Part shown: one piece after another, positions 1 to 64,000 of the stretch | How positions within the stretch are numbered: position 1 is the stretch's first letter | Layout: each line of letters starts with the position of its first letter | Assembly: GCA_013334965.1 (NCBI GenBank) | Contig: JAAXWO010000002.1 | Coordinates: 124,001-188,000, forward strand | Origin: Chlorobiaceae bacterium | GTDB lineage: Bacteria; Bacteroidota; Chlorobiia; Chlorobiales; Chlorobiaceae | DNA length: 64,000 nt | Reading direction: 5' to 3' | Made by a program: the position numbers and the translations under genes | Notes under the pieces: model-generated | Seen by the model: the letters and a program-made list of their open reading frames with translations, nothing else | The model's database searches: none | What the model was told of the DNA's origin: nothing

Positions 1-1
1 C

Positions 2-388
2 GACAAGGATGTCTTCAACGGAGATATCGGAGTGGTCGAAAGCGTCAACTCCGAAGAGGGAGTGCTGACGGTGCTTTTCGACAGGCTCCTGGTCGAATAC
101 CCCTTCGGGGAGCTCGACGAGGTTTCGCTCGCCTATGCGACCAGCATCCACAAGAGCCAGGGTTCGGAGTATCCCGCGGTGGTCATTCCTCTCGCCATGC
201 AGCACTACACGCTCCTGGAGCGGAACCTCGTCTACACGGCGGTAACGCGCGGCAAAAAGCTGGTGGTGATCGTGGCGGAGCCGAAAGCGTTGCACACGGC
301 AGTCCAGAACTGCAGGTCGAAGCTGCGGATGACAGGCCTGGTCTCCAGGCTCAAGGCGCTTGACTCGCAAGAGTGGCAAAATTCCTAA
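2..388 (+). CDS. RecD-like ATP-dependent helicase, C-terminal end (partial)
   Basis: The frame is open to the left edge, so only the last ~128 residues of a superfamily 1B helicase are seen. The visible part begins with a DKDVFNGDIGVV segment, typical of the SH3-like insertion in RecD2/TraA helicases. It then holds the late helicase motifs: YATSIHKSQGSEYPAVVIPL (motif V region) and LVYTAVTRGKK (motif VI, with the arginine that contacts ATP). By family knowledge these are 5'-3' DNA helicases used in repair or recombination. Whether it is RecD2 (stand-alone) or a RecBCD subunit cannot be told without the N-terminus. Its last 38 bases overlap the end of the convergent amidotransferase gene. Confidence 0.85.
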   Translation, partial: DKDVFNGDIGVVESVNSEEGVLTVLFDRLLVEYPFGELDEVSLAYATSIHKSQGSEYPAVVIPLAMQHYTLLERNLVYTAVTRGKKLVVIVAEPKALHTAVQNCRSKLRMTGLVSRLKALDSQEWQNS

Positions 389-1070
389 GCACCTTGCCGG
401 CATCGGCGGTATCCGACACCATCGCCATCATCGCATCGACATCCCTTCCTTCCGTTTGAAGGAGGAGCCGTTGCTCCTCAATGTAACCCCGCATGACCTC
501 AGCCCTGTATTCCGGATGGAACTGGACTCCCCATGCGCACTGACCTATCCGGAAGGCATGGTGCGCCTCATGGCTGTTGCCGGCAAGAAGAACTGCGCCC
601 GGAGGAAGCCTCAGGACGCTCTGGGCGTGAGTCGCGTGAACCGGGAACCGTCGGGGCATCTCCTGAAACAGTCCGTCACGCAGGGCCTCTGCAGTCAGGT
701 CAACCGTCACGGTACCGACCTCCCTGCCTGCCGGGTGGTATCCGACCGTTCCTCCTGCCGCCCTGCCCAGAAGCTGGTGTCCATAGCAGATGCCGAGAAA
801 CGGCACCGAGGCATCAAGAAGCGTCGATATCCACCGTTCGATACCGACGCTCCATGGCAGCTCATCGGTCACCATCGCATGCGAACCGGTAACGACGACC
901 CCGGCGCATGCCTCGGCCACGGGAAGCTGTTCGCCACCCGCCGCATCGATCACCTGCACTTGGGTTCCCTTCATTCCCAGACCCGTTTCCACCCAATCCT
1001 CGAAATCTCCGAGGGGTTCGACGAGGGTACTGAAGGTACTCCCGGCCTTGACGATAAACAGCTTTTTCAT
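351..1070 (-). CDS. Class I glutamine amidotransferase-like protein (GMP synthase-type GATase domain)
   Basis: A 239-residue stand-alone glutaminase-type domain. The nucleophile elbow is at PFLGICYGHQLLG (Cys near residue 95), preceded by the oxyanion-loop segment GVVVTGSHAMVTD. The His-x-Glu of the catalytic triad is in GVQFHPEY near residue 188. By family knowledge such proteins release ammonia from glutamine or hydrolyse gamma-glutamyl bonds (YfeJ/GuaA-like or gamma-glutamyl peptidase-like). The real substrate is not evident, because no synthetase partner is adjacent. The gene converges with the helicase and overlaps its last 38 bases. Confidence 0.85.
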   Translation of the reverse strand: MKKLFIVKAGSTFSTLVEPLGDFEDWVETGLGMKGTQVQVIDAAGGEQLPVAEACAGVVVTGSHAMVTDELPWSVGIERWISTLLDASVPFLGICYGHQLLGRAAGGTVGYHPAGREVGTVTVDLTAEALRDGLFQEMPRRFPVHATHAQSVLRLPPGAVLLAGNSHEAHHAFRIGQCAWGVQFHPEYRAEVMRGYIEEQRLLLQTEGRDVDAMMAMVSDTADAGKVLRNFATLASQAP

Positions 1071-1281
1071 GAAATTCCGGACAATGACGTTGAAGCAGAC
1101 CTGAAAAACAGTTTCTCATGCCACGCGTGCGGCATCGAACGAACGGAGATAATGTACGAAAACCTGTAACGACTGATGTACCGGCTTTTTTCGTATATTT
1201 GCGGCAACCATAACGCGAATATCGAATGCCTCCCTCCTTTCTGAAAAGAGCGAACGGAGGTTTCAGCACGCCCCACGAAGG

Positions 1282-1857
1282 ATGAAAAATCATTCTCTCA
1301 TATTTCTCACCGGATTCAGCGGTTCCGGAAAATCGACCATCGGGCCGTTGCTCGCCAACTCGCTCGGTTTCGAGTTCATCGACCTCGACAGGGAGATCGA
1401 ACTGGCCGCAGGCAAAAGCATCAACAGGATATTCTCAGAGGATGGGGAGCCTTTTTTCAGGAACCTTGAACTCAACACCCTGGAAGGGCTTGTCAGCCGA
1501 AAGGATCTTGTCGTGTCGCTCGGTGGAGGAGTGCTCGAAAACGACAGATGTTTCAGCCTGATACGGCAACACGGCACCCTGGTGTACCTGAAGTCGAGTC
1601 CTGAAATCCTGACGATCCGGCTTCAGCATAAAACCGACAGGCCTCTCCTGAAAAGCCAAGAGGGAGAAAAGCTCACCCGTGAGGAGATTGAACAGAAAGT
1701 CGAAGCCCTTATGGCAAAACGGGAACCCCGCTACCAGAAGGCTGACCTGGTGATCCTGACCGATTCAAAAAAAATAGGAACGACCGTCGAAGAGCTGACC
1801 AGAAGAATAGAAAGACACATCCGGCGAGCATCGAGGAATACCAAAAAGGAGAAGTGA
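1282..1857 (+). CDS. aroK: Shikimate kinase
   Basis: A 191-residue P-loop kinase that phosphorylates the 3-hydroxyl of shikimate in the chorismate pathway. The Walker A motif GFSGSGKST lies near residue 11. The shikimate-binding DLDREIE follows near residue 34, then SLGGGVLEN, and the lid segment KTDRPLL near residue 115. Length is slightly above the usual ~170-180 because of a basic C-terminal tail. The stop codon lies just before the next gene's ATG, so it is probably translationally linked to aroB. aroC is also in this window at 28.4 kb. Confidence 0.95.
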   Translation: MKNHSLIFLTGFSGSGKSTIGPLLANSLGFEFIDLDREIELAAGKSINRIFSEDGEPFFRNLELNTLEGLVSRKDLVVSLGGGVLENDRCFSLIRQHGTLVYLKSSPEILTIRLQHKTDRPLLKSQEGEKLTREEIEQKVEALMAKREPRYQKADLVILTDSKKIGTTVEELTRRIERHIRRASRNTKKEK

Positions 1858-1859
1858 TC

Positions 1860-2954
1860 ATGCAGACCCCTACCAGCCATATCTTCGTCAGGACCTCGGT
1901 CGTCGACTCGATTGCCGAACTCTATGCGACAAAGGGACTGAGCAGGAAAAGCGTGCTGCTTTTCGACGAGAACACCAGAAAGCTTTATGGCGACCGCATC
2001 ATCGAATCGATGCAGGCCCAGGGATTCCAGACGAGGGAGCTTGTCGTTCCTGCCCGGGAAACATCCAAAAGCCTCAGCTCGGCATGGAAACTCTACGGAA
2101 AAATGATCGAGACCGACGTCGACCGCAGCTGGAACCTGCTGGCCGTAGGCGGCGGAGTGGTCGGTGACCTCGGGGGGTTCATCGCGGCGAGTTATTATCG
2201 CGGCATTCCGGTCATACAGCTTCCGACCACCCTCCTGGCAATGACCGACAGTTCGATCGGCGGCAAGGTCGCCATCAACCATCCGCTCGGCAAAAACCTC
2301 ATCGGCTTTTTCCATATGCCGGAACTGGTCCTGATCGATCCCTCTTACCTGAAAACGCTTCCGTCAAGGGAGATTTACGGAGGAATGGCCGAAGTGGTCA
2401 AGTACGGGTTCATCTCCGACCGCGGATTCTTCGACCTTCTGGACGAACACTTCGACGACATCACCGCCCTCCGCGAGCCATGGCTCACCGAAGCCGTCAG
2501 CCGCAGCGCATTCATCAAGGCTGATGTGGTCGAAAAGGATTTCCGGGAGACGACCGGCCTTCGGGCCACCCTCAACTTCGGGCACACCTTCGCCCACGGC
2601 CTCGAAAAGATGGCCGAATACCGCAACCTGAGACATGGTGAAGCGGTGACCCTCGGCATGGCCTGTGCGCTCTACCTGTCGCATCGCCTCGGCTTCCTGG
2701 CCGAAACAGAACTCGCTGAATCACTCAGGCTGATCAAACGGGTCAGGTTTCCGAAAGGCGTCGTTGAAAAACGATTTCTCTCTCTCGACCGCGAAGAGCT
2801 TTTCGACAGCATGTATTCCGACAAGAAAAAAATCGACAGACAGTTGCGGTTCGTGCTCATCGACAGGATCGGCCACGCATTCCTGCATGACAGGGATGTG
2901 GCGAAAGCAGAGGTGCTCGGCGCCATCGACGACGCCATGGATTACTTCAGATAA
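1860..2954 (+). CDS. aroB: 3-dehydroquinate synthase
   Basis: AroB converts DAHP to 3-dehydroquinate, the second step of the shikimate pathway. The NAD-binding block GGGVVGDLGGFIA and the phosphate/NAD region PTTLLAMTDSSIGGK are present. So are the metal-ligand segments GGMAEVVKYG (Glu), NFGHTFAHGLE (His) and RHGEAVTLGM (His). I place the start at the ATG at 1860, since AAGGAG at about 1846-1851 is well spaced to it. A GTG at 1854 is in frame and would add two residues. It follows aroK by two bases. Confidence 0.95.
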   Translation: MQTPTSHIFVRTSVVDSIAELYATKGLSRKSVLLFDENTRKLYGDRIIESMQAQGFQTRELVVPARETSKSLSSAWKLYGKMIETDVDRSWNLLAVGGGVVGDLGGFIAASYYRGIPVIQLPTTLLAMTDSSIGGKVAINHPLGKNLIGFFHMPELVLIDPSYLKTLPSREIYGGMAEVVKYGFISDRGFFDLLDEHFDDITALREPWLTEAVSRSAFIKADVVEKDFRETTGLRATLNFGHTFAHGLEKMAEYRNLRHGEAVTLGMACALYLSHRLGFLAETELAESLRLIKRVRFPKGVVEKRFLSLDREELFDSMYSDKKKIDRQLRFVLIDRIGHAFLHDRDVAKAEVLGAIDDAMDYFR

Positions 2955-3018
2955 CCGACCTGAGCAGGGATGATCGGTTCATGTGCGCGGGGTTCAACCG
3001 CCCATATTCAGGAGGGGT

Positions 3019-3834
3019 TCAATCCGGGGAGGAGTTAAGCTCCAGCAGAAGTCGGCTCCCTCGCGCCACGGCGACTTCGTCGACGACGTCGATGCTTTCG
3101 ATTTCGGCGGCGATAAGGCGACTGTTGCCGCCGGTAGCGATGACTCTTACCGTAGCCTCACCATGCTCCCGCCTGAGATAATCGCCGATTTCGTCGATCA
3201 GGCCGCTGATCTGCTTTACCGTTCCCCAGAATATGCCGCTCCGGATGCACTCCTCTGTCGACCTCCCGAGAAGGGTTGAACTCCTTTCGATATTGACCTG
3301 AGGCAATTGGGCCGTCCTTGCGTGCAGGGCTCCGGCCATCATGTCGAGCCCCGGCATGATCAGACCGCCGACATGGTTGCCGTTCGAGTCGAGGACATCG
3401 AACGTAATGGCCGTCCCGATATCGACGGCGATATGGGCCTGCCCGGAAAAAATCTTCCGGCTCCATGCGCATAAAGCCACACGATCGGCGCCGAAAGCGT
3501 TCCGGTTGCCGTATTCAAGATTGAAGGGAAGCCGGATATCTGCACCGATGACCAGCACCGGCACGGAAAACATCGATTCGAAAAGAGAGGCGCATCGCCT
3601 GGCGATGTCGGGCACAACGCTGCAGATGGCTATGTCATGAGGCGCGCCGTGCTGCCGCACAAGCTCCCCGAGAACTCCAGTGATAAGGTCGGAAGATTCA
3701 ACTCGATCGCTGGGCATACGAGCCACGTCGGGTTCGGGACCCTCGGAAAACATGGCCATCGTCGTCGTCGTATTGCCGATGACCACGACCAGCCTTGCCT
3801 GTTCAGCAGCAGATTCGGTTTGACGTCGTTCCAT
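3019..3834 (-). CDS. coaX: Type III pantothenate kinase
   Basis: A 271-residue ASKHA-fold kinase catalysing the first step of coenzyme A synthesis from pantothenate. Family marks are the N-terminal phosphate loop [14 protein letters not shown], then [14 protein letters not shown]. The second phosphate-binding segment is [14 protein letters not shown] with [11 protein letters not shown], and [10 protein letters not shown] lies near the C-terminus. The N-terminus carries about 14 extra residues before the first strand. The start could be slightly downstream. It converges with aroB, with 64 bases between the stops. Confidence 0.93.
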
Positions 3835-3860
3835 TGAAAGAGTGTGCTGGAAAACCCTGT

Positions 3861-4376
3861 TTATGGTCGTTTGACCGTCAACCCTGTCTTTGCCGCAAGC
3901 TCCGACAAAAGTTTGGCGGAACCCGGAAGCCCATGATCTCCTTCAGTCACGAAAACAGAGTCTTTCAATCCGGCGTTCTTCGCGATGATGAAGATTTTGG
4001 CAGGGGGATTGTAGGTAACCTGCTCCTGATAAACCGACACGATATCCTTGAGAAGGAACATCTTCTTTTCGCCCTTTCGGAAACGGTACTCGATGCGATC
4101 GGCCGAGAGGTTTACGACGTCGCCGTCATTGCCGTGTTCTGCGCTGAAGCGTGTGTTGTAATACTGGGGGCCGCCAAGTGCGACGGTGGTCATGAGGACA
4201 AGAAGCGTAGTTTTCCAGAAGCAACCGAAATCGACGCCGTAGGAGAACTTTCCATACCTGTAGAATACGGCCCAAACGGCGCCAAGAAAGAGCATGCTCA
4301 GGCACCACGTGGCATAATAATAGTTGTCGAGCCACCAGCCGGGAAACGGCATCGGGTACTGAAAGAGGTCGTTCAT
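3861..4376 (-). CDS. Hypothetical membrane protein with two N-terminal helices
   Basis: A 171-residue protein that I do not recognise. An aromatic-rich N-terminus is followed by two hydrophobic segments at about residues 20-41 and 52-69. A soluble C-terminal domain of about 100 residues follows and contains a [13 protein letters not shown] stretch like a PH-like (bPH/DUF) beta domain. That assignment is a guess from pattern only. It lies 26 bases upstream of coaX on the same strand, so the two are probably cotranscribed. It is divergent from the YjbQ gene. Confidence 0.7.
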
Positions 4377-4478
4377 GAGCGAACCTTGAAGAGTTTCTTG
4401 TTATTTTTATGCTCAATAATACGGCTTTTAGGCCGTTGTTCTAAACAGAATAATCAAAGCGCCAAACCTGATATCCCC

Positions 4479-4895
<417 letters not shown>

Positions 4896-4949
4896 CCTTC
4901 CCTCCCCCGTCCATTCTTCAATTCGTCCTTTTCCTCCTCTCCCCCCCCA

Positions 4950-4984
4950 AAAAAAAGAGGCCTGCAATGCAGACCTCTTTTCCT
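4950..4984. terminator. Bidirectional terminator hairpin between yjbQ-like gene and glnN
   Basis: AAAAGAGG pairs with CCTCTTTT around an inner CTGCA/TGCAG stem. A-runs precede it and T-runs follow it, so it can terminate both convergent genes. Confidence 0.8.
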
Positions 4985-5005
4985 GTTTCGTTTCCGGCTC
5001 CGGAA

Positions 5006-7150
<2,145 letters not shown>

Positions 7151-7207
7151 GAGATCCTCCTTTGCTTGTTTTTACGTGATTACGTGATTGGTAAACCTGA
7201 TGCTGTG

Positions 7208-7732
7208 TTATTTCCTGGACTTTTTTTCGTCGAATGTTATAAGAACCTGCCTGTCCTGAAGATTGTTGCGAACGATCTCGGCGCTGATCCTGTTGTTTTT
7301 CTTCAACTGGGAAAGTACGAAGCTGGTATTGGTGCCAAGCACTCCGGGCCAGCTCTGGATCCGCGACAGAAACCTTTCGAGAGAAGCAGTATTATGGGTC
7401 ATGACCTTCAGGATATGGGAACCTTCTCCCGTGACCGAATAGCACTCCATGATCTCCTCCTCTTTCATGACATGCTCCATGAACGACTTGTAATGCTTGG
7501 AAGAGTCGACACGAACCCGGACAAACGCCTGGATGTCAAATCCGAGCTGACGCTCGTCGACCTCCATCGTAAACCCCTTGATAATGCCGTTCTTCTGAAG
7601 CTTGTCGAGCCGCTCGCTGACAGAGGGAATCGACAGTCCAACAACCTCGGCAAGTTCACTCAGGCGAACTCTGCCGTTACCACCGAGAGACTCGATGATT
7701 TTCAGATCGATAAGGTCAAGGTGTCCGGACAT
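7208..7732 (-). CDS. Lrp/AsnC-family transcriptional regulator
   Basis: A 174-residue regulator. An N-terminal winged helix-turn-helix (DLKIIESLGGNGRVRLSELA, then GLSIPSVSERLDKLQKNGII) is followed by an effector-binding RAM domain. That domain contains IQAFVRVRVD and an ECYSVTGEGSHILKV segment matching the typical amino-acid-binding GD/GEYD loop. Family members form octameric discs and respond to amino acids. It sits directly upstream of glnN on the same strand with a short gap, so it may regulate glutamine synthetase and its own transcription (inference). Confidence 0.92.
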   Translation of the reverse strand: MSGHLDLIDLKIIESLGGNGRVRLSELAEVVGLSIPSVSERLDKLQKNGIIKGFTMEVDERQLGFDIQAFVRVRVDSSKHYKSFMEHVMKEEEIMECYSVTGEGSHILKVMTHNTASLERFLSRIQSWPGVLGTNTSFVLSQLKKNNRISAEIVRNNLQDRQVLITFDEKKSRK

Positions 7733-7986
7733 AAGTAGATTCTTCGATTTTGTAAGAAATTAATGAATTCTAAGAAAATAACAAGCTTATTCTAAATAAA
7801 AGAGGACTCTACGAGTGGTTTTCCTAAAATATTTAGGATGGCGAGAAAAAAACTGAACCCTAAATGTTGACAACATAGTTGCTATTTGCAAACAAGAATG
7901 TAAGTTAATAATAAGTGTCTCTCAACTGGTTTCTCGGCCCGCAGGGAGGCGTGAGTCCCATATCACCGTTATCAATATCGACAGTC

Positions 7987-8181
7987 ATGAAGGAGTTGGC
8001 GAGAAAATTCTCTGAAGATCCAGACAACCGACAGATTTCGGACGAAAAGCAACTCAATAATCAGGCACAGCAGCAAGGCCCTGCATGGCATGACCTGCGC
8101 TTCGTCGTCAAGGAATCGGTCAATCTTGGAATGCGGTTCATCACCGAAATCGATACGATGCTGAAAAAACTCCAGGATTAG
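7987..8181 (+). CDS. Small hypothetical protein
   Basis: A 64-residue polar protein that I do not recognise. It starts MKELARKFSEDPDNRQ, has a Gln-rich centre, and ends with a predicted amphipathic helix (VKESVNLGMRFITEIDTML). A GTG at 7915 in the same frame would add 24 residues. No clear ribosome site marks either start. It lies alone between glnN's regulator (divergent) and crtQ. Confidence 0.5.
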   Translation: MKELARKFSEDPDNRQISDEKQLNNQAQQQGPAWHDLRFVVKESVNLGMRFITEIDTMLKKLQD

Positions 8182-8321
8182 GATTTGCACGAAGCCAGGC
8201 GCCTGAACCAGGGTCTCCGGCTCAGGTTTTGGGCAGACTGCCTGACGTAAGGATGCGGATGCAAATCCTTATATTCTGCAATCATTCAGCATAATCACAA
8301 CAACAAGTAAGCTATCCAACG

Positions 8322-9680
8322 TTGAAAGTAGCCATATTCGGGGCTGGAGTCGCCGGCCTCAGCGCAGCTATAGAGCTGGTAGACCGTGGCTATACGGTCG
8401 AACTTTATGAAAAACGCAAGGTTCTCGGAGGCAAAGTCTCGGTCTGGAAGGACAGTGACGGCGACTCAATCGAATCGGGCCTGCATATCGTTTTCGGAGG
8501 CTACGCACAGCTTCAGGAATATCTCCGGAAAGTAGGAGCTGAGGACAACTACCAGTGGAAAGAGCACTCCCTGATCTATGCGGAGCCGGACGGCAAACAG
8601 TCCTTTTTCAAAAAAGCGCACCTGCCGAGCCCATGGGCAGAGGTCGTGGGAGGACTCCAGGCGGATTTCCTCACCATGTGGGACAAGATTTCGCTCATCA
8701 AGGGGCTCTTCCCTGCCCTGGCGGGCAACGAAGAGTATTTCAGGAGCCAGGACCACATGACCTACTCCGAATGGCACCGTCTGCACGGCGCTTCGGAACA
8801 TTCGCTCGAGAAGCTCTGGAAAGCGATCGCCCTTGCCATGAACTTCATCGAGCCGAACGTGATCAGCGCAAGGCCGATGATCACGATCTTCAAATATTTC
8901 GGCACCAACTACGAAGCCACGAAATTCGGTTTTTTCCGGAAAAATCCTGGCGACTCAATGATTGAGCCGATGCGCCAGTACATCCAGGGCAAAGGTGGAC
9001 GAATTTTCATCGATGCACCGTTGGCCCGGTTCGAACTCAACGACGACCAGACTATCAGACGCGCCCTCCTCAAGGACGGCCATGCCATCGAAGCTGACGC
9101 GTATATTTCAGCGCTGCCGGTACACAGCGTCAAAAAAGTGCTGCCGATCGAGTGGCTTGAACACGACTATTTCAGGAACCTGCACCAGTTCGTCGGCAGC
9201 CCGGTCGCCAACTGCCAGCTGTGGTTCGACCGGAAAATCACAGATACCGACAACCTCATGTTCTCGCAGGGCACGACCTTCGCAACCTTCGCAGACGTCT
9301 CGATCACCTGCCCGGAAGATTTCCAGGCCGGAATGGGCACTGCTTGCGGAGGCAGCGTCATGAGCCTGGTGCTCGCCCCGGCACATCAGCTCCTGGGCCT
9401 GCCGAACGAGGTGATCACCTCTATGGTCATGAAGGAGATCCATGACCGGTTCCCAAAATCCAGGGATGCCAGGCTGCTGAAATCGACCATCGTCAAAATA
9501 CCCGAATCGGTCTACAAGGCCGTCCCGGACGTCGACAAGTTCCGGCCGGACCAGGTGAGCCCGGTACATAATTTCTTCCTTGCTGGGGATTACACCGACC
9601 AGCACTATCTCGCCTCGATGGAAGGGGCCGCGCTCAGCGGCAGGCAGGTGGCGGAAAAACTGCATGCGAAGCTTGGATAA
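8322..9680 (+). CDS. crtQ: Zeta-carotene desaturase (plant/cyanobacterial ZDS type)
   Basis: A 452-residue FAD-dependent amine-oxidase-fold desaturase that introduces double bonds into zeta-carotene on the way to lycopene, then chlorobactene/isorenieratene. The FAD motif is VAIFGAGVAGLSAAIEL at the N-terminus, followed by GGKVSVWKDSDGDSIESGLH. The assignment to ZDS rather than phytoene desaturase rests on ISARPMITIFKYFG, TFATFADVSITCPEDF and the C-terminal NFFLAGDYTDQHYLASMEGA. In plant ZDS the equivalent is FFLAGSYTKQDYIDSMEGA. The start appears to be TTG at 8322 (the region reads ACGTTGAAAGTAGCC). Confidence 0.88.
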   Translation: MKVAIFGAGVAGLSAAIELVDRGYTVELYEKRKVLGGKVSVWKDSDGDSIESGLHIVFGGYAQLQEYLRKVGAEDNYQWKEHSLIYAEPDGKQSFFKKAHLPSPWAEVVGGLQADFLTMWDKISLIKGLFPALAGNEEYFRSQDHMTYSEWHRLHGASEHSLEKLWKAIALAMNFIEPNVISARPMITIFKYFGTNYEATKFGFFRKNPGDSMIEPMRQYIQGKGGRIFIDAPLARFELNDDQTIRRALLKDGHAIEADAYISALPVHSVKKVLPIEWLEHDYFRNLHQFVGSPVANCQLWFDRKITDTDNLMFSQGTTFATFADVSITCPEDFQAGMGTACGGSVMSLVLAPAHQLLGLPNEVITSMVMKEIHDRFPKSRDARLLKSTIVKIPESVYKAVPDVDKFRPDQVSPVHNFFLAGDYTDQHYLASMEGAALSGRQVAEKLHAKLG

Positions 9681-9712
9681 TCCATGACCCAGGCACGAAA
9701 CGGAGTTCAATC

Positions 9713-10762
9713 ATGACATCAGACCCGTCATGCCTTCATAAAGTCCCGTCCTCAGGCGCGTTGTCGTCGGAAAGGGCGAGCGTCGATAACGGCGGCTCAG
9801 TTCCGCCTTTCACGTCAACCCTTGAATCCAGGGGCATTGCATCACTCTGCGCATCCGGAATCGACATACTCCAGGTCAATATCGGCTACCTCTGCAACCT
9901 GAAGTGCACCCACTGCCATGTCAACGCAGGTCCTGACCGCACAGAGATCATGACCAGGAAAACGATGCAGAGCTGCATCGATGTCCTGAAAGCCAACCGG
10001 ATCGGAACGCTCGACATAACCGGCGGAGCGGCTGAAATGAATCCCGATTTTCGCTGGTTCGTCGATCAGGTCAGGTCAGCGTTGCCGGAGATAAAGATTC
10101 TGGTGCGCAGCAATCTTACAATCCTGCTCAGCCCTGCGTATAAGGATATTCCGCTCTTCCTCCGGGAAAGAGGGGTAAACTTCATAGCGTCGCTCCCCTG
10201 CCATACCCAGTCGGCAGTCGACGCCCAGCGGGGTGTCGGCGTGTTCGCCAGATCGATCGAGGCGCTGAAGATGCTCAACGGCATCGGCTACGGAACCGAG
10301 GGCAGCCGCCATGAACTAAGCCTGGTCTACAATCCTCCCGGGCCGGTGCTGCCCGAATGTCAGCACACCCTCGAACAGGAGTACCGTAAACAGCTTCTTG
10401 AAAAGTTCGGCATCACCTTCACCAGGCTCTTTACGATCACGAACATGCCGATCAGCCGGTTTCGCGACCAGCTCGAAGAGTCCGGCCGCCTCTGCGAATA
10501 CATGGAACTGCTCGTCTCCTCCTTCAATCCTGCCGCTGTCGAAGGACTCATGTGCAGGGATACGGTATCGGTTCGCTGGGACGGCAAACTCTACGACTGC
10601 GATTTCAACCAGATGCTCGACTTGCCGGTACTTCCCCCGGCACCCCGACATATCGACGAATTCGACCAGGAGAAGCTGGCAAACAGGAGGGTCACGACAG
10701 GAATGCACTGCTACGGCTGCACGGCAGGAGCCGGGTCCAGCTGCCAGGGAAGCCTCGTATGA
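9713..10762 (+). CDS. arsS: Radical SAM protein of the ArsS (arsenosugar biosynthesis) family
   Basis: A 349-residue protein. Near residue 62 it has the radical SAM cluster motif CNLKCTHC (Cx3Cx2C), followed by LDITGGAAEMNP. The C-terminal extension is typical of ArsS (DUF3641), with the additional cysteines of HCYGCTAGAGSSCQGS near the end. Family knowledge: ArsS adds the 5'-deoxyadenosyl group to dimethylarsenite. Many bacteria without known arsenosugars carry homologues, so the substrate here is open. It follows crtQ by 32 bases and precedes two small glycosyltransferase genes of the same associated set. No arsM methyltransferase is seen nearby. Confidence 0.85.
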   Translation: MTSDPSCLHKVPSSGALSSERASVDNGGSVPPFTSTLESRGIASLCASGIDILQVNIGYLCNLKCTHCHVNAGPDRTEIMTRKTMQSCIDVLKANRIGTLDITGGAAEMNPDFRWFVDQVRSALPEIKILVRSNLTILLSPAYKDIPLFLRERGVNFIASLPCHTQSAVDAQRGVGVFARSIEALKMLNGIGYGTEGSRHELSLVYNPPGPVLPECQHTLEQEYRKQLLEKFGITFTRLFTITNMPISRFRDQLEESGRLCEYMELLVSSFNPAAVEGLMCRDTVSVRWDGKLYDCDFNQMLDLPVLPPAPRHIDEFDQEKLANRRVTTGMHCYGCTAGAGSSCQGSLV

Positions 10763-10985
10763 CAGGCAATTCATGCCCTCAGGCTTCGAATTGAACACCG
10801 AACGGGTGGAATTTTCGTCTCATGGCGTTGATGCAGAGTCATCCAGGTCATATGTAAAAATACCGGCACGGCGTCTGGCGCTCCCGGAAACGCAATGAGA
10901 CCGCGCCGTCCTGACTTAAACGACAGCCCCCTGCATTCAGCGTCACCCAGACAACTCAACGACAATCAACTGAACAGCGGCGACC

Positions 10986-11600
10986 ATGAGTGACAAAAGC
11001 GAACGCCTCCTGATCATATTCTCGAAAAACCCTGTCGCAGGGCAGGTAAAGACCCGCCTGGCATCATCGATCGGCGACACGGAAGCGCTTCAGGTGTACG
11101 AAACCCTTCGGGAAATTACAGGAAAGGTAGCGGCCAGAGCCGATGCAATGCTGGCGGTGTTCTATTCGGACTTCATACCTGAAACCGACACTCTCCTGAC
11201 AGGAATTGCGGAAGCGCACCTCCAGGAAGGAAACGATCTCGGCGAAAGGATGCATCGGGCCTTCCTTAAAGGCTTTGCGCTCGGGTTCCGCCACATCGTG
11301 CTCATCGGAACCGACTGCCCTGAACTGAGCACATTCCTGATCGATCGCGCGTTTCAAAGCCTGTCTGAAGAGGAGGTGGTCATGGGACCGGCCAGGGATG
11401 GAGGTTTTTACCTCGTCGGTCTGAACAGGCCGTTCCCCGAGCTTTTCCTCGGCCGCACCTGGAGCACCTCTTCAGTGCTGCACGAATCCCTGGGCATCAT
11501 CAGGGCCAGCAACGCAAGCTGCTCGCTGCTCCCGGCGCTCTCCGACATCGACACCATCGACGACCTCATAAACAGCGGATTATGGGACAACCGGAACTGA
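10986..11600 (+). CDS. TIGR04282-type glycosyltransferase (arsenosugar-associated, CofC-like fold)
   Basis: A 204-residue nucleotidyl/glycosyltransferase of the DUF2064 group. Hallmarks are IIFSKNPVAGQVKTRLAS at the N-terminus, GNDLGERMHRAF, HIVLIGTDCPELS and GPARDGGFYLVGL. Proteins of this family recur next to ArsS-type radical SAM enzymes and a TIGR04283 glycosyltransferase, as here. The biochemical step is unproven. The gene overlaps the following one by 19 bases, indicating translational coupling. Confidence 0.85.
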   Translation: MSDKSERLLIIFSKNPVAGQVKTRLASSIGDTEALQVYETLREITGKVAARADAMLAVFYSDFIPETDTLLTGIAEAHLQEGNDLGERMHRAFLKGFALGFRHIVLIGTDCPELSTFLIDRAFQSLSEEEVVMGPARDGGFYLVGLNRPFPELFLGRTWSTSSVLHESLGIIRASNASCSLLPALSDIDTIDDLINSGLWDNRN

Positions 11601-12274
11601 GCATCGTCATCCCGGCCTGGAACGAAGAGGCCTGCATCGGCAGAACGCTCGAGTCGGTACTTGCCGTGACGGAACAACGGGGCGACGCGGAGATCGTCGT
11701 GAGCGTTTCGGGTGATGACCGAACAGCGGAGATAGCTTCCGGCTTCCCCGTCACGGTCTGCCGGTCCGAAAAGGGTCGGGCCACCCAGATGAACGCCGGA
11801 GCCTCGATGACATCAGGAACCGTCCTCTATTTCCTGCATGCGGATACCACCCCGCCATCATCGTTCTGTGACGACATTCTCAATGCCGTCCACAATGGCA
11901 GGACGGCTGGATGCTTCCAGATGGATTTTGACGACCCTCACTGGATCATGCAACTTTATGGATGGTTCACGCAATTCCCCCTGCCGATCTGCCGGGGAGG
12001 AGACCAGTCTCTGTTCATCACAAGGGAGCTGTTCATGAAGATCGGTGGGTTCAACCCCTCGATGCAGGTCATGGAGGACATTGAGATCATCGAGAAGATA
12101 CAGCGCCATACTGAGTTCCACATCCTCAACAGCCGTGTGACGACCTCGTCAAGAAGATACCACGACAACGGGATGCTTCAGCTGCAGGCTGTTTTCGGCA
12201 CGATCCACCTCATGTACGCGCTCGGCGTCAGCCAGGAGGAGATCATAAGGTTTTACCGAAACTCGACAGCCTGA
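11582..12274 (+). CDS. TIGR04283-type family 2 glycosyltransferase (arsenosugar-associated)
   Basis: A 230-residue GT-A fold glycosyltransferase. The N-terminal LSIVIPAWNEEACIGRTLES is the GT2 nucleotide-sugar segment. YFLHADTTPP carries the DxD-like metal site, and GGDQSLFITRELFMKIGGF is the acceptor-side block. It starts inside the previous gene and completes the three-gene ArsS/TIGR04282/TIGR04283 set. It probably transfers a sugar to the product of the radical SAM enzyme (inference from gene association). Confidence 0.85.
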   Translation: MGQPELSIVIPAWNEEACIGRTLESVLAVTEQRGDAEIVVSVSGDDRTAEIASGFPVTVCRSEKGRATQMNAGASMTSGTVLYFLHADTTPPSSFCDDILNAVHNGRTAGCFQMDFDDPHWIMQLYGWFTQFPLPICRGGDQSLFITRELFMKIGGFNPSMQVMEDIEIIEKIQRHTEFHILNSRVTTSSRRYHDNGMLQLQAVFGTIHLMYALGVSQEEIIRFYRNSTA

Positions 12275-12431
12275 ACAATTCTCTCCCCCCAATATCGACG
12301 CACCTCTTCATCCGTCAGGCTGAAACGATTTTTAGATTAATTATTATTATATTTAGCAATACAAATCCTGACCGGAGCAAGGCTCCGCGCTTGATATCCA
12401 TATACATTATTCTCCTCAAACTACATCGAAC

Positions 12432-13154
12432 ATGGCAACTGAAGAAATCACGAAACCCGCTGCAGAGGCACCGAAACCTGCGGCAGCTGCTCAGCAGAGC
12501 AACGTCGGCAACGGAGACATGGCTCATCTCATCGGAAACGTAGGTCTGATCATCGACTCGACCATCGAATCCGTACAGGGGATGTTGAACTCAGTAAGCT
12601 CAGCGACCGAACAGATCATCGAAGGGGTGACGACGACCATTAACTCTGAGCCAGTAAAGGAGATAATCCAGAACGTCAATACGGTCTCCGGCCAGCTCAT
12701 CGAGAACGTCACCGCGACCCTGAAATCCGAACCGATCCAGAACTCTTTCAACGAACTCGGCAAGTTCTGGGAAGGCCTGATTTCGAACCTGAACACAACG
12801 GTCAATTCCGGCCAGGTCAAAAACCTGTTCGACAACGTCAGCGCAGGAATGAACCAGCTGGTCGGCACGGTATTCTCGCCTGCGGCACACCCGTCATTCA
12901 TGCCTATCGACGAAAGGAAAAAGCATCCCCAGGAAATCCATATGATCAGCTCGAAGGATGCACATGCAACAGCTCCAACTGCCCCAGCACCGCCAGTTGC
13001 TGCACCTGCTCCGACGCCGGTTGTTGCTGTTCCTGCTCCGGTTGCTCCTGCTCCGGTTGCTGCACCCGCCGCTCCGGTCACACCGGCACCTGCGGCGAAA
13101 CCGGTCGTTGAATACAAGCCCTCAAACCCCGGAAACAAACCGGCAGGGAAGTGA
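12432..13154 (+). CDS. Probable chlorosome envelope protein with Ala/Pro-rich tail
   Basis: A 240-residue protein without signal peptide. Residues ~30-160 contain recurring amphipathic segments (IIDSTIESVQGMLNSVSSAT, TTTINSEPVKEII, TATLKSEPIQN, NTTVNSGQVKNLF), a pattern like the small amphipathic CsmB/CsmC/CsmD/CsmH chlorosome envelope proteins. Residues ~175-235 are a low-complexity Ala/Pro/Val tail (PAPVAAPAAP type). I rely on pattern and on the photosynthesis neighbourhood (crtQ upstream, bchFCX downstream), so the family call is tentative. Alternatives are a phasin-like or other granule-coating protein. A strong terminator follows. Confidence 0.5.
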   Translation: MATEEITKPAAEAPKPAAAAQQSNVGNGDMAHLIGNVGLIIDSTIESVQGMLNSVSSATEQIIEGVTTTINSEPVKEIIQNVNTVSGQLIENVTATLKSEPIQNSFNELGKFWEGLISNLNTTVNSGQVKNLFDNVSAGMNQLVGTVFSPAAHPSFMPIDERKKHPQEIHMISSKDAHATAPTAPAPPVAAPAPTPVVAVPAPVAPAPVAAPAAPVTPAPAAKPVVEYKPSNPGNKPAGK

Positions 13155-13179
13155 CACTCCAACTTCCATGGTAAATCGC

Positions 13180-13217
13180 AAAAAAGGCCGCCTCGACACT
13201 ATCGGGCGGCCTTTTTT
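13180..13217 (+). terminator. Rho-independent terminator after the probable chlorosome gene
   Basis: AAAAAAGGCCGCC pairs with GGCGGCCTTTTTT across a 12-base loop and is followed by a T-run. Confidence 0.88.
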
Positions 13218-13349
13218 CTTCCATGCCGATCATGGAAAAGAAAAGTTCCCGCATTGCGACTCCCCTCCTCGTCTCCTCTTCAACATGTAATGTCCCTTTG
13301 ATCCCTTTCCCAAAACTCTTTCTCACCCCGAGACCATGCTGATCACCCC

Positions 13350-13802
13350 TTATCCCTGATTCCCTATCCCGGTGTGGCCGAAACCGCCTGCCCCCCGCAC
13401 TGTGTCGGAAAGCTCGTCCACCTCTTCGAAACTGACCCTGTCCACCCTTGAAACAACCATCTGCGCGATACGGTCGCCGTGGTTCACGGTGAACGGCTCC
13501 TTTCCGTAGTTGATCAGGATGACCTTGACCTCGCCGCGATAATCGGCATCGATGGTCGCAGGAGTGTTGGGAAGGGAGATCAGGTGACGCAATGCCAGGC
13601 CGCTCCGTGGACGAAGCTGCGCCTCGAACCCTTCAGGCAATTCGATGGCGAAGCCCGCAGGCACGAGTTCGGTCGAAAACGGCGATACGGTGACCGGAGA
13701 GTCAAGACAAGCAGATACGTCCATGCCTGCCGCATGGGAGGTCGCATATGCGGGCAGGATAGCCTTTTTGTTTAGTCGAACTATTTTTACCTTTATCATC
13801 AT
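13350..13802 (-). CDS. dut: dUTP diphosphatase
   Basis: A 150-residue trimeric dUTPase that hydrolyses dUTP to dUMP, limiting uracil in DNA. All five motifs are visible: HAAGMDVSA (1), LRPRSGLA (2), [20 protein letters not shown] (3), [10 protein letters not shown] (4) and the C-terminal [10 protein letters not shown] (5, the P-loop-like arm closing over substrate). Length matches the family. It is divergent from bshB1, with only about 45 bases shared for both promoters. Confidence 0.95.
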
Positions 13803-13847
13803 GCTTGGGGAATCGGCCCGGTTCGTTAAGGAAGCTGTTCATTCTGG

Positions 13848-14621
13848 TTGCCAAACAATATAAAAAAACCTCTCTTGCCCCTTCAAACAGAGAAAGTCTA
13901 CGCCCTTGCCTTCGGCGCTCATCCTGACGATGTAGAACTGGCATGCGGGGCAACCCTGCTGAAAATCATCGACGAAGGCCATAACGTCGCCGTCTGTGAC
14001 CTTACGGCAGGAGAGATGGGAACGCTGGGAACTCCGGAAACCCGCCGACAGGAGGCGTTGCTGGCAGCCAGTCACATGGGCTACACCTCTCGCGAAATGC
14101 TGCATCTGGGCGATTCGGAACTCCTCTACAACCAGGAAAACCTGAACGAAATCATCCGGATCGTCAGGAAATACAGGCCGGAAACGGTCTTCTGCAACCC
14201 TCCCGACGAGCGGCATCCCGATCATATGAAAGCGTCCCGCCTGGTTTACGACGCCTGCTTCTATGCCGGGTTGCGCAAGATCGAAACCGCCCTGGAGGAT
14301 GAAATACAGCTTCCCCACCGCCCACGGCACCTGATTTACTACATACAGTTCAAACAGCTTCAGCCGGACTTCATCGTGGACGTTTCATCGACTTTCGATC
14401 GTTCGAGAAGCGGCATCGAGGCATTCGGTTCACAGTTTCACCGGGAGGAGAACAGCGACCAACCGGTGACGATGATCAACAGAAAAGAGTTCCTGCCCGG
14501 CCTTGAAGCACGAGCCCGCTCGTTCGGAGAGCAGATCGGGGCAATGTACGGCGAGGGGTTCCTGCTATCGGGAATGCTCGGCGTTGACAATTTCTCGGCG
14601 ATGTTCCCGCCGCGCACGTAA
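13848..14621 (+). CDS. bshB1: Bacillithiol biosynthesis deacetylase BshB1 (LmbE/PIG-L family)
   Basis: A 257-residue zinc deacetylase. The metal site is AFGAHPDDVELACG near residue 25 and DERHPDHMKASR near residue 126, with LTAGEMGTLGTPETRRQEA between. The C-terminal RSRSGIEAFGSQFHREE and GEGFLLSGMLGVD are typical of BshB1. The enzyme removes acetate from GlcNAc-malate in low-molecular-weight thiol synthesis. In Chlorobiaceae the product is N-methyl-bacillithiol, from published work. Start: TTG at 13848 with AAGGAAG upstream. A second in-frame TTG lies nine codons on. Confidence 0.9.
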   Translation: MPNNIKKPLLPLQTEKVYALAFGAHPDDVELACGATLLKIIDEGHNVAVCDLTAGEMGTLGTPETRRQEALLAASHMGYTSREMLHLGDSELLYNQENLNEIIRIVRKYRPETVFCNPPDERHPDHMKASRLVYDACFYAGLRKIETALEDEIQLPHRPRHLIYYIQFKQLQPDFIVDVSSTFDRSRSGIEAFGSQFHREENSDQPVTMINRKEFLPGLEARARSFGEQIGAMYGEGFLLSGMLGVDNFSAMFPPRT

Positions 14622-14671
14622 TGACCGGAAGTTCCGGCCGATCCCATAGAGCCCCCTAATCAAAGACCGCC

Positions 14672-16360
14672 ATGCCCAAATCCCTGTTCGCCATAGCTGC
14701 CCTGCTGATCATGACGTTCCTTGCCGGATGCGGGCTGAAATCTTCCGAAAAGCTGAGATCAGACAATATCGTGGTCGCGGTGGCTGCGGATTTCGACCAC
14801 ATGAACCCCCTGCTCATCCAGCTCTCGCTTTCCCGTGAGCTCTGCACGCTGATCTACCCGTCGCTCGTCAAGCCGACCTTCGACGAAAAAAACGGCACGA
14901 TAACCTATCTGCCGGGCGCAGCCAAAAGCTGGGAGTTTTCCCCTGACGGCCGGACCGCGACGTTCCACCTGAACGACAGGGCCCTCTGGGAAGACGGCAA
15001 AAAAGTCACCTCAAGGGATTTCAGCTTCTCGTACCGGCTCTACGCCCATCCTGCCATCGCCAGCAGCCGCCAGGATTACCTGCATGACCTGCTCCTGAAA
15101 CCGGACGGCAAGGTCGATTTCGACAGGGCGGTTGAAACCCCTGACGATTCGACGCTTGTACTGCATTTCAAAAGGGCCATCGCACCAGGCATAATCCTCG
15201 ACCACTTCAACGACCTGATGCCGGTAGCCGAACATGTGTTCGCATCCATTCCGCCCGAGCTCATCCGGCCGAAATCAGCCGAGCTTCCCGTCGTCGGGGC
15301 AGGCCCCTTCAAGCTGAAAGAGTGGCATCGCCAGTCAAAGCTGGTTCTCGCATCAAGCCCAACCTCCGTATTGCCCCACCCCGCCGCGACAGGCAACGTC
15401 ACCTTCCTGGTGGTCCCGGAATACACGACGCGACTTGCCATGCTGAAGTCCGGCCAGATCGACGCCATGATTTCGGCAGGCGGAATCAACCCGAAAGATG
15501 CTTCGGAGATGGCCGTGAAAAACCCGACCATCTCGATCAAGCCGCTCGGGAACCGATACTTCGACAGTATAGTCTGGCTGAACATCGACGGCGAAAGCTG
15601 GAGAAAACAGAAAGTCGTCCGACCCAACCGCTTTTTCGGTGAAAAGCGGGTCCGGCAGGCCATGACCTACGCCATCGACCGTCAGGCGATCATCGACGGA
15701 TTCATGGGCCCTGAGCATGCCACGATCGTCAACACAACGCTCTCACCGGCCTACACCGCCATCACCGACAGATCGCTCCACGCTTACGGATACGATCCTG
15801 CGAAATCCCTGGCGATGCTCAGGGAGGCAGGATGGACGCCGGGACCCGATGGCATCCTCCAGAAAAACGGCACGAGGTTCTCCATCGAACTGGCCGCCCC
15901 GGTGGGCAACCCGAGACGAAACTACGCAGCCACGATCATCCAGCAGAACCTCAGGGATATCGGTATCGAATGCAAACTGAAATTCGACGAAGGGCTCATG
16001 TTCAACAAAAACCAGAACGAGTTCCGGTACGACGCCGCCTTGTCGGGTCTGGCTGCCGAAACGCTTCCCTTCCAGCTCGTGATCTGGGGCTCCGATTTCG
16101 ACAGAAAACCCTTCAACTCCTCCGCATTCCAGAACACCCGGCTCGACGACGTAGTCTCCAGGCTCACCGGGCCGTTGCCGAAAGATGAGGAGGCCGGTCT
16201 CTGGAAAACCTACCAGCAGATACTTCACGAAGAGCAGCCGCGAACCTTCCTCTACTATTACGATGAGCTGGAAGGATTCAGCCCCCGCCTGAAAAACGTC
16301 AGGCTGACCCTGCTGGCAACACTCGGAAACATGTACGACTGGACAATTGAAAAAAAATAG
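14672..16360 (+). CDS. Peptide/solute-binding lipoprotein of ABC transporter family 5
   Basis: A 562-residue extracytoplasmic binding protein (DppA/OppA/SBP_bac_5 family). The signal peptide ends at a lipobox FLAGCG (Cys about residue 20). Family blocks include LSRELCTLIYPSLVKP, AKSWEFSPDGRTATFHL, WEDGKKVTSRDFSFSYR, GAGPFKLKEW and KRVRQAMTYAIDRQAIIDGF. No permease or ATPase gene adjoins it, so it is an orphan that could serve peptide uptake, cell-wall recycling or another ligand. It follows bshB1 by 50 bases. Confidence 0.88.
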   Translation: MPKSLFAIAALLIMTFLAGCGLKSSEKLRSDNIVVAVAADFDHMNPLLIQLSLSRELCTLIYPSLVKPTFDEKNGTITYLPGAAKSWEFSPDGRTATFHLNDRALWEDGKKVTSRDFSFSYRLYAHPAIASSRQDYLHDLLLKPDGKVDFDRAVETPDDSTLVLHFKRAIAPGIILDHFNDLMPVAEHVFASIPPELIRPKSAELPVVGAGPFKLKEWHRQSKLVLASSPTSVLPHPAATGNVTFLVVPEYTTRLAMLKSGQIDAMISAGGINPKDASEMAVKNPTISIKPLGNRYFDSIVWLNIDGESWRKQKVVRPNRFFGEKRVRQAMTYAIDRQAIIDGFMGPEHATIVNTTLSPAYTAITDRSLHAYGYDPAKSLAMLREAGWTPGPDGILQKNGTRFSIELAAPVGNPRRNYAATIIQQNLRDIGIECKLKFDEGLMFNKNQNEFRYDAALSGLAAETLPFQLVIWGSDFDRKPFNSSAFQNTRLDDVVSRLTGPLPKDEEAGLWKTYQQILHEEQPRTFLYYYDELEGFSPRLKNVRLTLLATLGNMYDWTIEKK

Positions 16361-16400
16361 TGGACAGAGTTGATAGTTGATAGTTGAAAACGCCCTCTCC

Positions 16401-16526
16401 ATTATCCATTATCCATTATCCATTATCCATTATCCATTATCCATTATCCATTATCCATTATCCATTATCCATTATCCATTATCCATTATCCATTATCCAT
16501 TATCCATTATCCATTATCCATTATCC
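16401..16526. repeat. Heptanucleotide tandem repeat, 18 copies of ATTATCC
   Basis: Eighteen uninterrupted copies of ATTATCC occupy 126 bases. They are flanked on the left by AGTTGAT heptamers (about 16368-16387) and on the right by their complement TCAACTG/TCAACTA (about 16529-16546), so the tract is bracketed by an imperfect inverted repeat. It lies between the binding-protein gene and bchF. A reading frame through it would give a 7-residue periodic peptide, which I regard as an artefact of the 21-base period. Confidence 0.97.
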
Positions 16527-16633
16527 ACTGTCAACTGTCAACTATCCACTATTTCCCCTATTTTGCTATATTCCACCACGTTTTGGCGCCTGATTTCGGC
16601 ACCGTCATCATTCAATGAAGTTTTGTACTCATT

Positions 16634-17104
16634 ATGCCTCGCTACACACCTGAACAGCTTCAGAAACGCAATGCCTCGCCATGGACCAGGGTACAGGGAA
16701 TCCTGGCGCCGATCCAGTTCCTCATCTTCCTTGCCGGCCTTACGGTCACCTGGCTTTACACGAAAGGGACAATAACCGATTTCGCCTGGATCACCACGTT
16801 CGTCACGCTGAAAACCTTCATGCTCGTCCTGATCTTCGTCACCGGCGGGTTCTTCGAGCTTGAGGTGTTCGGCAAATTCGCTTTCGCGCACGAGTTCTTC
16901 TGGGAGGATTTCGGCAGCGCCATCGCCATGATCGTGCACATCTCCTACTTCATCCTGTTCTGGATGGGCCTTGAGCAGCACATCCTGATCCTGACGGCAT
17001 ACCTTGCCTACCTGAGCTACCTGATCAATGCGGCCCAGTTCGTCATCAGGCTGCTGCTCGAAAAACACAACGAAAGAAAGCTCAAAGCCGGACGTCAAGA
17101 ATAA
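16634..17104 (+). CDS. bchF: 3-vinyl bacteriochlorophyllide hydratase
   Basis: A 156-residue integral membrane protein with four hydrophobic helices. It begins MPRYTPEQLQKRNASPWTRV, the BchF family start, and contains VQGILAPIQFLIFLAG, FWEDFGSAIAMIVHISYF and LSYLINAAQFVIRLLLE. BchF hydrates the C-3 vinyl group, here used for bacteriochlorophyll a and c/d/e synthesis. A paralogue, BchV, exists in this lineage, and BchF is preferred because of the bchC-bchX context. It is the first gene of the bchFCX operon, 15 bases before bchC, and the heptamer tract lies about 110 bases upstream. Confidence 0.92.
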   Translation: MPRYTPEQLQKRNASPWTRVQGILAPIQFLIFLAGLTVTWLYTKGTITDFAWITTFVTLKTFMLVLIFVTGGFFELEVFGKFAFAHEFFWEDFGSAIAMIVHISYFILFWMGLEQHILILTAYLAYLSYLINAAQFVIRLLLEKHNERKLKAGRQE

Positions 17105-17119
17105 TCAAAGGCAAGAAGC

Positions 17120-18136
17120 ATGGTAAAAAAATCCAAAGCCATCGTCTTCAGCGGGGTCAGGCAGATCGAGCTGAGGGAGGTGACCCTCAAACCGGTCTCT
17201 TCGACCGACGTCATGGTCGAGACCTGGTGGTCGTCGATCAGCACGGGAACCGAGAAGATGGCGCTGAACGGCCTCATCCCCTCTCCCCCGTTCATCTTTC
17301 CGTTTATTCCCGGTTATGAAACCGTGGGCAAGATCGTCCAGGCGGGGGATCATGTCAACCAGGAGCTCATCGGAAAATTCGCCTATGTGGCAGGCTCTTT
17401 CGGCTATGAGGACGTCAATGCAGCATTCGGCGGGGCATCGCAGTACATCGTCTGCCCGCTCGACAGCATCACGGTGCTTGACGGCCTCGACAATCCAAGG
17501 TGTGGCATCGCCCTGCCCCTCGGCGCAACGGCCCTCCATATCGTGGATCTTGCCGATGTGAAGGGAAAAAATGTGCTCGTGCTCGGCCAGGGCGCCGTAG
17601 GCATTCTCGCAGCAGAACTCTCAAAACACATGGGAGCAAACCTGGTCGCCGTCACCGAACCCCACCAGAAAAGGCTCGATATCTCAAGGGCCGACATCAG
17701 GGTCAACCCTGAAATCCAGGACGTATCGGCTGCGCTGGCGGGATATGAATTCGATGTGCTCATCGACAGCACCGGAATCATGAGCGCCATTGAGACTGGA
17801 CTCCGTTTCGTCAGATTCCACGGTAAGGTCATTTTCGGGGGATACTACCAGCGGATGAACATCGATTATTCGCAGGCTTTCGACAAGGAGCTGACCTTCA
17901 TCGCCGCAAGGCAGTGGGCCAAGGGAGACCTCCAGCGGGTAAGGGAACTGATTGCGGCCGACAAACTGCATGCCACCCAGATCTTCACCCACACCTGTAC
18001 GGTCGATGAGGACCTCATGGGAGCCTACACGCAGGCCTTCTCGGATCCGGACTGCCTGAAAATGATCATTCACTGGAAATCCGCCGACAGCCAGAACGAT
18101 GCCGACTGCTCCATAACCGGCAAAAAGGGGCACTGA
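17120..18136 (+). CDS. bchC: Bacteriochlorophyllide a dehydrogenase (3-hydroxyethyl oxidation)
   Basis: A 338-residue medium-chain dehydrogenase/reductase-like protein. It has WWSSISTGTEKMALNG and PFIPGYETVGKIVQAG in the catalytic half, and the NAD-binding VLVLGQGAVGILAAELSKHMG near residue 150. BchC oxidises the C-3 1-hydroxyethyl group to acetyl in bacteriochlorophyllide a formation, acting after BchF and the BchXYZ reductase. It sits between bchF (15 bases) and bchX (7 bases), so a single transcript is likely. Confidence 0.94.
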   Translation: MVKKSKAIVFSGVRQIELREVTLKPVSSTDVMVETWWSSISTGTEKMALNGLIPSPPFIFPFIPGYETVGKIVQAGDHVNQELIGKFAYVAGSFGYEDVNAAFGGASQYIVCPLDSITVLDGLDNPRCGIALPLGATALHIVDLADVKGKNVLVLGQGAVGILAAELSKHMGANLVAVTEPHQKRLDISRADIRVNPEIQDVSAALAGYEFDVLIDSTGIMSAIETGLRFVRFHGKVIFGGYYQRMNIDYSQAFDKELTFIAARQWAKGDLQRVRELIAADKLHATQIFTHTCTVDEDLMGAYTQAFSDPDCLKMIIHWKSADSQNDADCSITGKKGH

Positions 18137-18143
18137 GAACCTT

Positions 18144-19286
18144 ATGGCTTCCAGGACAATCGCCATCTACGGGAAGGGCGGGATAGGCAAAAGCTTCACG
18201 ACCACGAACCTCAGCGCCACCTTCGCGATGATGAACAAGCGGGTCCTGCAGCTCGGCTGCGACCCGAAGCACGATTCGACCACCTCCCTGTTCGGAGGCA
18301 TATCGCTCCCTACGGTAACCGAAGTGTTCGCTGAAAAGAACGCCAAAAACGAACAGGTCGCCATCAGCGACATCGTTTTCCGCCGCGACATCCCGGGCTT
18401 TCCGCAGCCGATTTACGGCATCGAGCTGGGCGGTCCGCAGGTCGGCCGAGGCTGCGGTGGCCGGGGCATCATCTCCGGATTCGATGTGCTTGAGAAGCTG
18501 GGAATCTTCAACTGGGACATCGACGTCATCCTGATGGATTTTCTCGGCGACGTGGTCTGCGGAGGCTTCGCCACGCCCCTTGCCCGCTCCCTGAGCGAAG
18601 AGGTGCTGCTGGTCACCAGCAACGACCGCCAATCGATCTTCACGGCCAACAACATATGCCAGGCCAACAACTATTTCAAGACGATCGGAGGACGTTCAAG
18701 GCTGCTCGGCCTGATCGTCAACCGCGACGACGGAAGCGGCATGGCGGAGAAGTATGCAAGGGCGGCTGGAATCAATGTCCTGATGAAAGTGCCATACAAT
18801 ATCGAGGCACGGAACATGGACGACAGTTTCGATTTTGCCGTCAGGCTGCCTGAGATCGGCAAACAGTTCGACAAGCTCGCCACGGACATCCTCAACAGCG
18901 CCATCACCCCCTGCGAAGCGAAGGGGCTGGAGTTCATCGATTTCGTAAGGCTGTTCGGTGACGTAAGCGAAGAGCTTCCAGCGGCAGCTTCTTCGGAAGA
19001 GCTTTTTTCAAGAAGCGCCGGAACCCCATCTGCCGGACCTGAAAGTACCTCGGGCGTCAATGGAGTCGGACCGGACACAGGTGAATTCCATGACAGTGAA
19101 CGGTTGCACCTGCTCAAATGCATCGACAGCTTGGCCGAAGCGGAGCGCGAGATCTATACCCTCCTGGAGATCGAAGGGAAATCGCCAGAACAGATCGCCG
19201 ACCTGAAAAATCTCGGACTGAAAGAGGTCAACGACCGCATCGCCGGCGCACGCAGGGCTTTGAGGACACTGTTCTTCGACCTCTGA
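18144..19286 (+). CDS. bchX: Chlorophyllide a reductase iron protein with an unusual C-terminal HTH-like tail
   Basis: A 380-residue NifH-like ATPase that passes electrons to BchYZ for reduction of chlorophyllide a ring B. The P-loop IYGKGGIGKSFTTTNLSA is at the N-terminus, followed by QLGCDPKHDSTTSLF and cluster cysteines in RGCGGRGI and DVVCGGFA. The conserved part ends near residue 275. A Ser/Ala/Gly/Pro linker follows to about residue 315. The last ~60 residues then contain AEREIYTLLEIEGKSPEQIA and NDRIAGARRALRTLF, closely resembling sigma-70 region 4 helix-turn-helix sequences. BchX proteins of purple bacteria are about 330-360 residues, to my knowledge without this domain. BchY and BchZ are not in the window. 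Confidence 0.94.
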   Translation: MASRTIAIYGKGGIGKSFTTTNLSATFAMMNKRVLQLGCDPKHDSTTSLFGGISLPTVTEVFAEKNAKNEQVAISDIVFRRDIPGFPQPIYGIELGGPQVGRGCGGRGIISGFDVLEKLGIFNWDIDVILMDFLGDVVCGGFATPLARSLSEEVLLVTSNDRQSIFTANNICQANNYFKTIGGRSRLLGLIVNRDDGSGMAEKYARAAGINVLMKVPYNIEARNMDDSFDFAVRLPEIGKQFDKLATDILNSAITPCEAKGLEFIDFVRLFGDVSEELPAAASSEELFSRSAGTPSAGPESTSGVNGVGPDTGEFHDSERLHLLKCIDSLAEAEREIYTLLEIEGKSPEQIADLKNLGLKEVNDRIAGARRALRTLFFDL

Positions 19287-19476
19287 GGCATGGAAGCGCA
19301 ATCATTGACGTCGTCTCCCCTCCCCTGACCTGCTTTTCCCAAAACAGTCATATTCAGCATTTTCCATTTTCCCTGGCCGCATGACGGGAGGAGATTGACT
19401 CCTTTCATCAGTAAACGCACCCTGTTTCCCGGCTCCCTACAAAACCGCACCGGCATCCTCGTTTCTCGCCATAACG

Positions 19477-19509
19477 CAGGAAGGCTGCCTCATTGAGACA
19501 GCCTTCCTG
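19477..19509. terminator. Hairpin downstream of bipA (probable terminator)
   Basis: A perfect 11-base stem CAGGAAGGCTG/CAGCCTTCCTG with an 11-base loop lies 22 bases past the bipA stop. It has no clear T-run, so an intrinsic terminator is likely but not certain. Confidence 0.55.
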
Positions 19510-19530
19510 TGATTATCGATCGTGTCTGGA

Positions 19531-21363
19531 TCACTCCATTGCCTTGGACTTCTTGGTAGCCTTGGCCCTCATGTCCGAATTGAGGATCTTTTTCCTGATC
19601 CTGATGTTTTCGGGGGTCACTTCAAGAAGCTCGTCATCGTTGATGAACTCAAGCGCCTGCTCGAGGGAGAGCTTTTTCGGAGGAGTCAGCCTCATCGAGT
19701 CATCCGAACCTGAAGCGCGCATGTTGGTCAGCTTCTTGGTCTTGCAGATGTTCAGCGTGATGTCGAGATCGCGGGTAGATTCACCGACGACCATTCCTTC
19801 ATACACCTTCGCGTTCGGCCCGATGAAGAAGGTGCCGCGGTCTTCAAGGCTCGAAATGGCATAAGCGACGGCCACGCCGGTTTCAGCAGAGACCAGCGCA
19901 CCGGTTTCGCGCGACGGCAGCTTGCCCTTGAACGGCTGGTAGTTGTGGAACACGTGCGACATGATGCCCTCGCCCTTGGTATCGGTAGTGAACTCAAGGT
20001 TGTAACCGATCAGTCCCCTGGTCGGGATTTCGAATTCAAGCCTGACCATACCTCCGCGCAGGGTGCCCATATGGGTCATCTCCGCTTTCCTGCGGCCCAT
20101 CTTCTCGATGACCACGCCGGTATACTCTTCCGGAACGTCGATGGTTACATGTTCGACAGGTTCCATCTTCACGCCTTTCTCGTCTTCCCTGATGATCACT
20201 TCCGGGCGTCCGATCGCGAGTTCGTAGCCTTCGCGCCTCATCGTTTCGATCAGTACCGAAAGGTGAAGCTCACCCCTGCCCGAAACCCTGAAGGTATCAG
20301 CGCTGTCGGTCTCCTCGACGTTGAGGGCGACGTTGGTCATGATCTCTTTCATCAGGCGCTCCCTGATCTTGCGGCTGGTCACCTCCTTGCCCTCCAGACC
20401 TGCGAACGGAGAGTCGTTCACCGAGAAGAGCATCGAGAGGGTCGGCTTGCTGATCTCGAAGGAGTCGAGAGCCTCCGGCTGGTCGGCAGCCGCCAGCGTT
20501 TCACCGACGTTTGCACCGGCTATGCCTGCAAGGGCGACGATATCGCCTGCGGAAGCCTGAGCCACTTCGACTCTCTGGAGCTTGTCGAACAGGAAGACTT
20601 TTGAAACCGTGCCCTTACCGACGATCCCGTCCGGAACCACCAGCGAAAGCTGGCTGCCGGGAGTGACCGTACCCCTGTGGATGCGGCCGATGACGATCTT
20701 GCCGATATAGTCGTTGTAATCGAGGCTGGTGACGAGCATCTGGAACCCTGCATCAACGTCCACTTCCGGAGCAGGAATCTCCTTGACGATCAGGTCGAGC
20801 AGAAGGCTCATGTCATGGTCGGCATCGTCCATGCTGAGCTTTGCGATACCGTTTTTGGCTGAAGTAAAGATATAGGGGAAATCGAGCTGGTCCTCATGGG
20901 CGCCCAGCGCGATGAAAAGGTCGAGCACCTGGTCGTGAACCTTGACCGGATCGGCATGGGGACGATCGATCTTGTTGATAACCACGATGGGCTTGAGGTT
21001 CAGTTCAAGCGCCTTGCGAAGCACGAACTTGGTCTGGGGCATCGGCCCTTCGAAAGCGTCGACGAGCAGGAGAACGCCATCGACCATCTTCAGGATACGC
21101 TCGACCTCACCGCCGAAATCTGCGTGGCCGGGAGTATCGACGATATTGATCTTGCAGCCTTTATGCTGTGCCGCCGCATTTTTAGAAAAAATGGTGATGC
21201 CCCGCTCCCGCTCCTGCGGATTGGAGTCCAGCACCCGGACATTAACCTGCTGGTTGTCCCTGAACGCACCGGTCTGCTGGAAAATGGCATCGACAAGGGT
21301 CGTCTTGCCATGGTCAACGTGCGCGATGATGGCGATATTTCTAATATTCTGTTTCGTGCTCAT
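19531..21363 (-). CDS. typA: Ribosome-associated GTPase TypA/BipA
   Basis: A 610-residue translational GTPase with G1 [10 protein letters not shown]2 RERGITI, G3 DTPGHADF and G4 NKIDR. EF-G-like domains III and V follow, and the BipA-specific C-terminal domain contains [20 protein letters not shown] and [13 protein letters not shown]. BipA binds 70S ribosomes and supports assembly and growth under stress or cold. Length is typical. It is divergent from the HemX-like gene. Confidence 0.96.
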
Positions 21364-21521
21364 CTTTTTGCGATAAATAGTATATTTAGTTTCATACGGT
21401 CACTTGGGCGGAATATACACTTTTTTCCGTGATATCGCAGGCCGGATTAACGATTTGCGGATCCTGCCGAAACAATTGCGCTGATCCGCTTGCCCCTTGA
21501 ACGTCTCCCTTCTTCTTTCTT

Positions 21522-22367
21522 ATGGCCAACATATTCTTTGAAAACAACATACTGTTTGCACTGACCCAGATAGTACCGTTGCTGTACCTTGCGACCACAG
21601 TCCTTTACGGAATCCATTTTTTCCGTGAAACGCCACTTGCCGGGACCATGAAACAGCCCGCGCTGATCCTGACTGTGGTCACTCATGTAGCCGACCTCGG
21701 GCTGCTCACTTCCATGGAGGGCTATCGTTTAAGCTATTCCGCATACAACCTCATGAGCATGGTGGCCCTGACGCTCGCCATAACCTACATGTTCATTGAA
21801 TTCACGACGAAAAGCGATAAAACCGGATTTTTCGTCATCGCCTTTGCAACCGTCTCTGCGATGTTCTCTTCGTTCCTGAGCGCATACTCTACGGGCACAG
21901 GTCCGGTATTCAGCGGACTCGGCATTGGTATCCACCTGATCGCATCCATCTTCGGGTTCAGTGCCGTCGCTATCGCCGGGCTCTACAGCGGGCTCTACCT
22001 GGTGCTTTTCCGTCAGATCCGCCTTAACCGCTTCGGGCTTCTCTTCCAGCGCCTGCCGAACCTTGAAGCCATCGAACTCCTGATCATGCACGCCGTGGGA
22101 TTCGGCTTCTTTTTCCTCTCCGTGACCATCATGGCCGGCGTTCTTGAACAACGGGTCCTGAACGAAACCATAAACCTGCTGGAACCGAAGCTCATCACGC
22201 TGGTCATCATCTGGCTGCTTTACGGTATAAGCCTGCTCATCAAGCCCCTTTTCGGGTGGGACATCAAGCATATGGCCGTACTCCTGATCGCCCTTTTCGT
22301 ACTGATCACGACGCTCCTTTTCATCATGAGCCTGATGACGCCAAGTTTTCACGGCCTGAGGTTTTAA
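21522..22367 (+). CDS. CcsA/HemX-type multispanning membrane protein upstream of hemA
   Basis: A 281-residue protein with about eight hydrophobic segments, similar to the cytochrome c assembly CcsA/ResC/HemX group. Tell-tale segments are VVTHVADLGLL, FIEFTTKSDKTGFF, GIGIHLIASIFGFSAVAIAGLYSGLYLVLF and KPLFGWDIKHMAVLLI. Members act in haem handling for cytochrome c maturation, or as HemX, which modulates the amount of glutamyl-tRNA reductase. The position 112 bases before hemA on the same strand favours HemX-like use, without proof. Confidence 0.78.
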   Translation: MANIFFENNILFALTQIVPLLYLATTVLYGIHFFRETPLAGTMKQPALILTVVTHVADLGLLTSMEGYRLSYSAYNLMSMVALTLAITYMFIEFTTKSDKTGFFVIAFATVSAMFSSFLSAYSTGTGPVFSGLGIGIHLIASIFGFSAVAIAGLYSGLYLVLFRQIRLNRFGLLFQRLPNLEAIELLIMHAVGFGFFFLSVTIMAGVLEQRVLNETINLLEPKLITLVIIWLLYGISLLIKPLFGWDIKHMAVLLIALFVLITTLLFIMSLMTPSFHGLRF

Positions 22368-22479
22368 GAGAACAGGCGTTTGAAAATTGAGCCCTTTACG
22401 ATATATTAACACTCTTTGTTCTACCTGATTAAGCGCTTTTTGGTACGTTACGCAAACGGCACATTTAAACAATCCTGCC

Positions 22480-23760
22480 ATGAACATCATTTCAGTTGGT
22501 GTCAACCACAAAACTGCACCTATTGAAATCCGCGAAAGGATCGCTCTTTCAGAAGTTCAAAACAAGGAATTCGTAACCGATCTCATATCGAGCGGTCTGG
22601 CCAGCGAGGCCATGGTGGTTTCGACATGCAATCGAACAGAGCTCTACGTGGTTCCCGCAATGTCTGAAGTGAACTGCGACTACCTCAAGGAGTACCTGAT
22701 CGCTTACAAGGACGCCCGCAAAGAGGTTCGCCCCGAACACTTCTTCAATCGTTTTTACTGCGGCACTGCCCGCCACCTTTTCGAAGTATCCAGCGCAATA
22801 GATTCGCTTGTCCTCGGTGAAGGCCAGATTCTCGGCCAGGTCAAGGACGCCTACAGAATCGCCGCCGAAGTCGGCACTGCAGGAATCCTGCTAACCCGAC
22901 TGTGCCATACTGCGTTCAGCGTTGCCAAGAAGGTCAAGACCAAGACCAAGCTCATGGAAGGCGCCGTTTCAGTCAGCTATGCGGCCGTCGAACTTGCGCA
23001 GAAAATCTTCTCGAACCTCTCCATGAAAAAGGTGCTGCTCATCGGCGCCGGCGAAACAGGAGAATTGGCAGCAAAGCACATTTATGCGAAAAACGCCCGG
23101 AACATCGTCATAACCAACCGGACGTTATCCAAAGCCGAAGCCCTTGCCGAAGAACTCGGCACCAACAAGGTGCTCCCCTACGAGACCTACAAGGAACACC
23201 TGCACGAATTCGACATCATCATCACTGCCGTCAGCACCAAGGAGTATATCCTCACGGAATCCGAGATGCAGCAGAGCATGACCAGACGCAGGCTCAAACC
23301 GGTCATCATCCTCGACCTCGGCCTGCCGAGAAACGTCGACCCCGAGATATCGAAACTCCAGAACATGTTCCTGAAGGACATCGACGCGCTCAAGCACATC
23401 ATCGACTCCAACCTTGATCGCCGCCGCGCCGAACTGCCGAAAGTCAACGCCATCATCGATGAGGAGCTTGTTGCATTCGGCCAGTGGATCAACACCCTGA
23501 AGGTACGTCCGACGATCGTCGACCTGCAGTCGAAGTTCATCGAGATCAAGGAGAAGGAGCTCGAAAGGTACCGCCACAAAGTCAGCGAAGAGGAGTTGAA
23601 GCGCATGGAACATCTGACCGACAGAATCCTGAAAAAGATCCTGCATCATCCTATCAAGATGCTCAAGGCGCCGATCGATACTGCCGACAATATCCCCAGC
23701 AAGGTCAACCTCGTCAGGAATATCTTTGACCTCGAAGAACCAAACCAGTCACTCCAATAA
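22480..23760 (+). CDS. hemA: Glutamyl-tRNA reductase
   Basis: A 426-residue first enzyme of the C5 tetrapyrrole pathway, reducing glutamyl-tRNA to glutamate-1-semialdehyde. The N-terminus [20 protein letters not shown] leads to the nucleophile in [11 protein letters not shown] (Cys50). [16 protein letters not shown] follows, then the NADPH site [14 protein letters not shown] near residue 190, and a C-terminal dimerisation helix bundle. It is followed by hemC and hemD in the same direction, making a tetrapyrrole operon. In this organism it feeds haem, bacteriochlorophylls and corrinoids. Confidence 0.97.
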
Positions 23761-23777
23761 ATCAATCAGTAATCGAA

Positions 23778-24716
23778 TTGAAAAAAGAGATTATCATCGG
23801 CACTCGCTCCAGCCCACTTGCCTTGTGGCAGGCTGATTTCACCAAGGCAGAGCTTTCAAGGCATTTTCCTGAACTCAACATCACGCTGAAGCTCATCAAG
23901 ACGACGGGCGATGTGCTGCTCGACTCTCCCCTTTCAAAGATCGGGGACATGGGACTCTTCACCAAGGACATCGAAAAACACCTGCTGGCAAAAGAGATCG
24001 ACCTTGCAGTACACAGCCTCAAGGACGTACCGACCGGAACGCCTGAAGGACTTGTCATAACCTCGTTCACCGAGCGTGAAGATACCCGTGACGTCATCAT
24101 TTCCAAGTCTGGAAAAGGCATCAAGGACCTTCCGCCGAACGCCAGGATGGCAACAAGCTCGCTCCGCAGGATGTCGCAGCTCCTGAGCATGCGTCCCGAC
24201 CTGCAGATCCTCGATATCAGGGGCAACCTGAATACCCGCTTCAAGAAGTTCGATGACGGCGAATTCGATGCCATGATGCTTGCCTATGCCGGTGTCTTCC
24301 GCCTTGAGTTCAGCGACCGCATCTCTGAAATCCTGTCGCACGAAGTGATGCTTCCCGCCGTCGGTCAGGGTGCGCTCGGCATCGAGACCCGTACGGACGA
24401 CGCTGAGACCAGGGAGATCGTCAGGGTGCTCAACGACGGCAACACTGAAATCTGCTGCCGCGCAGAACGCTCGCTTCTCAGGCACCTGCAGGGCGGATGC
24501 CAGATCCCGATCGGATGTTACGGTTCATACGTCGCAGGCACGCTGAAGCTGCTGGCCTATGTCGGTTCTGTGGACGGCAAAACCGCCATACGCAACGAAG
24601 TTACCAGGGCAGTCAGCACTCCTGAAGAGGCAGAGGCTGTCGGTATTGAACTTGCCGAAATCCTGTTGTCGATGGGTGCGGAAAAGATTCTTGCCGATAT
24701 CCGCAAAACCCGCTGA
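23778..24716 (+). CDS. hemC: Hydroxymethylbilane synthase (porphobilinogen deaminase)
   Basis: A 312-residue enzyme that polymerises four porphobilinogens. [14 protein letters not shown] is at the N-terminus, [17 protein letters not shown] carries the catalytic aspartate, and [12 protein letters not shown] and [13 protein letters not shown] follow. [10 protein letters not shown] holds the cysteine that anchors the dipyrromethane cofactor. The start is TTG at 23778. Its stop overlaps the hemD start (TGATG), indicating translational coupling. Confidence 0.96.
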
Positions 24717-25456
24717 TGAAAACAGTTCTCGTTACCCGCCCGAAACATCAGGCTGAGCCTTTTGTCAGGGAGCTTGAGCAGTACGGCCTGAACGCGGTTG
24801 TCTTCCCGACAATCGAGATCAGGCCGGTTGCCGGCTGGAGAGTACCAGACCTAAGCCGGTTCTCCGGCATCTTCTTTACCAGTCCCAACAGCGTCCAGTT
24901 CTTCCTTGAGAGACTCCTTGCCGAATCAAGGGAGGAGCTTGACAATCTCAGGCGCCTCAAAGTCTGGGCCGTTGGAAAAACGACCTCTGCCGACCTCGAA
25001 AAGCACGGCATCGTCACTGAACCAATTCCCAAGATTGCCGATGCAGTCAATCTCATGGCCGGGATCGACCCCAGAGCCATTGAGGGTAAAACCATCCTTT
25101 TCGTAAGGGGAAACCTTTCGCTGGGCACAATTCCGAAACTGATCGCCGAACGCGGCGGAAGGTGTGAGGAACTGACCGTGTACGACAACATCCAGCCATC
25201 CCAGGAGGATACCGAACAGGTCAGGAGCATGCTGCTGGGCGGGAAACTCGACTGCCTGTCCTTCACCAGCCCTTCGACTGCGATCAACTTTTTTGAGGCC
25301 ATGGGCTCCAAGGCTTTGCCTGAAGGCGTACTCATCGCAGCCATTGGCACAACCACCTCCGGTGCACTCGAAAAACTCGGCATCAAGGTCGACATCATCC
25401 CCGAATATTTCGACGGCCCGAACTTCGCAAAAGCGATCGCCAAAGCACTGAACTGA
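24716..25456 (+). CDS. hemD: Uroporphyrinogen-III synthase
   Basis: A 246-residue two-lobed protein that closes hydroxymethylbilane with inversion of ring D. The family is poorly conserved. Visible marks are [17 protein letters not shown] at the N-terminus, [51 protein letters not shown] and [20 protein letters not shown]. The start overlaps the hemC stop by one base. Context (hemA-hemC-hemD) makes the call secure. Confidence 0.93.
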
Positions 25457-25805
25457 TCTCGAAGCGAACACTCCCCTATCTCTTTTCCGACCTCACGAAC
25501 TCTTTACCCCGGCATCAGCCATGATATCTGACTGAAGTCCGGATTGGTTTTGTTTATCAGACAATATAAAGTTGATATTCAGCAAGGCTTTAACCTTGAG
25601 GGCATAAATTTCCCGGATGTTCTTCAGTTTGAAGCTGGCTCATAAGTCAAGGACTGGCTCATTGAACCCCGGGAGCCCCAGGGTGTTGGCGTTCCTGTTT
25701 TTTCTTTTGACAGCCTCATGGACTCCCCAAATAATAAATCTTCGGGCTGGAGCCCAATATCATCCAGGCAGCAGAAGGGGATAACAATGCGGGCGCAAGG
25801 CCGGT
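25457..25805. other. Intergenic stretch with a fragment of a dispersed repeat
   Basis: I see no credible gene in these 349 bases. Around 25660-25730 the sequence (GGTGTTGGCGTTCCTG, then a T-rich run and GACAGCCTCATGG) resembles part of the duplicated repeat found at 59251-59512 and 60050-60312. Confidence 0.5.
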
Positions 25806-26372
25806 TCATTCCACGTCCGGGATATCGTCGATCAGATATCCGATCCGTATAACCTCAGGCGGAGGAACAAACTCCTCCTCCTCTACCTTTGGAGCGGGCG
25901 GAGCAGCAACAGCCAAGGCGGGGGCAACCGCCCGAACAGGTTCAGGGGTTTGTGGAAAAAGGGGCAACTGCAGGGTTTCGATAATGGCTATGTCAACGCC
26001 ATTATCTGAGCCATCCTCTTCGACCACAGAATGAATATTATCGGAAATGGCAATGTTGTCAACCTGTTGAGACCGGGACCTTGAAGTCGCCTTCGACGAA
26101 CCAGAACTTCTTGATGATCGGGATCGCCCGCCCTTCGAGCCATAACCGGCCATCTCCCTCTCGATAGATTCGCGAACCGAATCCTCGACCTCGATCCGTA
26201 TGGCGTGCAGAAGCTGGATCGATTCAGCACGATGCTCCGCCATTTCACGACGCAGCACGTTACCCGTCTTTTCGATCTCATTTCGTTCCCGACCCGGCCA
26301 TCCGGTAACCATCATGGCGACGATTGCAATAAGCAGCAACAGGATAATGATCAGCAGTATCGTCGTCAGCAT
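25806..26372 (-). CDS. Hypothetical single-pass membrane protein
   Basis: A 188-residue protein of unknown function. The N-terminal transmembrane helix (LTTILLIIILLLLIAIVAMM) is followed by a charged predicted coiled coil at about residues 28-75. A Ser/Arg/Gly-rich linker comes next, then an acidic and proline-rich C-terminus. The start codon overlaps the hisN stop (ATGA), so it is translated from the hisN transcript. No enzymatic motif is visible. Confidence 0.65.
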   Translation of the reverse strand: MLTTILLIIILLLLIAIVAMMVTGWPGRERNEIEKTGNVLRREMAEHRAESIQLLHAIRIEVEDSVRESIEREMAGYGSKGGRSRSSRSSGSSKATSRSRSQQVDNIAISDNIHSVVEEDGSDNGVDIAIIETLQLPLFPQTPEPVRAVAPALAVAAPPAPKVEEEEFVPPPEVIRIGYLIDDIPDVE

Positions 26373-27145
26373 CAGCAGCTCTCCCTGTTGTCGATGGCGT
26401 CGATAAGCATCCTGCCCATCTGCATGTTGGCGCTGACGAGCCCCGCTCCCGATATCGTCGTCCTGCCGAGGTAATCAAAACTGCACCCACCGGCTTCAGA
26501 GACGATCGGAATGATCGCGGCGCAGTCCCAGGGGCTCATGATCTTGTCGACCGCGACCTCTGCCCGCCCTGATGCGACAAGCATGTGGCCGTAGCAGTCG
26601 CCCCACCCCCGAACCAGGCCGGCGGTTGAACGCAGCATGTCGACAGGATGCGTTGACGGCGGATCGAGGAGATACTCCTTTTCGGTAAACACAACCGTGG
26701 CTTCAGCCACCTCAGAGATCGAAGAAACGACCAGTCTCGAACCGTTGACGAAAGCCCCGCACCCGGTCTCGGCATGGTAAAGTTCGCCGAGCGCCGGGAA
26801 ATTGATGGCGCCGAGCCTTGGCTCGCCATCGACTTCAAGCGCGATCATCACGCCGTAGAGCGGAACTCCGTGAATGAAAGACCTGGTTCCGTCGATCGGA
26901 TCGATGATCCAGCGTCTGCCGCTTCCCGAAGGGCGCTCGTCGAACTCCTCCCCGAAAAGCCCGTCATCCGGATACTTCGCGGCAATGCCTCCGCGGATAA
27001 GCTCCTCCGCCTTACGGTCAGCCTCGGTAACCGGGGTATCGTCACGTTTCGAAAAGACCTGAAGCGACTTTCGACCGAAATAGTCGAGCGTAAGCCGTCC
27101 GGCCTTTTCAGCCATTTCAATCGCAAGCTGGAGTTCAGGAGACAT
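26372..27145 (-). CDS. hisN: Histidinol-phosphatase, inositol monophosphatase family
   Basis: A 257-residue Mg-dependent phosphatase. The metal-binding motifs are FGEEFDERP, then RWIIDPIDGTRSFIHGVPLY, and the C-terminal SPWDCAAIIPIVSEAGG. The IDPIDGTRSF variant is characteristic of HisN-type histidinol-phosphatases, but inositol-1-phosphatase activity cannot be excluded. I choose the ATG at 27145 (MSPELQLAIEMAEKAG). The frame runs open 180 bases further upstream, but that part looks non-coding and overlaps the hemB upstream region. Confidence 0.85.
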   Translation of the reverse strand: MSPELQLAIEMAEKAGRLTLDYFGRKSLQVFSKRDDTPVTEADRKAEELIRGGIAAKYPDDGLFGEEFDERPSGSGRRWIIDPIDGTRSFIHGVPLYGVMIALEVDGEPRLGAINFPALGELYHAETGCGAFVNGSRLVVSSISEVAEATVVFTEKEYLLDPPSTHPVDMLRSTAGLVRGWGDCYGHMLVASGRAEVAVDKIMSPWDCAAIIPIVSEAGGCSFDYLGRTTISGAGLVSANMQMGRMLIDAIDNRESC

Positions 27146-27296
27146 TGGGCAGACGTTGTTAAGTATTGCGTGCTTCGTTCGTTGAGAGAATATAATCATC
27201 GAAAGCCGAACGAAGCCATGCCGCCCGAAAAATGTCCCGACAAGCTCATGACCGGCAGTAAAATAGGATTTATGGAGGCTCCCTTCACGATGTTGA

Positions 27297-28331
<1,035 letters not shown>

Positions 28332-28360
28332 GCGTCAGAAAAAGAGGTCGACGAACATTC

Positions 28361-28399
28361 GCCCGGCGTGCCGTAAAGGTTTGCGCCGGGCTTTTTTTT
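28361..28399 (+). terminator. Rho-independent terminator after hemB
   Basis: GCCCGGCG pairs with CGCCGGGC (loop 15 bases) and is followed by seven T residues, 15 bases before the aroC start. Confidence 0.88.
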
Positions 28400-28413
28400 A
28401 ATCCAGGAACATT

Positions 28414-29604
28414 ATGATACGCTACTTCACCGCAGGCGAATCGCACGGCCCGGCACTTTCGGCGATCGTCGAAGGCCTCCCCGCCGGCATCGGTCTGACC
28501 GAAATCGACATCAACAGCCAGCTTGCCAGGCGACAGCAGGGCCACGGACGCGGCGGGCGAATGAAGATCGAAACCGACAAGGCTGAAGTGCTTTCAGGTT
28601 TACGGTTCGGCAAAACCATCGGCTCCCCTGTCTCACTCCTCATCAGGAACCGCGACTGGGAGAACTGGACCACGCAGATGTCGCAGTTCGAAGACCACTC
28701 GGAAGAAGTCTCGAAGATCACCATCCCGAGACCCGGACATGCCGACCTTACCGGGTTCGTCAAATACGGATTCGACGACATCAGGCCGGTCATCGACCGC
28801 TCCTCAGCCCGTGAAACTGCCGCTCGCGTAGCCGCAGGATCGCTTTCCAGAGCGTTTCTCAGACAGCTCGGCATCGAGATCGGGAGCTACATCTCGACGA
28901 TCGGCCCTGCATCGGAAGCCGCACCTCCTGCCGTCCTGAAAGAGCTGCTCGCTGCAGGCGCAGAAAGCCTTGCCGCTGCTGCTGACCGGTCACCGGTTCG
29001 CATGCTCGACAGCAAGGCTGAAGCTGACGCTGTCGCAGCAATCGACCAGGCAAAAGAGGAGGGCGACACCCTCGGCGGCATCATCGAAATCTACATCACC
29101 GGTGTGCCCCCTGGATTCGGGAGCTACGTACAGCACGACAGGCGGCTCGACGCTGCCCTCGCAGCAGCGATCATCTCCATTCAGGCCATCAAGGGCGTAG
29201 AGATCGGCACAGCCTTCGAAAACGCACACAAACCCGGTTCTCAGGTTCATGACGAACTCTTCGCGGGAGGCGACAAGGGATTAAGAAGGGAAACAAACCG
29301 CGCTGGCGGAATTGAAGGAAGCATGTCGAACGGTCAGCCGATCCATATCAGGGCTGCAATGAAACCGATATCGTCGCTGCTCACCCCGCTTCGCTCGTTC
29401 GACCTCGCCACCATGGAGGCGCTCCAGTCGCGATTCGAAAGAAGCGACAACTGCGCCGTCCCGGCAGCAGGCGTCGTAGCGGAAGCGATGGTCGCTCCGG
29501 TCATCGCCAACGCCCTGCTTGAAAAGATTGGCGGCGACCACATGCATGAGATAAAAAAGCGCCTCGATGAATATCGGGAAGAGCTGAAAAGACGATTTAC
29601 GTAG
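28414..29604 (+). CDS. aroC: Chorismate synthase
   Basis: A 396-residue FMN-dependent lyase forming chorismate from EPSP. Signatures are RYFTAGESHGPALSAIVEG at the N-terminus, RRQQGHGRGGRMKIETD, PRPGHADLTGFVKYG and DRSSARETAARVAAG (flavin/substrate region). The C-terminal half contains RETNRAGGIEGSMSNGQPI and GDNCAVPAAGVVAEAM-like sequence. It completes the late shikimate pathway with aroK-aroB at the left of the window. It is convergent with cysE. Confidence 0.97.
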   Translation: MIRYFTAGESHGPALSAIVEGLPAGIGLTEIDINSQLARRQQGHGRGGRMKIETDKAEVLSGLRFGKTIGSPVSLLIRNRDWENWTTQMSQFEDHSEEVSKITIPRPGHADLTGFVKYGFDDIRPVIDRSSARETAARVAAGSLSRAFLRQLGIEIGSYISTIGPASEAAPPAVLKELLAAGAESLAAAADRSPVRMLDSKAEADAVAAIDQAKEEGDTLGGIIEIYITGVPPGFGSYVQHDRRLDAALAAAIISIQAIKGVEIGTAFENAHKPGSQVHDELFAGGDKGLRRETNRAGGIEGSMSNGQPIHIRAAMKPISSLLTPLRSFDLATMEALQSRFERSDNCAVPAAGVVAEAMVAPVIANALLEKIGGDHMHEIKKRLDEYREELKRRFT

Positions 29605-29605
29605 G

Positions 29606-29643
29606 AAACGTGACGCGTGACGGTCGTTACACGTCACGTTTTA
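29606..29643. terminator. Hairpin between convergent aroC and cysE
   Basis: AAACGTGACGCGTGAC pairs with GTTACACGTCACGTTT with two mismatches. T residues follow on one side and A residues on the other, which suits a bidirectional terminator. Confidence 0.7.
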
Positions 29644-29647
29644 AGCG

Positions 29648-30445
29648 TCACGACTTCCCCTTCTCCGTGAAAACCAGTCTCTGGTTCATGTCGAGAGCCG
29701 GTTCAGGGACCTCCGTCCGGCCGACGATATGGGCCGGCACACCGGCGACCGTATAGTGGGCAGGAACGTCGTCGAGCACCACGCTTCCTGCTCCTACCTT
29801 GGCTCCCTCCCCGATCCGGATATTGCCGAGAATCTTAGCTCCGGCTCCGATCATCACCGACTTGCCGACCTTCGGATGACGGTCGCCGGTCTCCTTGCCG
29901 GTACCGCCGAGCGTCACCTCATGCAGAAGCGACACGTTATCCTCAACCACTGCTGTTTCGCCGATAACGAGGCTTGTGGCATGATCGAGCAGGATCCCCT
30001 TACCGATCACAGCCGCCGGATGGATGTCGACCGCAAACACCTCGGAAATGCGATTCTGAAGGAAGTGGGCCAACGACCTTCGATTATTGGTCCATAACCA
30101 GTGGGCGAGCCTGTAGGACTGAAGCGCCTGGTAGCCCTTCAGGAAAAGCATGATCTCGAAATAGTTGACGGCTGCCGGATCACGCTGCTGGGTAGCGATG
30201 AGATCGCAGACCGCAAACTCTATGGCATCGGGGCTCTGGAGATAATATCCTTCGAACAGTTCCTGAAGTACCTGTGGCGGGAAATGCTTCGAACCGAGCT
30301 TGACGGAAAGAAGCATGGCCAGAGCAGGGGCAAATTCCGGATAACGCAGAATATGCTGTTCGAGAAAAATGCGGATTTCAGGCTCGTGTTCGCATTCGCG
30401 CTGAGCCTCCCCGTGAATTGTTGACCAGATATCCTGTATCTTCAT
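29648..30445 (-). CDS. cysE: Serine O-acetyltransferase
   Basis: A 265-residue enzyme making O-acetylserine for cysteine synthesis. The helical N-terminal domain (residues ~1-140) ends with the block DIHPAAVIGKGILLDHATSL, which contains catalytic His and Asp. The left-handed beta-helix of hexapeptide repeats follows (VIGETAVVEDNVSLLHEVT, GKSVMIGAGAKILGNIRIG, AKVGAGSVVLDDVP). The C-terminal tail may carry the feedback or cysteine-synthase contact. Cysteine also feeds N-methyl-bacillithiol. Confidence 0.95.
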   Translation of the reverse strand: MKIQDIWSTIHGEAQRECEHEPEIRIFLEQHILRYPEFAPALAMLLSVKLGSKHFPPQVLQELFEGYYLQSPDAIEFAVCDLIATQQRDPAAVNYFEIMLFLKGYQALQSYRLAHWLWTNNRRSLAHFLQNRISEVFAVDIHPAAVIGKGILLDHATSLVIGETAVVEDNVSLLHEVTLGGTGKETGDRHPKVGKSVMIGAGAKILGNIRIGEGAKVGAGSVVLDDVPAHYTVAGVPAHIVGRTEVPEPALDMNQRLVFTEKGKS

Positions 30446-30751
30446 AACCTTGTATTGGGAACATTACTGCAAAACAGCCATCCAAGACCCGAGACTATAT
30501 CAATAGCCCCCGGGCCGCTAAACGTTTCACCCTATCCCTGCCTCAATCGGATTTCGAACGAGGTACCGGAAAGCGGCTGACTGTCAAATGTAAAAAAATC
30601 GCAGCAATAGCCTGCGCAAACTCATCTCCGTCGCTGCGATTTCTTTCTGCAGACCATTGCAAGAGCCTTACGCACGAAGCTCATGCAATTATGGAAAAAA
30701 TTATGTACACTTCGCTTGACATTTACCTGAACCTGATACCGACGGACTGTT
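30446..30751. other. Intergenic region between cysE and queD with a stable hairpin
   Basis: No gene is seen in 306 bases. A 10-base stem AAATCGCAGC/GCTGCGATTT (30596-30605 with 30633-30642) is preceded by an A-run and followed by a weak T-rich stretch. It could be a leader hairpin for queD or a terminator acting in either direction. No preQ1 riboswitch pattern was recognised. Confidence 0.4.
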
Positions 30752-31177
30752 ATGCTCATTTCAAGGAAAATCGAGATCGACTACGGCCATACCCTGCCGA
30801 ACAGCTTCTCATTCTGCAACCAGCTTCACGGACACAGGGGCGTGATCGTCGCGACTGTCGAAGGAGCGGTCAACGATCTTGAGGGCCACGCAGAAGAGGG
30901 GATGGTCATGGATTTCAAGTTCCTGCACAAAACGATGGTCGAACAGATCCATGACAAACTCGACCACGGATTCGCCATATGGAAAAACGACCACCAGGAC
31001 CTTGAATTCATTCTCAAACGCAATAAACGGGTACTGGTAACCGACGAGCCCCCAACTGCCGAGTGCCTTGCGAAATGGGCCTACAACCAGCTTCTGCACA
31101 ACCTCCCCGAAGGCGTGAAGCTGAAAAACCTCCGCTGGTACGAAACCCCGAACAACTGGGCCGACTACGAAGGATAA
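30752..31177 (+). CDS. queD: 6-carboxy-5,6,7,8-tetrahydropterin synthase (QueD)
   Basis: A 141-residue PTPS-fold enzyme of queuosine/7-deazaguanine synthesis, converting 7,8-dihydroneopterin triphosphate to carboxy-tetrahydropterin. Zinc ligands are the His of DYGHTL and the two His of CNQLHGHRG, which also supplies the catalytic Cys as in E. coli QueD (CGRLHGH). MVMDFKFLHKTM and LDHGFAIWKND follow, then TAECLAKWAYNQLL and a C-terminal Glu in RWYETPNN. It stands alone, without queC/E/F nearby. Confidence 0.88.
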   Translation: MLISRKIEIDYGHTLPNSFSFCNQLHGHRGVIVATVEGAVNDLEGHAEEGMVMDFKFLHKTMVEQIHDKLDHGFAIWKNDHQDLEFILKRNKRVLVTDEPPTAECLAKWAYNQLLHNLPEGVKLKNLRWYETPNNWADYEG

Positions 31178-31206
31178 TGGAAAAGAACATCGCCGGTGAA
31201 TACGGC

Positions 31207-31240
31207 ACAAAAAAAGCCTGAGAATCCTCAGGCTTTTTTA
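31207..31240. terminator. Bidirectional terminator between queD and the TolC-like gene
   Basis: AAAAAAGCCTGAG pairs with CTCAGGCTTTTTT across a 4-base loop, with A- and T-runs on either side. It serves both convergent genes. Confidence 0.92.
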
Positions 31241-31259
31241 TTGATACTCGAAAGCTCGT

Positions 31260-32594
31260 TTATTTTACCGAACTCAGCCATCCATTGACCATGTCAATAT
31301 CCGAAGCCGAGAGAGTACCGGCGCTTTGTTTCAGCATCAGGGTGTTGAGGATATACTGATAACGGGACTTTGCGAGGTTCCGACGGCTTTCCAGAAGCTT
31401 GCGTTCAGCCTCCAGAACATCGACGTTGCTGCGCAGTCCGGCCGTGAATCCTTTTTGCGTCCCGGTGAACGCAATTTCCTGGGACTTCATCGCCTGCTCG
31501 TATGCCTGGATCTGGGCAATGCTGGTATTGACACTGTTGAAATAACGGCGAACATCTGACTCCACAGCCCGCTCCTGACCAGTGAACTGTTCACCGGCCT
31601 TCACCCACTTGGCACGTGCCTGCCTGATCGAAGCACTGTTGTAACCTCCGGTATAAATGGGCACGTTCACCTGTAAAGCAACGGAATAGGTATCGTAAGT
31701 CGAACCGATCGTGTAGTTGTTTTCACTCTCGGAATAGTTTCTGCCGCCGATCAGGTCAAGGGTAGGCAAACGCATTGCCCGTTGTTTATCGATCTCACGT
31801 TTCGCGATAATGATCTCCTGTCTGGCTGATGCAAGCATGGGATTGCCGGACTGGGAAATCGCTATCCACTCCTCGACACTTGCCGGAGACGGCTTCTTTA
31901 ATTCGAGTTTTTCAGGGGCCAGTCGGCATAGCTGGTCAGGATATACCCCGATAAGGTCTTCAAGCTCACGGCGGCTGAACTCCACACCGTTATTGATATC
32001 GACACCTTCGGCTATAGCCATGTCATGGTTTGCTTGAGCCTCCTTGACCTCGGTGATGGTCCCGAAGCCATTGTCGAAACGCCGTTTGGCTTGCTGTAAC
32101 TGTTCCTTTGCAGCCTGAATGTGGGCCTTGCTGAACGCAAGGTTATCCTCGGCATAAAGCGCGTTGCAGTATGCTTCGGTGATTCTGACGATCAGGCTTA
32201 CCTCTTCCTTCCGGAGGTCGGAATCGCTCTTGGCCATCATTGCCTTGGACTGGTTGTATTCGGCAACGTTAGAAATGTTCAAAAGCGACTGGCGCAACGA
32301 TACGCCATAATTCATCGTGTTGTAATACTGGGTCGGATCAAGCCCGTTTCTGGAACCGTGCTGGGTGGAATTCCTTCCCCGGCTTCCACTGGAACGCACG
32401 CTTGGGAGAAACGCTGCCCCGGCTTTTTTGACCTCCTCCTGATAAACCAGATTGTCAGCCCTCGCGACCCGATACCTTGAGTCATAATCGACTGCCTTCT
32501 GGTAAGCTGACGACAGGCTAACCGTCTCGGCATGTGACGCATGCGAAACGACCATCCCAAAAGCAATCATCGTGCCAATCAACATCTTCTTCAT
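31260..32594 (-). CDS. TolC-family outer membrane channel of a type I secretion system
   Basis: About 444 residues starting with a signal peptide (KKMLIGTMIAFGMVVSHASHA). The mature protein has the paired helical hairpin and beta-barrel repeats of TolC. These include SLSSAYQKAVDYDSRYRVAR at the N-terminus, SLRQSLLNISNVAEYNQSKA, QAKRRFDNGFGTITEVKEAQ and, in the second half, GYNSASIRQARAKWVKAGEQ and FTAGLRSNVDVLEAERKLL. I place the start at the ATG at 32594, preceded by AAGGGGATACCG. A start five codons upstream is possible. It is the last gene of the secretion locus. Confidence 0.9.
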   Translation of the reverse strand: MKKMLIGTMIAFGMVVSHASHAETVSLSSAYQKAVDYDSRYRVARADNLVYQEEVKKAGAAFLPSVRSSGSRGRNSTQHGSRNGLDPTQYYNTMNYGVSLRQSLLNISNVAEYNQSKAMMAKSDSDLRKEEVSLIVRITEAYCNALYAEDNLAFSKAHIQAAKEQLQQAKRRFDNGFGTITEVKEAQANHDMAIAEGVDINNGVEFSRRELEDLIGVYPDQLCRLAPEKLELKKPSPASVEEWIAISQSGNPMLASARQEIIIAKREIDKQRAMRLPTLDLIGGRNYSESENNYTIGSTYDTYSVALQVNVPIYTGGYNSASIRQARAKWVKAGEQFTGQERAVESDVRRYFNSVNTSIAQIQAYEQAMKSQEIAFTGTQKGFTAGLRSNVDVLEAERKLLESRRNLAKSRYQYILNTLMLKQSAGTLSASDIDMVNGWLSSVK

Positions 32595-32711
32595 CGGTAT
32601 CCCCTTCATAGTTCAACGATTAGCATTGCCCTGCCTCTGCATTGATGTACAAAACACTGCAGAATCCATTTTTTCTTCATTTTGTGCTTGCCGCATAGCC
32701 CCGACTGCAAC

Positions 32712-33887
32712 CTATTCCTCTTTCATCGAAACGTTTATACGCTTGATGAGCGGATCGATCAGGTAGGTCAGGAGCGAACGTTCACCGGTCTTGATGACCA
32801 CCTGTACTGGCATGCCCGGCTGCATCTGCCGATGCCCAAGCGATTTCAATCCCTCAGGGGTTACTGACACTCGGGCAAGATAATAGGTTGCCCCCGGCTG
32901 AGCCGGATTCATCTGCGGATCGGCAATAATGTCTTTCGACACCGAATCAACAGTACCCTGAACGACAAGCTGCGGAGAGTGTGCGAATGAGGAGAAACTC
33001 ACGCTGACCGGCAAACCTTTGCGGATACTGTCGATCAGGTGCGGCGCTACCTTGGCATCGATGAGAAGCCCCTCGCTGCTCGGCACGATATCCATAATCT
33101 TCTGGCCAGGCTGTATAACTGCCCCGACAGTCTGCACCTGCAGACCGACCACCTGCCCTGAAGCGGGAGAGCGAATCTCGGTTTCTGCCAACTCCTCAGC
33201 AAGCGCACGGCTCTTTTCAGCGTCAGCCTCGACCTCACGCTGCATTTGCGCAAGTTCCGAAGCGGTATTGCTCCTGAATTCAGAGATTTTCAACTCAACC
33301 TCACGCTGCTGGTTTCTGGGAGCATAACCCTCCTTTACCAGCGAGCTTATGCCCGACAACTGCTCATTGAGGATGCCCAGCGTCCGTCGGCGGGCAAGAA
33401 ACAGCTCTTTCTGATTCTGCATGTTCTGGTTGACGAGCGCCTTGTCTGGATCGTTCAGAAGATCTTTATGGAAGGATATCGAACCTGCGCCGCGCATCTC
33501 GGCGTTCAATCGGTCAGCAGCAGCCCGTATGCTCAGATAGTGCTGGTGAACCTCATCATATCGTGCCTTGGCCGTCTGCCTGTCAAGGGTGATGAGCACG
33601 TCTCCCTGCTGGACCATCTGTCCTTCCTTGACATACACCTTCTCAACCTGGCCGCCGCGAAGGTTTTCGACCACCTTTCGCTTGGTTGCTATGCTGACCA
33701 GGCCCTGACAGGGAACGCCTTCGTCAAGGGGAGCCAAGGCTGCCCAAAGAAGAAATCCACCGAACCCTATCAGCAGGATCCAGACACCCAGCCGAACCGG
33801 ACTTCGAGTGTCACGATACGATGCCCCTGCTGTTTCTGCACCTTCTTCGTTCTGAAGAGCGCTTCTTTTGCTGCCGAAAATGCTCAT
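32712..33887 (-). CDS. HlyD-family periplasmic adaptor of a type I secretion system
   Basis: A 391-residue membrane fusion protein. A short cytoplasmic N-terminus precedes one transmembrane helix (VWILLIGFGGFLLWAALAPL, residues ~34-53). The first lipoyl half GGQVEKVYVKEGQMVQQGDV and a long coiled coil (residues ~105-215) follow. The second lipoyl half is around SPASGQVVGLQVQTVGAVIQPG, and the beta-barrel end with MQPGMPVQVVIKTGERSLL is the HlyD/PrtE signature. It lies between the ABC transporters and TolC. Confidence 0.93.
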   Translation of the reverse strand: MSIFGSKRSALQNEEGAETAGASYRDTRSPVRLGVWILLIGFGGFLLWAALAPLDEGVPCQGLVSIATKRKVVENLRGGQVEKVYVKEGQMVQQGDVLITLDRQTAKARYDEVHQHYLSIRAAADRLNAEMRGAGSISFHKDLLNDPDKALVNQNMQNQKELFLARRRTLGILNEQLSGISSLVKEGYAPRNQQREVELKISEFRSNTASELAQMQREVEADAEKSRALAEELAETEIRSPASGQVVGLQVQTVGAVIQPGQKIMDIVPSSEGLLIDAKVAPHLIDSIRKGLPVSVSFSSFAHSPQLVVQGTVDSVSKDIIADPQMNPAQPGATYYLARVSVTPEGLKSLGHRQMQPGMPVQVVIKTGERSLLTYLIDPLIKRINVSMKEE

Positions 33888-33920
33888 TATGGTCTTTTAG
33901 TACGTTTTTCAAAATTATTG

Positions 33921-35633
33921 TCAGGATACCGGCGCAGCTGAAGGCTTTACGGCGGCAGCCTTCAGGCTGGCAATGACATCGTCCCTGTGACCGCACTGCA
34001 CGATACGTCCGTTCTGCATGATCGCGACCAGGTCGGCAACAGCAAGTATATTTGAGCGATGCGTGACAAGAATCACCGTTTTTCCGGCTGCTTTCAGCTC
34101 AGCGACTGCCTGAAGCAACGAACGCTCACCGGCGTCATCGAGGTTCGCGTTGGGTTCGTCAAGCACAAGGATCTCAGGGTTGCCATAGAGTGCCCGGGCA
34201 AGCCCGAGCCGCTGACGCTGCCCACCGGAGAGCATCCCGCCGGCTTCACCGATCTGGGTGTCATAACCCTTCGGGAAACGAAGGATCATCTCATGAATAC
34301 CGGTACGCCTCGCTGCATCGATGACTTTAGGAGAATCAATCTCGCCGAAACGCGCGATGTTTTCGGCAATCGTTCCGTCAAACAGTTCAATATCCTGCGG
34401 CAGATAGCCGATATGCGGACCAAGTTCAAGCCTGTCCCAACTTTCGACCGGTTCGCCGTCGAGGAGTACGTGTCCCTTGAAATCTGGCCAGACCCCGACA
34501 ATGCATCGGGCAAGCGTCGATTTTCCCGAACCTGACGGCCCGAGGACGACGACTGTTTTACCTGCCGGAAACATGACATTAAGATCATTGAGGATCGGCG
34601 CTTCACGTCCGGGAGCAGTTGCCGTGAACCCCTCAAGCCGGATCTCACCCAAAGGATCCTGGTGCCGGGCACCGGGCGCTTTTTCGGGATACTCATCAAG
34701 GAGCTTCTCAAGACGAAGGAATGCGGACTTGGCCTGGATAAACGGCTTCCATGTTGCGACGACGAGGTCGAGGGGAGCAAGCGCTTTGGACATCAGCACA
34801 TTGGCGGCGATCATGGACCCGGCAGTCATTTTACCCTCGATGACCATCAGGGCGCCGGCTCCAAGCGTCAATGACTGCATGCAGTAACGTACAAACTTGG
34901 CGAATGCCTGCTGACGATGCTGACGCTCAAGGGATGACTCGGATTTAGTCAATGAAAGCTCATGTCGCTCGGCCCAATGCTTCCTCAGGTTTCCAGTCAT
35001 TCCCATCGCATGCAAAGGCTCGATATTACGCAACTTGCTCTGTACATACCGGTAACTGTCGTTGCTCGCGTCGTTTGCGGTTTCAATTTCTTTGGAGCTC
35101 ATCACGTGGGTCTGCCAGGTAATGGCAAGCTGGAGGATGGCGAAGAAAATGGAAAGACATCCGAGAAACGGGTTGAGCAGAAAAATCACAGCGATATAGA
35201 CCGGCGTCCACGGAGTGTCGAAAAAGGCGATCAATCCGTTGGAGGTCAGGAACTGGCGAATGTTGGTAAGGTCCATAAAGGCCTCGGTCACATTGCTCCG
35301 CGCCTGCTTCAGATAGGCCTCGAAACTCGCCGTGAAAACCAGTGAATTGAGCGCTTCGTCAAGCCTTACGCCTGCACGGACGAGAATACGCGAGCGAAGC
35401 CATTCGGCAAACGCCATGACCCCGAAAAACAACAGCATGAACATCGTAACCATCAGGAGCGTCAGTTCACTGCCGCTTTTCATTACACGACCGTAAAGCT
35501 GAAGCATGTAAATAGTCGGCGTCAACATCAGCACATTTGCAATCATGCTGAAAATGCCTACCCAGAAGAACTCCCTGCGAAATGCCCAGAGTTGACGGGA
35601 AAGTATGCTGCGTTTAAAAAAATCTGATTTCAT
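33921..35633 (-). CDS. Type I secretion ABC transporter, PrtD-like (first of two)
   Basis: A 570-residue fused membrane/ATPase protein. The N-terminal six-helix domain begins MKSDFFKRSILSRQLWAF. The ATPase has Walker A VVLGPSGSGKSTLARCIVG, signature LSGGQRQRLGLARALYG, Walker B ILVLDEPNANLD and the H-loop VTHRS. No C39 peptidase domain precedes it. The start is the ATG at 35633; the upstream extension of the frame lies over the neighbouring gene's end and looks non-coding. Order is ABC-2, ABC-1, HlyD, TolC, all on the minus strand. Confidence 0.93.
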   Translation of the reverse strand: MKSDFFKRSILSRQLWAFRREFFWVGIFSMIANVLMLTPTIYMLQLYGRVMKSGSELTLLMVTMFMLLFFGVMAFAEWLRSRILVRAGVRLDEALNSLVFTASFEAYLKQARSNVTEAFMDLTNIRQFLTSNGLIAFFDTPWTPVYIAVIFLLNPFLGCLSIFFAILQLAITWQTHVMSSKEIETANDASNDSYRYVQSKLRNIEPLHAMGMTGNLRKHWAERHELSLTKSESSLERQHRQQAFAKFVRYCMQSLTLGAGALMVIEGKMTAGSMIAANVLMSKALAPLDLVVATWKPFIQAKSAFLRLEKLLDEYPEKAPGARHQDPLGEIRLEGFTATAPGREAPILNDLNVMFPAGKTVVVLGPSGSGKSTLARCIVGVWPDFKGHVLLDGEPVESWDRLELGPHIGYLPQDIELFDGTIAENIARFGEIDSPKVIDAARRTGIHEMILRFPKGYDTQIGEAGGMLSGGQRQRLGLARALYGNPEILVLDEPNANLDDAGERSLLQAVAELKAAGKTVILVTHRSNILAVADLVAIMQNGRIVQCGHRDDVIASLKAAAVKPSAAPVS

Positions 35634-35658
35634 AAGGGGGTCGGCATACGACTTGTAG

Positions 35659-37377
35659 TTAGATCTGAGACTTCGGCTGTTGTGGTTGCGGAGAGGCGGA
35701 TGACGCCTGCAGGGCCGCGAGGACCTCTTCGCAAGTGCCGAAACGCTGGATCTGGCCATCCACAAGTACCATCATATGTTCCATCGCAGCAAGAATATTC
35801 AAACGGTGCGTTATGACGATCACCGTCGTTCCCTTCGCCCGTAAGGACTTTACCGCATTGAGCAGCGCGATATCACCTGCATCGTCAAGGCTTGCGTTCG
35901 GCTCATCGAGCACCACAAATTTCGGCATGCCATAAACTGCACGGGCAAGTGCGACCCGCTGTCTTTCGCCGCCTGAAAGAAAAGAACCATCGTCGCCGAT
36001 CTGGGTGTCAAACCCTTTCGGAAGCTGTTCAATGAATCGCTCGAGCCCGACAAGCCGGCACGCATCGCGCACCTTCGCTTCATCGGGCGTTCCGAAACGG
36101 GCGATATTCTCTGCTATGGTGCCTTCGAAAAGTTCGACGTTCTGGGGAAGGTAGCCGACGTACTGACCCAGCTCATCCTTGTCCCACTGATAGATATCGT
36201 TGCCGTCGAGACGAACTTTCCCCTGCATTGCGGGCCAGATACCCACCATAAGTCTTGCGAGAGTAGTCTTGCCGGATGCCGATGGACCGACGATGGCCAC
36301 CGCCCCCCCTGGCGCAATCCTGAAGCTCAAACCTTTGAGTATCTGTATGGGACTTCTGGGAGGACCGGCATAAACGCCCTCCACCGTAAGCGCACCGGTG
36401 GGTGCGGGCAAAGGCATTTTCTGCTCTGGAAGCGGGAACTCTTTCAGAAGAAGTTCAAGACGACCATATGATTCGATCGCCCCTTCCACCACACGCCAGT
36501 TACCGATAATCTGCACAAGAGGGGCAAGGACTTTGCCGCCCAGAATGGAACCGACGATCATCCCCGAACCATGAAGCTCCCCTTTCAGGGTCAACCAGCA
36601 TCCGACACCAAGAAGCAGTGAACTGAGCAGGCTCTGCACCAGCTTCGACAAAGCCGAATTTGTGCCGGCATGGTCCGATGCGACCGCCTGTGAGAACAGA
36701 AATTCCTGCTGTCGGCCCATCCACCTCTTCTGTATGGAACCGAGCATCCCCATCGATTCAATCACCTGCGCGTTGCGGATCACACCCTCCGCATAGCCCT
36801 GAGCACTGATCGAACTACGGTTGGCGGCGAGCAACGGCTCACGTATGCGACGTTCATTGATAAAACCGATACCGAACTGAATAAGCGCTCCAGCTACCGA
36901 AAACCATCCCAGAAGCGGATCCATTATAAAAAGAAGCACAAGGACAAGTAGCGCCAAAGGGGTATCAAGTATGGCAAGAAAAGCCTGTGAGGGAAGAAAT
37001 TCGCGAAGGACCTTGAGATCTCGGAGCGATTGCGCCCCTGCCCCCGGGATGTTCAGAAGTCGGGCAGCGAACACCGCACTGAAGACTCGATCGCGTACCT
37101 GGCGGTCAAGCTCAATACCGGCATCATTCATGACCTGCCGGCGGATCCACTCGAGAGCCTCCAGCAGCATATAGGCGCCGATCACGAGGATTGTCAGCAT
37201 CAGGAGGGTCTTGTGGCTCTGGCTGTTGACCACCCGGTCGTAAACCTCCATCATGTATGCACTGGGAGTAAGCACCAGCACATTGACAAACACACTGAAC
37301 ACCAATGTCTGATTTATGGAAGGAATCAATGATAAAAAAGATTCGCGCAGAGGGGATGTCTCTTTGGTTCGCTTCAT
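35659..37377 (-). CDS. Type I secretion ABC transporter, PrtD-like (second of two)
   Basis: A 572-residue paralogue of the previous gene, with the same architecture. An N-terminal membrane domain ([20 protein letters not shown] onward) is followed by an ATPase with Walker [19 protein letters not shown], signature [17 protein letters not shown] and Walker [14 protein letters not shown]. It is first in the operon, and the next ABC gene starts 25 bases after its stop. Both copies keep all catalytic motifs, so homodimers or a heterodimer are possible. No RTX-type or other secreted substrate gene lies next to it. Confidence 0.93.
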
Positions 37378-37905
37378 GAGCTATGACACATATAGACTGA
37401 CTCAGAAAATAGGGCTCGTTACAAAAAACTCAACACAATATAATTATTGGCCTTATACATGCCATAATTATTAACGGCAACGAAAGCTCGAAACCAATAT
37501 CCAGGCCTATGTCAGGACAACTGATCCGCCCTGTTCGAAGCGACATGATTCGAAAGGAATGCGCCTTGCATACATTTCCTGTCGGTCAGGACAACTCTCA
37601 TGGCGCGTGTCTCGAACCACACCGTTTTACGTGCAATACCACCTGGCTGACAACCCTTGATGGTTGATGGATCCCGTAGATTTCCGGCAAAATAAGCTCC
37701 CCGCAAACACTCCCCGATAACGACAACAAAGCTGTTGACAAAAGCGAATGATATGAAATACAAGACTCTTCCGGCCAGGATCAATAATTCTGTACCCAAC
37801 AGCTTTTCGCTGCATTATATTTAAAACGAGGGTTTTTTGTCGATCGATTATCGGCTAACTGCATCACTTTATCAGCAGATCTTTACAAAAGGAGGAAAGA
37901 TTGCC
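37378..37905. other. AT-rich intergenic region upstream of the secretion operon
   Basis: In these 528 bases I see no convincing gene. A minus-strand open frame of 95 codons (37512-37799) lacks a start signal and has no recognisable similarity. The region should hold the promoters of the secretion operon (leftward) and of the eRF1-like gene (rightward). Confidence 0.4.
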
Positions 37906-38310
37906 ATGAAAAAAAGTACAGGCTTATGGATTGACCACAATGAGGCAATTCTGGTCATGATCGTAGACGATCAGACATCTGTTCAACATGTCGAGTCTGG
38001 TGCTGATGGGCATTTCAAATCAACTGGCGGCTGGAAATCCCAGGGCTCTTCAGTAGCCCAGGCCGTATCGTCTGAAGGCAAAGCCGAAGAGATCCGGAAG
38101 CATCAGCTGCATGCTTTTTATACGGATGTCATCAATCGACTTGAAGATTCAAGTGAAATTGCCATTCTCGGCCCGGGAGAAGCCAAAACTGAACTGGGCA
38201 ACGAAATCAAGAAACATGGCCGCCTTCAGGAAAAAGTGGCTACAGTCGAAGCATGCGACCGCCTTACTGAAAATCAGCTCGTCGCCAAGGTTAAGACGCT
38301 GTTTTTGTAA
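37906..38310 (+). CDS. Small eRF1-domain-like hypothetical protein
   Basis: A 134-residue protein starting MKKSTGLWIDHNEAILV, with AAAGGAGGAAAG just upstream fixing the start. It has IAILGPGEAKTELGNEI near residue 100 and ends with a helix (TENQLVAKVKTLFL). The pattern KxxGLWIDHxxA ... GPGEAK is shared by small bacterial proteins whose fold resembles domains of the release factor eRF1/Pelota. Function is unknown, possibly ribosome- or stress-related (inference). Confidence 0.7.
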   Translation: MKKSTGLWIDHNEAILVMIVDDQTSVQHVESGADGHFKSTGGWKSQGSSVAQAVSSEGKAEEIRKHQLHAFYTDVINRLEDSSEIAILGPGEAKTELGNEIKKHGRLQEKVATVEACDRLTENQLVAKVKTLFL

Positions 38311-38362
38311 TTAACATGCGCATCGAACTCCATTTATCTTATAACGACAGCAAGTCGCCTCA

Positions 38363-38396
38363 AAAAAAACCCTCCGTTAGACGAAGGGTTTTTCTT
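38363..38396. terminator. Bidirectional terminator
   Basis: AAAAACCCT pairs with AGGGTTTTT over an 11-base loop. An A-run to the left and T-run to the right suit the convergent genes on both sides. Confidence 0.88.
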
Positions 38397-38420
38397 TTTA
38401 TGGGAAGCGGACTCTCCGAG

Positions 38421-40286
38421 TCACTTCGCAATCGTTAACAGATCCGCCTTGACACGTTCAAAAACACTGGCCCAATCACCGATTGATTTCTGCCGGTAAA
38501 GTTTAACGCTCGGATACCAGGGACTATCCGTCCTGTCAAGCAACCAGCGCCAGTCCGGAGAGAACGGCAACATCACCCATGTCGGCTTGCCCAGGGCGGC
38601 GCTTGCGTGAACGATGCTCGTATCGACACTGATCACGAGGTCCATCAACTCACACAAGGCGGCAATATCAGTAAAATCCTTGACCTCATCCCCGAAATAC
38701 CTGATCTCCTTATGTGTCATAAGCGTTGCCCGGTCTGTATCCCTGACATCTTTCTGCAGGCTCACATATTCAAATCCATTGGGAAGCATGGCGGCGAACG
38801 AAGAAAGCCTTACACTTCGATGAAGGTCATTATGATGTGTTGGCCGCCCACTCCATACGAGGCCGACTCTCGGCTTTGTCTTCGGACCCAGCTTCTCAGA
38901 CCATACCGCCACCTTTTCTGAGTCAGCCGACAGATATTCGGGAAAAGATGGAACGGTATCAAGGGTTGTGTTGAAGGCAAAGGCAAGGCTTGTAATCGGG
39001 CAATGGCAATCAAAGGCAGGCAGAGTCGCACCTTTCACCACAAACTCAGCAACTCCCTCAAGCTGCCGTAACAAACCGATCAGAGGCTGCTCGATTTCCA
39101 GTATAACCCTCGCGCCAAGTTCAGCCACGAATTGCACGTAACGGCAGAACTGGATCGTATCGCCAAAGCTTTGCTCACTGTGCAACAGGATGGTTTTGCC
39201 ATTAATGTAAAAGTTGCCGAGCCATAACTGCTGAATAAAGCTGCGTTTCGAAAACTGGTTTTCTTCTGTCTTGCAACGCCACTCATACAACTCCCAGCCT
39301 TTCTCATAGTCGCCGCCCAAAAGCAATGCAATCGATTTATTCACATAGGCAGGTACGTAATTGGGTTTAAGCGCTATGGCGTGGTCGTAACTGGCCACAG
39401 CCGCTTCCAGCTTATTGAGTCCCTGAAGCGCAACCCCCTTGTTGGACCAGGCTTCGGCATAATCAGGCCTGATCCCTATTGCCTTGTCATAACTGTTTAT
39501 CGCCGCCTCCAGCCGTTTAAGCTCCTCCTGCGAGTTGCCCCGGTGGTACCATGCTTCCGCATAATCGGGTTTGAGCGCTATCGCCTGGTCATAGCTGGCA
39601 ATCGCTGAATCGTAGAGCTTGAGATCGCTCAACGCAAGCCCCCGATTGTTATACGCTTCTGCAAAACCGGATTTCAGCACTATCGCTTTTTCAAAACTGG
39701 CTACAGCCGCATCCAACTGTTCCAGCCGATGCAGCGCGACGCCCCGGTTTGACCACGCTTCGGCGTAATTAGGATTGATCACGATGGCCCTGTCATAACT
39801 GGCCACAGCCTCATCCAGCTGGTTCAGCGCCTGCAGTGCGGCACCCCTGTTCGACCACGCTTCGGCAAATTCAGGAACGATCGCTATCACCTTGTCATAA
39901 CTGGCTATCGCCGCCTCCATCCTGTTGCAGCCCTGAAGCGCAAGCCCCCGATTATACCATGCATCCGCAAAATCGGGTATGAGCGTTATTGCCTGGTCGT
40001 AACTGGCTATGGCCGCATCCAACTGCTTGAGTTCCTGCAACGCCGCTCCCCGGCTGGAATAATAGGCTGCATTGTGCGGATAGAGTTCGATGGCTTGATT
40101 GATCAGTTCAATCGCACGTTGGTATTTTTGCGTCTGTAACGCTATAACACCCATAAGATGAAGTGCGTCGAAATGTTTCGGCTGAAGGACAAGTATCTCC
40201 GCATAGAGTTGCCCTGCCTGCTCAAGTTGTCCCCTGCGATGGAGCGCAAGTGCCTGCTCTAATATTTCCTGGGTTCTTTCTGTCAA
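38421..40286 (-). CDS. TPR-repeat protein with C-terminal glycosyltransferase-like domain
   Basis: A 621-residue protein. Residues ~5-345 form about ten 34-residue tetratricopeptide units, most with the consensus AEAWSNRGVALQxLxxLxAA followed by ASYDxAIALKP. The underlying DNA is a recognisable 102-base tandem array. Residues ~355-620 form a GT-B-like domain resembling the heptosyltransferase/ADP-heptose family: GKTILLHSEQSFGDTIQFCR, RVGLVWSGRPTHHNDLHRSV and VISVDTSIVHASAALGKPTW. Such fusions are frequent in bacteria with O-GlcNAc-transferase-like roles, but the acceptor is unknown. It lies between the terminator and an AT-rich spacer. Confidence 0.88.
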   Translation of the reverse strand: MTERTQEILEQALALHRRGQLEQAGQLYAEILVLQPKHFDALHLMGVIALQTQKYQRAIELINQAIELYPHNAAYYSSRGAALQELKQLDAAIASYDQAITLIPDFADAWYNRGLALQGCNRMEAAIASYDKVIAIVPEFAEAWSNRGAALQALNQLDEAVASYDRAIVINPNYAEAWSNRGVALHRLEQLDAAVASFEKAIVLKSGFAEAYNNRGLALSDLKLYDSAIASYDQAIALKPDYAEAWYHRGNSQEELKRLEAAINSYDKAIGIRPDYAEAWSNKGVALQGLNKLEAAVASYDHAIALKPNYVPAYVNKSIALLLGGDYEKGWELYEWRCKTEENQFSKRSFIQQLWLGNFYINGKTILLHSEQSFGDTIQFCRYVQFVAELGARVILEIEQPLIGLLRQLEGVAEFVVKGATLPAFDCHCPITSLAFAFNTTLDTVPSFPEYLSADSEKVAVWSEKLGPKTKPRVGLVWSGRPTHHNDLHRSVRLSSFAAMLPNGFEYVSLQKDVRDTDRATLMTHKEIRYFGDEVKDFTDIAALCELMDLVISVDTSIVHASAALGKPTWVMLPFSPDWRWLLDRTDSPWYPSVKLYRQKSIGDWASVFERVKADLLTIAK

Positions 40287-40824
40287 GGGAATGGTGATGA
40301 AATTTGATATGGGTAGGCCAACTCTCCTGGCAATCGGACATCACGACTGATCCTGAATCGCAACAATGCACAACTCCATGCATCAATAACCCTGAGCATA
40401 CGACCTGCGATTTGACATACGACATCAAAGCCAGCAAAATCATACATGCCTGCAAATATAAACGTAACACTCTTTCACGTTAAAAGGAAGTAAAGCATTG
40501 TCTGAATCATGCAGAATTACGCGTCCTGAGCGTTTGATGCATGATATCCGGGCATCTGTCCCCCAGTTGCTGCACCTGTCAGGCATTGGATCCGGAATTC
40601 AATCACATCATGAGTGCAGAAAAGCACTGAACGGAGAGGCTTCGCCCATACGAACCGACCTTCGCTTCGGAAAGAAGTAAAAAAAGAGGCGCATCTTATC
40701 CGGCTGATCAATAAAATCATAATATTACAAAGAGCAACATGCGTCGCCCCCGTCTGAAGTGACAGAAGAATTCAATGGTGATTGTCCAACATCGTCGCTG
40801 ATTGAATCAAACCGATTATCCGCA
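40287..40824. other. Intergenic region without a supported gene
   Basis: These 538 bases hold only short open frames without ribosome sites, for instance a 60-codon plus-strand frame from 40498. Nothing is recognised beyond the likely promoters of the flanking, divergently read genes. Confidence 0.4.
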
Positions 40825-41493
40825 ATGCAAAACCGGTCAATACGTGTAAACGCATCACTGATACTGGCAGGCCTCTGCTGCGTATCGCCCGACGCCCTAT
40901 CCGGAGAGGTGGAGAACGGGGTGGCCGTAACGACGACCTCGCCAGTTGCCTCGTTGGGCAAAACACTTCAGCCCGGAATCGTGAGCGGGACTGTCGAAAC
41001 ATCCATCGGACGTTACAGGAAAAATGCTGTGGTTTACCTGAAAGGGATGAAGGAGAAGGTTTTCCCAAAACAGGCTAAAATGGACCAGAAAAACCTGGCG
41101 TTCGTCCCTCATGTCATTGTCGTACCGACAGGATCGAGCGTTTCGTTCTCAAACAGCGACAAGGTAAATCACGACATAACCTCTGCCGACGCCTGCAAGA
41201 AACTGGATATCGACGATTTTCATCCAAGTATGACCAGGGTGGTGACTTTCGAAAAAGCCTGTGAAGTGAACCTGTTGTGCGACCTGCACCCTGAGATGTC
41301 TGCCTATGTCGTCGTCGTGGAGAGCAACTATTTCGCCGTCACGGGAGCAGACGGAAAATTCACGATCGACTCCGTCCCGCCAGGTACCTATGATGTCTCA
41401 GTCTGGAGTGAAAAGCTGAAGCAGGCAAAAGCAGTTTCCGTCACGGTGAAAAGCGGGCAGACGTCAAGAATCGAAATCGGGATGACGAAATAA
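40825..41493 (+). CDS. Exported cupredoxin-domain protein (plastocyanin/methylamine-utilisation-like)
   Basis: About 222 residues. A signal peptide (NRSIRVNASLILAGLCCVSPDALS) leads into a beta-rich domain with a type 1 copper site: the His of SDKVNHDITS, then the Cys, His and Met in LLCDLHPEMSAYV (CxxHxxM). The last ~60 residues form a carboxypeptidase-regulatory-like fold (GADGKFTIDSVPPGTYDVSVW). It is probably periplasmic and carries copper or an electron. The role is unknown. The start is the ATG at 40825; a GTG 22 codons upstream is in frame but gives a poor signal peptide. Confidence 0.75.
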   Translation: MQNRSIRVNASLILAGLCCVSPDALSGEVENGVAVTTTSPVASLGKTLQPGIVSGTVETSIGRYRKNAVVYLKGMKEKVFPKQAKMDQKNLAFVPHVIVVPTGSSVSFSNSDKVNHDITSADACKKLDIDDFHPSMTRVVTFEKACEVNLLCDLHPEMSAYVVVVESNYFAVTGADGKFTIDSVPPGTYDVSVWSEKLKQAKAVSVTVKSGQTSRIEIGMTK

Positions 41494-41663
41494 CCCGACG
41501 CCTGACGATTCCGGAATCTTCACCATCGAGAGGAGAATCCGTTTCCCCCCGCATGAGCAGCAGTGCTTATGACGTCCAATCATCAGTGCCCCTATGGTAC
41601 AGGGGCGCCTGCACAGGTTACTGTTCCCTGAACGTTGCAACTACATTCACAATGGAGACCATC

Positions 41664-41870
41664 ATGAAAAAATCACTGCTTCTTGCACTGCTTTTGTCTA
41701 TCAGCGGTTGTGCGCCATATCTGCACAACGGAGACAGGCAAAGGGACAGGAATGAATCGTACCGTCGTGATGGACGTGGCGATCGGGATCAAAGAAGGGA
41801 TTACGATGACCGGCGCGATGATGACCGGCGCGACCATGACAACAGGGACCGCAGGCTGAACGGTTACTGA
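41664..41870 (+). CDS. Small Arg/Asp-rich lipoprotein
   Basis: A 68-residue protein. A signal peptide ending in the lipobox LSISGC is followed by a tail of about 45 residues made almost only of Arg, Asp, Asn and Tyr in DRRDD/RDRR repeats. GGAGA at 41654-41658 supports the ATG at 41664. It is likely anchored in a membrane with a disordered polyampholyte tail. Function is unknown. It is followed by a perfect 13-base inverted repeat. Confidence 0.7.
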   Translation: MKKSLLLALLLSISGCAPYLHNGDRQRDRNESYRRDGRGDRDQRRDYDDRRDDDRRDHDNRDRRLNGY

Positions 41871-41886
41871 TCGGCCAATGCAGGCC

Positions 41887-41913
41887 GGGCCTCAATCGAA
41901 TCGATTGAGGCCC
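41887..41913. terminator. Perfect 13-base inverted repeat (possible terminator)
   Basis: GGGCCTCAATCGA and TCGATTGAGGCCC are separated by one base, 16 bases after the small lipoprotein stop. No T-run follows, so a role as transcription terminator is probable but unproven. Confidence 0.5.
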
Positions 41914-42126
41914 GCAGGCATCAGAGGTGTCGAAAAAGTTCACTCCGAGATCGATGGCCCGATGAATTTCCGCAATAGATTACGCATCATCCCTGGAGCC
42001 ATGGAAATCGCTCATTCCCATGCAACCAAGACCTTGAGCCGATACCGTCAAACCCCGGGGACCAAGCGTCCTCTGTTCCATACAAGCCGTCATCCTTCGG
42101 GTATCATTACGTGATAAGGGCGAATA

Positions 42127-43062
42127 TCAGGACTTTATGACCCAATACAGCTCCCCGCCCTGGCATACCTTTTCAAACCTTCCTGTCGAAAACATCGACG
42201 CCATCTCTTCCTGAACCCTCGGCTGCCCGCCAGGAAAAAGCTTGCCGAGGGCGGCTTCGAGCTCCCTCTCCTGAAGCGGATGGCGCACGGCGATACGAGT
42301 GACGGTTTCAAGGAGGTTTTCAGTCGATCCGAGTTCCATTTCTCCCTTTGCAGGATGGACCACCGGGGCGGCTTTAGAGAGGATAAAGACAGCCCTGCGA
42401 ATGCGATCCCCGTCAGGCATGCTGACCGAGCCTTCCGCGGCGGGCCTCGTCGGGAGTACCAGATGGACCGTGTCGGGTCGAATGTCGGCGAGCACGTCAG
42501 CCAGATCGGCAAGCGCCTCATCAGTATCGTTCAAACCGGCGATAAGCATCACCTCGACCCATAGTTTACCGGAATACTCCTGCCTGAAACGTCGAAGCCC
42601 CTCGATATGCTGCTGGAAAGTGAACCCGGGCGCAGGCCTGTCGATACGATCGAACAGCGCTTCCGAGCCGGCATTGAGCGACGGCAGAACCGCATCGGTT
42701 TCAAGCAGCTCTTCACGCACTTCCGGCAAATGCAGCAGGGAACCGTTGGTAATGACGGCGACAGGAATCGCGGTCGACCTCTTCAGCTCACGTACAATCC
42801 ATCCGATTCCCTTGTAGAGCGTCGTTTCACCCGAACCGACGAAGGTTATCCAGTCAATGCCTTTTTGCGCCTCTACAGCCTGGAGAATCTCTTCAACTAT
42901 CTCCTCCTTCGGGTAAAACTCGGATCGTTCCGAAACGAACTGTTTCGTCCTGCCAAGCTGGCAGTAGATACAGTTCCAGGTACAGCTCTTGGATGGAAGC
43001 AGATCGACCCCCAGAGACTGACCAAGCCTTTTCGAAGATATCGGACCGAAAACATGTTTCAT
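42127..43062 (-). CDS. Radical SAM protein (COG0731, Tyw1-like group)
   Basis: A 311-residue protein starting HVFGPISSKRLGQSLGVDLL, with the cluster motif CTWNCIYCQLG (Cx3Cx2C) near residue 27. TFVGSGETTLYKGIG (GGE-like) and VITNGSLLHL (SAM contacts) follow. The C-terminal ~80 residues look like a helical winged region (HPLQERELEAALGKLFPGG). The group is annotated as Fe-S oxidoreductase of unknown substrate; relation to wyosine synthesis is by similarity only. It is followed by the PucC-like gene, located just upstream on the same strand. Confidence 0.82.
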   Translation of the reverse strand: MKHVFGPISSKRLGQSLGVDLLPSKSCTWNCIYCQLGRTKQFVSERSEFYPKEEIVEEILQAVEAQKGIDWITFVGSGETTLYKGIGWIVRELKRSTAIPVAVITNGSLLHLPEVREELLETDAVLPSLNAGSEALFDRIDRPAPGFTFQQHIEGLRRFRQEYSGKLWVEVMLIAGLNDTDEALADLADVLADIRPDTVHLVLPTRPAAEGSVSMPDGDRIRRAVFILSKAAPVVHPAKGEMELGSTENLLETVTRIAVRHPLQERELEAALGKLFPGGQPRVQEEMASMFSTGRFEKVCQGGELYWVIKS

Positions 43063-43085
43063 GGAACTGATCCTTGTTGTTGTTT

Positions 43086-44435
43086 TCAGCCGACCTTGGC
43101 TGATTCAGCCATCTTCAGGATTTTGGCCTCGCTTTCGGCTTCGAACGCCTCTTTGGATATATGCGGAAGAACAAGGCTGGAAATTGCAAAGGCAATGATT
43201 TCAAGGGTGAAAATACCCGAATAGGCCAGCATATGATTCCCTGTGAGGCTGAAGACAACGTCACGGATGACCCCGGCTCCGGAATGGCCCAGGAAAATAG
43301 CCAGGCTCTGGGCGGTTCCCCACAAACCCATATAGACGCCGCTGCGTCCCGCAGTCATGTTCATCATCATGGTGATGTTGGAAACGCTTGCAGCCCCAAG
43401 TCCGGCGCCGGTAACAACAAGGGCGATGCGCAGCAGCGTCAGATCGTGCGCAAAACCGGCCATGATGATCATGCTGAACCCGATCGCGCCCAATACATTG
43501 CCAACATAGGCCCCTCGCTTGAAACCGATCCGCGACAGAAGAAACCCGGTAATAAGCATGAAAATGAGCTGGGTTCCGCCCATCAACGGCTTGAAAAGCT
43601 TGGTCGTGGCTGATACCGGCATACCGAACACCTCCGCACCGAACGGATCCATGACCACCTCGTTGGCAAACAGGGCGAAAATGGAGATAAATACATAGAA
43701 TGCGAACTGCAGGGTTCTCGGTGATGATGAAAGCAGACGGATCGACTGGGGGAAGGTAATGCTGTGCTTCTCCTTACCCTCACTGACGACGGCATTGCGC
43801 TTTTCTACACCGAGGACGGCAACAAGCCCCATGAGGAAAGCGATCAGGCCACACGTTTCGGCAACCTGCGTCAACCGTTCGGGAGAAAATACCTTGAGAT
43901 AGGAGCCTATCGTCAAGTTTGAAACAATGGCGGTCAGCACCATCAGGGTCCAGCTGGCTCCGGCGATCTTGCCGATATGCTCCTCAGCGACATTGTCGGC
44001 GATCAATGCGTAATAGGCCGTGGTCGCCACCTGGAGACCGAAACCGAAAACAAGGAAAATCAGGCAGAGTTTCCACAAGCCGATATCGAACAGGGCAACA
44101 GAAACAATTTCCGACAGGGAATTTCCGGACATGTGGACTTCGTATGCCGCTGATGGCGAAAGGATAAATGAAACGACGCAACTCACAAGCCCGATCAGGA
44201 TGTAAGGGGTACGGCGGTAGCCGAGTATGCTGAACCGGTCGGAAAGATTCCCAATCCAGACCTTGACGCCGAAAATAGCCAGAAGCTCCTTGAGGCTTAT
44301 AAGCCCGAGGGCAATGGTCGCCGGAATAAAAAGCTCTTTGATCATGACCCTGTTCAGGATATCCTGTACAAAACCAAGCATGATGCCGAAGCCCATCTGG
44401 AAAAGGGAAATCCGGACAAGGTTGATTGTTTTCAT
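43086..44435 (-). CDS. pucC: PucC/BCD-family bacteriochlorophyll-delivery transporter
   Basis: About 449 residues with 12 predicted membrane helices. The N-terminus MKTINLVRISLFQMGFGIML and the segments GNLSDRFSILGYRRTPYILI and EEHIGKIAGASWTLMVL mark the bacteriochlorophyll-delivery branch of the major facilitator superfamily (PucC, LhaA, Bch2). Members assist pigment loading of light-harvesting complexes. In green sulfur bacteria the partner is not defined. I start at the ATG at 44435; the longer frame is unlikely. It is divergent from thiC, and the riboswitch lies between them. Confidence 0.85.
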   Translation of the reverse strand: MKTINLVRISLFQMGFGIMLGFVQDILNRVMIKELFIPATIALGLISLKELLAIFGVKVWIGNLSDRFSILGYRRTPYILIGLVSCVVSFILSPSAAYEVHMSGNSLSEIVSVALFDIGLWKLCLIFLVFGFGLQVATTAYYALIADNVAEEHIGKIAGASWTLMVLTAIVSNLTIGSYLKVFSPERLTQVAETCGLIAFLMGLVAVLGVEKRNAVVSEGKEKHSITFPQSIRLLSSSPRTLQFAFYVFISIFALFANEVVMDPFGAEVFGMPVSATTKLFKPLMGGTQLIFMLITGFLLSRIGFKRGAYVGNVLGAIGFSMIIMAGFAHDLTLLRIALVVTGAGLGAASVSNITMMMNMTAGRSGVYMGLWGTAQSLAIFLGHSGAGVIRDVVFSLTGNHMLAYSGIFTLEIIAFAISSLVLPHISKEAFEAESEAKILKMAESAKVG

Positions 44436-44586
44436 GTGCCGCCGGGAAAAATAGTGTTGAGGCAGAGTTATAATGTATCGCCGGGAACCAAGGCCGTAAT
44501 TTACATAAAACCCCAGCTTTCCCAAGGGTTTCACGACCCCGCCATTCTTGGAAATCAGGGGGTTTTTGGTTATCGTGAGCAAGTAA

Positions 44587-46404
<1,818 letters not shown>

Positions 46405-46489
46405 GCCGACCTCTGAGGTTTGAAAAAGATGCATTGATGAGTTCGCTCGGGCTGAAGCCAAATATCTTCCCTCCCCGTTTGGCAGGGAC

Positions 46490-46522
46490 AAAAAAAGCCT
46501 CCATATCACAGGAGGCTTTTGC
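46490..46522 (-). terminator. Terminator of tpiA
   Basis: AAAAGCCTCC (46493-46502) pairs with GGAGGCTTTT (46511-46520). On the minus strand the stem is followed by a T-run, 22 bases past the tpiA stop. Confidence 0.85.
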
Positions 46523-46543
46523 ATATCTCTACCGATACGAGTG

Positions 46544-47296
46544 TCAGCAGGCGGCCTTGACGATGGCCATAAAGTCCGCCGTGTTCAGGCTTGCTCCCCC
46601 GATCAGGCCGCCGTCGATATCTGGCATGCCAAAAAGTTCGGACGCGTTGGAAGGCTTAACGCTGCCTCCATACTGAATGCGCAGGTGTTCGGATGCCTGC
46701 TCTCCGTAAAGGCCTGCGATGACGGCCCTTATGGATGCATGAACCTCCTGCGCCTGGGCGCTGGTGGCCGTTTTGCCGGTACCGATAGCCCAAACCGGTT
46801 CGTAGGCGATCACAAGGTTGCTGATGTCGGCGACTCCCGAGAGGCCTTCGACAACCTGTCCGGTAATAATCGATTCAGTCACCCCTTTTTCACGCTCTTC
46901 AAGCGTTTCGCCAACGCAGAGAATGACGCTGAGGCCATCTGCGAGAGCTTTTTTCACCTTCAGGTTGACGACGGAATTGGTATCGCCAAAATACTGGCGT
47001 CGCTCGGAGTGTCCAAGAATGACGTAGCTGCATCCCGCTGCGGCAAGCATCCGTGCAGAGATTTCACCGGTGAAGGCGCCGTCGTTCTCGTAATGGCAGT
47101 TCTGGCCTGCAAGCCGTATGTCGCTCCACTCGACAACCTTTCCGACCTCATGGATAGCCAGAAAAGAAGGCGCAATGCCGACTTCGCAACAATGGATTCC
47201 CGTCCCCACCTTTTCAGCGATCTCCGTAGCCAGATCGATCGACTCGGCAACGGTATTGTTCATTTTCCAGTTACCTACAACAATTTTCCTGCGCAT
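46544..47296 (-). CDS. tpiA: Triosephosphate isomerase
   Basis: A 250-residue TIM barrel interconverting glyceraldehyde-3-phosphate and dihydroxyacetone phosphate. The N-terminal [16 protein letters not shown] carries the active Lys. [15 protein letters not shown] carries the catalytic His, [20 protein letters not shown] the catalytic Glu, and [12 protein letters not shown] with GGLIGGASL is the phosphate site. It is located one base after the stop of the small gene upstream, on the same strand. Confidence 0.96.
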
Positions 47297-47297
47297 A

Positions 47298-47522
47298 TCA
47301 GTAATCTGTTATTACCTCTTGGTAGATTTTTTCGATCTCGGCGATCTTGAAAGTGTGCTTTCCAGAACGCGCATCCCTCAGTTCAAGCTTGTCCTGGTCG
47401 ATAGCCGTGATATAGCCGTGCCATACCCGCTGCTCTCTGGTGACAAGGTTGATCTCCTTGTCGAGCAATTCACGGCTTCCGCCTATCTGCTGTGCCGTAT
47501 AGATGATCTGTCGTTTTCCCAT
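47298..47522 (-). CDS. Small hypothetical protein upstream of tpiA
   Basis: A 74-residue protein starting [19 protein letters not shown]. It contains a strand-rich core ([27 protein letters not shown]) and [15 protein letters not shown]. It has a compact SH3/Sm-like beta appearance, but no family is recognised. It sits directly upstream of tpiA with one base between stop and start, so it is cotranslated. A 39-codon longer frame is open but lacks support. Confidence 0.6.
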
Positions 47523-48124
47523 GGAAAGGCTTTTAAGACTTTTTATTAATTGAAAATGTCCAGGTGTCCCGCACTTCGCCACATGTTGGATAAATACAAA
47601 ATTGTCCTGACCATGCTCATCGAATAGGGAACAAATCACGTTTTCAGGTCGTCGGAAATATACGATTCGCGGGGGAAAAACAAGTCCTGAATTATTTCAA
47701 CGGACAGACCCCGCAAAACTGAACCATGTCCACAGCAGTGGTGTGCTCTCAAGGAGAGCCTTCCGGCAAAGGTCAACCCGGGACCAAACGGTGAATCATT
47801 GCCATGCAGGAAGGAGGGTGCTGACGGCCGAACAATTCGCTCCTGCCGTGCGTCTTGCAGAAACTGAATCCATCTGCAGATGGGCTGTAAAGACCTGCAT
47901 CCGGAAAAGGATAATGGAAAAACAGAATTTTGCAGGCAATTGCTCATTGAAAGAAGGAGTGCAGGCAGAAATTCGAGATCGGGCTGTAGAAACCGAAGGT
48001 GATCAAACCAGAATGTTCCTTGTTGAGCCTGATAGATTAATCGACCAGAAATAAATAGCAGTCTGGTCGAAAATCTCCAATTCTGCCTGCTCCATTGAGA
48101 GGGAAACAGCGCAAGAAGATGAAC
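47523..48124. other. Intergenic region without a confident gene
   Basis: These 602 bases contain two overlapping antiparallel frames of 103 codons (47636-47947 minus; 47743-48054 plus) with composition unlike neighbouring genes and no ribosome site. I treat both as chance. No repeat or RNA structure was recognised. Confidence 0.4.
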
Positions 48125-48604
48125 CTACTTGACGAAAATGTCGAGGATCTCATAATGTAGTTCACCTTTCGGGACGCTGATCTTGACTTTCTCACCGATT
48201 GATTTGCCGATGAGCGCCCTGCCGACGGGAGAACGGACCGAAATCTTGCCGAGATCTGAATCGGCCTCTTCGGAAGAGACGAGGGTGTACTCGATGATCT
48301 CGTCTTCAGCCTCAAGGTTGCGAAGCTTGACCGAGGTCAGGATATAGACCCTATCGGTTTTAACCTGTTTCGGATCCAGAATCGTGGCAGCAGCGAGCTT
48401 GTTCTCGAGTTCGCTTATTCTCGATTCGAGATGAGCCTGCTCCTCGCGGGCGGCATCATATTCGGCATTTTCGCTCAAATCCCCGTGCGAACGAGCCTCA
48501 GCGATTTTCTCAAGCACCTCTTTCCTGGTCTGCGATATCAACAGATGAAGATCCTCTTTAAGCCGGTTGTATCCATCCCGTGTCAGATAAATGCGATCAC
48601 TCAT
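48125..48604 (-). CDS. greA: Transcription elongation factor GreA
   Basis: A 159-residue factor that rescues backtracked RNA polymerase. The N-terminal coiled coil starts [20 protein letters not shown] and passes through [20 protein letters not shown] to [20 protein letters not shown], carrying the acidic tip residues D and E. The C-terminal FKBP-like domain contains [20 protein letters not shown] and [10 protein letters not shown] use ATG 48604; the longer frame is not supported. Confidence 0.95.
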
Positions 48605-48684
48605 TTCGATTCGTGTTTTTTTGTTGGCGATGAAAAAGAGCGAATTATCACCATACGTTACAGCCGCATGAACATGTGGCAAAC

Positions 48685-48722
48685 AAAAAAAAGTAAAGTC
48701 AGCAGCATGGCTGACTTTACTT
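48685..48722 (-). terminator. Terminator of htrA
   Basis: A perfect 12-base stem AGTAAAGTCAGC/GCTGACTTTACT (48692-48703 with 48710-48721) has a 6-base loop. A T-run on the minus strand lies just after the stem, about 45 bases past the htrA stop. Confidence 0.9.
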
Positions 48723-48766
48723 CTTCGGTAAATGTAAAAAATCTTTAGCCCAAGGGCAAAGAACCT

Positions 48767-50281
48767 TTACAGATTAAACGCAAAATACATCCTGCTCCAG
48801 CCGCGTTCGACAAGGATGAAGAGAAGATCACCGCGCTTCTTGTTCTTGACCAGTTCGTTGAACGCTGCGGTCGTCCCGACCTGTTTCTTGTCGATGGAAA
48901 GGATGACATCGCCAGGCCTGAGGCCTATCTTGAACGCAGGACTGTTTCCTTTTACGGAGGTCACGACGAGCCGGTGTGAGTTCGGCCTCATGTTCATCTT
49001 CTGCGATGTCTGCTCATCGAGGGGAGCGACCATGAATCCAAGAAGATCGCTGGATACCTCCTCCCCCTGCACTGAGGCGACCTCCTTGTCGGGCAACGCT
49101 TCAAGGCGAACCGTCAGCGTCTGGAGTTTACCGTCACGATTTATCCGGACTGCAGCAGAACTTCCCGGCGCGTGGTTGGCTATGTCATTACGAAGTTCCG
49201 CCGAACTGGTCGCCGGTCTTCCATCGAAATCAAGAACGACGTCGCCGGTCTTCAGGCCCGCCTTCGCGCCCGGACCGCCAGCCATGACCGTTCCGACCAG
49301 GACGCCTTCGACGTTTTTCATGTTCAGGCCCCTGGCGATATTCTCATCGACGTCCTGAATTGAAATACCGAGGTACCCGCGCTCGACCCTGCCGCTCTTG
49401 ACCAGGGAAGAAAATATCCTGTTGGCCATGTTCGAGGGGACAGCGAAACCTATGCCCTCGAACCCGGCGGCACGACTGGCCATGGCCGTGCTGATGCCTA
49501 CCAGCTCACCGTTGATGTTCACCAGCGCGCCACCCGAATTACCCGGGTTGATGGCTGCGTCAGTCTGGATGAAATCCTCATAATCTGCCAGACCGACATT
49601 TGCCCGGCCTTTGGCGCTGACGATACCCTGGGTGACCGTCCGAGCGAGATTCTCGCCGAGCGGGCTACCGATCGCAATGACCCACTCGCCTACGCGCAGC
49701 CGGTCGCTGTTGCCGATAGGGATCGGCTTGAGCCCAGTTGCATCGATCTTTATGACTGCGATATCGGTTCGGGGATCCTTTCCGACGATCTTCGCAGGAA
49801 ACCTCCTGTTGTCGGAGGTCCTGATCGATATGGTGTACGCATTGTCAATCACGTGGTTGTTGGTGAGGATATAACCGTCGGAACTGACGATGACACCTGA
49901 GCCCAGCCCATGAAGAACCTCCTTGCGGGATTTGCCGCTTTCACGACTCTGGCCGTTAAACATTTCGTTAAGCGATTTGCCGAAGAGATCGAAAGGAGTC
50001 ATCACCGGACGATCGATCGAGGATTCGGTATAGATCGTCACGACCGACGGAGTCGCCGACTCCGCGATATGGACGAACGCCTCATTGAAATCGTTCAACG
50101 ACTGAATCGGGCGATGCTGGATGTTTTCTGCAGCAACGGCCTCTTTCATGCCAGCTGCAATGCTGTACCCGTTGTCATGCCTGTCCAGCGAGAACTCCAC
50201 GTCGGAAATGGCGAGGGCTCCGGCGGCAAGGCCTGCAGATACCAGAACAAAAGACTTGAGTGTTGTTCGTTTCTTTTTCAT
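48767..50281 (-). CDS. htrA: Do-family periplasmic serine protease (DegP/HtrA)
   Basis: A 504-residue protein. A signal anchor (LKSFVLVSAGLAAGALAI) precedes the trypsin-like domain with the catalytic triad: His in TNNHVIDNA, Asp in PRTDIAVIKID and Ser in INPGNSGGALVNING. Two PDZ domains follow (KAGLKTGDVVLDFDGRPA and KIGLRPGDVILSIDKKQV). It refolds or degrades misfolded envelope proteins. It lies 23 bases after the trpE stop on the same strand. Confidence 0.95.
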   Translation of the reverse strand: MKKKRTTLKSFVLVSAGLAAGALAISDVEFSLDRHDNGYSIAAGMKEAVAAENIQHRPIQSLNDFNEAFVHIAESATPSVVTIYTESSIDRPVMTPFDLFGKSLNEMFNGQSRESGKSRKEVLHGLGSGVIVSSDGYILTNNHVIDNAYTISIRTSDNRRFPAKIVGKDPRTDIAVIKIDATGLKPIPIGNSDRLRVGEWVIAIGSPLGENLARTVTQGIVSAKGRANVGLADYEDFIQTDAAINPGNSGGALVNINGELVGISTAMASRAAGFEGIGFAVPSNMANRIFSSLVKSGRVERGYLGISIQDVDENIARGLNMKNVEGVLVGTVMAGGPGAKAGLKTGDVVLDFDGRPATSSAELRNDIANHAPGSSAAVRINRDGKLQTLTVRLEALPDKEVASVQGEEVSSDLLGFMVAPLDEQTSQKMNMRPNSHRLVVTSVKGNSPAFKIGLRPGDVILSIDKKQVGTTAAFNELVKNKKRGDLLFILVERGWSRMYFAFNL

Positions 50282-50304
50282 GGGTGCATCAGGTTTGCGG
50301 TTGA

Positions 50305-51819
50305 TCAGACTGCTGTTTCAATGCTTTCGAGAGCTGTCAGCCCAGCCCTCATCTTGTTCATTGTCTCTTCGTATTCGTTCTCCGGGGTCGAATCGGCTAC
50401 AATGCCCCCGGCCGCCTGGAAGTATATGATCCCATCCCTGACGACCATGGTCCGGATTGCGATGGCCGTGGTCAGCCCACCACGAAAATCCAGATAACCT
50501 ACGGCGCCTCCATACAGGCCCCGTTTCTCCTTTTCCAGTTCATAGATGATCTCCATGGCCCTCACCTTCGGAGCACCGGTCAGCGTACCGGCAGGGAAAC
50601 AGGACCAGAAGGCGTCCATCGCGCTCAGGCCCTCCTGCAGCTCACCCCTGACGTTGCTGACGATGTGCATCACATGCGAGTACTTCTCGATCACCATCAT
50701 CTCGTTGGTATCGACCGTTCCGATTTTGGCAATACGGCCGATATCGTTACGGCTGAGGTCGATGAGCATAAGATGCTCGGCGCACTCCTTTTCGTCTGCA
50801 AGCAACTCGCGAGCGTTGTGCTCGTCTTCGTCAAAGGTCTCGCCTCGGCGTCTTGTGCCTGCAATTGGGCGGGTATCGACGATCCTCCGGCCTGCCGGGT
50901 CATGCTCGACTTTGACCAGCAGTTCCGGCGAAGAGCCGACAACGTAGAAATCCTCGAAATCGTAGAAATAGAGGTACGGCGAGGGATTGATGGTCCTCAG
51001 CACCCGATATACGTCGAACGGCCTGGTATGCAGTTTTCTCTGAAGCCGCTGGGAAACCTGCACCTGGAAGATGTCGCCGCTGAGGATGTACTCCTTGGCC
51101 TTGAGCACCTTGTCGTAATACTCTTCCCTGGTGGTATTCGAAACGATCGGTTCAGGCCGCTCCGGTCTGAGCTGAATGAGCTCCCTGTCGAGCGGTTCGA
51201 ACATGATCCCGGCCAGCTCGTCGATCTTGCGCTCCGCTCGTTGCCTGTCGTTTTCGTCGATGTAATTGACGACGACGAACAGCTTGCGCATCACGTTGTC
51301 GAAAATCACCAGCGTATCGCAGAACAGGAGGCAGAGATCGGGGAGTCCTGCAGGATCGGGCATTTCAGGCGCCGGAATCTTTTCGATCAGATGCATCGTG
51401 TCATATCCGAAGTAACCGAACACACCGGAGGTGGTCATGTTCGGAGAGCCGTTTTTGCTTCGGGGCATCTCCGATGAGGCAAACCTCGCCAGACATCGGT
51501 CGACGATCCTGCGTAAATCGCTCTCCTCATCGACGATCGACTCGAGAGAGCGAAAGCGTTCGTCACGGACGTCAAGTGAAATCCCACCACCTACCGTGCC
51601 TTTGAGCACTGCCACCGGATCGACGGCGATGTAGGAAAAACGCGCAAGCATCTCCTCCCCTTCCACCGATTCGAGCAGGCATGAATATGGTCGCTGCATC
51701 TTGAGGTACACCGATACCGGAGTTTCCGTATCGGCCTGAAAGGTCTTGACTAACGGGGTCAGTATGAACGACGGCTGGTCAGCCCTGTCGTGGTTATTTT
51801 CCGAAAAAGATCTGATCAT
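50305..51819 (-). CDS. trpE: Anthranilate synthase component I
   Basis: A 504-residue chorismate-utilising enzyme. The N-terminal feedback region has YSCLLESVEGEEMLARFSYI (LLES motif for tryptophan). The catalytic half has DIFQVQVSQRLQR, IVDTRPIAGTRRRGETFDED, ERAEHLMLIDLSRNDIGR-like sequence and the C-terminal PAGTLTGAPKVRAMEIIYE with QAAGGIVADSTPENEYEET. It forms anthranilate with a TrpG glutaminase encoded elsewhere. Its substrate comes from aroC. Confidence 0.94.
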   Translation of the reverse strand: MIRSFSENNHDRADQPSFILTPLVKTFQADTETPVSVYLKMQRPYSCLLESVEGEEMLARFSYIAVDPVAVLKGTVGGGISLDVRDERFRSLESIVDEESDLRRIVDRCLARFASSEMPRSKNGSPNMTTSGVFGYFGYDTMHLIEKIPAPEMPDPAGLPDLCLLFCDTLVIFDNVMRKLFVVVNYIDENDRQRAERKIDELAGIMFEPLDRELIQLRPERPEPIVSNTTREEYYDKVLKAKEYILSGDIFQVQVSQRLQRKLHTRPFDVYRVLRTINPSPYLYFYDFEDFYVVGSSPELLVKVEHDPAGRRIVDTRPIAGTRRRGETFDEDEHNARELLADEKECAEHLMLIDLSRNDIGRIAKIGTVDTNEMMVIEKYSHVMHIVSNVRGELQEGLSAMDAFWSCFPAGTLTGAPKVRAMEIIYELEKEKRGLYGGAVGYLDFRGGLTTAIAIRTMVVRDGIIYFQAAGGIVADSTPENEYEETMNKMRAGLTALESIETAV

Positions 51820-51899
51820 GAATATTGACTGCTACTGAAAAGGGGAAAATATCATATCATTATAGAGGCTATCCTATCGGTAACAAGGGACCTCACACC

Positions 51900-52394
51900 A
51901 TGAAAAAAGGAAGCGGCAATGGCCTGAAATGGCTTACCGCACTCATGCTGTCGCCGGGCATGATCTTCACCGCAGCATACCTCCTGGTATGGCTTTCGAT
52001 GAACCTCTACCTCGACAACAGCTTCAAGGACGACCTGAGGGGACCGTTTACCTCTGAAACCGGAGTTCGATACCGATTGAGCATCGGATCGCTCAGAACC
52101 GGTCCGGACCTCAATTCGCTCACCCTCAGACAACTTGAGCTGATCCCGTTCGATAACGGGCAAAACCAAAGAACGAACGGCGCCGGATTTCAGGTTGCGG
52201 AACTCAAGGTACCCTGCCCCGACCTCTGCTTTTTCCCGTTCAGGCCGACGCTTGCAACGATCTCAACGCGAAAAATCTTCCTGGAGATCCTTTCCCGGGA
52301 CGGCTCAATGAACGGTCAGTCCCGTCCTCTGCCATCGTATCGAGGAGATCTTGTCTACCGGCTCAGTCAGGAGCGACAGGTCGGGATCCCATGA
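51900..52394 (+). CDS. Hypothetical exported or membrane-anchored protein
   Basis: A 164-residue protein that I do not recognise. The ATG at 51900 gives MKKGSGNGLKWLTALMLSPG and a hydrophobic anchor at about residues 11-33. A soluble part follows with four cysteines in a CPDLCFFPF-like segment and strand-rich sequence (YRLSIGSLRTGPDLNSLTLR) reminiscent of AsmA-like proteins. That resemblance is a guess. Its 3' end overlaps the convergent lepB gene by 90 bases, so one C-terminus may be mis-extended. Confidence 0.55.
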   Translation: MKKGSGNGLKWLTALMLSPGMIFTAAYLLVWLSMNLYLDNSFKDDLRGPFTSETGVRYRLSIGSLRTGPDLNSLTLRQLELIPFDNGQNQRTNGAGFQVAELKVPCPDLCFFPFRPTLATISTRKIFLEILSRDGSMNGQSRPLPSYRGDLVYRLSQERQVGIP

Positions 52395-53204
52395 CCAGTA
52401 AACCATCATCGCCTGGCCGACAAGATCGGTTTCTGGCAGAAAACCCCAGTAACGGCTGTCAAGGCTGTTGTCCCGATTGTCGCCCATGGCAAAATAGTAG
52501 TTTCTGGCGACGGTGTAACGTGCAAGGGCCATGCCGTCGACAAACACACGCGATCCGACAAGGCTGACCGTATGTCCCTCGTCAACGATAAGGTCGCGAT
52601 AGACCGGCAGCGTCTCGGGAGTGAGTTCGATCACATCGCCCTTACGTGGAATGTGCAAGGGGCCGTAGTTGTCCTTGTTGTAGTTCGACAGCGATGGAAA
52701 AATCTGGAAATCGCCATAACCCGGAGGCATCTCGGCCCCAATGAACTGGCCGTGTTCGGGCAGGGTCACCGCTTTTGCGTTGATGAACAGCTGACGTCCC
52801 CTGATTTCGAGGGTATCGCCCGGCAGAGCCACGCAACGCTTGATATAGTTAAGGCTCCTGTCGCGTGGGAACTTGAATACGATGATGTCACCACGCCTGA
52901 CGTCATGAATTTTCGGAAGCCTGATATCGGTAAACGGCACCTTGGGGCCGTAGACATATTTGTTCACAAAAAGAAAATCGCCAGCAAGAAGCGTCTTCTC
53001 CATGGAGCCTGTCGGAATCCGGTACGATTCGATCACGAACATCCTCAATACCGTCGCAACAATGGCTGCGATAACAAGAGCCTCAAACCACTCTCGGGAT
53101 TGACGTTTTTCAGCTGTTGAGTTGGGGGCTGTGTTCTGTTTTTTCACTCTTGATGCTTTTGTTGCCGGTAACACCGGAAGCTTCCGGAATAAACTCACGT
53201 TCAA
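52305..53204 (-). CDS. lepB: Signal peptidase I
   Basis: A 299-residue membrane-bound serine/lysine endopeptidase that removes signal peptides of exported proteins. After a basic N-terminus there is a transmembrane helix (FEALVIAAIVATVLRMFVIE). Ser in RIPTGSMEKTLLAGD and Lys in YIKRCVALPGDTLEI are catalytic. The C-terminal FAMGDNRDNSLDSRYWGFLP is the conserved box E. The length is above the minimal enzyme owing to an extended N-terminus. Confidence 0.95.
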   Translation of the reverse strand: MNVSLFRKLPVLPATKASRVKKQNTAPNSTAEKRQSREWFEALVIAAIVATVLRMFVIESYRIPTGSMEKTLLAGDFLFVNKYVYGPKVPFTDIRLPKIHDVRRGDIIVFKFPRDRSLNYIKRCVALPGDTLEIRGRQLFINAKAVTLPEHGQFIGAEMPPGYGDFQIFPSLSNYNKDNYGPLHIPRKGDVIELTPETLPVYRDLIVDEGHTVSLVGSRVFVDGMALARYTVARNYYFAMGDNRDNSLDSRYWGFLPETDLVGQAMMVYWSWDPDLSLLTEPVDKISSIRWQRTGLTVH

Positions 53205-53265
53205 TGTGACGCCATCGAAAGACTCTTCCAGCGTTTCAGGCTGATAATTTTTTAATAAAAAGAGC

Positions 53266-55083
<1,818 letters not shown>

Positions 55084-55201
55084 AGGTAATCTTGTTCTAA
55101 CTGGTGATAATGGTTTCGGAGCCCTTCCGTCAAACCGCACGACAGACGAAGGATCGAGTCGAGGAATATAAAAAAATAATGGCGTATAAGTCCTGTACGA
55201 G

Positions 55202-56164
55202 TCACGAAAAGCAGAGCAGTTCGCCGCCGAATCGCAACCCCCTGGCGAACGATTCGCCCTCCATGGCAGTCTTGCCCTCGGCCTGCAGGGTAAGCAGTTC
55301 AAGCCACCCATCAACACATCGCACCAACAGGCGGCCGTCGCTGACAGCGAGGCTCCCCGGTTTGACCGAACCGGCGTCTGCAAGCGTTTCGTCAATGCCG
55401 GTAGCGGGCCGGGCGCGATAAACTTTCAGGTTTTTGCCTCCGAATGTGGTCCATGCCGCAGGCTTCATGGCGAGGCCCCGGATAAAGTCGTGAACGCGCT
55501 GCGACGGCCGGTTCCAGTCTATCCTGGTGTTTTCGCGCGTCAGTTTCGGCGCCCTGGTCGCAAGAGAGTCATCCTGCCTGAGAGGAACAACCGTTCCCTC
55601 CCTGATCATCGAAAGGGTCCGGGCTACGGTTCCCGCACCTATCTCCGACAAGCGGACAAGCAGATCGGAAGCATTGTCATCCGGCCCGATCGGCGTCTCG
55701 TCGAAGGTGATGATGTTGCCTGTATCGACCGATTGCTGAAGGAAAAATGTGGTCACCCCGGTACGGCTGTCCCCGTTGATGATGGCCCAGTTTACCGGAG
55801 CAGCGCCGCGATAAGCAGGCAGCAGCGATCCGTGAAGGTTGAAGGTGCCGAGAGACGGCAGGAGGAACACTTCGGGAGGCAGAACCCGGAACGCGGCGAC
55901 AACGATCACGTCGGGACGGCAATCAGCCACCTTTGCGGCAAACTCAGGGCTCCTGACATCGTCAGTTTCATAAACCGGCAGGCCGAGCTCCAGAGCCGCC
56001 CTCTTTACCGGCGTGGGCTCCGGCGCAGAGTTACGGTTCCGGCGCGGTTTGTCGCAACCGGTAACCACAAGCGCAAGCTCGTAACCGGAACCATCTGCTG
56101 CAATACGGCGCAACGAGGGTACGGCGAAATCCGGCGTCCCCATGAAAACGATCCTCATTGCCAC
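55202..56164 (-). CDS. fmt: Methionyl-tRNA formyltransferase
   Basis: A 320-residue enzyme adding a formyl group to initiator Met-t[19 protein letters not shown] is at the N-terminus. The formate-site motif is [20 protein letters not shown] with Asn, His and Asp in the usual places, followed by [19 protein letters not shown]-terminal OB-like tRNA-binding domain begins near [10 protein letters not shown]. It lies 3 bases after def in the same direction, the common def-fmt order. Confidence 0.95.
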
Positions 56165-56167
56165 GAT

Positions 56168-56731
56168 TCAGCTCCTCGCCCCGACGCCGGCCATATCCCT
56201 GGCCAGCGGATAATCGGCTTTGACCCGACCTTCGGAGATAGCGTCCAGATCCTTCTGGATCTTTTTCCTGTCCCGTTTTTCCATTCGGTCCACGAAAAGC
56301 GTCCCGTCGAGATGGTCGATCTCGTGCTGGATCGCCCGCGCCATCATGCCGCTGAACTCCTCGGTATGTTCGACGAACTTCTCGTCCCGGTAATGGAGCG
56401 TGATCGCCGAAGGACGAACAACGTCACCGACGACCCCCGGGACGCTCAGGCACCCCTCCTCCATGCAATTGCGTCCCCTGACGGAAAGAACCCTCGGGTT
56501 GATGATAACCATCGGCTTGTCATCGGCATGCGACTCCATGCACGAAAGATCAAGGACGATCAACCGAAGCGAGCTACCTATCTGGGGTGCCGCCAGGCCT
56601 ATGCCCGAAGCATTGCGCATCGACTCGAACATATTGCCGATCAGCTCCTCGACAGAGGAATCGACACCTTTCAAAGGCTTGGCCTTCATTGCAAGAACAG
56701 GATCACTATAGGTATTGATCGGTACTATCAT
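56168..56731 (-). CDS. def: Peptide deformylase
   Basis: A 187-residue metalloenzyme that removes the N-formyl group from nascent proteins. The three motifs are GIGLAAPQIG (1), EEGCLSVPG (2, Cys ligand) and QHEIDHLDG (3, two His ligands and catalytic Glu). The start is the ATG at 56731. It is directly followed by fmt on the same strand. Confidence 0.96.
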   Translation of the reverse strand: MIVPINTYSDPVLAMKAKPLKGVDSSVEELIGNMFESMRNASGIGLAAPQIGSSLRLIVLDLSCMESHADDKPMVIINPRVLSVRGRNCMEEGCLSVPGVVGDVVRPSAITLHYRDEKFVEHTEEFSGMMARAIQHEIDHLDGTLFVDRMEKRDRKKIQKDLDAISEGRVKADYPLARDMAGVGARS

Positions 56732-57078
56732 AAACTGTTTTTACATCTGTTTCAGTATGGCGCCGGCGTTGATCCGCTCAACGATCCGGTTATCAGGCAA
56801 CCGAACCGCACAGTACGAAATCACCACAGCGAACTCTCCTCGAAAGAACCCTGCGACCATTATAAAAGTTGCCTTCAGGCGGGTTGCGGCAACCAGGACG
56901 CACACCCTGGCTGCGAGTTCCGCGAGAGTGAATTTACGATTCTCGGCCAATTTTCCCGAGCAGGACGGCAAATCCGCATGGAGTGCGCTGTTGAAGGGGA
57001 ATTCAGGCAAAAACCGTACATTTGATTTAGACTATATAACATCGGTACCAGAAGGCCAGATCACTTTACAGCAGAACC
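56732..57078. other. Intergenic region between def and the Fur-like gene
   Basis: These 347 bases hold overlapping open frames on both strands, including an 89-codon minus-strand frame ending nine bases before def (56741-57010). No similarity or start signal supports it, although a small upstream gene of def cannot be excluded. It should contain the divergent promoters of def and the Fur-like gene. Confidence 0.35.
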
Positions 57079-57564
57079 GTGAAAAAAGCAGGCCCAGAAC
57101 TGACGGCTAAGGTAGAATCCCTCTTCAAATCCTTCATGAAGGACGAGGGGCTTCGGTGCACCTCGGAAAGGATCAATGTCCTCCAGGAAATATACAAGTC
57201 AGACACCCACCTTGACGCTGACGAAATCTTCGTCAGGCTGCGAAAAAAAGGAGTAGGAATTTCACGGGCAACCGTCTACCACACCCTTGACCTGCTCTTC
57301 AGGTTCAACATCATCACAAAGATCGATCTCGGCCACAAGCACACCCATTACGAGAAGTCCTGGGGCGTAGCAAACCACCTTCACATCATCTGCCAGAAAT
57401 GCGGCAAGGTATCGGAAGCAATAAGCAACGACCTGGCAGGCATGATGGAAAAGCTCTGTGCGGAAAACGGCTTCACGCTCGGCAGCTTCAGCCTTCAGGT
57501 GTTCGGGGAGTGCATGGACCAGGAAACCTGTTCAAACTCGATTACAGCCGACTCTCCCGAATAA
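57079..57564 (+). CDS. Fur-family metal/peroxide-responsive repressor
   Basis: A 161-residue winged-helix regulator. The DNA-binding part contains RCTSERINVLQEIYKSDTHL and GVGISRATVYHTLDLLFRF. The dimerisation/metal part contains HTHYEKSWGVANHLHIICQK (regulatory His/Glu). The structural zinc cysteines CQKCGK and the pair CMDQETC lie near residues 112-115 and 150-155. Fur, PerR and Zur cannot be separated by eye. It starts with GTG at 57079, and the SMR transporter follows 23 bases later. Confidence 0.9.
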   Translation: MKKAGPELTAKVESLFKSFMKDEGLRCTSERINVLQEIYKSDTHLDADEIFVRLRKKGVGISRATVYHTLDLLFRFNIITKIDLGHKHTHYEKSWGVANHLHIICQKCGKVSEAISNDLAGMMEKLCAENGFTLGSFSLQVFGECMDQETCSNSITADSPE

Positions 57565-57587
57565 CGCCGATTCTCAAATACTCACAC

Positions 57588-57914
57588 ATGCACTGGTTCT
57601 ACCTGCTCATCGCCATAATCTGCGAAGTCTGCGGAACGACAAGCATGAAGCTCTCGAACGGCTTCGCCAATCTGCTGCCATCTGTTTTAATTTTCGTTTT
57701 TTATGCCCTGAGTTTTACATTTGTCACTCTGGCGCTCAAGACCCTGCCGGTTGGCCTTACCTACGCCATCTGGTCGGCACTTGGCACGGCACTCATCACC
57801 GCTATCGGCGTACTGTGGTTTGGTGAAGGCATGAACACGCTCAAGCTGGTCTCTCTCCTGCTCATCATACTCGGCGTCGCAGGACTCCAGTTCAGCCAGC
57901 AACATTTGAAATAA
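57588..57914 (+). CDS. SMR-family small multidrug/guanidinium transporter
   Basis: A 108-residue four-helix transporter (EmrE/QacE/SugE family). The essential glutamate is Glu13 in LIAIICEVCGTTSMKLSNGF. The second and third helices contain ALSFTFVTLALKTLPVGLTYAIWSALGTAL, here as two successive segments, and the fourth is LLLIILGVAGLQF. Substrates of such proteins include quaternary amines or guanidinium. It is located between the Fur-like gene and proB, three bases before proB. Confidence 0.9.
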   Translation: MHWFYLLIAIICEVCGTTSMKLSNGFANLLPSVLIFVFYALSFTFVTLALKTLPVGLTYAIWSALGTALITAIGVLWFGEGMNTLKLVSLLLIILGVAGLQFSQQHLK

Positions 57915-57917
57915 GGT

Positions 57918-59006
57918 ATGACTCACAAACACCCGGTCTATAAAAAAATAGTCGTGAAAGTCGGCACCAACGTCATCACCGGCAAAGATGGCAAACTCGA
58001 CCCCGACATCCTCGACAGCCTGACCGGACAGATAGCCGCGCTCGCAGGCAAGGGCGTTGAAGTCATACTCGTCTCCTCCGGCGCCGTCGGCGCAGGCCGC
58101 GGAATGGTGACGATCTCGGGAGCGCTCTCCCCTGTCGAAACCCGACAGGTCCTTGCCGCCACAGGCCAGATCCGCCTGATCAATGCTTACAGCGACCGCT
58201 TTTCGAAGCACGACATGCTCTCGGCCCAGATCCTCGTCACCAAAGGGGATTTCCGCGACCGGCAGCACTACCTCAATATGCGCACCTGCTTCAACGCCCT
58301 GCTCCAGCAGAAGATCGTACCCATCGTCAACGAGAACGATGCGGTAGCCGTCACCGAACTCATGTTCACCGACAACGATGAGCTCTCCGGCCTGATCGCC
58401 TCCATGATGCAGGTCGACGCGCACATCATCCTCTCCAACGTGGACGGCCTGTTCGACATGCAGGGTGAAACGAAAAAGCTCATCAGCGAAGTCGATCCCT
58501 CATCGAAGCACTTCAGCCAGTACATCCGCCCCACCAAATCCGAGTTCGGACGCGGCGGTATGCTCACCAAGTGCAACATCGCCCACAAACTCTCACAGCT
58601 CGGCATCACGGTGCACATCGCCAACGGTATGCAACCGCATATCCTTGAATCGATCATCCACGGCGAACCGGTCGGCACAAGGTTCCTCCCCCAGAAATCC
58701 AAGCACGGCATCAAACGCTGGATCGCAGGCAGCGAAGGGCTCGAAAAAGGTGCCGTCGTCATCAACGAAGGCGCCATCCAGGCGCTCATCGCCCCAGACC
58801 ACGCCAGCAGCCTCCTTCCCGTCGGCATCACCGCAGTCGAAGGAACCTTTTCAAAAGGCGACGTCATCAGGGTCTGCGCAGAAAACGGCACCGTCATCGC
58901 CTACGGAATGGCCACCTGCGGCCACGAAAAAGCCCGCTCCGTCATGGGCCATAAAGGCCAGAAACCGGTGATTCACTACGATTATCTGTATATCGTGCCA
59001 GCCTGA
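57918..59006 (+). CDS. proB: Glutamate 5-kinase with PUA domain
   Basis: A 362-residue kinase phosphorylating glutamate in the first step of proline synthesis. VVKVGTNVITGKDGKLD, VILVSSGAVGAGRG, PIVNENDAVAVTELMFTDND and FGRGGMLTKCNIAHKLSQLG are the amino-acid-kinase blocks. The C-terminal ~75 residues (KGAVVINEGAIQALIAPDHA onward) form a PUA domain as in most ProB. ProA is not adjacent. Confidence 0.95.
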   Translation: MTHKHPVYKKIVVKVGTNVITGKDGKLDPDILDSLTGQIAALAGKGVEVILVSSGAVGAGRGMVTISGALSPVETRQVLAATGQIRLINAYSDRFSKHDMLSAQILVTKGDFRDRQHYLNMRTCFNALLQQKIVPIVNENDAVAVTELMFTDNDELSGLIASMMQVDAHIILSNVDGLFDMQGETKKLISEVDPSSKHFSQYIRPTKSEFGRGGMLTKCNIAHKLSQLGITVHIANGMQPHILESIIHGEPVGTRFLPQKSKHGIKRWIAGSEGLEKGAVVINEGAIQALIAPDHASSLLPVGITAVEGTFSKGDVIRVCAENGTVIAYGMATCGHEKARSVMGHKGQKPVIHYDYLYIVPA

Positions 59007-59382
59007 TTCTTCGGAGTTCAACCACAGCCGCAAATTCAAAACATTTGTTTGGCCATCCGCGTTATCGCTCGATACAACCTGCCCCTCCTCCTGAACCTTC
59101 TTTAACGGAAGGCGGGTTTTCCAACACGCCATTAACGGCCAAATGAACATGGCTCAATGCATTGCCGGGGGCGCCAAGCCCCAGCTTGGCATCTTTATGG
59201 ATAACCAACAGGAGACTGAATCAACTCCACCAGACAAAAATCCTACCCTTTCATTGCTTAATCCGTTGTTCGCGTTTGAATTTCCGAGCCGGGACCTGAC
59301 GTTCCCAGGGTTTTGGCGTTCCTGATTTATCTATTGAGACAGTCTCCTCCGTTATTCCCCAGGAACTCACCCCATAGACTCA
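59007..59382. other. Gene-poor start of the accessory region
   Basis: No gene is supported here beyond the start of the duplicated repeat at 59251. A GC-rich inverted motif GCGCCAAGCCCCAGCTTGGC lies around 59170-59190. From here to the right edge the gene density falls sharply. Confidence 0.4.
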
Positions 59383-59512
59383 ATGATAAGTCTGACCTGG
59401 AAATGGGTGTACATGGGTGTTTTTTTGGTTCAGATCTTCGAGTTCTACCAAAAAAAAGCAGCCTACGACAAAAGTCAGCAGACCGTTATGAGTTTATTTA
59501 ATAAAGAGCGCT
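59251..59512 (+). repeat. Degenerate direct repeat, copy A
   Basis: About 262 bases align by eye with 60050-60312. Shared blocks run from TCATTGCTTAATCCG through CCCAGGG-TTTGGCGTTCCTG and AGGAACTC-CCCAT to CCTACGACAAAA and AATAAAGAGCG. A fragment near 25660-25730 resembles the middle part. The copies differ by small indels. Confidence 0.8.
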
Positions 59513-59529
59513 CCTTGGACTCCTTATAA
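59383..59529 (+). CDS. Small membrane-anchored ORF within repeat copy A
   Basis: A 48-residue frame from ATG 59383. It has a possible single membrane helix (TWKWVYMGVFLVQIFEFY) followed by a Lys/Gln-rich helix (KKAAYDKSQQTVMSLFNKER). The second repeat copy shows a related but frameshifted reading at 60182 onward. This suggests either a once-coding element or a conserved chance frame. No family is recognised and translation is unproven. Confidence 0.35.
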   Translation: MISLTWKWVYMGVFLVQIFEFYQKKAAYDKSQQTVMSLFNKERSLDSL

Positions 59530-59804
59530 TTTTATGTTGTCGATAGTTTTTTCCTCATTAAATTATACACGCGAACTTAGAGAAAACATCGGCCAGAACA
59601 TTGTGTTGCTCGAGTCGCTTATATATTTCGAGCCGGGTATCTCGGAGCGACTGTGTCTGTTTCAGGCATTACGGGTAGGGGTAAGCGGTGCCGGTGTTGG
59701 CTGATCACCCCGTTACCGCGTTCGCAGGGATGAGGCGAAAGGTATCGAAGTTCACCATGTGGTGAAGTATGTATCTCATAAGTATAAATCCAGGGAGTAC
59801 GGTT

Positions 59805-59999
59805 ATGTCAGAAGAGGGCAAAGATCTGAAAAAAGAGCTTGCCAAGCGTAAACGAGTGGCCATTGAGATCGCATCGGAGATCCATGATATCGTCGAAGAT
59901 TCGCTCTGGGTAGACTACGTCAAGATGCCCGAGCTTTCAGAAAAACTTGTAGCCGCCGTACAGGAGGCCAACCAGTTCAAGGCAGAAAACGGTCTCTGA
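59805..59999 (+). CDS. CCE_0567-family (Rop-like, nitrogen-fixation-associated) small metalloprotein
   Basis: A 64-residue all-helical protein, MSEEGKDLKKELAKRKRVAI to the end, with two helices forming a predicted antiparallel hairpin. EIHDIVEDSLWVDYVKMPEL sits at the turn. This matches the small Rop-like CCE_0567 family commonly found in nif clusters, whose members bind metal and dimerise. CAGGGAG about eight bases before the ATG supports the start. It is flanked by the two copies of the degenerate repeat and far from any nif gene in the window. Confidence 0.6.
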   Translation: MSEEGKDLKKELAKRKRVAIEIASEIHDIVEDSLWVDYVKMPELSEKLVAAVQEANQFKAENGL

Positions 60000-60049
60000 A
60001 GCTGGGTTTGGGAACCATGAAGAACTGGGCAAACTTAACCCGAAAACAT

Positions 60050-60312
60050 TCATTGCTTAATCCGGAGCCTGCATTTGAATTGCCGAGCTGGGGCTCGGCT
60101 TTCCCAGGGCTTTGGCGTTCCTGATTCTTCTTTCGAGATAGCCTCATCCGTTCGTCCTTAGGAACTCGCCCCATCGTCTCCATGATCAGTATCTGACCTG
60201 GAATTGGGTGTTAATGGGTGTGTTATTGGATCAGATCTTCCAGCTTTCCAACAAAAAGCGACCTACGACAAAATTCAGCAGGCTGTCATAAGTGTACTTA
60301 ATAAAGAGCGTC
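60050..60312 (+). repeat. Degenerate direct repeat, copy B
   Basis: The partner of 59251-59512. Identity is interrupted by single-base indels: an AT insertion near 60190 and a one-base loss near 60255. These break the reading frame seen in copy A. Confidence 0.8.
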
Positions 60313-60401
60313 CCCTTGTATTCTCAATCCTCGATCACCTCATCATCGGCAGCACCGGCACCTACTTCAGCTTCCGTGAATCCGGCCTCATTCCCTCATA
60401 G
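60182..60401 (+). pseudogene. Frameshifted remnant related to the small ORF of copy A
   Basis: Compared with copy A, the ATG (60182) is kept, but a two-base insertion and a later one-base deletion scramble the middle. A related frame resumes as ATYDKIQQAVISVLNKERP and continues to a stop at 60399-60401 (LDHLIIGSTGTYFSFRES part). It is likely a decayed coding remnant. The original gene is unknown. Confidence 0.35.
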
Positions 60402-60740
60402 CCCATAATCACAGCAGGCCGGGAACCCCCGGCCTGCATCTTCTTCCCGCGACCACAGCGGAAGCCATGGCGCTCACCGCTCCGTCCGCAAGCAAAAAAT
60501 CACGCCAACAACATCGGAAAACTTCAAATTCCTGAGTACCTTTTCTTCATATACTCATCAAAAACAGGCTCGGACAAGTGTTCTTATGCTGATCAGCATA
60601 AAACGCAGAAATAAATCGCAACGCAGCAGTTAATTTATTTCCAAGTAAAAGGTTGATGGCTTTTTGAATTTTGTATGTATTGCGTCTTATGTGGGTTGTA
60701 ATTCAAAAATCCGCAGCTTATGCGGATCAATCTATTTATT
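60402..60740. other. AT-rich intergenic region before the cassette array
   Basis: No gene is seen. Base composition becomes AT-rich from about 60530. A short stem TCCGCA/TGCGGA at about 60709-60726 lies just before the first GTTAGGC core. Confidence 0.45.
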
Positions 60741-60747
60741 GTTAGGC
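60741..60747 (+). other. Left cassette boundary core (GTTAGGC)
   Basis: GTTAGGC matches the integron core consensus GTTRRRY and lies four bases before the first cassette ATG. Upstream sequence does not show a full attC and could be an attI or a worn attC. Confidence 0.55.
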
Positions 60748-60750
60748 ATC

Positions 60751-61353
60751 ATGAGTGATACTGCGCACGCTATCTGGCCGCCTTACGAAATTTTCTACAT
60801 CAGTAGCATGCAATTCAATTGTCAGTCTGCCGTGCGCTCCGTGGCTCGCGTGTCTCGGGTGTTTGAAAAGTTGCCGCCGCAGCCGACACACGACGATATT
60901 GCCGCGCTACCCACGCAAAGCATACTTAACGAGCTTCAAAATATTGTTGCCCAAGGTGCTGCGCTGTCTCGCTACTTCTGGCCAGTCCGAAAGGGCCACG
61001 AGAATCGGGCGGACCATTTGAAACGCACTCTCTCCGTAGATGAAGCCAGTCCGCTCTACGACCGGAATCTAAGAAACGCAATTGAACACTTCGACGAAAG
61101 GCTTGATAAATACCTTGGTGCCGGGCTTGTCGGTTACATATTTCCTGAGTTCGTTGGCCCTCGTCCCGCCGAGGACGGAGTTGCGGGGCACTTCTTTCGT
61201 GCCTACTTCGTCGATGTTGGCGTCTTCCGGCTTCTTGATGAAGAGTATCCCGTGGAGCCTTTAGTCCAGGAGATTCTTCGCGTCAATGACTTGCTCGAAA
61301 CCATGTCGTCTCAGGGCGGACGCCTTAGCACGTGTGTTAGCCATGATGCATAA
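60751..61353 (+). CDS. Integron cassette protein 1 (HEPN-like motif)
   Basis: A 200-residue protein not recognised by name. It is mostly helical by composition. RNAIEHF near residues 108-114 fits the RNxxxH active motif of HEPN ribonuclease-fold proteins, followed by an amphipathic helix DERLDKYL. Its TAA stop lies inside the inverse core of the following attC, the usual cassette arrangement. HEPN proteins often act in toxin-antitoxin or abortive systems, but no antitoxin gene of the usual kind adjoins it, so the function is inferred weakly. Confidence 0.6.
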   Translation: MSDTAHAIWPPYEIFYISSMQFNCQSAVRSVARVSRVFEKLPPQPTHDDIAALPTQSILNELQNIVAQGAALSRYFWPVRKGHENRADHLKRTLSVDEASPLYDRNLRNAIEHFDERLDKYLGAGLVGYIFPEFVGPRPAEDGVAGHFFRAYFVDVGVFRLLDEEYPVEPLVQEILRVNDLLETMSSQGGRLSTCVSHDA

Positions 61354-61416
61354 CCTTTCAGTCGAGCGGACCTGCTGCGCGAAAAGCCGCGCAGGCCGCT
61401 CACTTTCACGTTAGAC
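61348..61416 (+). other. attC-like recombination site 1
   Basis: The inverse core GCATAAC (61348-61354) and core GTTAGAC (61410-61416) bracket a strong hairpin. GAGCGG-A-CCTGC-TG-CGCG pairs with CGCGCAGGCCGCTC, leaving extrahelical bases on one arm only, as in folded bottom-strand attC sites. Confidence 0.85.
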
Positions 61417-61430
61417 CTAAAGGGGAAGGT

Positions 61431-62153
61431 ATGTGTGATCTTGTATTTTCGATGCAGGAATTGCTAAAAATTGTGCCGGGGATCGCAATATTTCCACTTT
61501 CGTTCTATCTAGCATGGAAGAAAATCGGGGAGAGTGTTTCGTGCTCCGTAACCATATCGACGAGCAGGATTAGTGCGGGAAGAGTAAGTGCAGTCGTTGT
61601 AACAAATCACAAAGACAAGCCCATAACAATATTTGAGATTCAGGCGGTATCAGATAACGACATAACGTTTGTTGTCGAAAAATTCGATCTCCCATTGGTC
61701 ATAAAGGCCTTGGAGACCGTCACCATTGATGCAAAGCCATACTCCGCGCTTCTTGTTGACGGGAACAAGTGGGAGCCAGATTTGATTGGCCAACAGAAGA
61801 TAGATATCTATCTGGTAACGCCGAGGAAGACTATCAAATGCAAAATGCTCTCCCATCCAACGCTAGATAAGATCCCCGAATTTGAGAAGTATCGGCAGGC
61901 AATAAAAGTCAATAAAACTTACAACGGCATTGCGTACAACGAGAATGCTAAGTATGCAATTACGTACAAGGATGCTGAAGGGGTTAAAACGGCAATCGTT
62001 GATATCTTTGGATTCATAAATGGCGAATGGAGATTTCGCTACAACATGATTCCCGCAGAGCACATGCTCTCGGTGGATGGGGTTAGAGAGTTCCTCAGGG
62101 TGTCCCGTGCCGCAGAGGCATTGCAGATATATGGCGTGGATCAGCTGCTTTAG
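61431..62153 (+). CDS. Integron cassette protein 2 (membrane-anchored, unknown)
   Basis: A 240-residue protein with an N-terminal hydrophobic anchor (IVPGIAIFPLSFYLAW, about residues 14-30) and a strand-rich soluble part. AAGGGGAAGGT precedes the ATG. Codon use is more AT-rich than in the rest of the window, consistent with recent transfer. The TAG stop abuts the next inverse core. No family is recognised. Confidence 0.65.
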   Translation: MCDLVFSMQELLKIVPGIAIFPLSFYLAWKKIGESVSCSVTISTSRISAGRVSAVVVTNHKDKPITIFEIQAVSDNDITFVVEKFDLPLVIKALETVTIDAKPYSALLVDGNKWEPDLIGQQKIDIYLVTPRKTIKCKMLSHPTLDKIPEFEKYRQAIKVNKTYNGIAYNENAKYAITYKDAEGVKTAIVDIFGFINGEWRFRYNMIPAEHMLSVDGVREFLRVSRAAEALQIYGVDQLL

Positions 62154-62217
62154 GTCTAACAATTCGCTGCAGGCGCGACGGCCCTAACGGGCCGCGGCCT
62201 GAGCTTGGGCGTTATGC
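62154..62217 (+). other. attC-like recombination site 2
   Basis: The inverse core GTCTAAC (62154-62160, an exact RYYYAAC) and core GTTATGC (62211-62217) enclose a GC-rich hairpin. CAGGC...CGGCCC pairs with GGGCCG...GCCTG around TAAC. The beginning TCTAACAATTCG is the classical attC start. Confidence 0.85.
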
Positions 62218-62295
62218 TGACACACGCTTCACGTGAGCTGACCTGCAATGGGAGCACGACTTGAATATTCGCAGCCTCAACACTACTGGATACTT

Positions 62296-62925
62296 ATGCA
62301 ACTCACGCTTGTCGGAACAGTTCACGCGGAGACGGGCTTAGCGACCAGCAATGAGTTGCTAAAAATTCTTGAGCGCCTGAAGCCTGAAGTCATCTTTGCC
62401 GAGATCCCGCCGAGCTACATTGAGCAATATTGTGATGGTTCACACGGAACACTTGAAGCGGTAGCTGTGGCTCGATATCAAGAGGGCCACCAAATCGCAG
62501 TTATACCCGTCGATCTAGAGAAGCCTGAGGATGCGTTTTTCTCATATGCTCAGGAGTTGTTTGATAAAGTTGAGCGTACGAGTCACTACTATCGCCGACT
62601 GATGGACCAGCACAACCTCGACACTCGTACAGGCGGTTTCCCTTACTTGAACAGCGATCGCTGTATCCAAGCGTGGGTTGATATCCATGGCGAAGTTCAA
62701 GCCACACTGGACTGGATTGGCAATCCGCTGCTGCACAAGATTTACAGCAGATGGTGCATGCAGAACGAACTCCGCGACACAGGAATGGTGGCGAAGGTTG
62801 TTGACTACGCTGATCGCAATGGTCAGGTACATGGCGTGTTTCTCTTTGGTGCGGCGCACATGAAATTCATCCTCGAGAAGACACGAATGCAATTTGGTGA
62901 CGATGTATCTTTAAAACTTGGCTGA
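62296..62925 (+). CDS. Integron cassette protein 3 (TraB/PrgY-like domain)
   Basis: About 209 residues starting MQLTLVGTVHAETGLATSNE. The N-terminal LVGTVH, KPEVIFAEIPPS, IPVDLEKPED and the C-terminal VFLFGAAHMKFIL resemble the TraB/PrgY/GumN group of metal-dependent peptidase-like proteins, with the GTxH and C-terminal GxxH motifs. The remainder is unrecognised. An ATG at 62248 in frame would add 16 residues and is closer to the attC core, so the start is uncertain. Confidence 0.55.
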   Translation: MQLTLVGTVHAETGLATSNELLKILERLKPEVIFAEIPPSYIEQYCDGSHGTLEAVAVARYQEGHQIAVIPVDLEKPEDAFFSYAQELFDKVERTSHYYRRLMDQHNLDTRTGGFPYLNSDRCIQAWVDIHGEVQATLDWIGNPLLHKIYSRWCMQNELRDTGMVAKVVDYADRNGQVHGVFLFGAAHMKFILEKTRMQFGDDVSLKLG

Positions 62926-63665
62926 ACCATCTCAGCGAAAGCGGAGTGCTTCGATGATGCGGCATAACATCTCAGTCAACCCGGATCCGGGGGGAACTTG
63001 GGGGACGTTCCTTGGGGGACGTTCCTGAATTCATCAACTTACCAGATGCGGCAGACTACCGACGTCTAATCAAGAGCCCGTAAGCAATAGTCCCTTGACA
63101 ATCTATCACCGTGGATCGTGCAAGGTCAAAGCGGTCAAGGTTCATCAACTTGTTCCAGGCCGCCACAAAAATCATCAACGAATTTCTGCTGCGAATTGAT
63201 GTATACGTCGAGGGCAGCTGCCGCCCGGCAGGACCCAAGTAACGCTCATGACTACGTGCATTTACAAGCAAAAGCAGGGATTTGAGGGGTGCTCCTGAAA
63301 ACATCCACGGCCTACAAACAGCAAATGGCAAGCAGAGTAACGATATTCATTACCCTTACCGTCTCCTGACAGGTTGTTGTCCGGCAAGCATGACATGAAA
63401 AATGTCGGGGCCTTACGGCTTGGATTGGCGGTTAGAACCCGGCGTTCCCGGGTTGAAAATCACACGCGGACCTGATCTGGAACTGGAATTCAGGCAGATG
63501 CGTTGTTCCGCTTTGCTCTTTTGGATGGGTAAAGCAATGCAATCGCACCAGGGAGGGCTTGCCTGATGCAGAAGGTGAGAGGTTCAGCACAAAACTTTCG
63601 AGGTGATGCGTAAAAACGTCGTTCAGGGAAACGCCGTTTCACTCCAGGGTAATCGACAGAGCTCC
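62926..63665. other. Right flank of the cassette array: truncated attC half and transposase-like flank
   Basis: GCATAAC at 62962-62968, followed by ATCTCAGTCAACCCGGATCC, matches the left arm of attC1 (GCATAACCTTTCAGTCGAGCGGACC), but no right arm or core follows. From about 62990, AACTTGGGGGACGTTCCTTGGGGGACGTTCCTGAATT resembles sequence I know from flanks of REP-associated IS200-like transposases. No intact transposase gene is seen. A possible remnant reads FQAATKIINEFLLRIDVYVE on the plus strand around 63155. No complete gene is supported in this stretch. Confidence 0.5.
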
Positions 63666-63947
63666 TCAGCTGACCATACTGCAAAAATTGGGGTTCACTA
63701 CCCAGCAATTGTTGCCTACCGAGAAACAGGTCGAGCCTGAGAACGCCCAACAGGTTCCGCCAACCACCTCGGAGAGCTGGCAATCGAAATCCTCCTGCTC
63801 ATCCAGATCCTCCTGGGTAAAAAGGAAACCTGCGTTTCTGATTGCGGTCATGCGCTCTTCCGGCTCTTCAATGGCCAGGATGCGTTCGTGAAACGCCTGA
63901 TCCGTTTTCATCCTTTCGATGAATGCCTTTGCATGTTCAACTGACAT
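63666..63947 (-). CDS. Nif11-type RiPP precursor peptide with Gly-Gly leader and four-Cys core
   Basis: A 93-residue peptide. The start ATG at 63947 is set by CGGAGG five bases upstream. Residues 1-60 form a Nif11-like leader: MSVEHAKAFIERMKTDQAFH, then EEPEERMTAIRNAGFLFTQE. The leader ends with LSEVVGG, a double-glycine processing site (Gly63-Gly64). The 29-residue core (65-93) has Cys66, Cys74, Cys81 and Cys89, evenly spaced by 6-7 residues, plus two Trp, three Phe and seven Ser/Thr. Such leaders are typical of lanthipeptide-like (prochlorosin) and related RiPPs. Whether this core is lanthionine-bridged or carries another modification is unknown, since no modification enzyme lies within the window. 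Confidence 0.8.
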   Translation of the reverse strand: MSVEHAKAFIERMKTDQAFHERILAIEEPEERMTAIRNAGFLFTQEDLDEQEDFDCQLSEVVGGTCWAFSGSTCFSVGNNCWVVNPNFCSMVS

Positions 63948-64000
63948 GGGAACCTCCGGGGTATGGTTTGCCAATCGTTGGCGATTGACAGTTCAAAGCT

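Follow-up and report, generated by a model that had tools for sequence, protein, structure and literature searches.

Upstream of the bchFCX genes of a Chlorobiaceae bacterium lies a long tandem array of a 7-bp unit, which raises the question of whether the array serves the pigment genes beside it or belongs to something found elsewhere as well. We analyzed it within a window of 64,000 nucleotides, starting from a sequence-only reading that had described eighteen copies of ATTATCC bracketed by inverted heptamers roughly 110 bases before bchF. The repeat itself was confirmed, as TRF returned 18.6 perfect copies in the TCCATTA rotation (16398-16527, forward strand, period 7, 100% match), the longest array in the window with a unit of less than 20 bp; by its length and by the folding of the region it stands well outside chance expectation. 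Its head-to-tail, 7-bp, intergenic arrangement is that of a heptanucleotide tandem repeat (STRR-like). The inverted brackets were also present on both sides, but the arms proved longer than described. The left arm (16355-16387), purine-rich on the forward strand, consists of AAATAGTGGA (16355-16364) followed by 2.9 copies of AGTTGAT (16368-16387 by TRF), and a 10-bp spacer (16388-16397) separates it from the array. The right arm (16524-16554, forward strand) reads TCCACTG TCAACTG TCAACTA TCCACTA TTT, with the last full unit extending to 16551 by reading of the sequence. AAATAGTGGA is complementary to TCCACTATTT (16545-16554), a pairing that the earlier description had lacked, and 16368-16384 is complementary to 16527-16543; together these allow the arms to form a 27-bp stem. 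The outer units belong to the AACT type, the inner run to the CATT type.

The gene upstream of the tract (14672-16360, forward strand) resembles an ABC-transporter substrate-binding protein on the basis of NCBIfam matches below the equivalog cut-offs, and its TAG stop (16358-16360) falls within the AAATAGTGGA portion of the left arm. Downstream and on the same strand, bchF (16634-17104, TIGR02020), bchC (17120-18136, TIGR01202), and bchX (18144-19286, TIGR02016) all scored above their family cut-offs. The tract was thus correctly placed upstream of bchF, but its last repeat unit stops 82 bp, rather than about 110, before the predicted ATG (16634). Several other assignments of the tract were set aside: the 20 promoter-like matches within it (1.4 expected) are a product of the repeated TGGATA/GATAAT letters, the sole RNA-family hit (MIR4376, E 0.68) was far under the gathering score and was taken as chance, and a 23S rRNA intervening sequence was rejected because the tract sits between the substrate-binding-protein gene and bchF. 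Elsewhere in the window, TRF also reported a 102-bp tandem repeat (2.5 copies, 75% match) at 39691-39941.

The search for the same heptamers elsewhere in the genome, which the sequence-only reading had proposed, was productive. Three tandem copies of TCCATTA gave 80 matches in a full count over the two strands of the 2.48-Mb genome, and the class pattern TCMAYTR x3 gave 137. On the basis of 100 of these 137 matches and the full count of the narrower pattern, which make the list a minimum, at least nine places beside the window carry the class: the end of contig C2, an S23 cassette on C4, C4:4584, C6:5366, C7:49455, the start of C8, C8:152225, the end of C12, and C20. According to mechanical ORF calls, a co-oriented gene precedes the purine-rich strand at C2, C4:4584, C6:5366, C7, the C8 start, and C12, and the strand begins at the stop codon of this gene or within it; the C8:152225 array lies by eye 5 bp after a TAG, and the C20 array is an exception to this placement. 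A search of the genome for closely spaced inverted dimers gave 0 matches; its pattern required the pyrimidine strand to come first, the reverse of the arrangement in the window. In two places, 9-bp repeats (GTCCATAAA, GTCCATTAC, and variants) were observed a few tens of bases past the heptamer arrays (L123 ~2077-2133 on C7 and L125 ~2293-2328 on C8). Four contig ends (C2 end, C4 start, C8 start, and C12 end) break within arrays of the window's class; the heptamer arrays fragment this assembly. The homogeneous run is 126 bp in the window and 56 bp at each of the C4 and C8 starts. Because the arrays broken by the C2 and C12 ends also stop at 126 bp, the eighteen copies are read as a lower bound that probably reflects a limit of the assembly, and the true number may be higher.

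One pair of these arrays brackets a gene (C4:79-441) whose product matched PF05635 (23S rRNA-intervening sequence protein, here S23) and TIGR02436 (four helix bundle protein); its sole solved relative at E ≤ 0.01 was 2rld (E 1.1e-35, 5 chains). The window array had a heptamer cosine of 0.88 to the S23 flank of its own genome (L129) and of 0.75-0.93 to seven S23 flanks of the same lineage (clade A), with a best value of 0.21 outside clade A, which places it in the same class. A second PF05635 gene over cut-off in this genome (L128:1489-1794; C7:119269-119583), with an in-frame TGA, is enclosed by very long arrays with other heptamer units, including GACGCGA/GATGCGA on its left. In the window a single class of 7-bp unit is inverted on both sides, as in the S23-linked elements, and by comparison with L129 the 10-bp spacer occupies the place where S23 cassettes hold their gene. 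There is no S23 gene between the window arms, and we therefore refer to the tract as a gene-less copy.

At E ≤ 0.001, 297 of the 394 genomes sampled from the phylum and 72 of the 98 in the class had a PF05635 match (278 and 55, respectively, over cut-off), and the sequences around 112 such loci were scored for periodicity. Period-7 segments with scores of at least 12 occurred within 350 bp in 37/109 upstream and 41/111 downstream flanks (flanks shorter than 60 bp were dropped), compared with 4/208 distant stretches of the same loci, whereas each other period from 4 to 13 was found in 0-5 flanks. Eight loci (L130, L131, and L222-L227) with weak PF05635 or Avd-like matches, two of them without a BLAST match, were omitted from these statistics and from the lineage test described below. 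The upstream and downstream flanks were reverse complements (segment ≥12) in 59/107 cases, compared with 15/107 in direct orientation and 8/104 for mismatched partners. For Chlorobiia, the array density was 1.61/kb in S23 flanks versus 0.031/kb over 541 kb of bchF loci, the bchF arrays being counted. The 7-bp signal is weaker outside Chlorobiia: a score of at least 9 on one side or more was reached by 52/63 Chlorobiia loci versus 21/49 loci of other Bacteroidota, and 28 of these 49 scored below 9 on both sides. A few S23 lineages carry 8-bp (L146 and L245) or 9-bp (L145) arrays, in each case on both sides.

Plasmid-borne relatives of S23 extended this pattern. Among 26 records, 14 were fetched, from hosts in Cyanobacteriota, Bacteroidota, Spirochaetota, Chloroflexota, and Bacillota; all 14 loci had a period-7 array with a score of at least 11 on one or more sides, and 13/14 scored at least 10 on both. 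Arrays occupied 24/26 S23-adjacent gaps versus 3/11 other gaps of the fetched plasmids, and inverted complementarity of at least 12 was found in 11/14 (direct, 5; mismatched, 2). Their heptamers include TAATTCG, ACTGGTC, and AATCCCC, the last being the complement of the Nostoc GGGGATT repeat described in the available part of PMC4692102. The earlier suggestion that similar heptamers occur in cyanobacteria thus held, both for the accessible text of PMC4679880 and PMC4692102 and for plasmid loci L249, L252, L253, and L258, as did the suggestion of copy-number variation, with CCCCAAT present four versus six times in an S23-flanking array of two Planktothrix strains. We conclude that inverted 7-bp arrays frequently bracket PF05635 genes.

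The identity of the heptamer tracks the S23 lineage and not the genome. Among the 95 of 126 cassettes that had an array profile, the mean-pair heptamer cosine between different genomes was 0.64 at ≥80% S23 identity (n = 47), 0.34 at 65-80% (n = 96), and ~0.01 below 55%; the Mantel correlation of heptamer similarity with S23 identity was 0.39, a value reached by 0/2000 permutations. All 12 same-genome pairs of S23 genes below 55% identity had a cosine of 0.05 or less. Thirteen of the 14 clade-A cassettes share flanks and hence one locus, whose neighbors we take to be hypC and hypD, and therefore simple descent accounts for part of the lineage tracking. The remaining clade-A gene (G024, L208) is truncated at a contig end, shares 65% identity with L184, and has flanks unlike those of the other 13.

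Inheritance at one locus does not explain the joint subtype of scattered arrays. Dimers of TCAACTR or TCCATTR were counted in whole Chlorobiaceae genomes minus the S23 cassette, and the majority subtype outside the cassette equaled that of the cassette in 12/12 informative clade-A genomes, seven of them CATT and five AACT (Fisher 0.0013, uncorrected for phylogeny and with several genomes incomplete). The other two of the 14 clade-A genomes (G295 and G048) had no subtype dimers and were uninformative, and G024, G063, and G102 are weak cases among the 12, the latter two having few units or dimers to count. In a tree of the downstream flanks, the sisters L129/L193 (support 0.998) and L187/L195 (0.844) each differed in subtype, a third part with poorer resolution mixed AACT with CATT members, and L208 formed a very long branch. 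The scattered arrays agree in subtype with the S23 cassette of their genome and switch together with it; therefore, sequence flows between them. Within the genus, the 11 genomes with a clade-A S23 gene exceeded the 10 without in type-A 21-mers (p = 0.012, again uncorrected for phylogeny and with several incomplete genomes).

Three further heptamer classes were searched for in the 98 class genomes, with a genome predicted to be positive when a fetched S23 flank (63 loci, 47 genomes) held two tandem units. TCAGTDR matched in 5/5 predicted genomes, in 4/5 outside the cassette, versus 11/93 others; CTCRGCM was found outside the cassette in 4/4 versus 18/94; and GGCAGTK was found outside the cassette in 3/3 versus 7/95, although one genome qualifies if three tandem flank units are demanded. 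The Fisher values for these classes likewise carry no phylogenetic correction, and several of the genomes are incomplete. No PF05635 match was found in G090 despite its 83 and 81 matches for two heptamer classes; either arrays can remain where no S23 gene is detectable, or the assembly lacks the gene. G370 had 168 and 280 matches of two classes, yet its fetched S23 gene (L209) is of another lineage with other flanks.

Comparison of filled and empty sites shows that S23 cassettes insert in cyanobacterial plasmids. In Nostoc sp. C052, the place of the 431-bp cassette of L252, whose left edge is at a stop codon, is taken by 197 bp of other sequence in plasmid D (L262) and in L263-L265; the L252 and L262 flanks match at 99.8% over 1451 bp on the right and 90.6% over 1421 bp on the left. 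The cassettes of L254 and L255 part cas2 from cas1, with the match to L266 resuming 62 bp within cas1, while in the empty sites of L266 and L267 the two genes are 2 bp apart or overlap. No mobilizing enzyme was identified. Across plasmids L254, L255, L256, and L258-L261, S23 genes were observed beside cas1/cas2, in a DISARM/BREX-like operon, between DUF1156 and Swt1-HEPN genes, and between hsdS and hsdR. The S23 genes found between cas genes or inside defense operons may be insertions mistaken for defense genes rather than parts of those systems. The available portion of PMC10910872 includes a figure of CRISPR-associated proteins that lists the 23S rRNA IVP, and insertions like those at cas1/cas2 might explain this listing.

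Taken together, we favor, with a probability of about two in three, the reading of the window tract as a gene-less member of a family of selfish repeat elements, in which members with a gene consist of an S23 (PF05635) gene between inverted arrays of a lineage-specific heptamer. In favor of this reading are the occurrence of the same class at the other places in this genome, one pair of arrays bracketing an S23 gene, the excess of arrays in PF05635 flanks, their presence at all 14 plasmid loci, the lineage tracking, the joint subtype change, the further heptamer classes, and the filled and empty sites. The tract itself would then derive from an S23 cassette. Insertion directly after an upstream stop codon would be expected to do little harm. 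The uniform inner TCCATTA units may have been amplified recently, while the outer units retain a TCAACTR-like sequence and the ability to pair as a stem, a pattern suggestive of renewal from the interior of the array. The heptamer would be recognized or copied by the S23 protein or by machinery that acts with it, and the arms may form an RNA stem in the cell. None of 80 bchF loci contained an S23 gene, which counts against a cassette origin of the window copy. The S23-linked reading is further weakened by the arrays of G090 and G370, the low scores of most PF05635 flanks outside Chlorobiia, the single locus common to 13 of 14 clade-A cassettes, the 8- and 9-bp arrays, the arrays in 3/11 plasmid gaps away from S23, and the failure to identify a mobilizing enzyme or, by eye, a target duplication.

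The site 5' of bchF in relatives bears on whether the tract is instead a cis-regulatory device, its copy number altering promoter spacing or its units binding a regulator. Its position favors this idea, with 82 bp to bchF and 10 bp from the last unit to a conserved motif, TTTTGCTATATTC (16561-16573, forward strand), a possible core promoter that was present, with set variants allowed, in 56/67 bchF loci. The arrays do vary at this site, as the sequence-only reading had anticipated: relatives hold the same heptamer, another, or none. Their gaps contain TCCACTA (L009), TCCATTA (L014, and short in L012), TCCATTG (L013), a TCAACTA array with an inverted left arm (L016), or AGTAACG and GAGTGAT arrays (L075), and examples without a clear array are L011, L018, L020, L026, and L033. 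L075 and G117 appear to be one assembly; G117 has 0 type-A 21-mers, and its S23 gene (L207) is flanked by GATGAGT and TATGAGT units, the former being a rotation of the GAGTGAT in the bchF gap. A switch specific to bchF was not borne out, given that the heptamer is scattered genome-wide, the motif lies downstream of every unit, and the motif persists in several relatives that have no array. A phase-variable bchF promoter is not favored for these reasons, tuning of bchF by the tract is unproven because the conserved motif is wholly downstream of it, and we regard the regulatory explanation as highly improbable. Scarcely better placed is the proposal that the arms form an RNA hairpin that ends or cuts the upstream transcript or insulates it from bchF. 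The predicted fold (MFE -33.5 kcal/mol, z -6.7) was matched by 0/200 shuffles, the upstream stop codon lies inside the left arm, and, according to the accessible text of PMC4990558, RNase III cuts in vitro the Coxiella S23 intervening sequence, which likewise has heptamers and terminal inverted repeats. Against this, no intrinsic terminator was found at the tract, the loop is at least 130 nt, several relatives lack the array, and the hairpin may be a by-product of the element.

An ordinary heptanucleotide microsatellite is the remaining alternative, in which slippage makes and homogenizes intergenic 7-bp arrays and S23 genes are passive neighbors, tolerated there or recombined in. Slippage typically leaves a homogeneous core and variable copy numbers, arrays without S23 exist (G090), and PMC4692102, in the part available, finds heptamers over-represented among bacterial repeats and cites a polymerase-slippage hypothesis. 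Slippage alone fails, however, on the inverted arrays on both sides of S23 genes, on the heptamers that differ between S23 lineages of one genome, and on the subtype change common to scattered arrays and the S23 cassette; we consider it unlikely, if less so than the two preceding explanations. The S23-linked reading has the further merit that no purpose-built bchF switch needs to be assumed. More tentatively, S23 proteins might be the basis of a widespread class of mobile elements acting by way of their own repeats, 7 bp and sometimes 8 or 9 bp long. The protein would recognize its heptamer, and in the same system cassettes would be moved and gene-less arrays seeded and homogenized in trans. 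The arrays known from cyanobacteria, Beggiatoaceae, Bacteroidota, and Chlorobi would then be footprints of these elements, and the 23S rRNA intervening sequences would be members that landed in rRNA; this is a wider claim that we hold as possible and somewhat doubtful. The S23 link supplies a candidate protein, a lineage-specific repeat, and filled and empty sites, with which the heptamer question becomes testable at the bench.

A parallel can be drawn with MITEs, which are small and gene-less, have inverted ends, and are related to a gene-carrying element. The tract family is alike in all four respects. It differs in that no transposase was seen, no target duplication was apparent by eye at the plasmid S23 junctions, and the ends consist of tandem heptamers that vary in length; the tract was not classed as a MITE. 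PF05635 resembles Avd of diversity-generating retroelements, as noted in the available part of PMC10053308. A literature search that covered few subscription papers and no preprints found no published link of heptamer arrays to S23 genes outside rRNA; the only paper found with both 'heptameric repeats' and 'four-helix bundle' was PMC4990558, such that the heptamers of the Coxiella S23 element are the sole printed S23-heptamer link encountered. In the text available, that 23S rRNA intervening sequence of Coxiella burnetii resembles the cassettes described here in having an S23 gene, stem-forming terminal inverted repeats, and tandem heptamers whose copy number varies between strains, but it resides within 23S rRNA and has few heptamers, whereas the present arrays are intergenic and long, with many scattered copies and a gene-less copy in the window. 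The published heptamers of cyanobacteria, Beggiatoaceae, Bacteroidetes, and Xanthomonas, including TAACTGA (PMC4679880) and GGGGATT and GGGAATC (PMC4692102), are, like those studied here, tandem 7-bp repeats of variable length that are mostly intergenic and occur in several phyla. The accessible portion of PMC4679880, which reports TAACTGA in Beggiatoaceae, cyanobacteria, and Bacteroidetes, found the mechanism not evident and suggested that a repeat-binding protein might be a mobile element. In the available text of these two reports the heptamers are linked to no gene, whereas here they are tied to S23 genes by flank position, lineage, and subtype.

Follow-up and report, generated by a model that had tools for sequence, protein, structure and literature searches.

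How does a row of gene cassettes come to stand in a green sulfur bacterium with no integron integrase beside it? The window, that is, the whole 64-kb stretch of DNA that was analysed, corresponds to positions 124001–188000 of contig C6 (229 kb) in a genome of 2.48 Mb assembled in 20 contigs. Within it the initial annotation had described three same-strand cassettes and two complete attC sites, and had interpreted them as an integrase-less integron cassette array (CALIN).

To search for attC sites, a covariance model (R1) was trained on 15 examples from resistance cassettes carried by annotated plasmids, with the window contributing no sequence to it. Scanned against the entire 64 kb on both strands with E values up to 10, R1 gave two matches and no further ones: attC 1 (61348–61416, plus strand, R'' GCATAAC and R' GTTAGAC, 40.3 bits, 2e-8) and attC 2 (62154–62217, plus strand, R'' GTCTAAC and R' GTTATGC, 37.6 bits, 1e-7). 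The covariance-model check that had been proposed for this locus has thus been run with an independent, plasmid-derived model and, instead of an absence of attC hits, it returned both of the claimed sites at exactly the coordinates given. The bottom strand of either site forms an attC-type hairpin (z -3.05 and -3.60, respectively), in which a single base bulges out between the L'' arm and its partner, as is usual in attC. Both sites possess the features by which attC is recognized: R''/R' and L''/L' pairs, an imperfect hairpin and extrahelical bases. The stop codons lie at the inverse cores as described, that of gene 1 (TAA, 61351–61353) falling within the R'' core GCATAAC and that of gene 2 (TAG, 62151–62153) immediately 5' of GTCTAAC. 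Rfam at its gathering scores found no attC in the window, its sole match being a TPP riboswitch (44587–44684, RF00059, 62.8 bits).

Of the three same-strand cassettes originally claimed, the three genes and the two complete attC sites stand, but cassette 3 ends in a half-site (62962–62984, plus strand). By direct reading this consists of R'' GCATAAC (62962–62968) and an L''-like arm, AGTCAACC; R1 gave no match at this end of the cassette. Directly after the half-site the array is bounded by a GGGGACGTTCCT repeat (62985–63030, plus strand). This GGGGACGTTCCT / GGGGACGTTCCTGAA repeat family bounds both the window array and an array on contig C14, and a pattern search of the genome with GGGGACGTTCCT located it at seven places, four of them exact (C6:187015; C14:20644 and 21639; C12:328428, 330551 and 330697; C20:15487), the reversed control giving none.

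The products of the three genes have no family match in Pfam, NCBIfam or PADLOC; PHROG likewise has none for cassettes 1 and 3, and a PDB search with these two proteins gave no convincing match. The gene of cassette 1 (60751–61353, plus strand) specifies a protein of 200 aa with an RNAIEH motif, which we take to resemble the HEPN RX4-6H motif. It shows 77.6% aa identity to a protein on pTs485, a plasmid of Ca. Thiodictyon syntrophicum, and 37% to proteins from Alteromonas plasmids. At the DNA level cassette 1 and pTs485 are 76% identical over 465 bp, and this homology begins exactly at 60741, the G of GTTAGGC, which is GTTATGC in the Thiodictyon copy. A cassette is a mobile unit bounded at G^TTRRRY, and here the edge of the Thiodictyon homology falls at that point and the stop codons abut R''. 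Around the plasmid homologues of the cassettes, the Thiodictyon gene included, R1 found no attC, and a fold test of the stretch 5' of the Thiodictyon gene showed it not to be attC-like. Cassette 1 ties a green sulfur bacterium to a purple sulfur bacterium (Ca. Thiodictyon syntrophicum) from a meromictic lake. The gene of cassette 2 (61431–62153, plus strand) codes for 240 aa with a hydrophobic N-terminal stretch; its product matches phrog_14996, of unknown function (4e-16), and has approximately 31% aa identity to Acinetobacter plasmid proteins, while a search for viral relatives found none. The gene of cassette 3 (62248–62925, plus strand, 225 aa) may start at 62296; from residue 16 its product is 52.5% identical to a Paraburkholderia plasmid protein.

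The array lies next to proB. In the nearest relatives homology at this locus ends at proB, and none of the relatives searched has the exact window locus. Perfect conservation of the genes as ordinary chromosomal neighbours, which the initial annotation had named as counting against its claim, was examined at proB, and the array is not conserved chromosomal synteny. Directly downstream of it (63666–64000 and beyond; L011 1666–9572) is a RiPP-like cluster made up of a Nif11-domain precursor, a SPASM-like radical SAM protein, a secretion protein and two ABC transporters; the cluster is syntenic in genome G018, there without a cassette array.

The GTTAGGC before the first gene had been listed as a core. 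It is present (60741–60747, plus strand) but is not a loose one, being the R box of an attI site, whose junction with the cassettes, G^TTAGGC, forms the 5' boundary of cassette 1. As an attC this stretch was ruled out, since it gives no R1 match and is attI by homology. The attI module (60576–60743, plus strand, about 168 bp) was recognized from a profile, blastn, alignment and intI adjacency, and has the simple site at its right end. R2, a sequence-only profile of the module, gives the window copy 122 bits, this copy being among its training sequences. Using blastn, 60590–60750 of the window shows homology in 26 of the 61 genomes searched, its own counted, and on its own contig C14. An alignment of 22 copies has 171 columns ending at GTT and is ungapped except that one row lacks three end columns. 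In a set of 56 copies the 60 bases 5' of GTT are conserved at about 1.3 bits each on average; the next four positions, the cassette-side RRRY, have 1.1, 0.9, 0.3 and 0.4 bits, and beyond them the value falls to about 0.05. Such a drop past GTT is the profile expected if sequence beyond G^TT is exchangeable.

Three relatives with an intact intI, defined as a TIGR02249 match over the cut-off, have the module starting only a few bases from the intI stop codon, on the same strand (G026, G032 and G035), and weaker module matches lie 3' of intI in G006 and G027; G013 was left out of this comparison because its contig end is too near. The right end of the module is laid out as in attI1 of class 1 integrons, a simple site with an L box, a 3-nt spacer and the R box GTTAGGC. 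Compared with attI1, the Chlorobiales module is of greater length and contains inverted repeats, and no homology between the two was seen outside the core. The module is quasi-palindromic, its profile matching its own opposite strand over columns ~15–130, and has TATAAGANGC / GCGTCTTATA arms some 75 bp apart; these features may represent accessory sites for the integrase, an operator or an attenuator. A terminator-like hairpin is found at 60709–60727 within the window copy, and a search of its plus strand for a cassette promoter (Pc) of the sigma-70-like kind, from which promoters of Chlorobi may differ, found none. Further upstream is the 3' remnant of a RadC-like (JAB) gene (60204–60401, plus strand; Pfam RadC, E 0.0026, below the gathering cut-off), and the block formed by this radC end and attI is also found in G030 and G035 (blastn of 60328–60749 to L047/L091 and L045/L090). 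Judged by these comparisons, the array is one that begins at a true attI and not a set of cassettes at a random site. Because a complete attI has been kept, it would be an integron which lost, or never had, an integrase in cis.

Of the components of a complete integron the window locus thus has the attI site and lacks an intact intI. The statement that no intI is visible in the window is borne out and applies to the whole genome: searches with TIGR02249 and Phage_integrase revealed nothing over the TIGR02249 cut-off, only Xer-like recombinases and a C-terminal IntI remnant on C14. Tyrosine recombinases on C20 and C12 were considered as IntI and rejected, their TIGR02249 matches being piecemeal and far below the cut-off. 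In other genomes there are IntI-like tyrosine recombinases which match TIGR02249 at both ends and skip positions ~180–238, the region of the IntI-specific domain (among others G016:C1:1799443–1800261, G020:C1:2299992–2300810 and G006:C170:28509–29327).

With at least two attC sites and no intI nearby the window array falls within the CALIN class (PMC9024848), which it also resembles in its same-strand single-gene cassettes; it differs in keeping a complete attI and in having homologous attI sites elsewhere in the genome and the family. The R1 matches, together with a gene order that is not conserved synteny, uphold the CALIN interpretation first proposed, with the addition of attI. At the level of sequence we consider it confirmed that this is a genuine integron cassette array, one that has no integrase and contains two or more true attC sites.

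There are two other such places in the genome. On C14 (L004) an attI (24862–25029) lies between the IntI C-terminal remnant (RTVQELLGHNDVR.TMIYTHVLNRG, reverse strand) and same-strand cassettes with attC sites at 23801, 22734 and 21872. These cassettes specify a protein of unknown function, an Mrr-like nuclease and a TIR/ThsB-like protein. On C3 a weak attI-like sequence (82253–82401, 24.7 bits) is associated with attC sites at 83062 and 83978, the former scoring 40 bits yet folding poorly, and with genes having DUF4145, HNH/SAVED-effector-like and AbiJ-like domains. By their similarities (TIR/ThsB-like, HNH effector-like, AbiJ-like) the cassettes of both arrays resemble genes for defence against phages. 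A ribonucleotide-reductase-like ORF ends just before the C3 attI (L175 3–3305); it contains a LAGLIDADG-like stretch, presumably an intein. Counting the window array, this genome appears to have at least three attI-plus-cassette loci; its attC counts are lower bounds, R1 having scored 150 of 725 candidates and missed both window sites.

The module is widespread among relatives. R2 has matches in 32 of the 42 genomes tested, with 16 in G035, 15 in G027, 14 in G030, 11 in G020, 8 in G003 and 5 in G012, counts which are approximate and include weak matches. The exact core pattern occurs at 18 loci among 84,980 species genomes, all in Chlorobiaceae or Chlorobiales, and has zero matches in IMG/VR; a blastn comparison of the module with plasmids gave no match. 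The module therefore appears to be confined to the Chlorobiales and to be multi-copy, with up to 16 copies per genome. When the attC sites up to 3.5 kb from 62 attI copies were tallied, 33 of the 35 shared the strand of their attI and lay downstream of it (p 5e-18 for an expectation of one in four); at 37 of the 62 copies no attC was detected within this distance. The single-contig genomes G003, G012, G016 and G020 each contain several modules and no intact intI. Genomes with an intact intI average 9.5 modules versus 4.1 for those without (Mann-Whitney p 0.015, uncorrected for phylogeny). Where intI remnants occur 5' of attI they always represent the 3' part of the gene (56–133 residues), isolated 5' remnants not being seen; this comparison took in copies L138, L132, L133, L137, L141, L149, L151, L154, L155 and L136.

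What, then, loaded these sites? The window array comprises attI, three cassettes, two complete attC sites and one half-site. Its cassettes would have entered at G^TT of attI through the tyrosine recombinase IntI (attI x attC), which is no longer encoded intact in this genome. The Chlorobiaceae attI module would be a multi-copy docking site dispersed over the chromosome, and where a copy has no intI of its own, cassettes were probably inserted and removed in trans by an IntI whose gene lay at another place in the cell. Later loss of intI, in this genome as in others, would have left the arrays frozen. The sequences themselves show the attC and attI sites, the junctions, the number of copies, the lack of an intact intI and the differing cassettes at orthologous attI loci without intI; that IntI made the insertions at G^TT, that it worked in trans and that the arrays are now immobile is what we infer from them. 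Taken as a whole, we regard it as very probable that 60576–62984 is an attI-bearing, integrase-less array which was loaded by IntI, belongs to a set whose intI-less copies were probably served in trans, and is now frozen.

The evidence for action in trans comes from attI loci other than that of the window, which can be compared between species. At locus A (G003, G015, G020 and G002) more than 3 kb of upstream DNA, with approximately 84–93% identity, is continuous up to attI, and the four species have in common the same short intI 3' remnant (GTCGATGGGCTGTGAGC, ~20 bp). From attI to the point where downstream synteny resumes there are about 840 bp in G015, 970 bp in G020 and 1920 bp in G002, and in G003 synteny is not resumed within 7 kb. 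The DNA in this interval is unrelated from one species to the next, and the junction coincides with an attC in both G015 and G020. Differences of a similar kind were seen at loci B, C and E, in sets of two to five species. Since the intI tail is shared, the cis intI at locus A would have gone before the species split, and later changes of cassettes would then have needed either IntI in trans or precise lineage-specific loss. Deletions from a larger ancestral array, differing by lineage, could mimic exchange in trans; on the sequences compared we prefer action in trans. That a single IntI, which some lineages have kept and others have lost, acts in trans on as many as about 16 scattered attI sites, each with a short array, has in our estimate somewhat better than an even chance of being correct.

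The main competitor is that a complete intI-attI integron formerly stood at every attI locus and that intI decayed or was deleted locally, with no action in trans. Formation of CALINs through loss of intI is an accepted route (PMC8618304), and the 3' remnants of intI which many attI copies retain are what such decay might leave. Against this, the one tail common to four species at locus A is followed by differing cassettes, all starting at G^TT. We hold purely local decay to be a distinct possibility, although a doubtful one.

A mobile repeat of fixed length, either MITE-like or a promoter element, unrelated to integrons and beside some cassettes by chance, would also be multi-copy and quasi-palindromic and could have several different left flanks, as the ~168-bp module does. 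Such an element would hardly abut the 3' ends of intact intI genes, have its neighbouring attC sites so consistently downstream on the same strand, or end at a GTT followed by cassette-like RRRY and an abrupt loss of conservation, and we consider it unlikely. Off-target insertion of cassettes into an ordinary chromosomal GTT is another listed route to a CALIN (PMC8618304) and would involve no attI; it is already contradicted by the homology of the module to the intI-adjacent attI of relatives and is very improbable. Least probable of all is a draft-assembly artefact in which an adjoining intI was split onto another of the 20 contigs, since the array lies well inside a 229-kb contig and is preceded there by an uninterrupted 60 kb, no contig has an intact intI, and the four single-contig genomes likewise have several attI and no intact intI.

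Loading of dispersed attI sites by IntI in trans, which remains our preferred reading, can be set beside what is already on record. Integrons have been recorded in Chlorobi and in Chlorobium phaeobacteroides (PMC2426708, PMC9024848, PMC3607928), so that the suggestion that they are scarcely described in green sulfur bacteria needs qualification; it is multi-copy attI that was not found described. The intI of C. phaeobacteroides groups with that of Treponema, in which intI is transcribed toward attI (PMC3607928). The loci studied here resemble these sedentary chromosomal integrons in that intI precedes attI and has the same orientation as the cassettes, its 3' end adjoining attI, in the relatives with intact intI and at the C14 remnant, the window locus being without intI; they differ in having many attI per genome, mostly without intI and with few cassettes each. 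Xanthomonas integrons likewise show an inactivated intI, frozen arrays and CALINs at conserved secondary positions of the chromosome (PMC12444791). From the part of that account available to us, the CALINs away from ilvD are described with no attI named, in contrast to the present loci, every one of which is recognized by its attI module. A survey of the literature on multiple attI sites and on green sulfur bacterial integrons, in which subscription journals were thinly covered and which is therefore weak evidence, encountered no description of dispersed attI. Integrons in Chlorobi are thus known, and a multi-copy, dispersed attI, making up a distributed multi-attI integron, is apparently new.

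Integrons are normally described as having one integrase, one attI and one growing array, and one attI per integron has been stated explicitly (PMC3607928). Because orthologous chromosomal loci that differ in their cassettes are already available, the loading of intI-less attI sites in trans is directly testable. If this reading is true, apparent CALINs would be docking sites and not debris, and captured genes would be spread across many chromosomal positions instead of being held in one long array. Should the whole family use many attI per genome, the limit on the number of cassettes near a promoter would change.

Follow-up and report, generated by a model that had tools for sequence, protein, structure and literature searches.

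What does the short open reading frame near the right-hand end of this window (a 64,000-nucleotide stretch of a Chlorobiaceae contig) encode, and which genes would mature and export its product? An earlier note, made from the letters of the window, had read it as the precursor of an undescribed natural product, of the Nif11 class of RiPPs, in a green sulfur bacterium. The genome comprises 2.48 Mb in 20 contigs and is 99.7% complete, and the window's contig runs 41 kb past the window's end.

The precursor gene and its peptide

The frame lies on the minus strand, from an ATG at 63945-63947 to a stop at 63666-63668, and yields a peptide with the leader MSVEHAKAFIERMKTDQAFHERILAIEEPEERMTAIRNAGFLFTQEDLDEQEDFDCQLSEVVGG and the core TCWAFSGSTCFSVGNNCWVVNPNFCSMVS (Table 1). 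Translation of the plus strand over the same interval is interrupted by stops, and that strand is noncoding there. In profile searches PF07862 matched residues 1-48 (E=2.1e-13, 50.7 bits, cut-off 23.8) and TIGR03798 matched residues 1-59 (E=7.2e-18, 64.6 bits, cut-off 32.3). These two matches, together with a Gly-Gly followed by a short core, confirm that 63666-63947 encodes a predicted Nif11-class RiPP precursor. The leader class given in the earlier note thus holds, and the EVVGG end, the 29-residue core and its cysteines at 66, 74, 81 and 89 (C-x7-C-x6-C-x7-C) are exactly as described there; a fifth cysteine, Cys56, lies in the leader and was missing from that list.

The probability of such even spacing is 0.006 for random placement of four cysteines in 29 residues. 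A C-x-x-[F/V]-[S/G/N] unit starts at every core cysteine (shuffle P 8.5e-4, for a motif picked post hoc, after inspecting the core), Trp or Phe follows three of the four, and Phe/Tyr precedes the last. Asp and Glu are absent from the core, so that it offers no freyrasin-type Cys-x3-Asp/Glu pattern, and the window's core has no Tyr and hence no spliceotide Xaa-Tyr-Gly. An AlphaFold model built on a two-row alignment (mean pLDDT 55.7) shows leader residues 3-62 as helical and the core at low confidence. A resemblance of the core to an MDH beta-subunit was rejected, the match (E=0.1) being below cut-off.

Table 1. The predicted precursor gene, its parts and its partner genes. Positions are in window numbering, which for the partner genes equals the position in locus L003 + 59999.
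Feature	Position	Strand	Basis or remark
Nif11-class RiPP precursor gene (predicted), stop included	63666..63947	minus	93 aa; translation and profile matches
GGAGG, probable ribosome-binding site	63953..63957	minus	read from the sequence; 5 bases before the ATG
Leader, residues 1-64	63756..63947	minus	Nif11 domain by profiles; helices in the model; ends in LSEVVGG
Gly63-Gly64, predicted C39 peptidase cleavage site	63756..63761	minus	follows the Nif11 leader; kept in the relative
Core, residues 65-93, 29 aa	63669..63755	minus	TCWAFSGSTCFSVGNNCWVVNPNFCSMVS; four Cys at spacing 8/7/8
Radical-SAM/SPASM maturase, 483 aa	64201-65652 (L003:4202-5653)	minus	PF04055, TIGR04085
HlyD of NHLM exporter	65868-66980	plus	over equivalog cut-off
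C39-peptidase ABC of NHLM exporter	67089-69335	plus	over equivalog cut-off
Second ABC of NHLM exporter	69332-71572	plus	over equivalog cut-off
dCache-like membrane protein, 317 aa	71597-72550 (L003:11598-12551)	plus	weak dCache match

Partner genes beyond the window

Rightward extension of the sequence, which the earlier note had proposed as the way to find RiPP genes, reached a radical-SAM maturase and a C39 ABC exporter directly beyond the window. The maturase gene shares the strand of the precursor gene and lies upstream of it, and the exporter genes diverge from the maturase gene; the radical-SAM/SPASM protein is the sole modifying enzyme seen at the locus. The exporter trio (HlyD to second ABC, L003:5869-11573, plus strand) is complete, with TIGR03794, TIGR03796 and TIGR03797 each over the curated equivalog cut-off. 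Read from its sequence, the C39 domain retains the Q-x4-EC motif, the His and the Asp-Pro that are expected of an active C39 peptidase. In nine clusters (the window's and eight others) the second ABC is followed by the dCache-like membrane protein, in which no output domain was found and which may have a part in immunity or sensing.

Further right, HlyD and cNMP-binding ABC genes (L003:14543-18543) adjoin an outer-membrane-factor-like gene, and a repetitive, adhesin-like open frame of at least 4966 aa (L112:4099-18999) also lies beside an outer-membrane-factor-like gene. We set the HlyD and cNMP-ABC genes aside as cluster members, since, given a giant repetitive protein and an outer-membrane-factor-like one as neighbours, they more likely serve type I secretion of an adhesin. 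A HipAB-like pair further right was likewise considered and set aside.

The genome holds a second Nif11 gene (L004:9015-9278, equal to G000:C13:104014-104277; 87 aa), beside an alpha/beta-hydrolase-like gene. Its product is conserved in 19 of the 21 genomes of the genus, has the fixed C-terminus GHCCSSGLWH or GRCCGGGLWH and no hypervariable core, and looks like a conserved, non-variable Nif11 protein.

A relative with the same core

Across some 85,000 species genomes we found one locus with a relative of the precursor, JAAXXK010000040.1, from a Chlorobiaceae MAG whose GTDB genus is that of the window's genome; the viral contigs searched held no precursor relative. A search with the core in the 86 genomes of the family returned only these same two. 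Other family genomes gave weak core matches (E 1e-3 to 1), which were rejected as chance: we examined the eight best (L098-L105), and these fall in unrelated coding sequence, most of them within or against frames of greater length, and not in short Nif11 genes.

The two precursors are 75% identical. All five cysteines and the Gly-Gly are kept in this sole homologue, and GGAGG also precedes its ATG. Between the cores of the two species, one of them represented by a MAG, 14 nucleotide differences lead to 3 amino-acid changes, where about 10 would be expected without selection; none of 20,000 simulations gave a number as low. The core has dN 0.045 and dS 1.33, the leader dN 0.17 and dS 1.21, and third positions account for 40 of the 61 differences over the whole gene. 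The precursor is under strong purifying selection, which is strongest in the core.

The enzyme and exporter genes form a block of 8.4 kb that is 82% identical between the two genomes, and in both the maturase adjoins the precursor on the same strand. The Nif11 profiles, the enzyme and the C39 exporter, the conservation of the Gly-Gly and cysteines and the homologue in a Chlorobiaceae MAG all bear out the earlier view of an undescribed Nif11 precursor of a green sulfur bacterium.

The maturase and its family in Chlorobiaceae

We set the start of the maturase at the Met of MRPWSRYN, where the alignments of its relatives begin. The protein has the CxxxCxxC motif (PF04055, 8e-19) and a SPASM domain (TIGR04085, 52.2 bits, cut-off 27). 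Seven SPASM cysteines make up the ligand set for two auxiliary clusters; these seven and the three of the SAM cluster are all invariant in an alignment of 26 homologues. With its CxxxCxxC motif and full SPASM cysteine set the enzyme is a predicted member of the radical-SAM/SPASM peptide maturase superfamily.

None of the curated maturase models reached its cut-off with the window's maturase. TIGR04463 ('vs_C_rich') gave 226.5 bits (cut-off 525), TIGR04334 (Clo7bot) 214.2 (600), NF038107 (CefB, Cys-every-fifth) 172.1 (600), the PapB ranthipeptide model 105.6 (340), TIGR04064 (nif11-like peptide maturase) 89.1 (518.7) and the SCIFF model 81.3 (425). The chemistry is therefore not transferable from any of them. 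The best of these matches, all well under cut-off, are mostly makers of Cys-rich peptides, and the nearest solved structure by sequence is 5wgg, which we take to be CteB, a thioether-forming ranthipeptide synthase.

At E below 1e-120 the maturase subfamily is present in 23 of the 86 family genomes, and among 395 genomes of the phylum, a limited sample, no further family has it; plasmids carry only distant relatives of at most 32% identity, including Clo7bot and TIGR04463 maturases. The enzyme belongs to a subfamily outside all curated models, confined in this phylum sample to Chlorobiaceae.

In most of its clusters this maturase is accompanied by one or more Nif11 peptides, whose cores are unrelated. 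Cysteine occurs in 25 of the 28 parsed cores beside related maturases and makes up 9.3% of their residues; Nif11 cores in stretches without this maturase are also Cys-rich (19/24), and cysteine content alone is therefore not specific to the maturase. The pattern C-[WFY]-x-hydrophobic-[GSN] stands out in the window's core alone (post hoc, P about 1e-3), and in shuffles of the cores beside the maturase a general Cys-neighbour motif was not robust once the window's core was left out. Arrays of Nif11 precursors in other Chlorobiaceae (L065, L066, L067, L076, L081, L088, L089, L090, L092, L093) combine near-identical leaders with unrelated cores, at up to 20 Nif11 matches per genome.

Signs of transfer and neighbouring mobile-looking DNA

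A tree of the maturases groups the window's enzyme with that of the relative MAG (G007; 99% SH-aLRT). The enzyme of another genome of the window's genus (G013) pairs with that of a genome from a different genus (G024; 98% SH-aLRT), which suggests transfer between genera. The flanks of the 8.4-kb block are unrelated in the two genomes, with a catalase-like gene on the peptide side in the relative and small ORFs in the window's genome. The block and the tree agree with the transfer-prone region that had been supposed from the window.

Two attC-like hairpins, at 61348-61416 (ends GCATAAC/GTTAGAC) and 62154-62217 (ends GTCTAAC/GTTATGC), flank the ORF at 61431-62153. Together with this ORF and those at 60664-61353 and 62248-62925 they look like a small integron gene-cassette array; a search of the genome found no integron integrase over cut-off. 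A direct repeat of about 260 bp (59250-59510 and 60049-60310, about 80% identical, 800 bp apart) is also present.

Proposed pathway and alternative explanations

The leader class, the Gly-Gly, selection on the core, a maturase with all its cluster ligands, a full exporter and the co-occurrence of these in two genomes can be read from the sequences. We propose that the Nif11 leader of the 93-aa peptide would dock on the radical-SAM/SPASM enzyme, which, using SAM and two auxiliary iron-sulfur clusters, would abstract hydrogen near each core cysteine. A bond between the cysteine sulfur and carbon might follow, so that each C-x-x-[FV]-[SGN] unit could hold one thioether ring, at most four in all. 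The NHLM ABC transporter would next cleave after Gly63-Gly64 with its C39 domain, and the HlyD/ABC pair would export the 29-residue product. Exported peptides of this kind usually serve in interference with, or signalling to, close relatives, and this would be the most likely role here.

That the locus makes a radical-SAM-modified, exported RiPP seems to us very probable. Reasonably probable is the whole picture of a one-precursor cluster whose thioether-bridged peptide (ranthi-/sactipeptide-like) is cut after Gly64 and exported. By analogy, thioethers as the main modification are a slightly better than even guess, and the leading one because Cys-rich peptides are the substrates of the maturase's nearest relatives among curated families and solved structures; the core lacks an acidic acceptor, however, unlike freyrasin-type Cys-x3-Asp. 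The main rival is that the maturase forms C-C or C-N links at aromatic residues (triceptide/cyclophane-like), for which W67-A68-F69, W82-V83-V84 and F75-S76-V77 are candidate sites, the cysteines staying thiols or disulfides. The aromatic neighbours of the core cysteines speak for such links, as do an aromatic residue at Cys +1 in 10 of 41 cases across cores (4.8 expected, the window's core counted) and weak matches of the maturase to the cyclophane formers YhhB (61.7 bits, cut-off 445), AmcB (57.4, cut-off 425) and FxsB (53.9, cut-off 370). These scores are nevertheless far under those for maturases of Cys-rich peptides, and the enrichment fades without the window's core (P about 0.1). The three-residue cyclophane pattern usually has a polar last residue, whereas the third residue in the candidate patterns is F or V; we consider aromatic cross-links unlikely.

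Quite improbable, in our judgement, is that the peptide leaves the cell with essentially no modification, or with a different radical-SAM change such as epimerisation, and that its four cysteines form two disulfides. The even number of core cysteines would suit this, and a C39 exporter alone is enough for double-glycine peptides, but a maturase with intact ligands accompanies the peptide in both genomes, and the family is anaerobic, though disulfides could arise outside the cell. Modification by Ser/Thr dehydration, at which the earlier note had hinted, or by Cys/Ser/Thr cyclodehydration would draw on the precedent of the prochlorosins, lanthipeptides guided by Nif11 leaders, and on some other Chlorobiaceae clusters, where the maturase is accompanied by a YcaO protein of 758 aa (L075, E=1.2e-94) or, in L074, by a ThcOx-type oxidase. 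However, a search of the entire genome, which is 99.7% complete, matched neither LANC_like PF05147, the mark of lanthipeptides, nor YcaO PF02624, that of azole/thioamide peptides (TOMM); readings of the peptide as a lanthipeptide or azole therefore fall, the dehydration hint with them, and we give them hardly any credence. It is just as hard to believe that the Nif11 gene is an orphan or in decay and has no function: repeats and cassette-like DNA adjoin and the core occurs in two genomes only, but dN/dS is far below 1, the core is the most conserved part, the ribosome-binding site is kept and the operon is intact.

A bolder version of cysteine cross-linking, which we regard as doubtful, is that the maturases of Chlorobiaceae form a new subfamily of relaxed specificity that serves many hypervariable Nif11 cores, and so parallel the prochlorosin system with radical-SAM chemistry. 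In the window's species the enzyme might install four undescribed cross-links from cysteine to unactivated hydrophobic residues three positions on (C-x-x-[FV]).

Comparison with known systems

The architecture of Nif11 precursor, radical-SAM maturase and NHLM exporter is known. The core, found in two species, and the maturase subfamily outside the curated models, seen here only in Chlorobiaceae, appear to be new; a literature search found no paper pairing Nif11 and radical SAM with Chlorobium. With one 93-aa peptide and one enzyme, this is a compact and directly testable natural-product cluster of a green sulfur bacterium, and the hypervariable peptides that accompany the maturase subfamily form a natural library for studying how one radical-SAM family tolerates differing cores.

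Nif11-class precursors such as the prochlorosins and their relatives (PMC2887384, PMC10783134) share the helical Nif11 leader, the Gly-Gly, the short core and a nearby C39 NHLM exporter. The window's cluster differs in its use of a radical-SAM/SPASM enzyme, not LanM or YcaO, and in having just one precursor, whose four-Cys core we did not find elsewhere. In Chlorobium luteolum, Haft and colleagues reported NHLP precursors next to cyclodehydratase genes (PMC2887384), a system from which both leader family and enzyme differ here. TIGR04064 systems also combine a radical-SAM/SPASM enzyme with a Nif11-leader peptide, but at 89 bits against the 519 needed the window's maturase is of a different subfamily.

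TIGR04463, Clo7bot (TIGR04334) and CefB (NF038107) are the curated families closest to the window's maturase, with matches along almost its whole length, and their names tie them to Cys-rich peptides; the maturase scores under half of their cut-offs, and leaders and hosts differ. The PapB and CteB ranthipeptide synthases (reviewed in PMC11002830) are likewise SPASM maturases of Cys-rich peptides, for which S-C thioether chemistry like that proposed here applies, whereas the window's maturase falls below both model cut-offs, its core is without acidic acceptors and its leader is of another class. The NHLM export system (TIGR03794/03796/03797) is present with all three components over cut-off, and the window's cluster adds to it the conserved dCache-like membrane protein after the second ABC.
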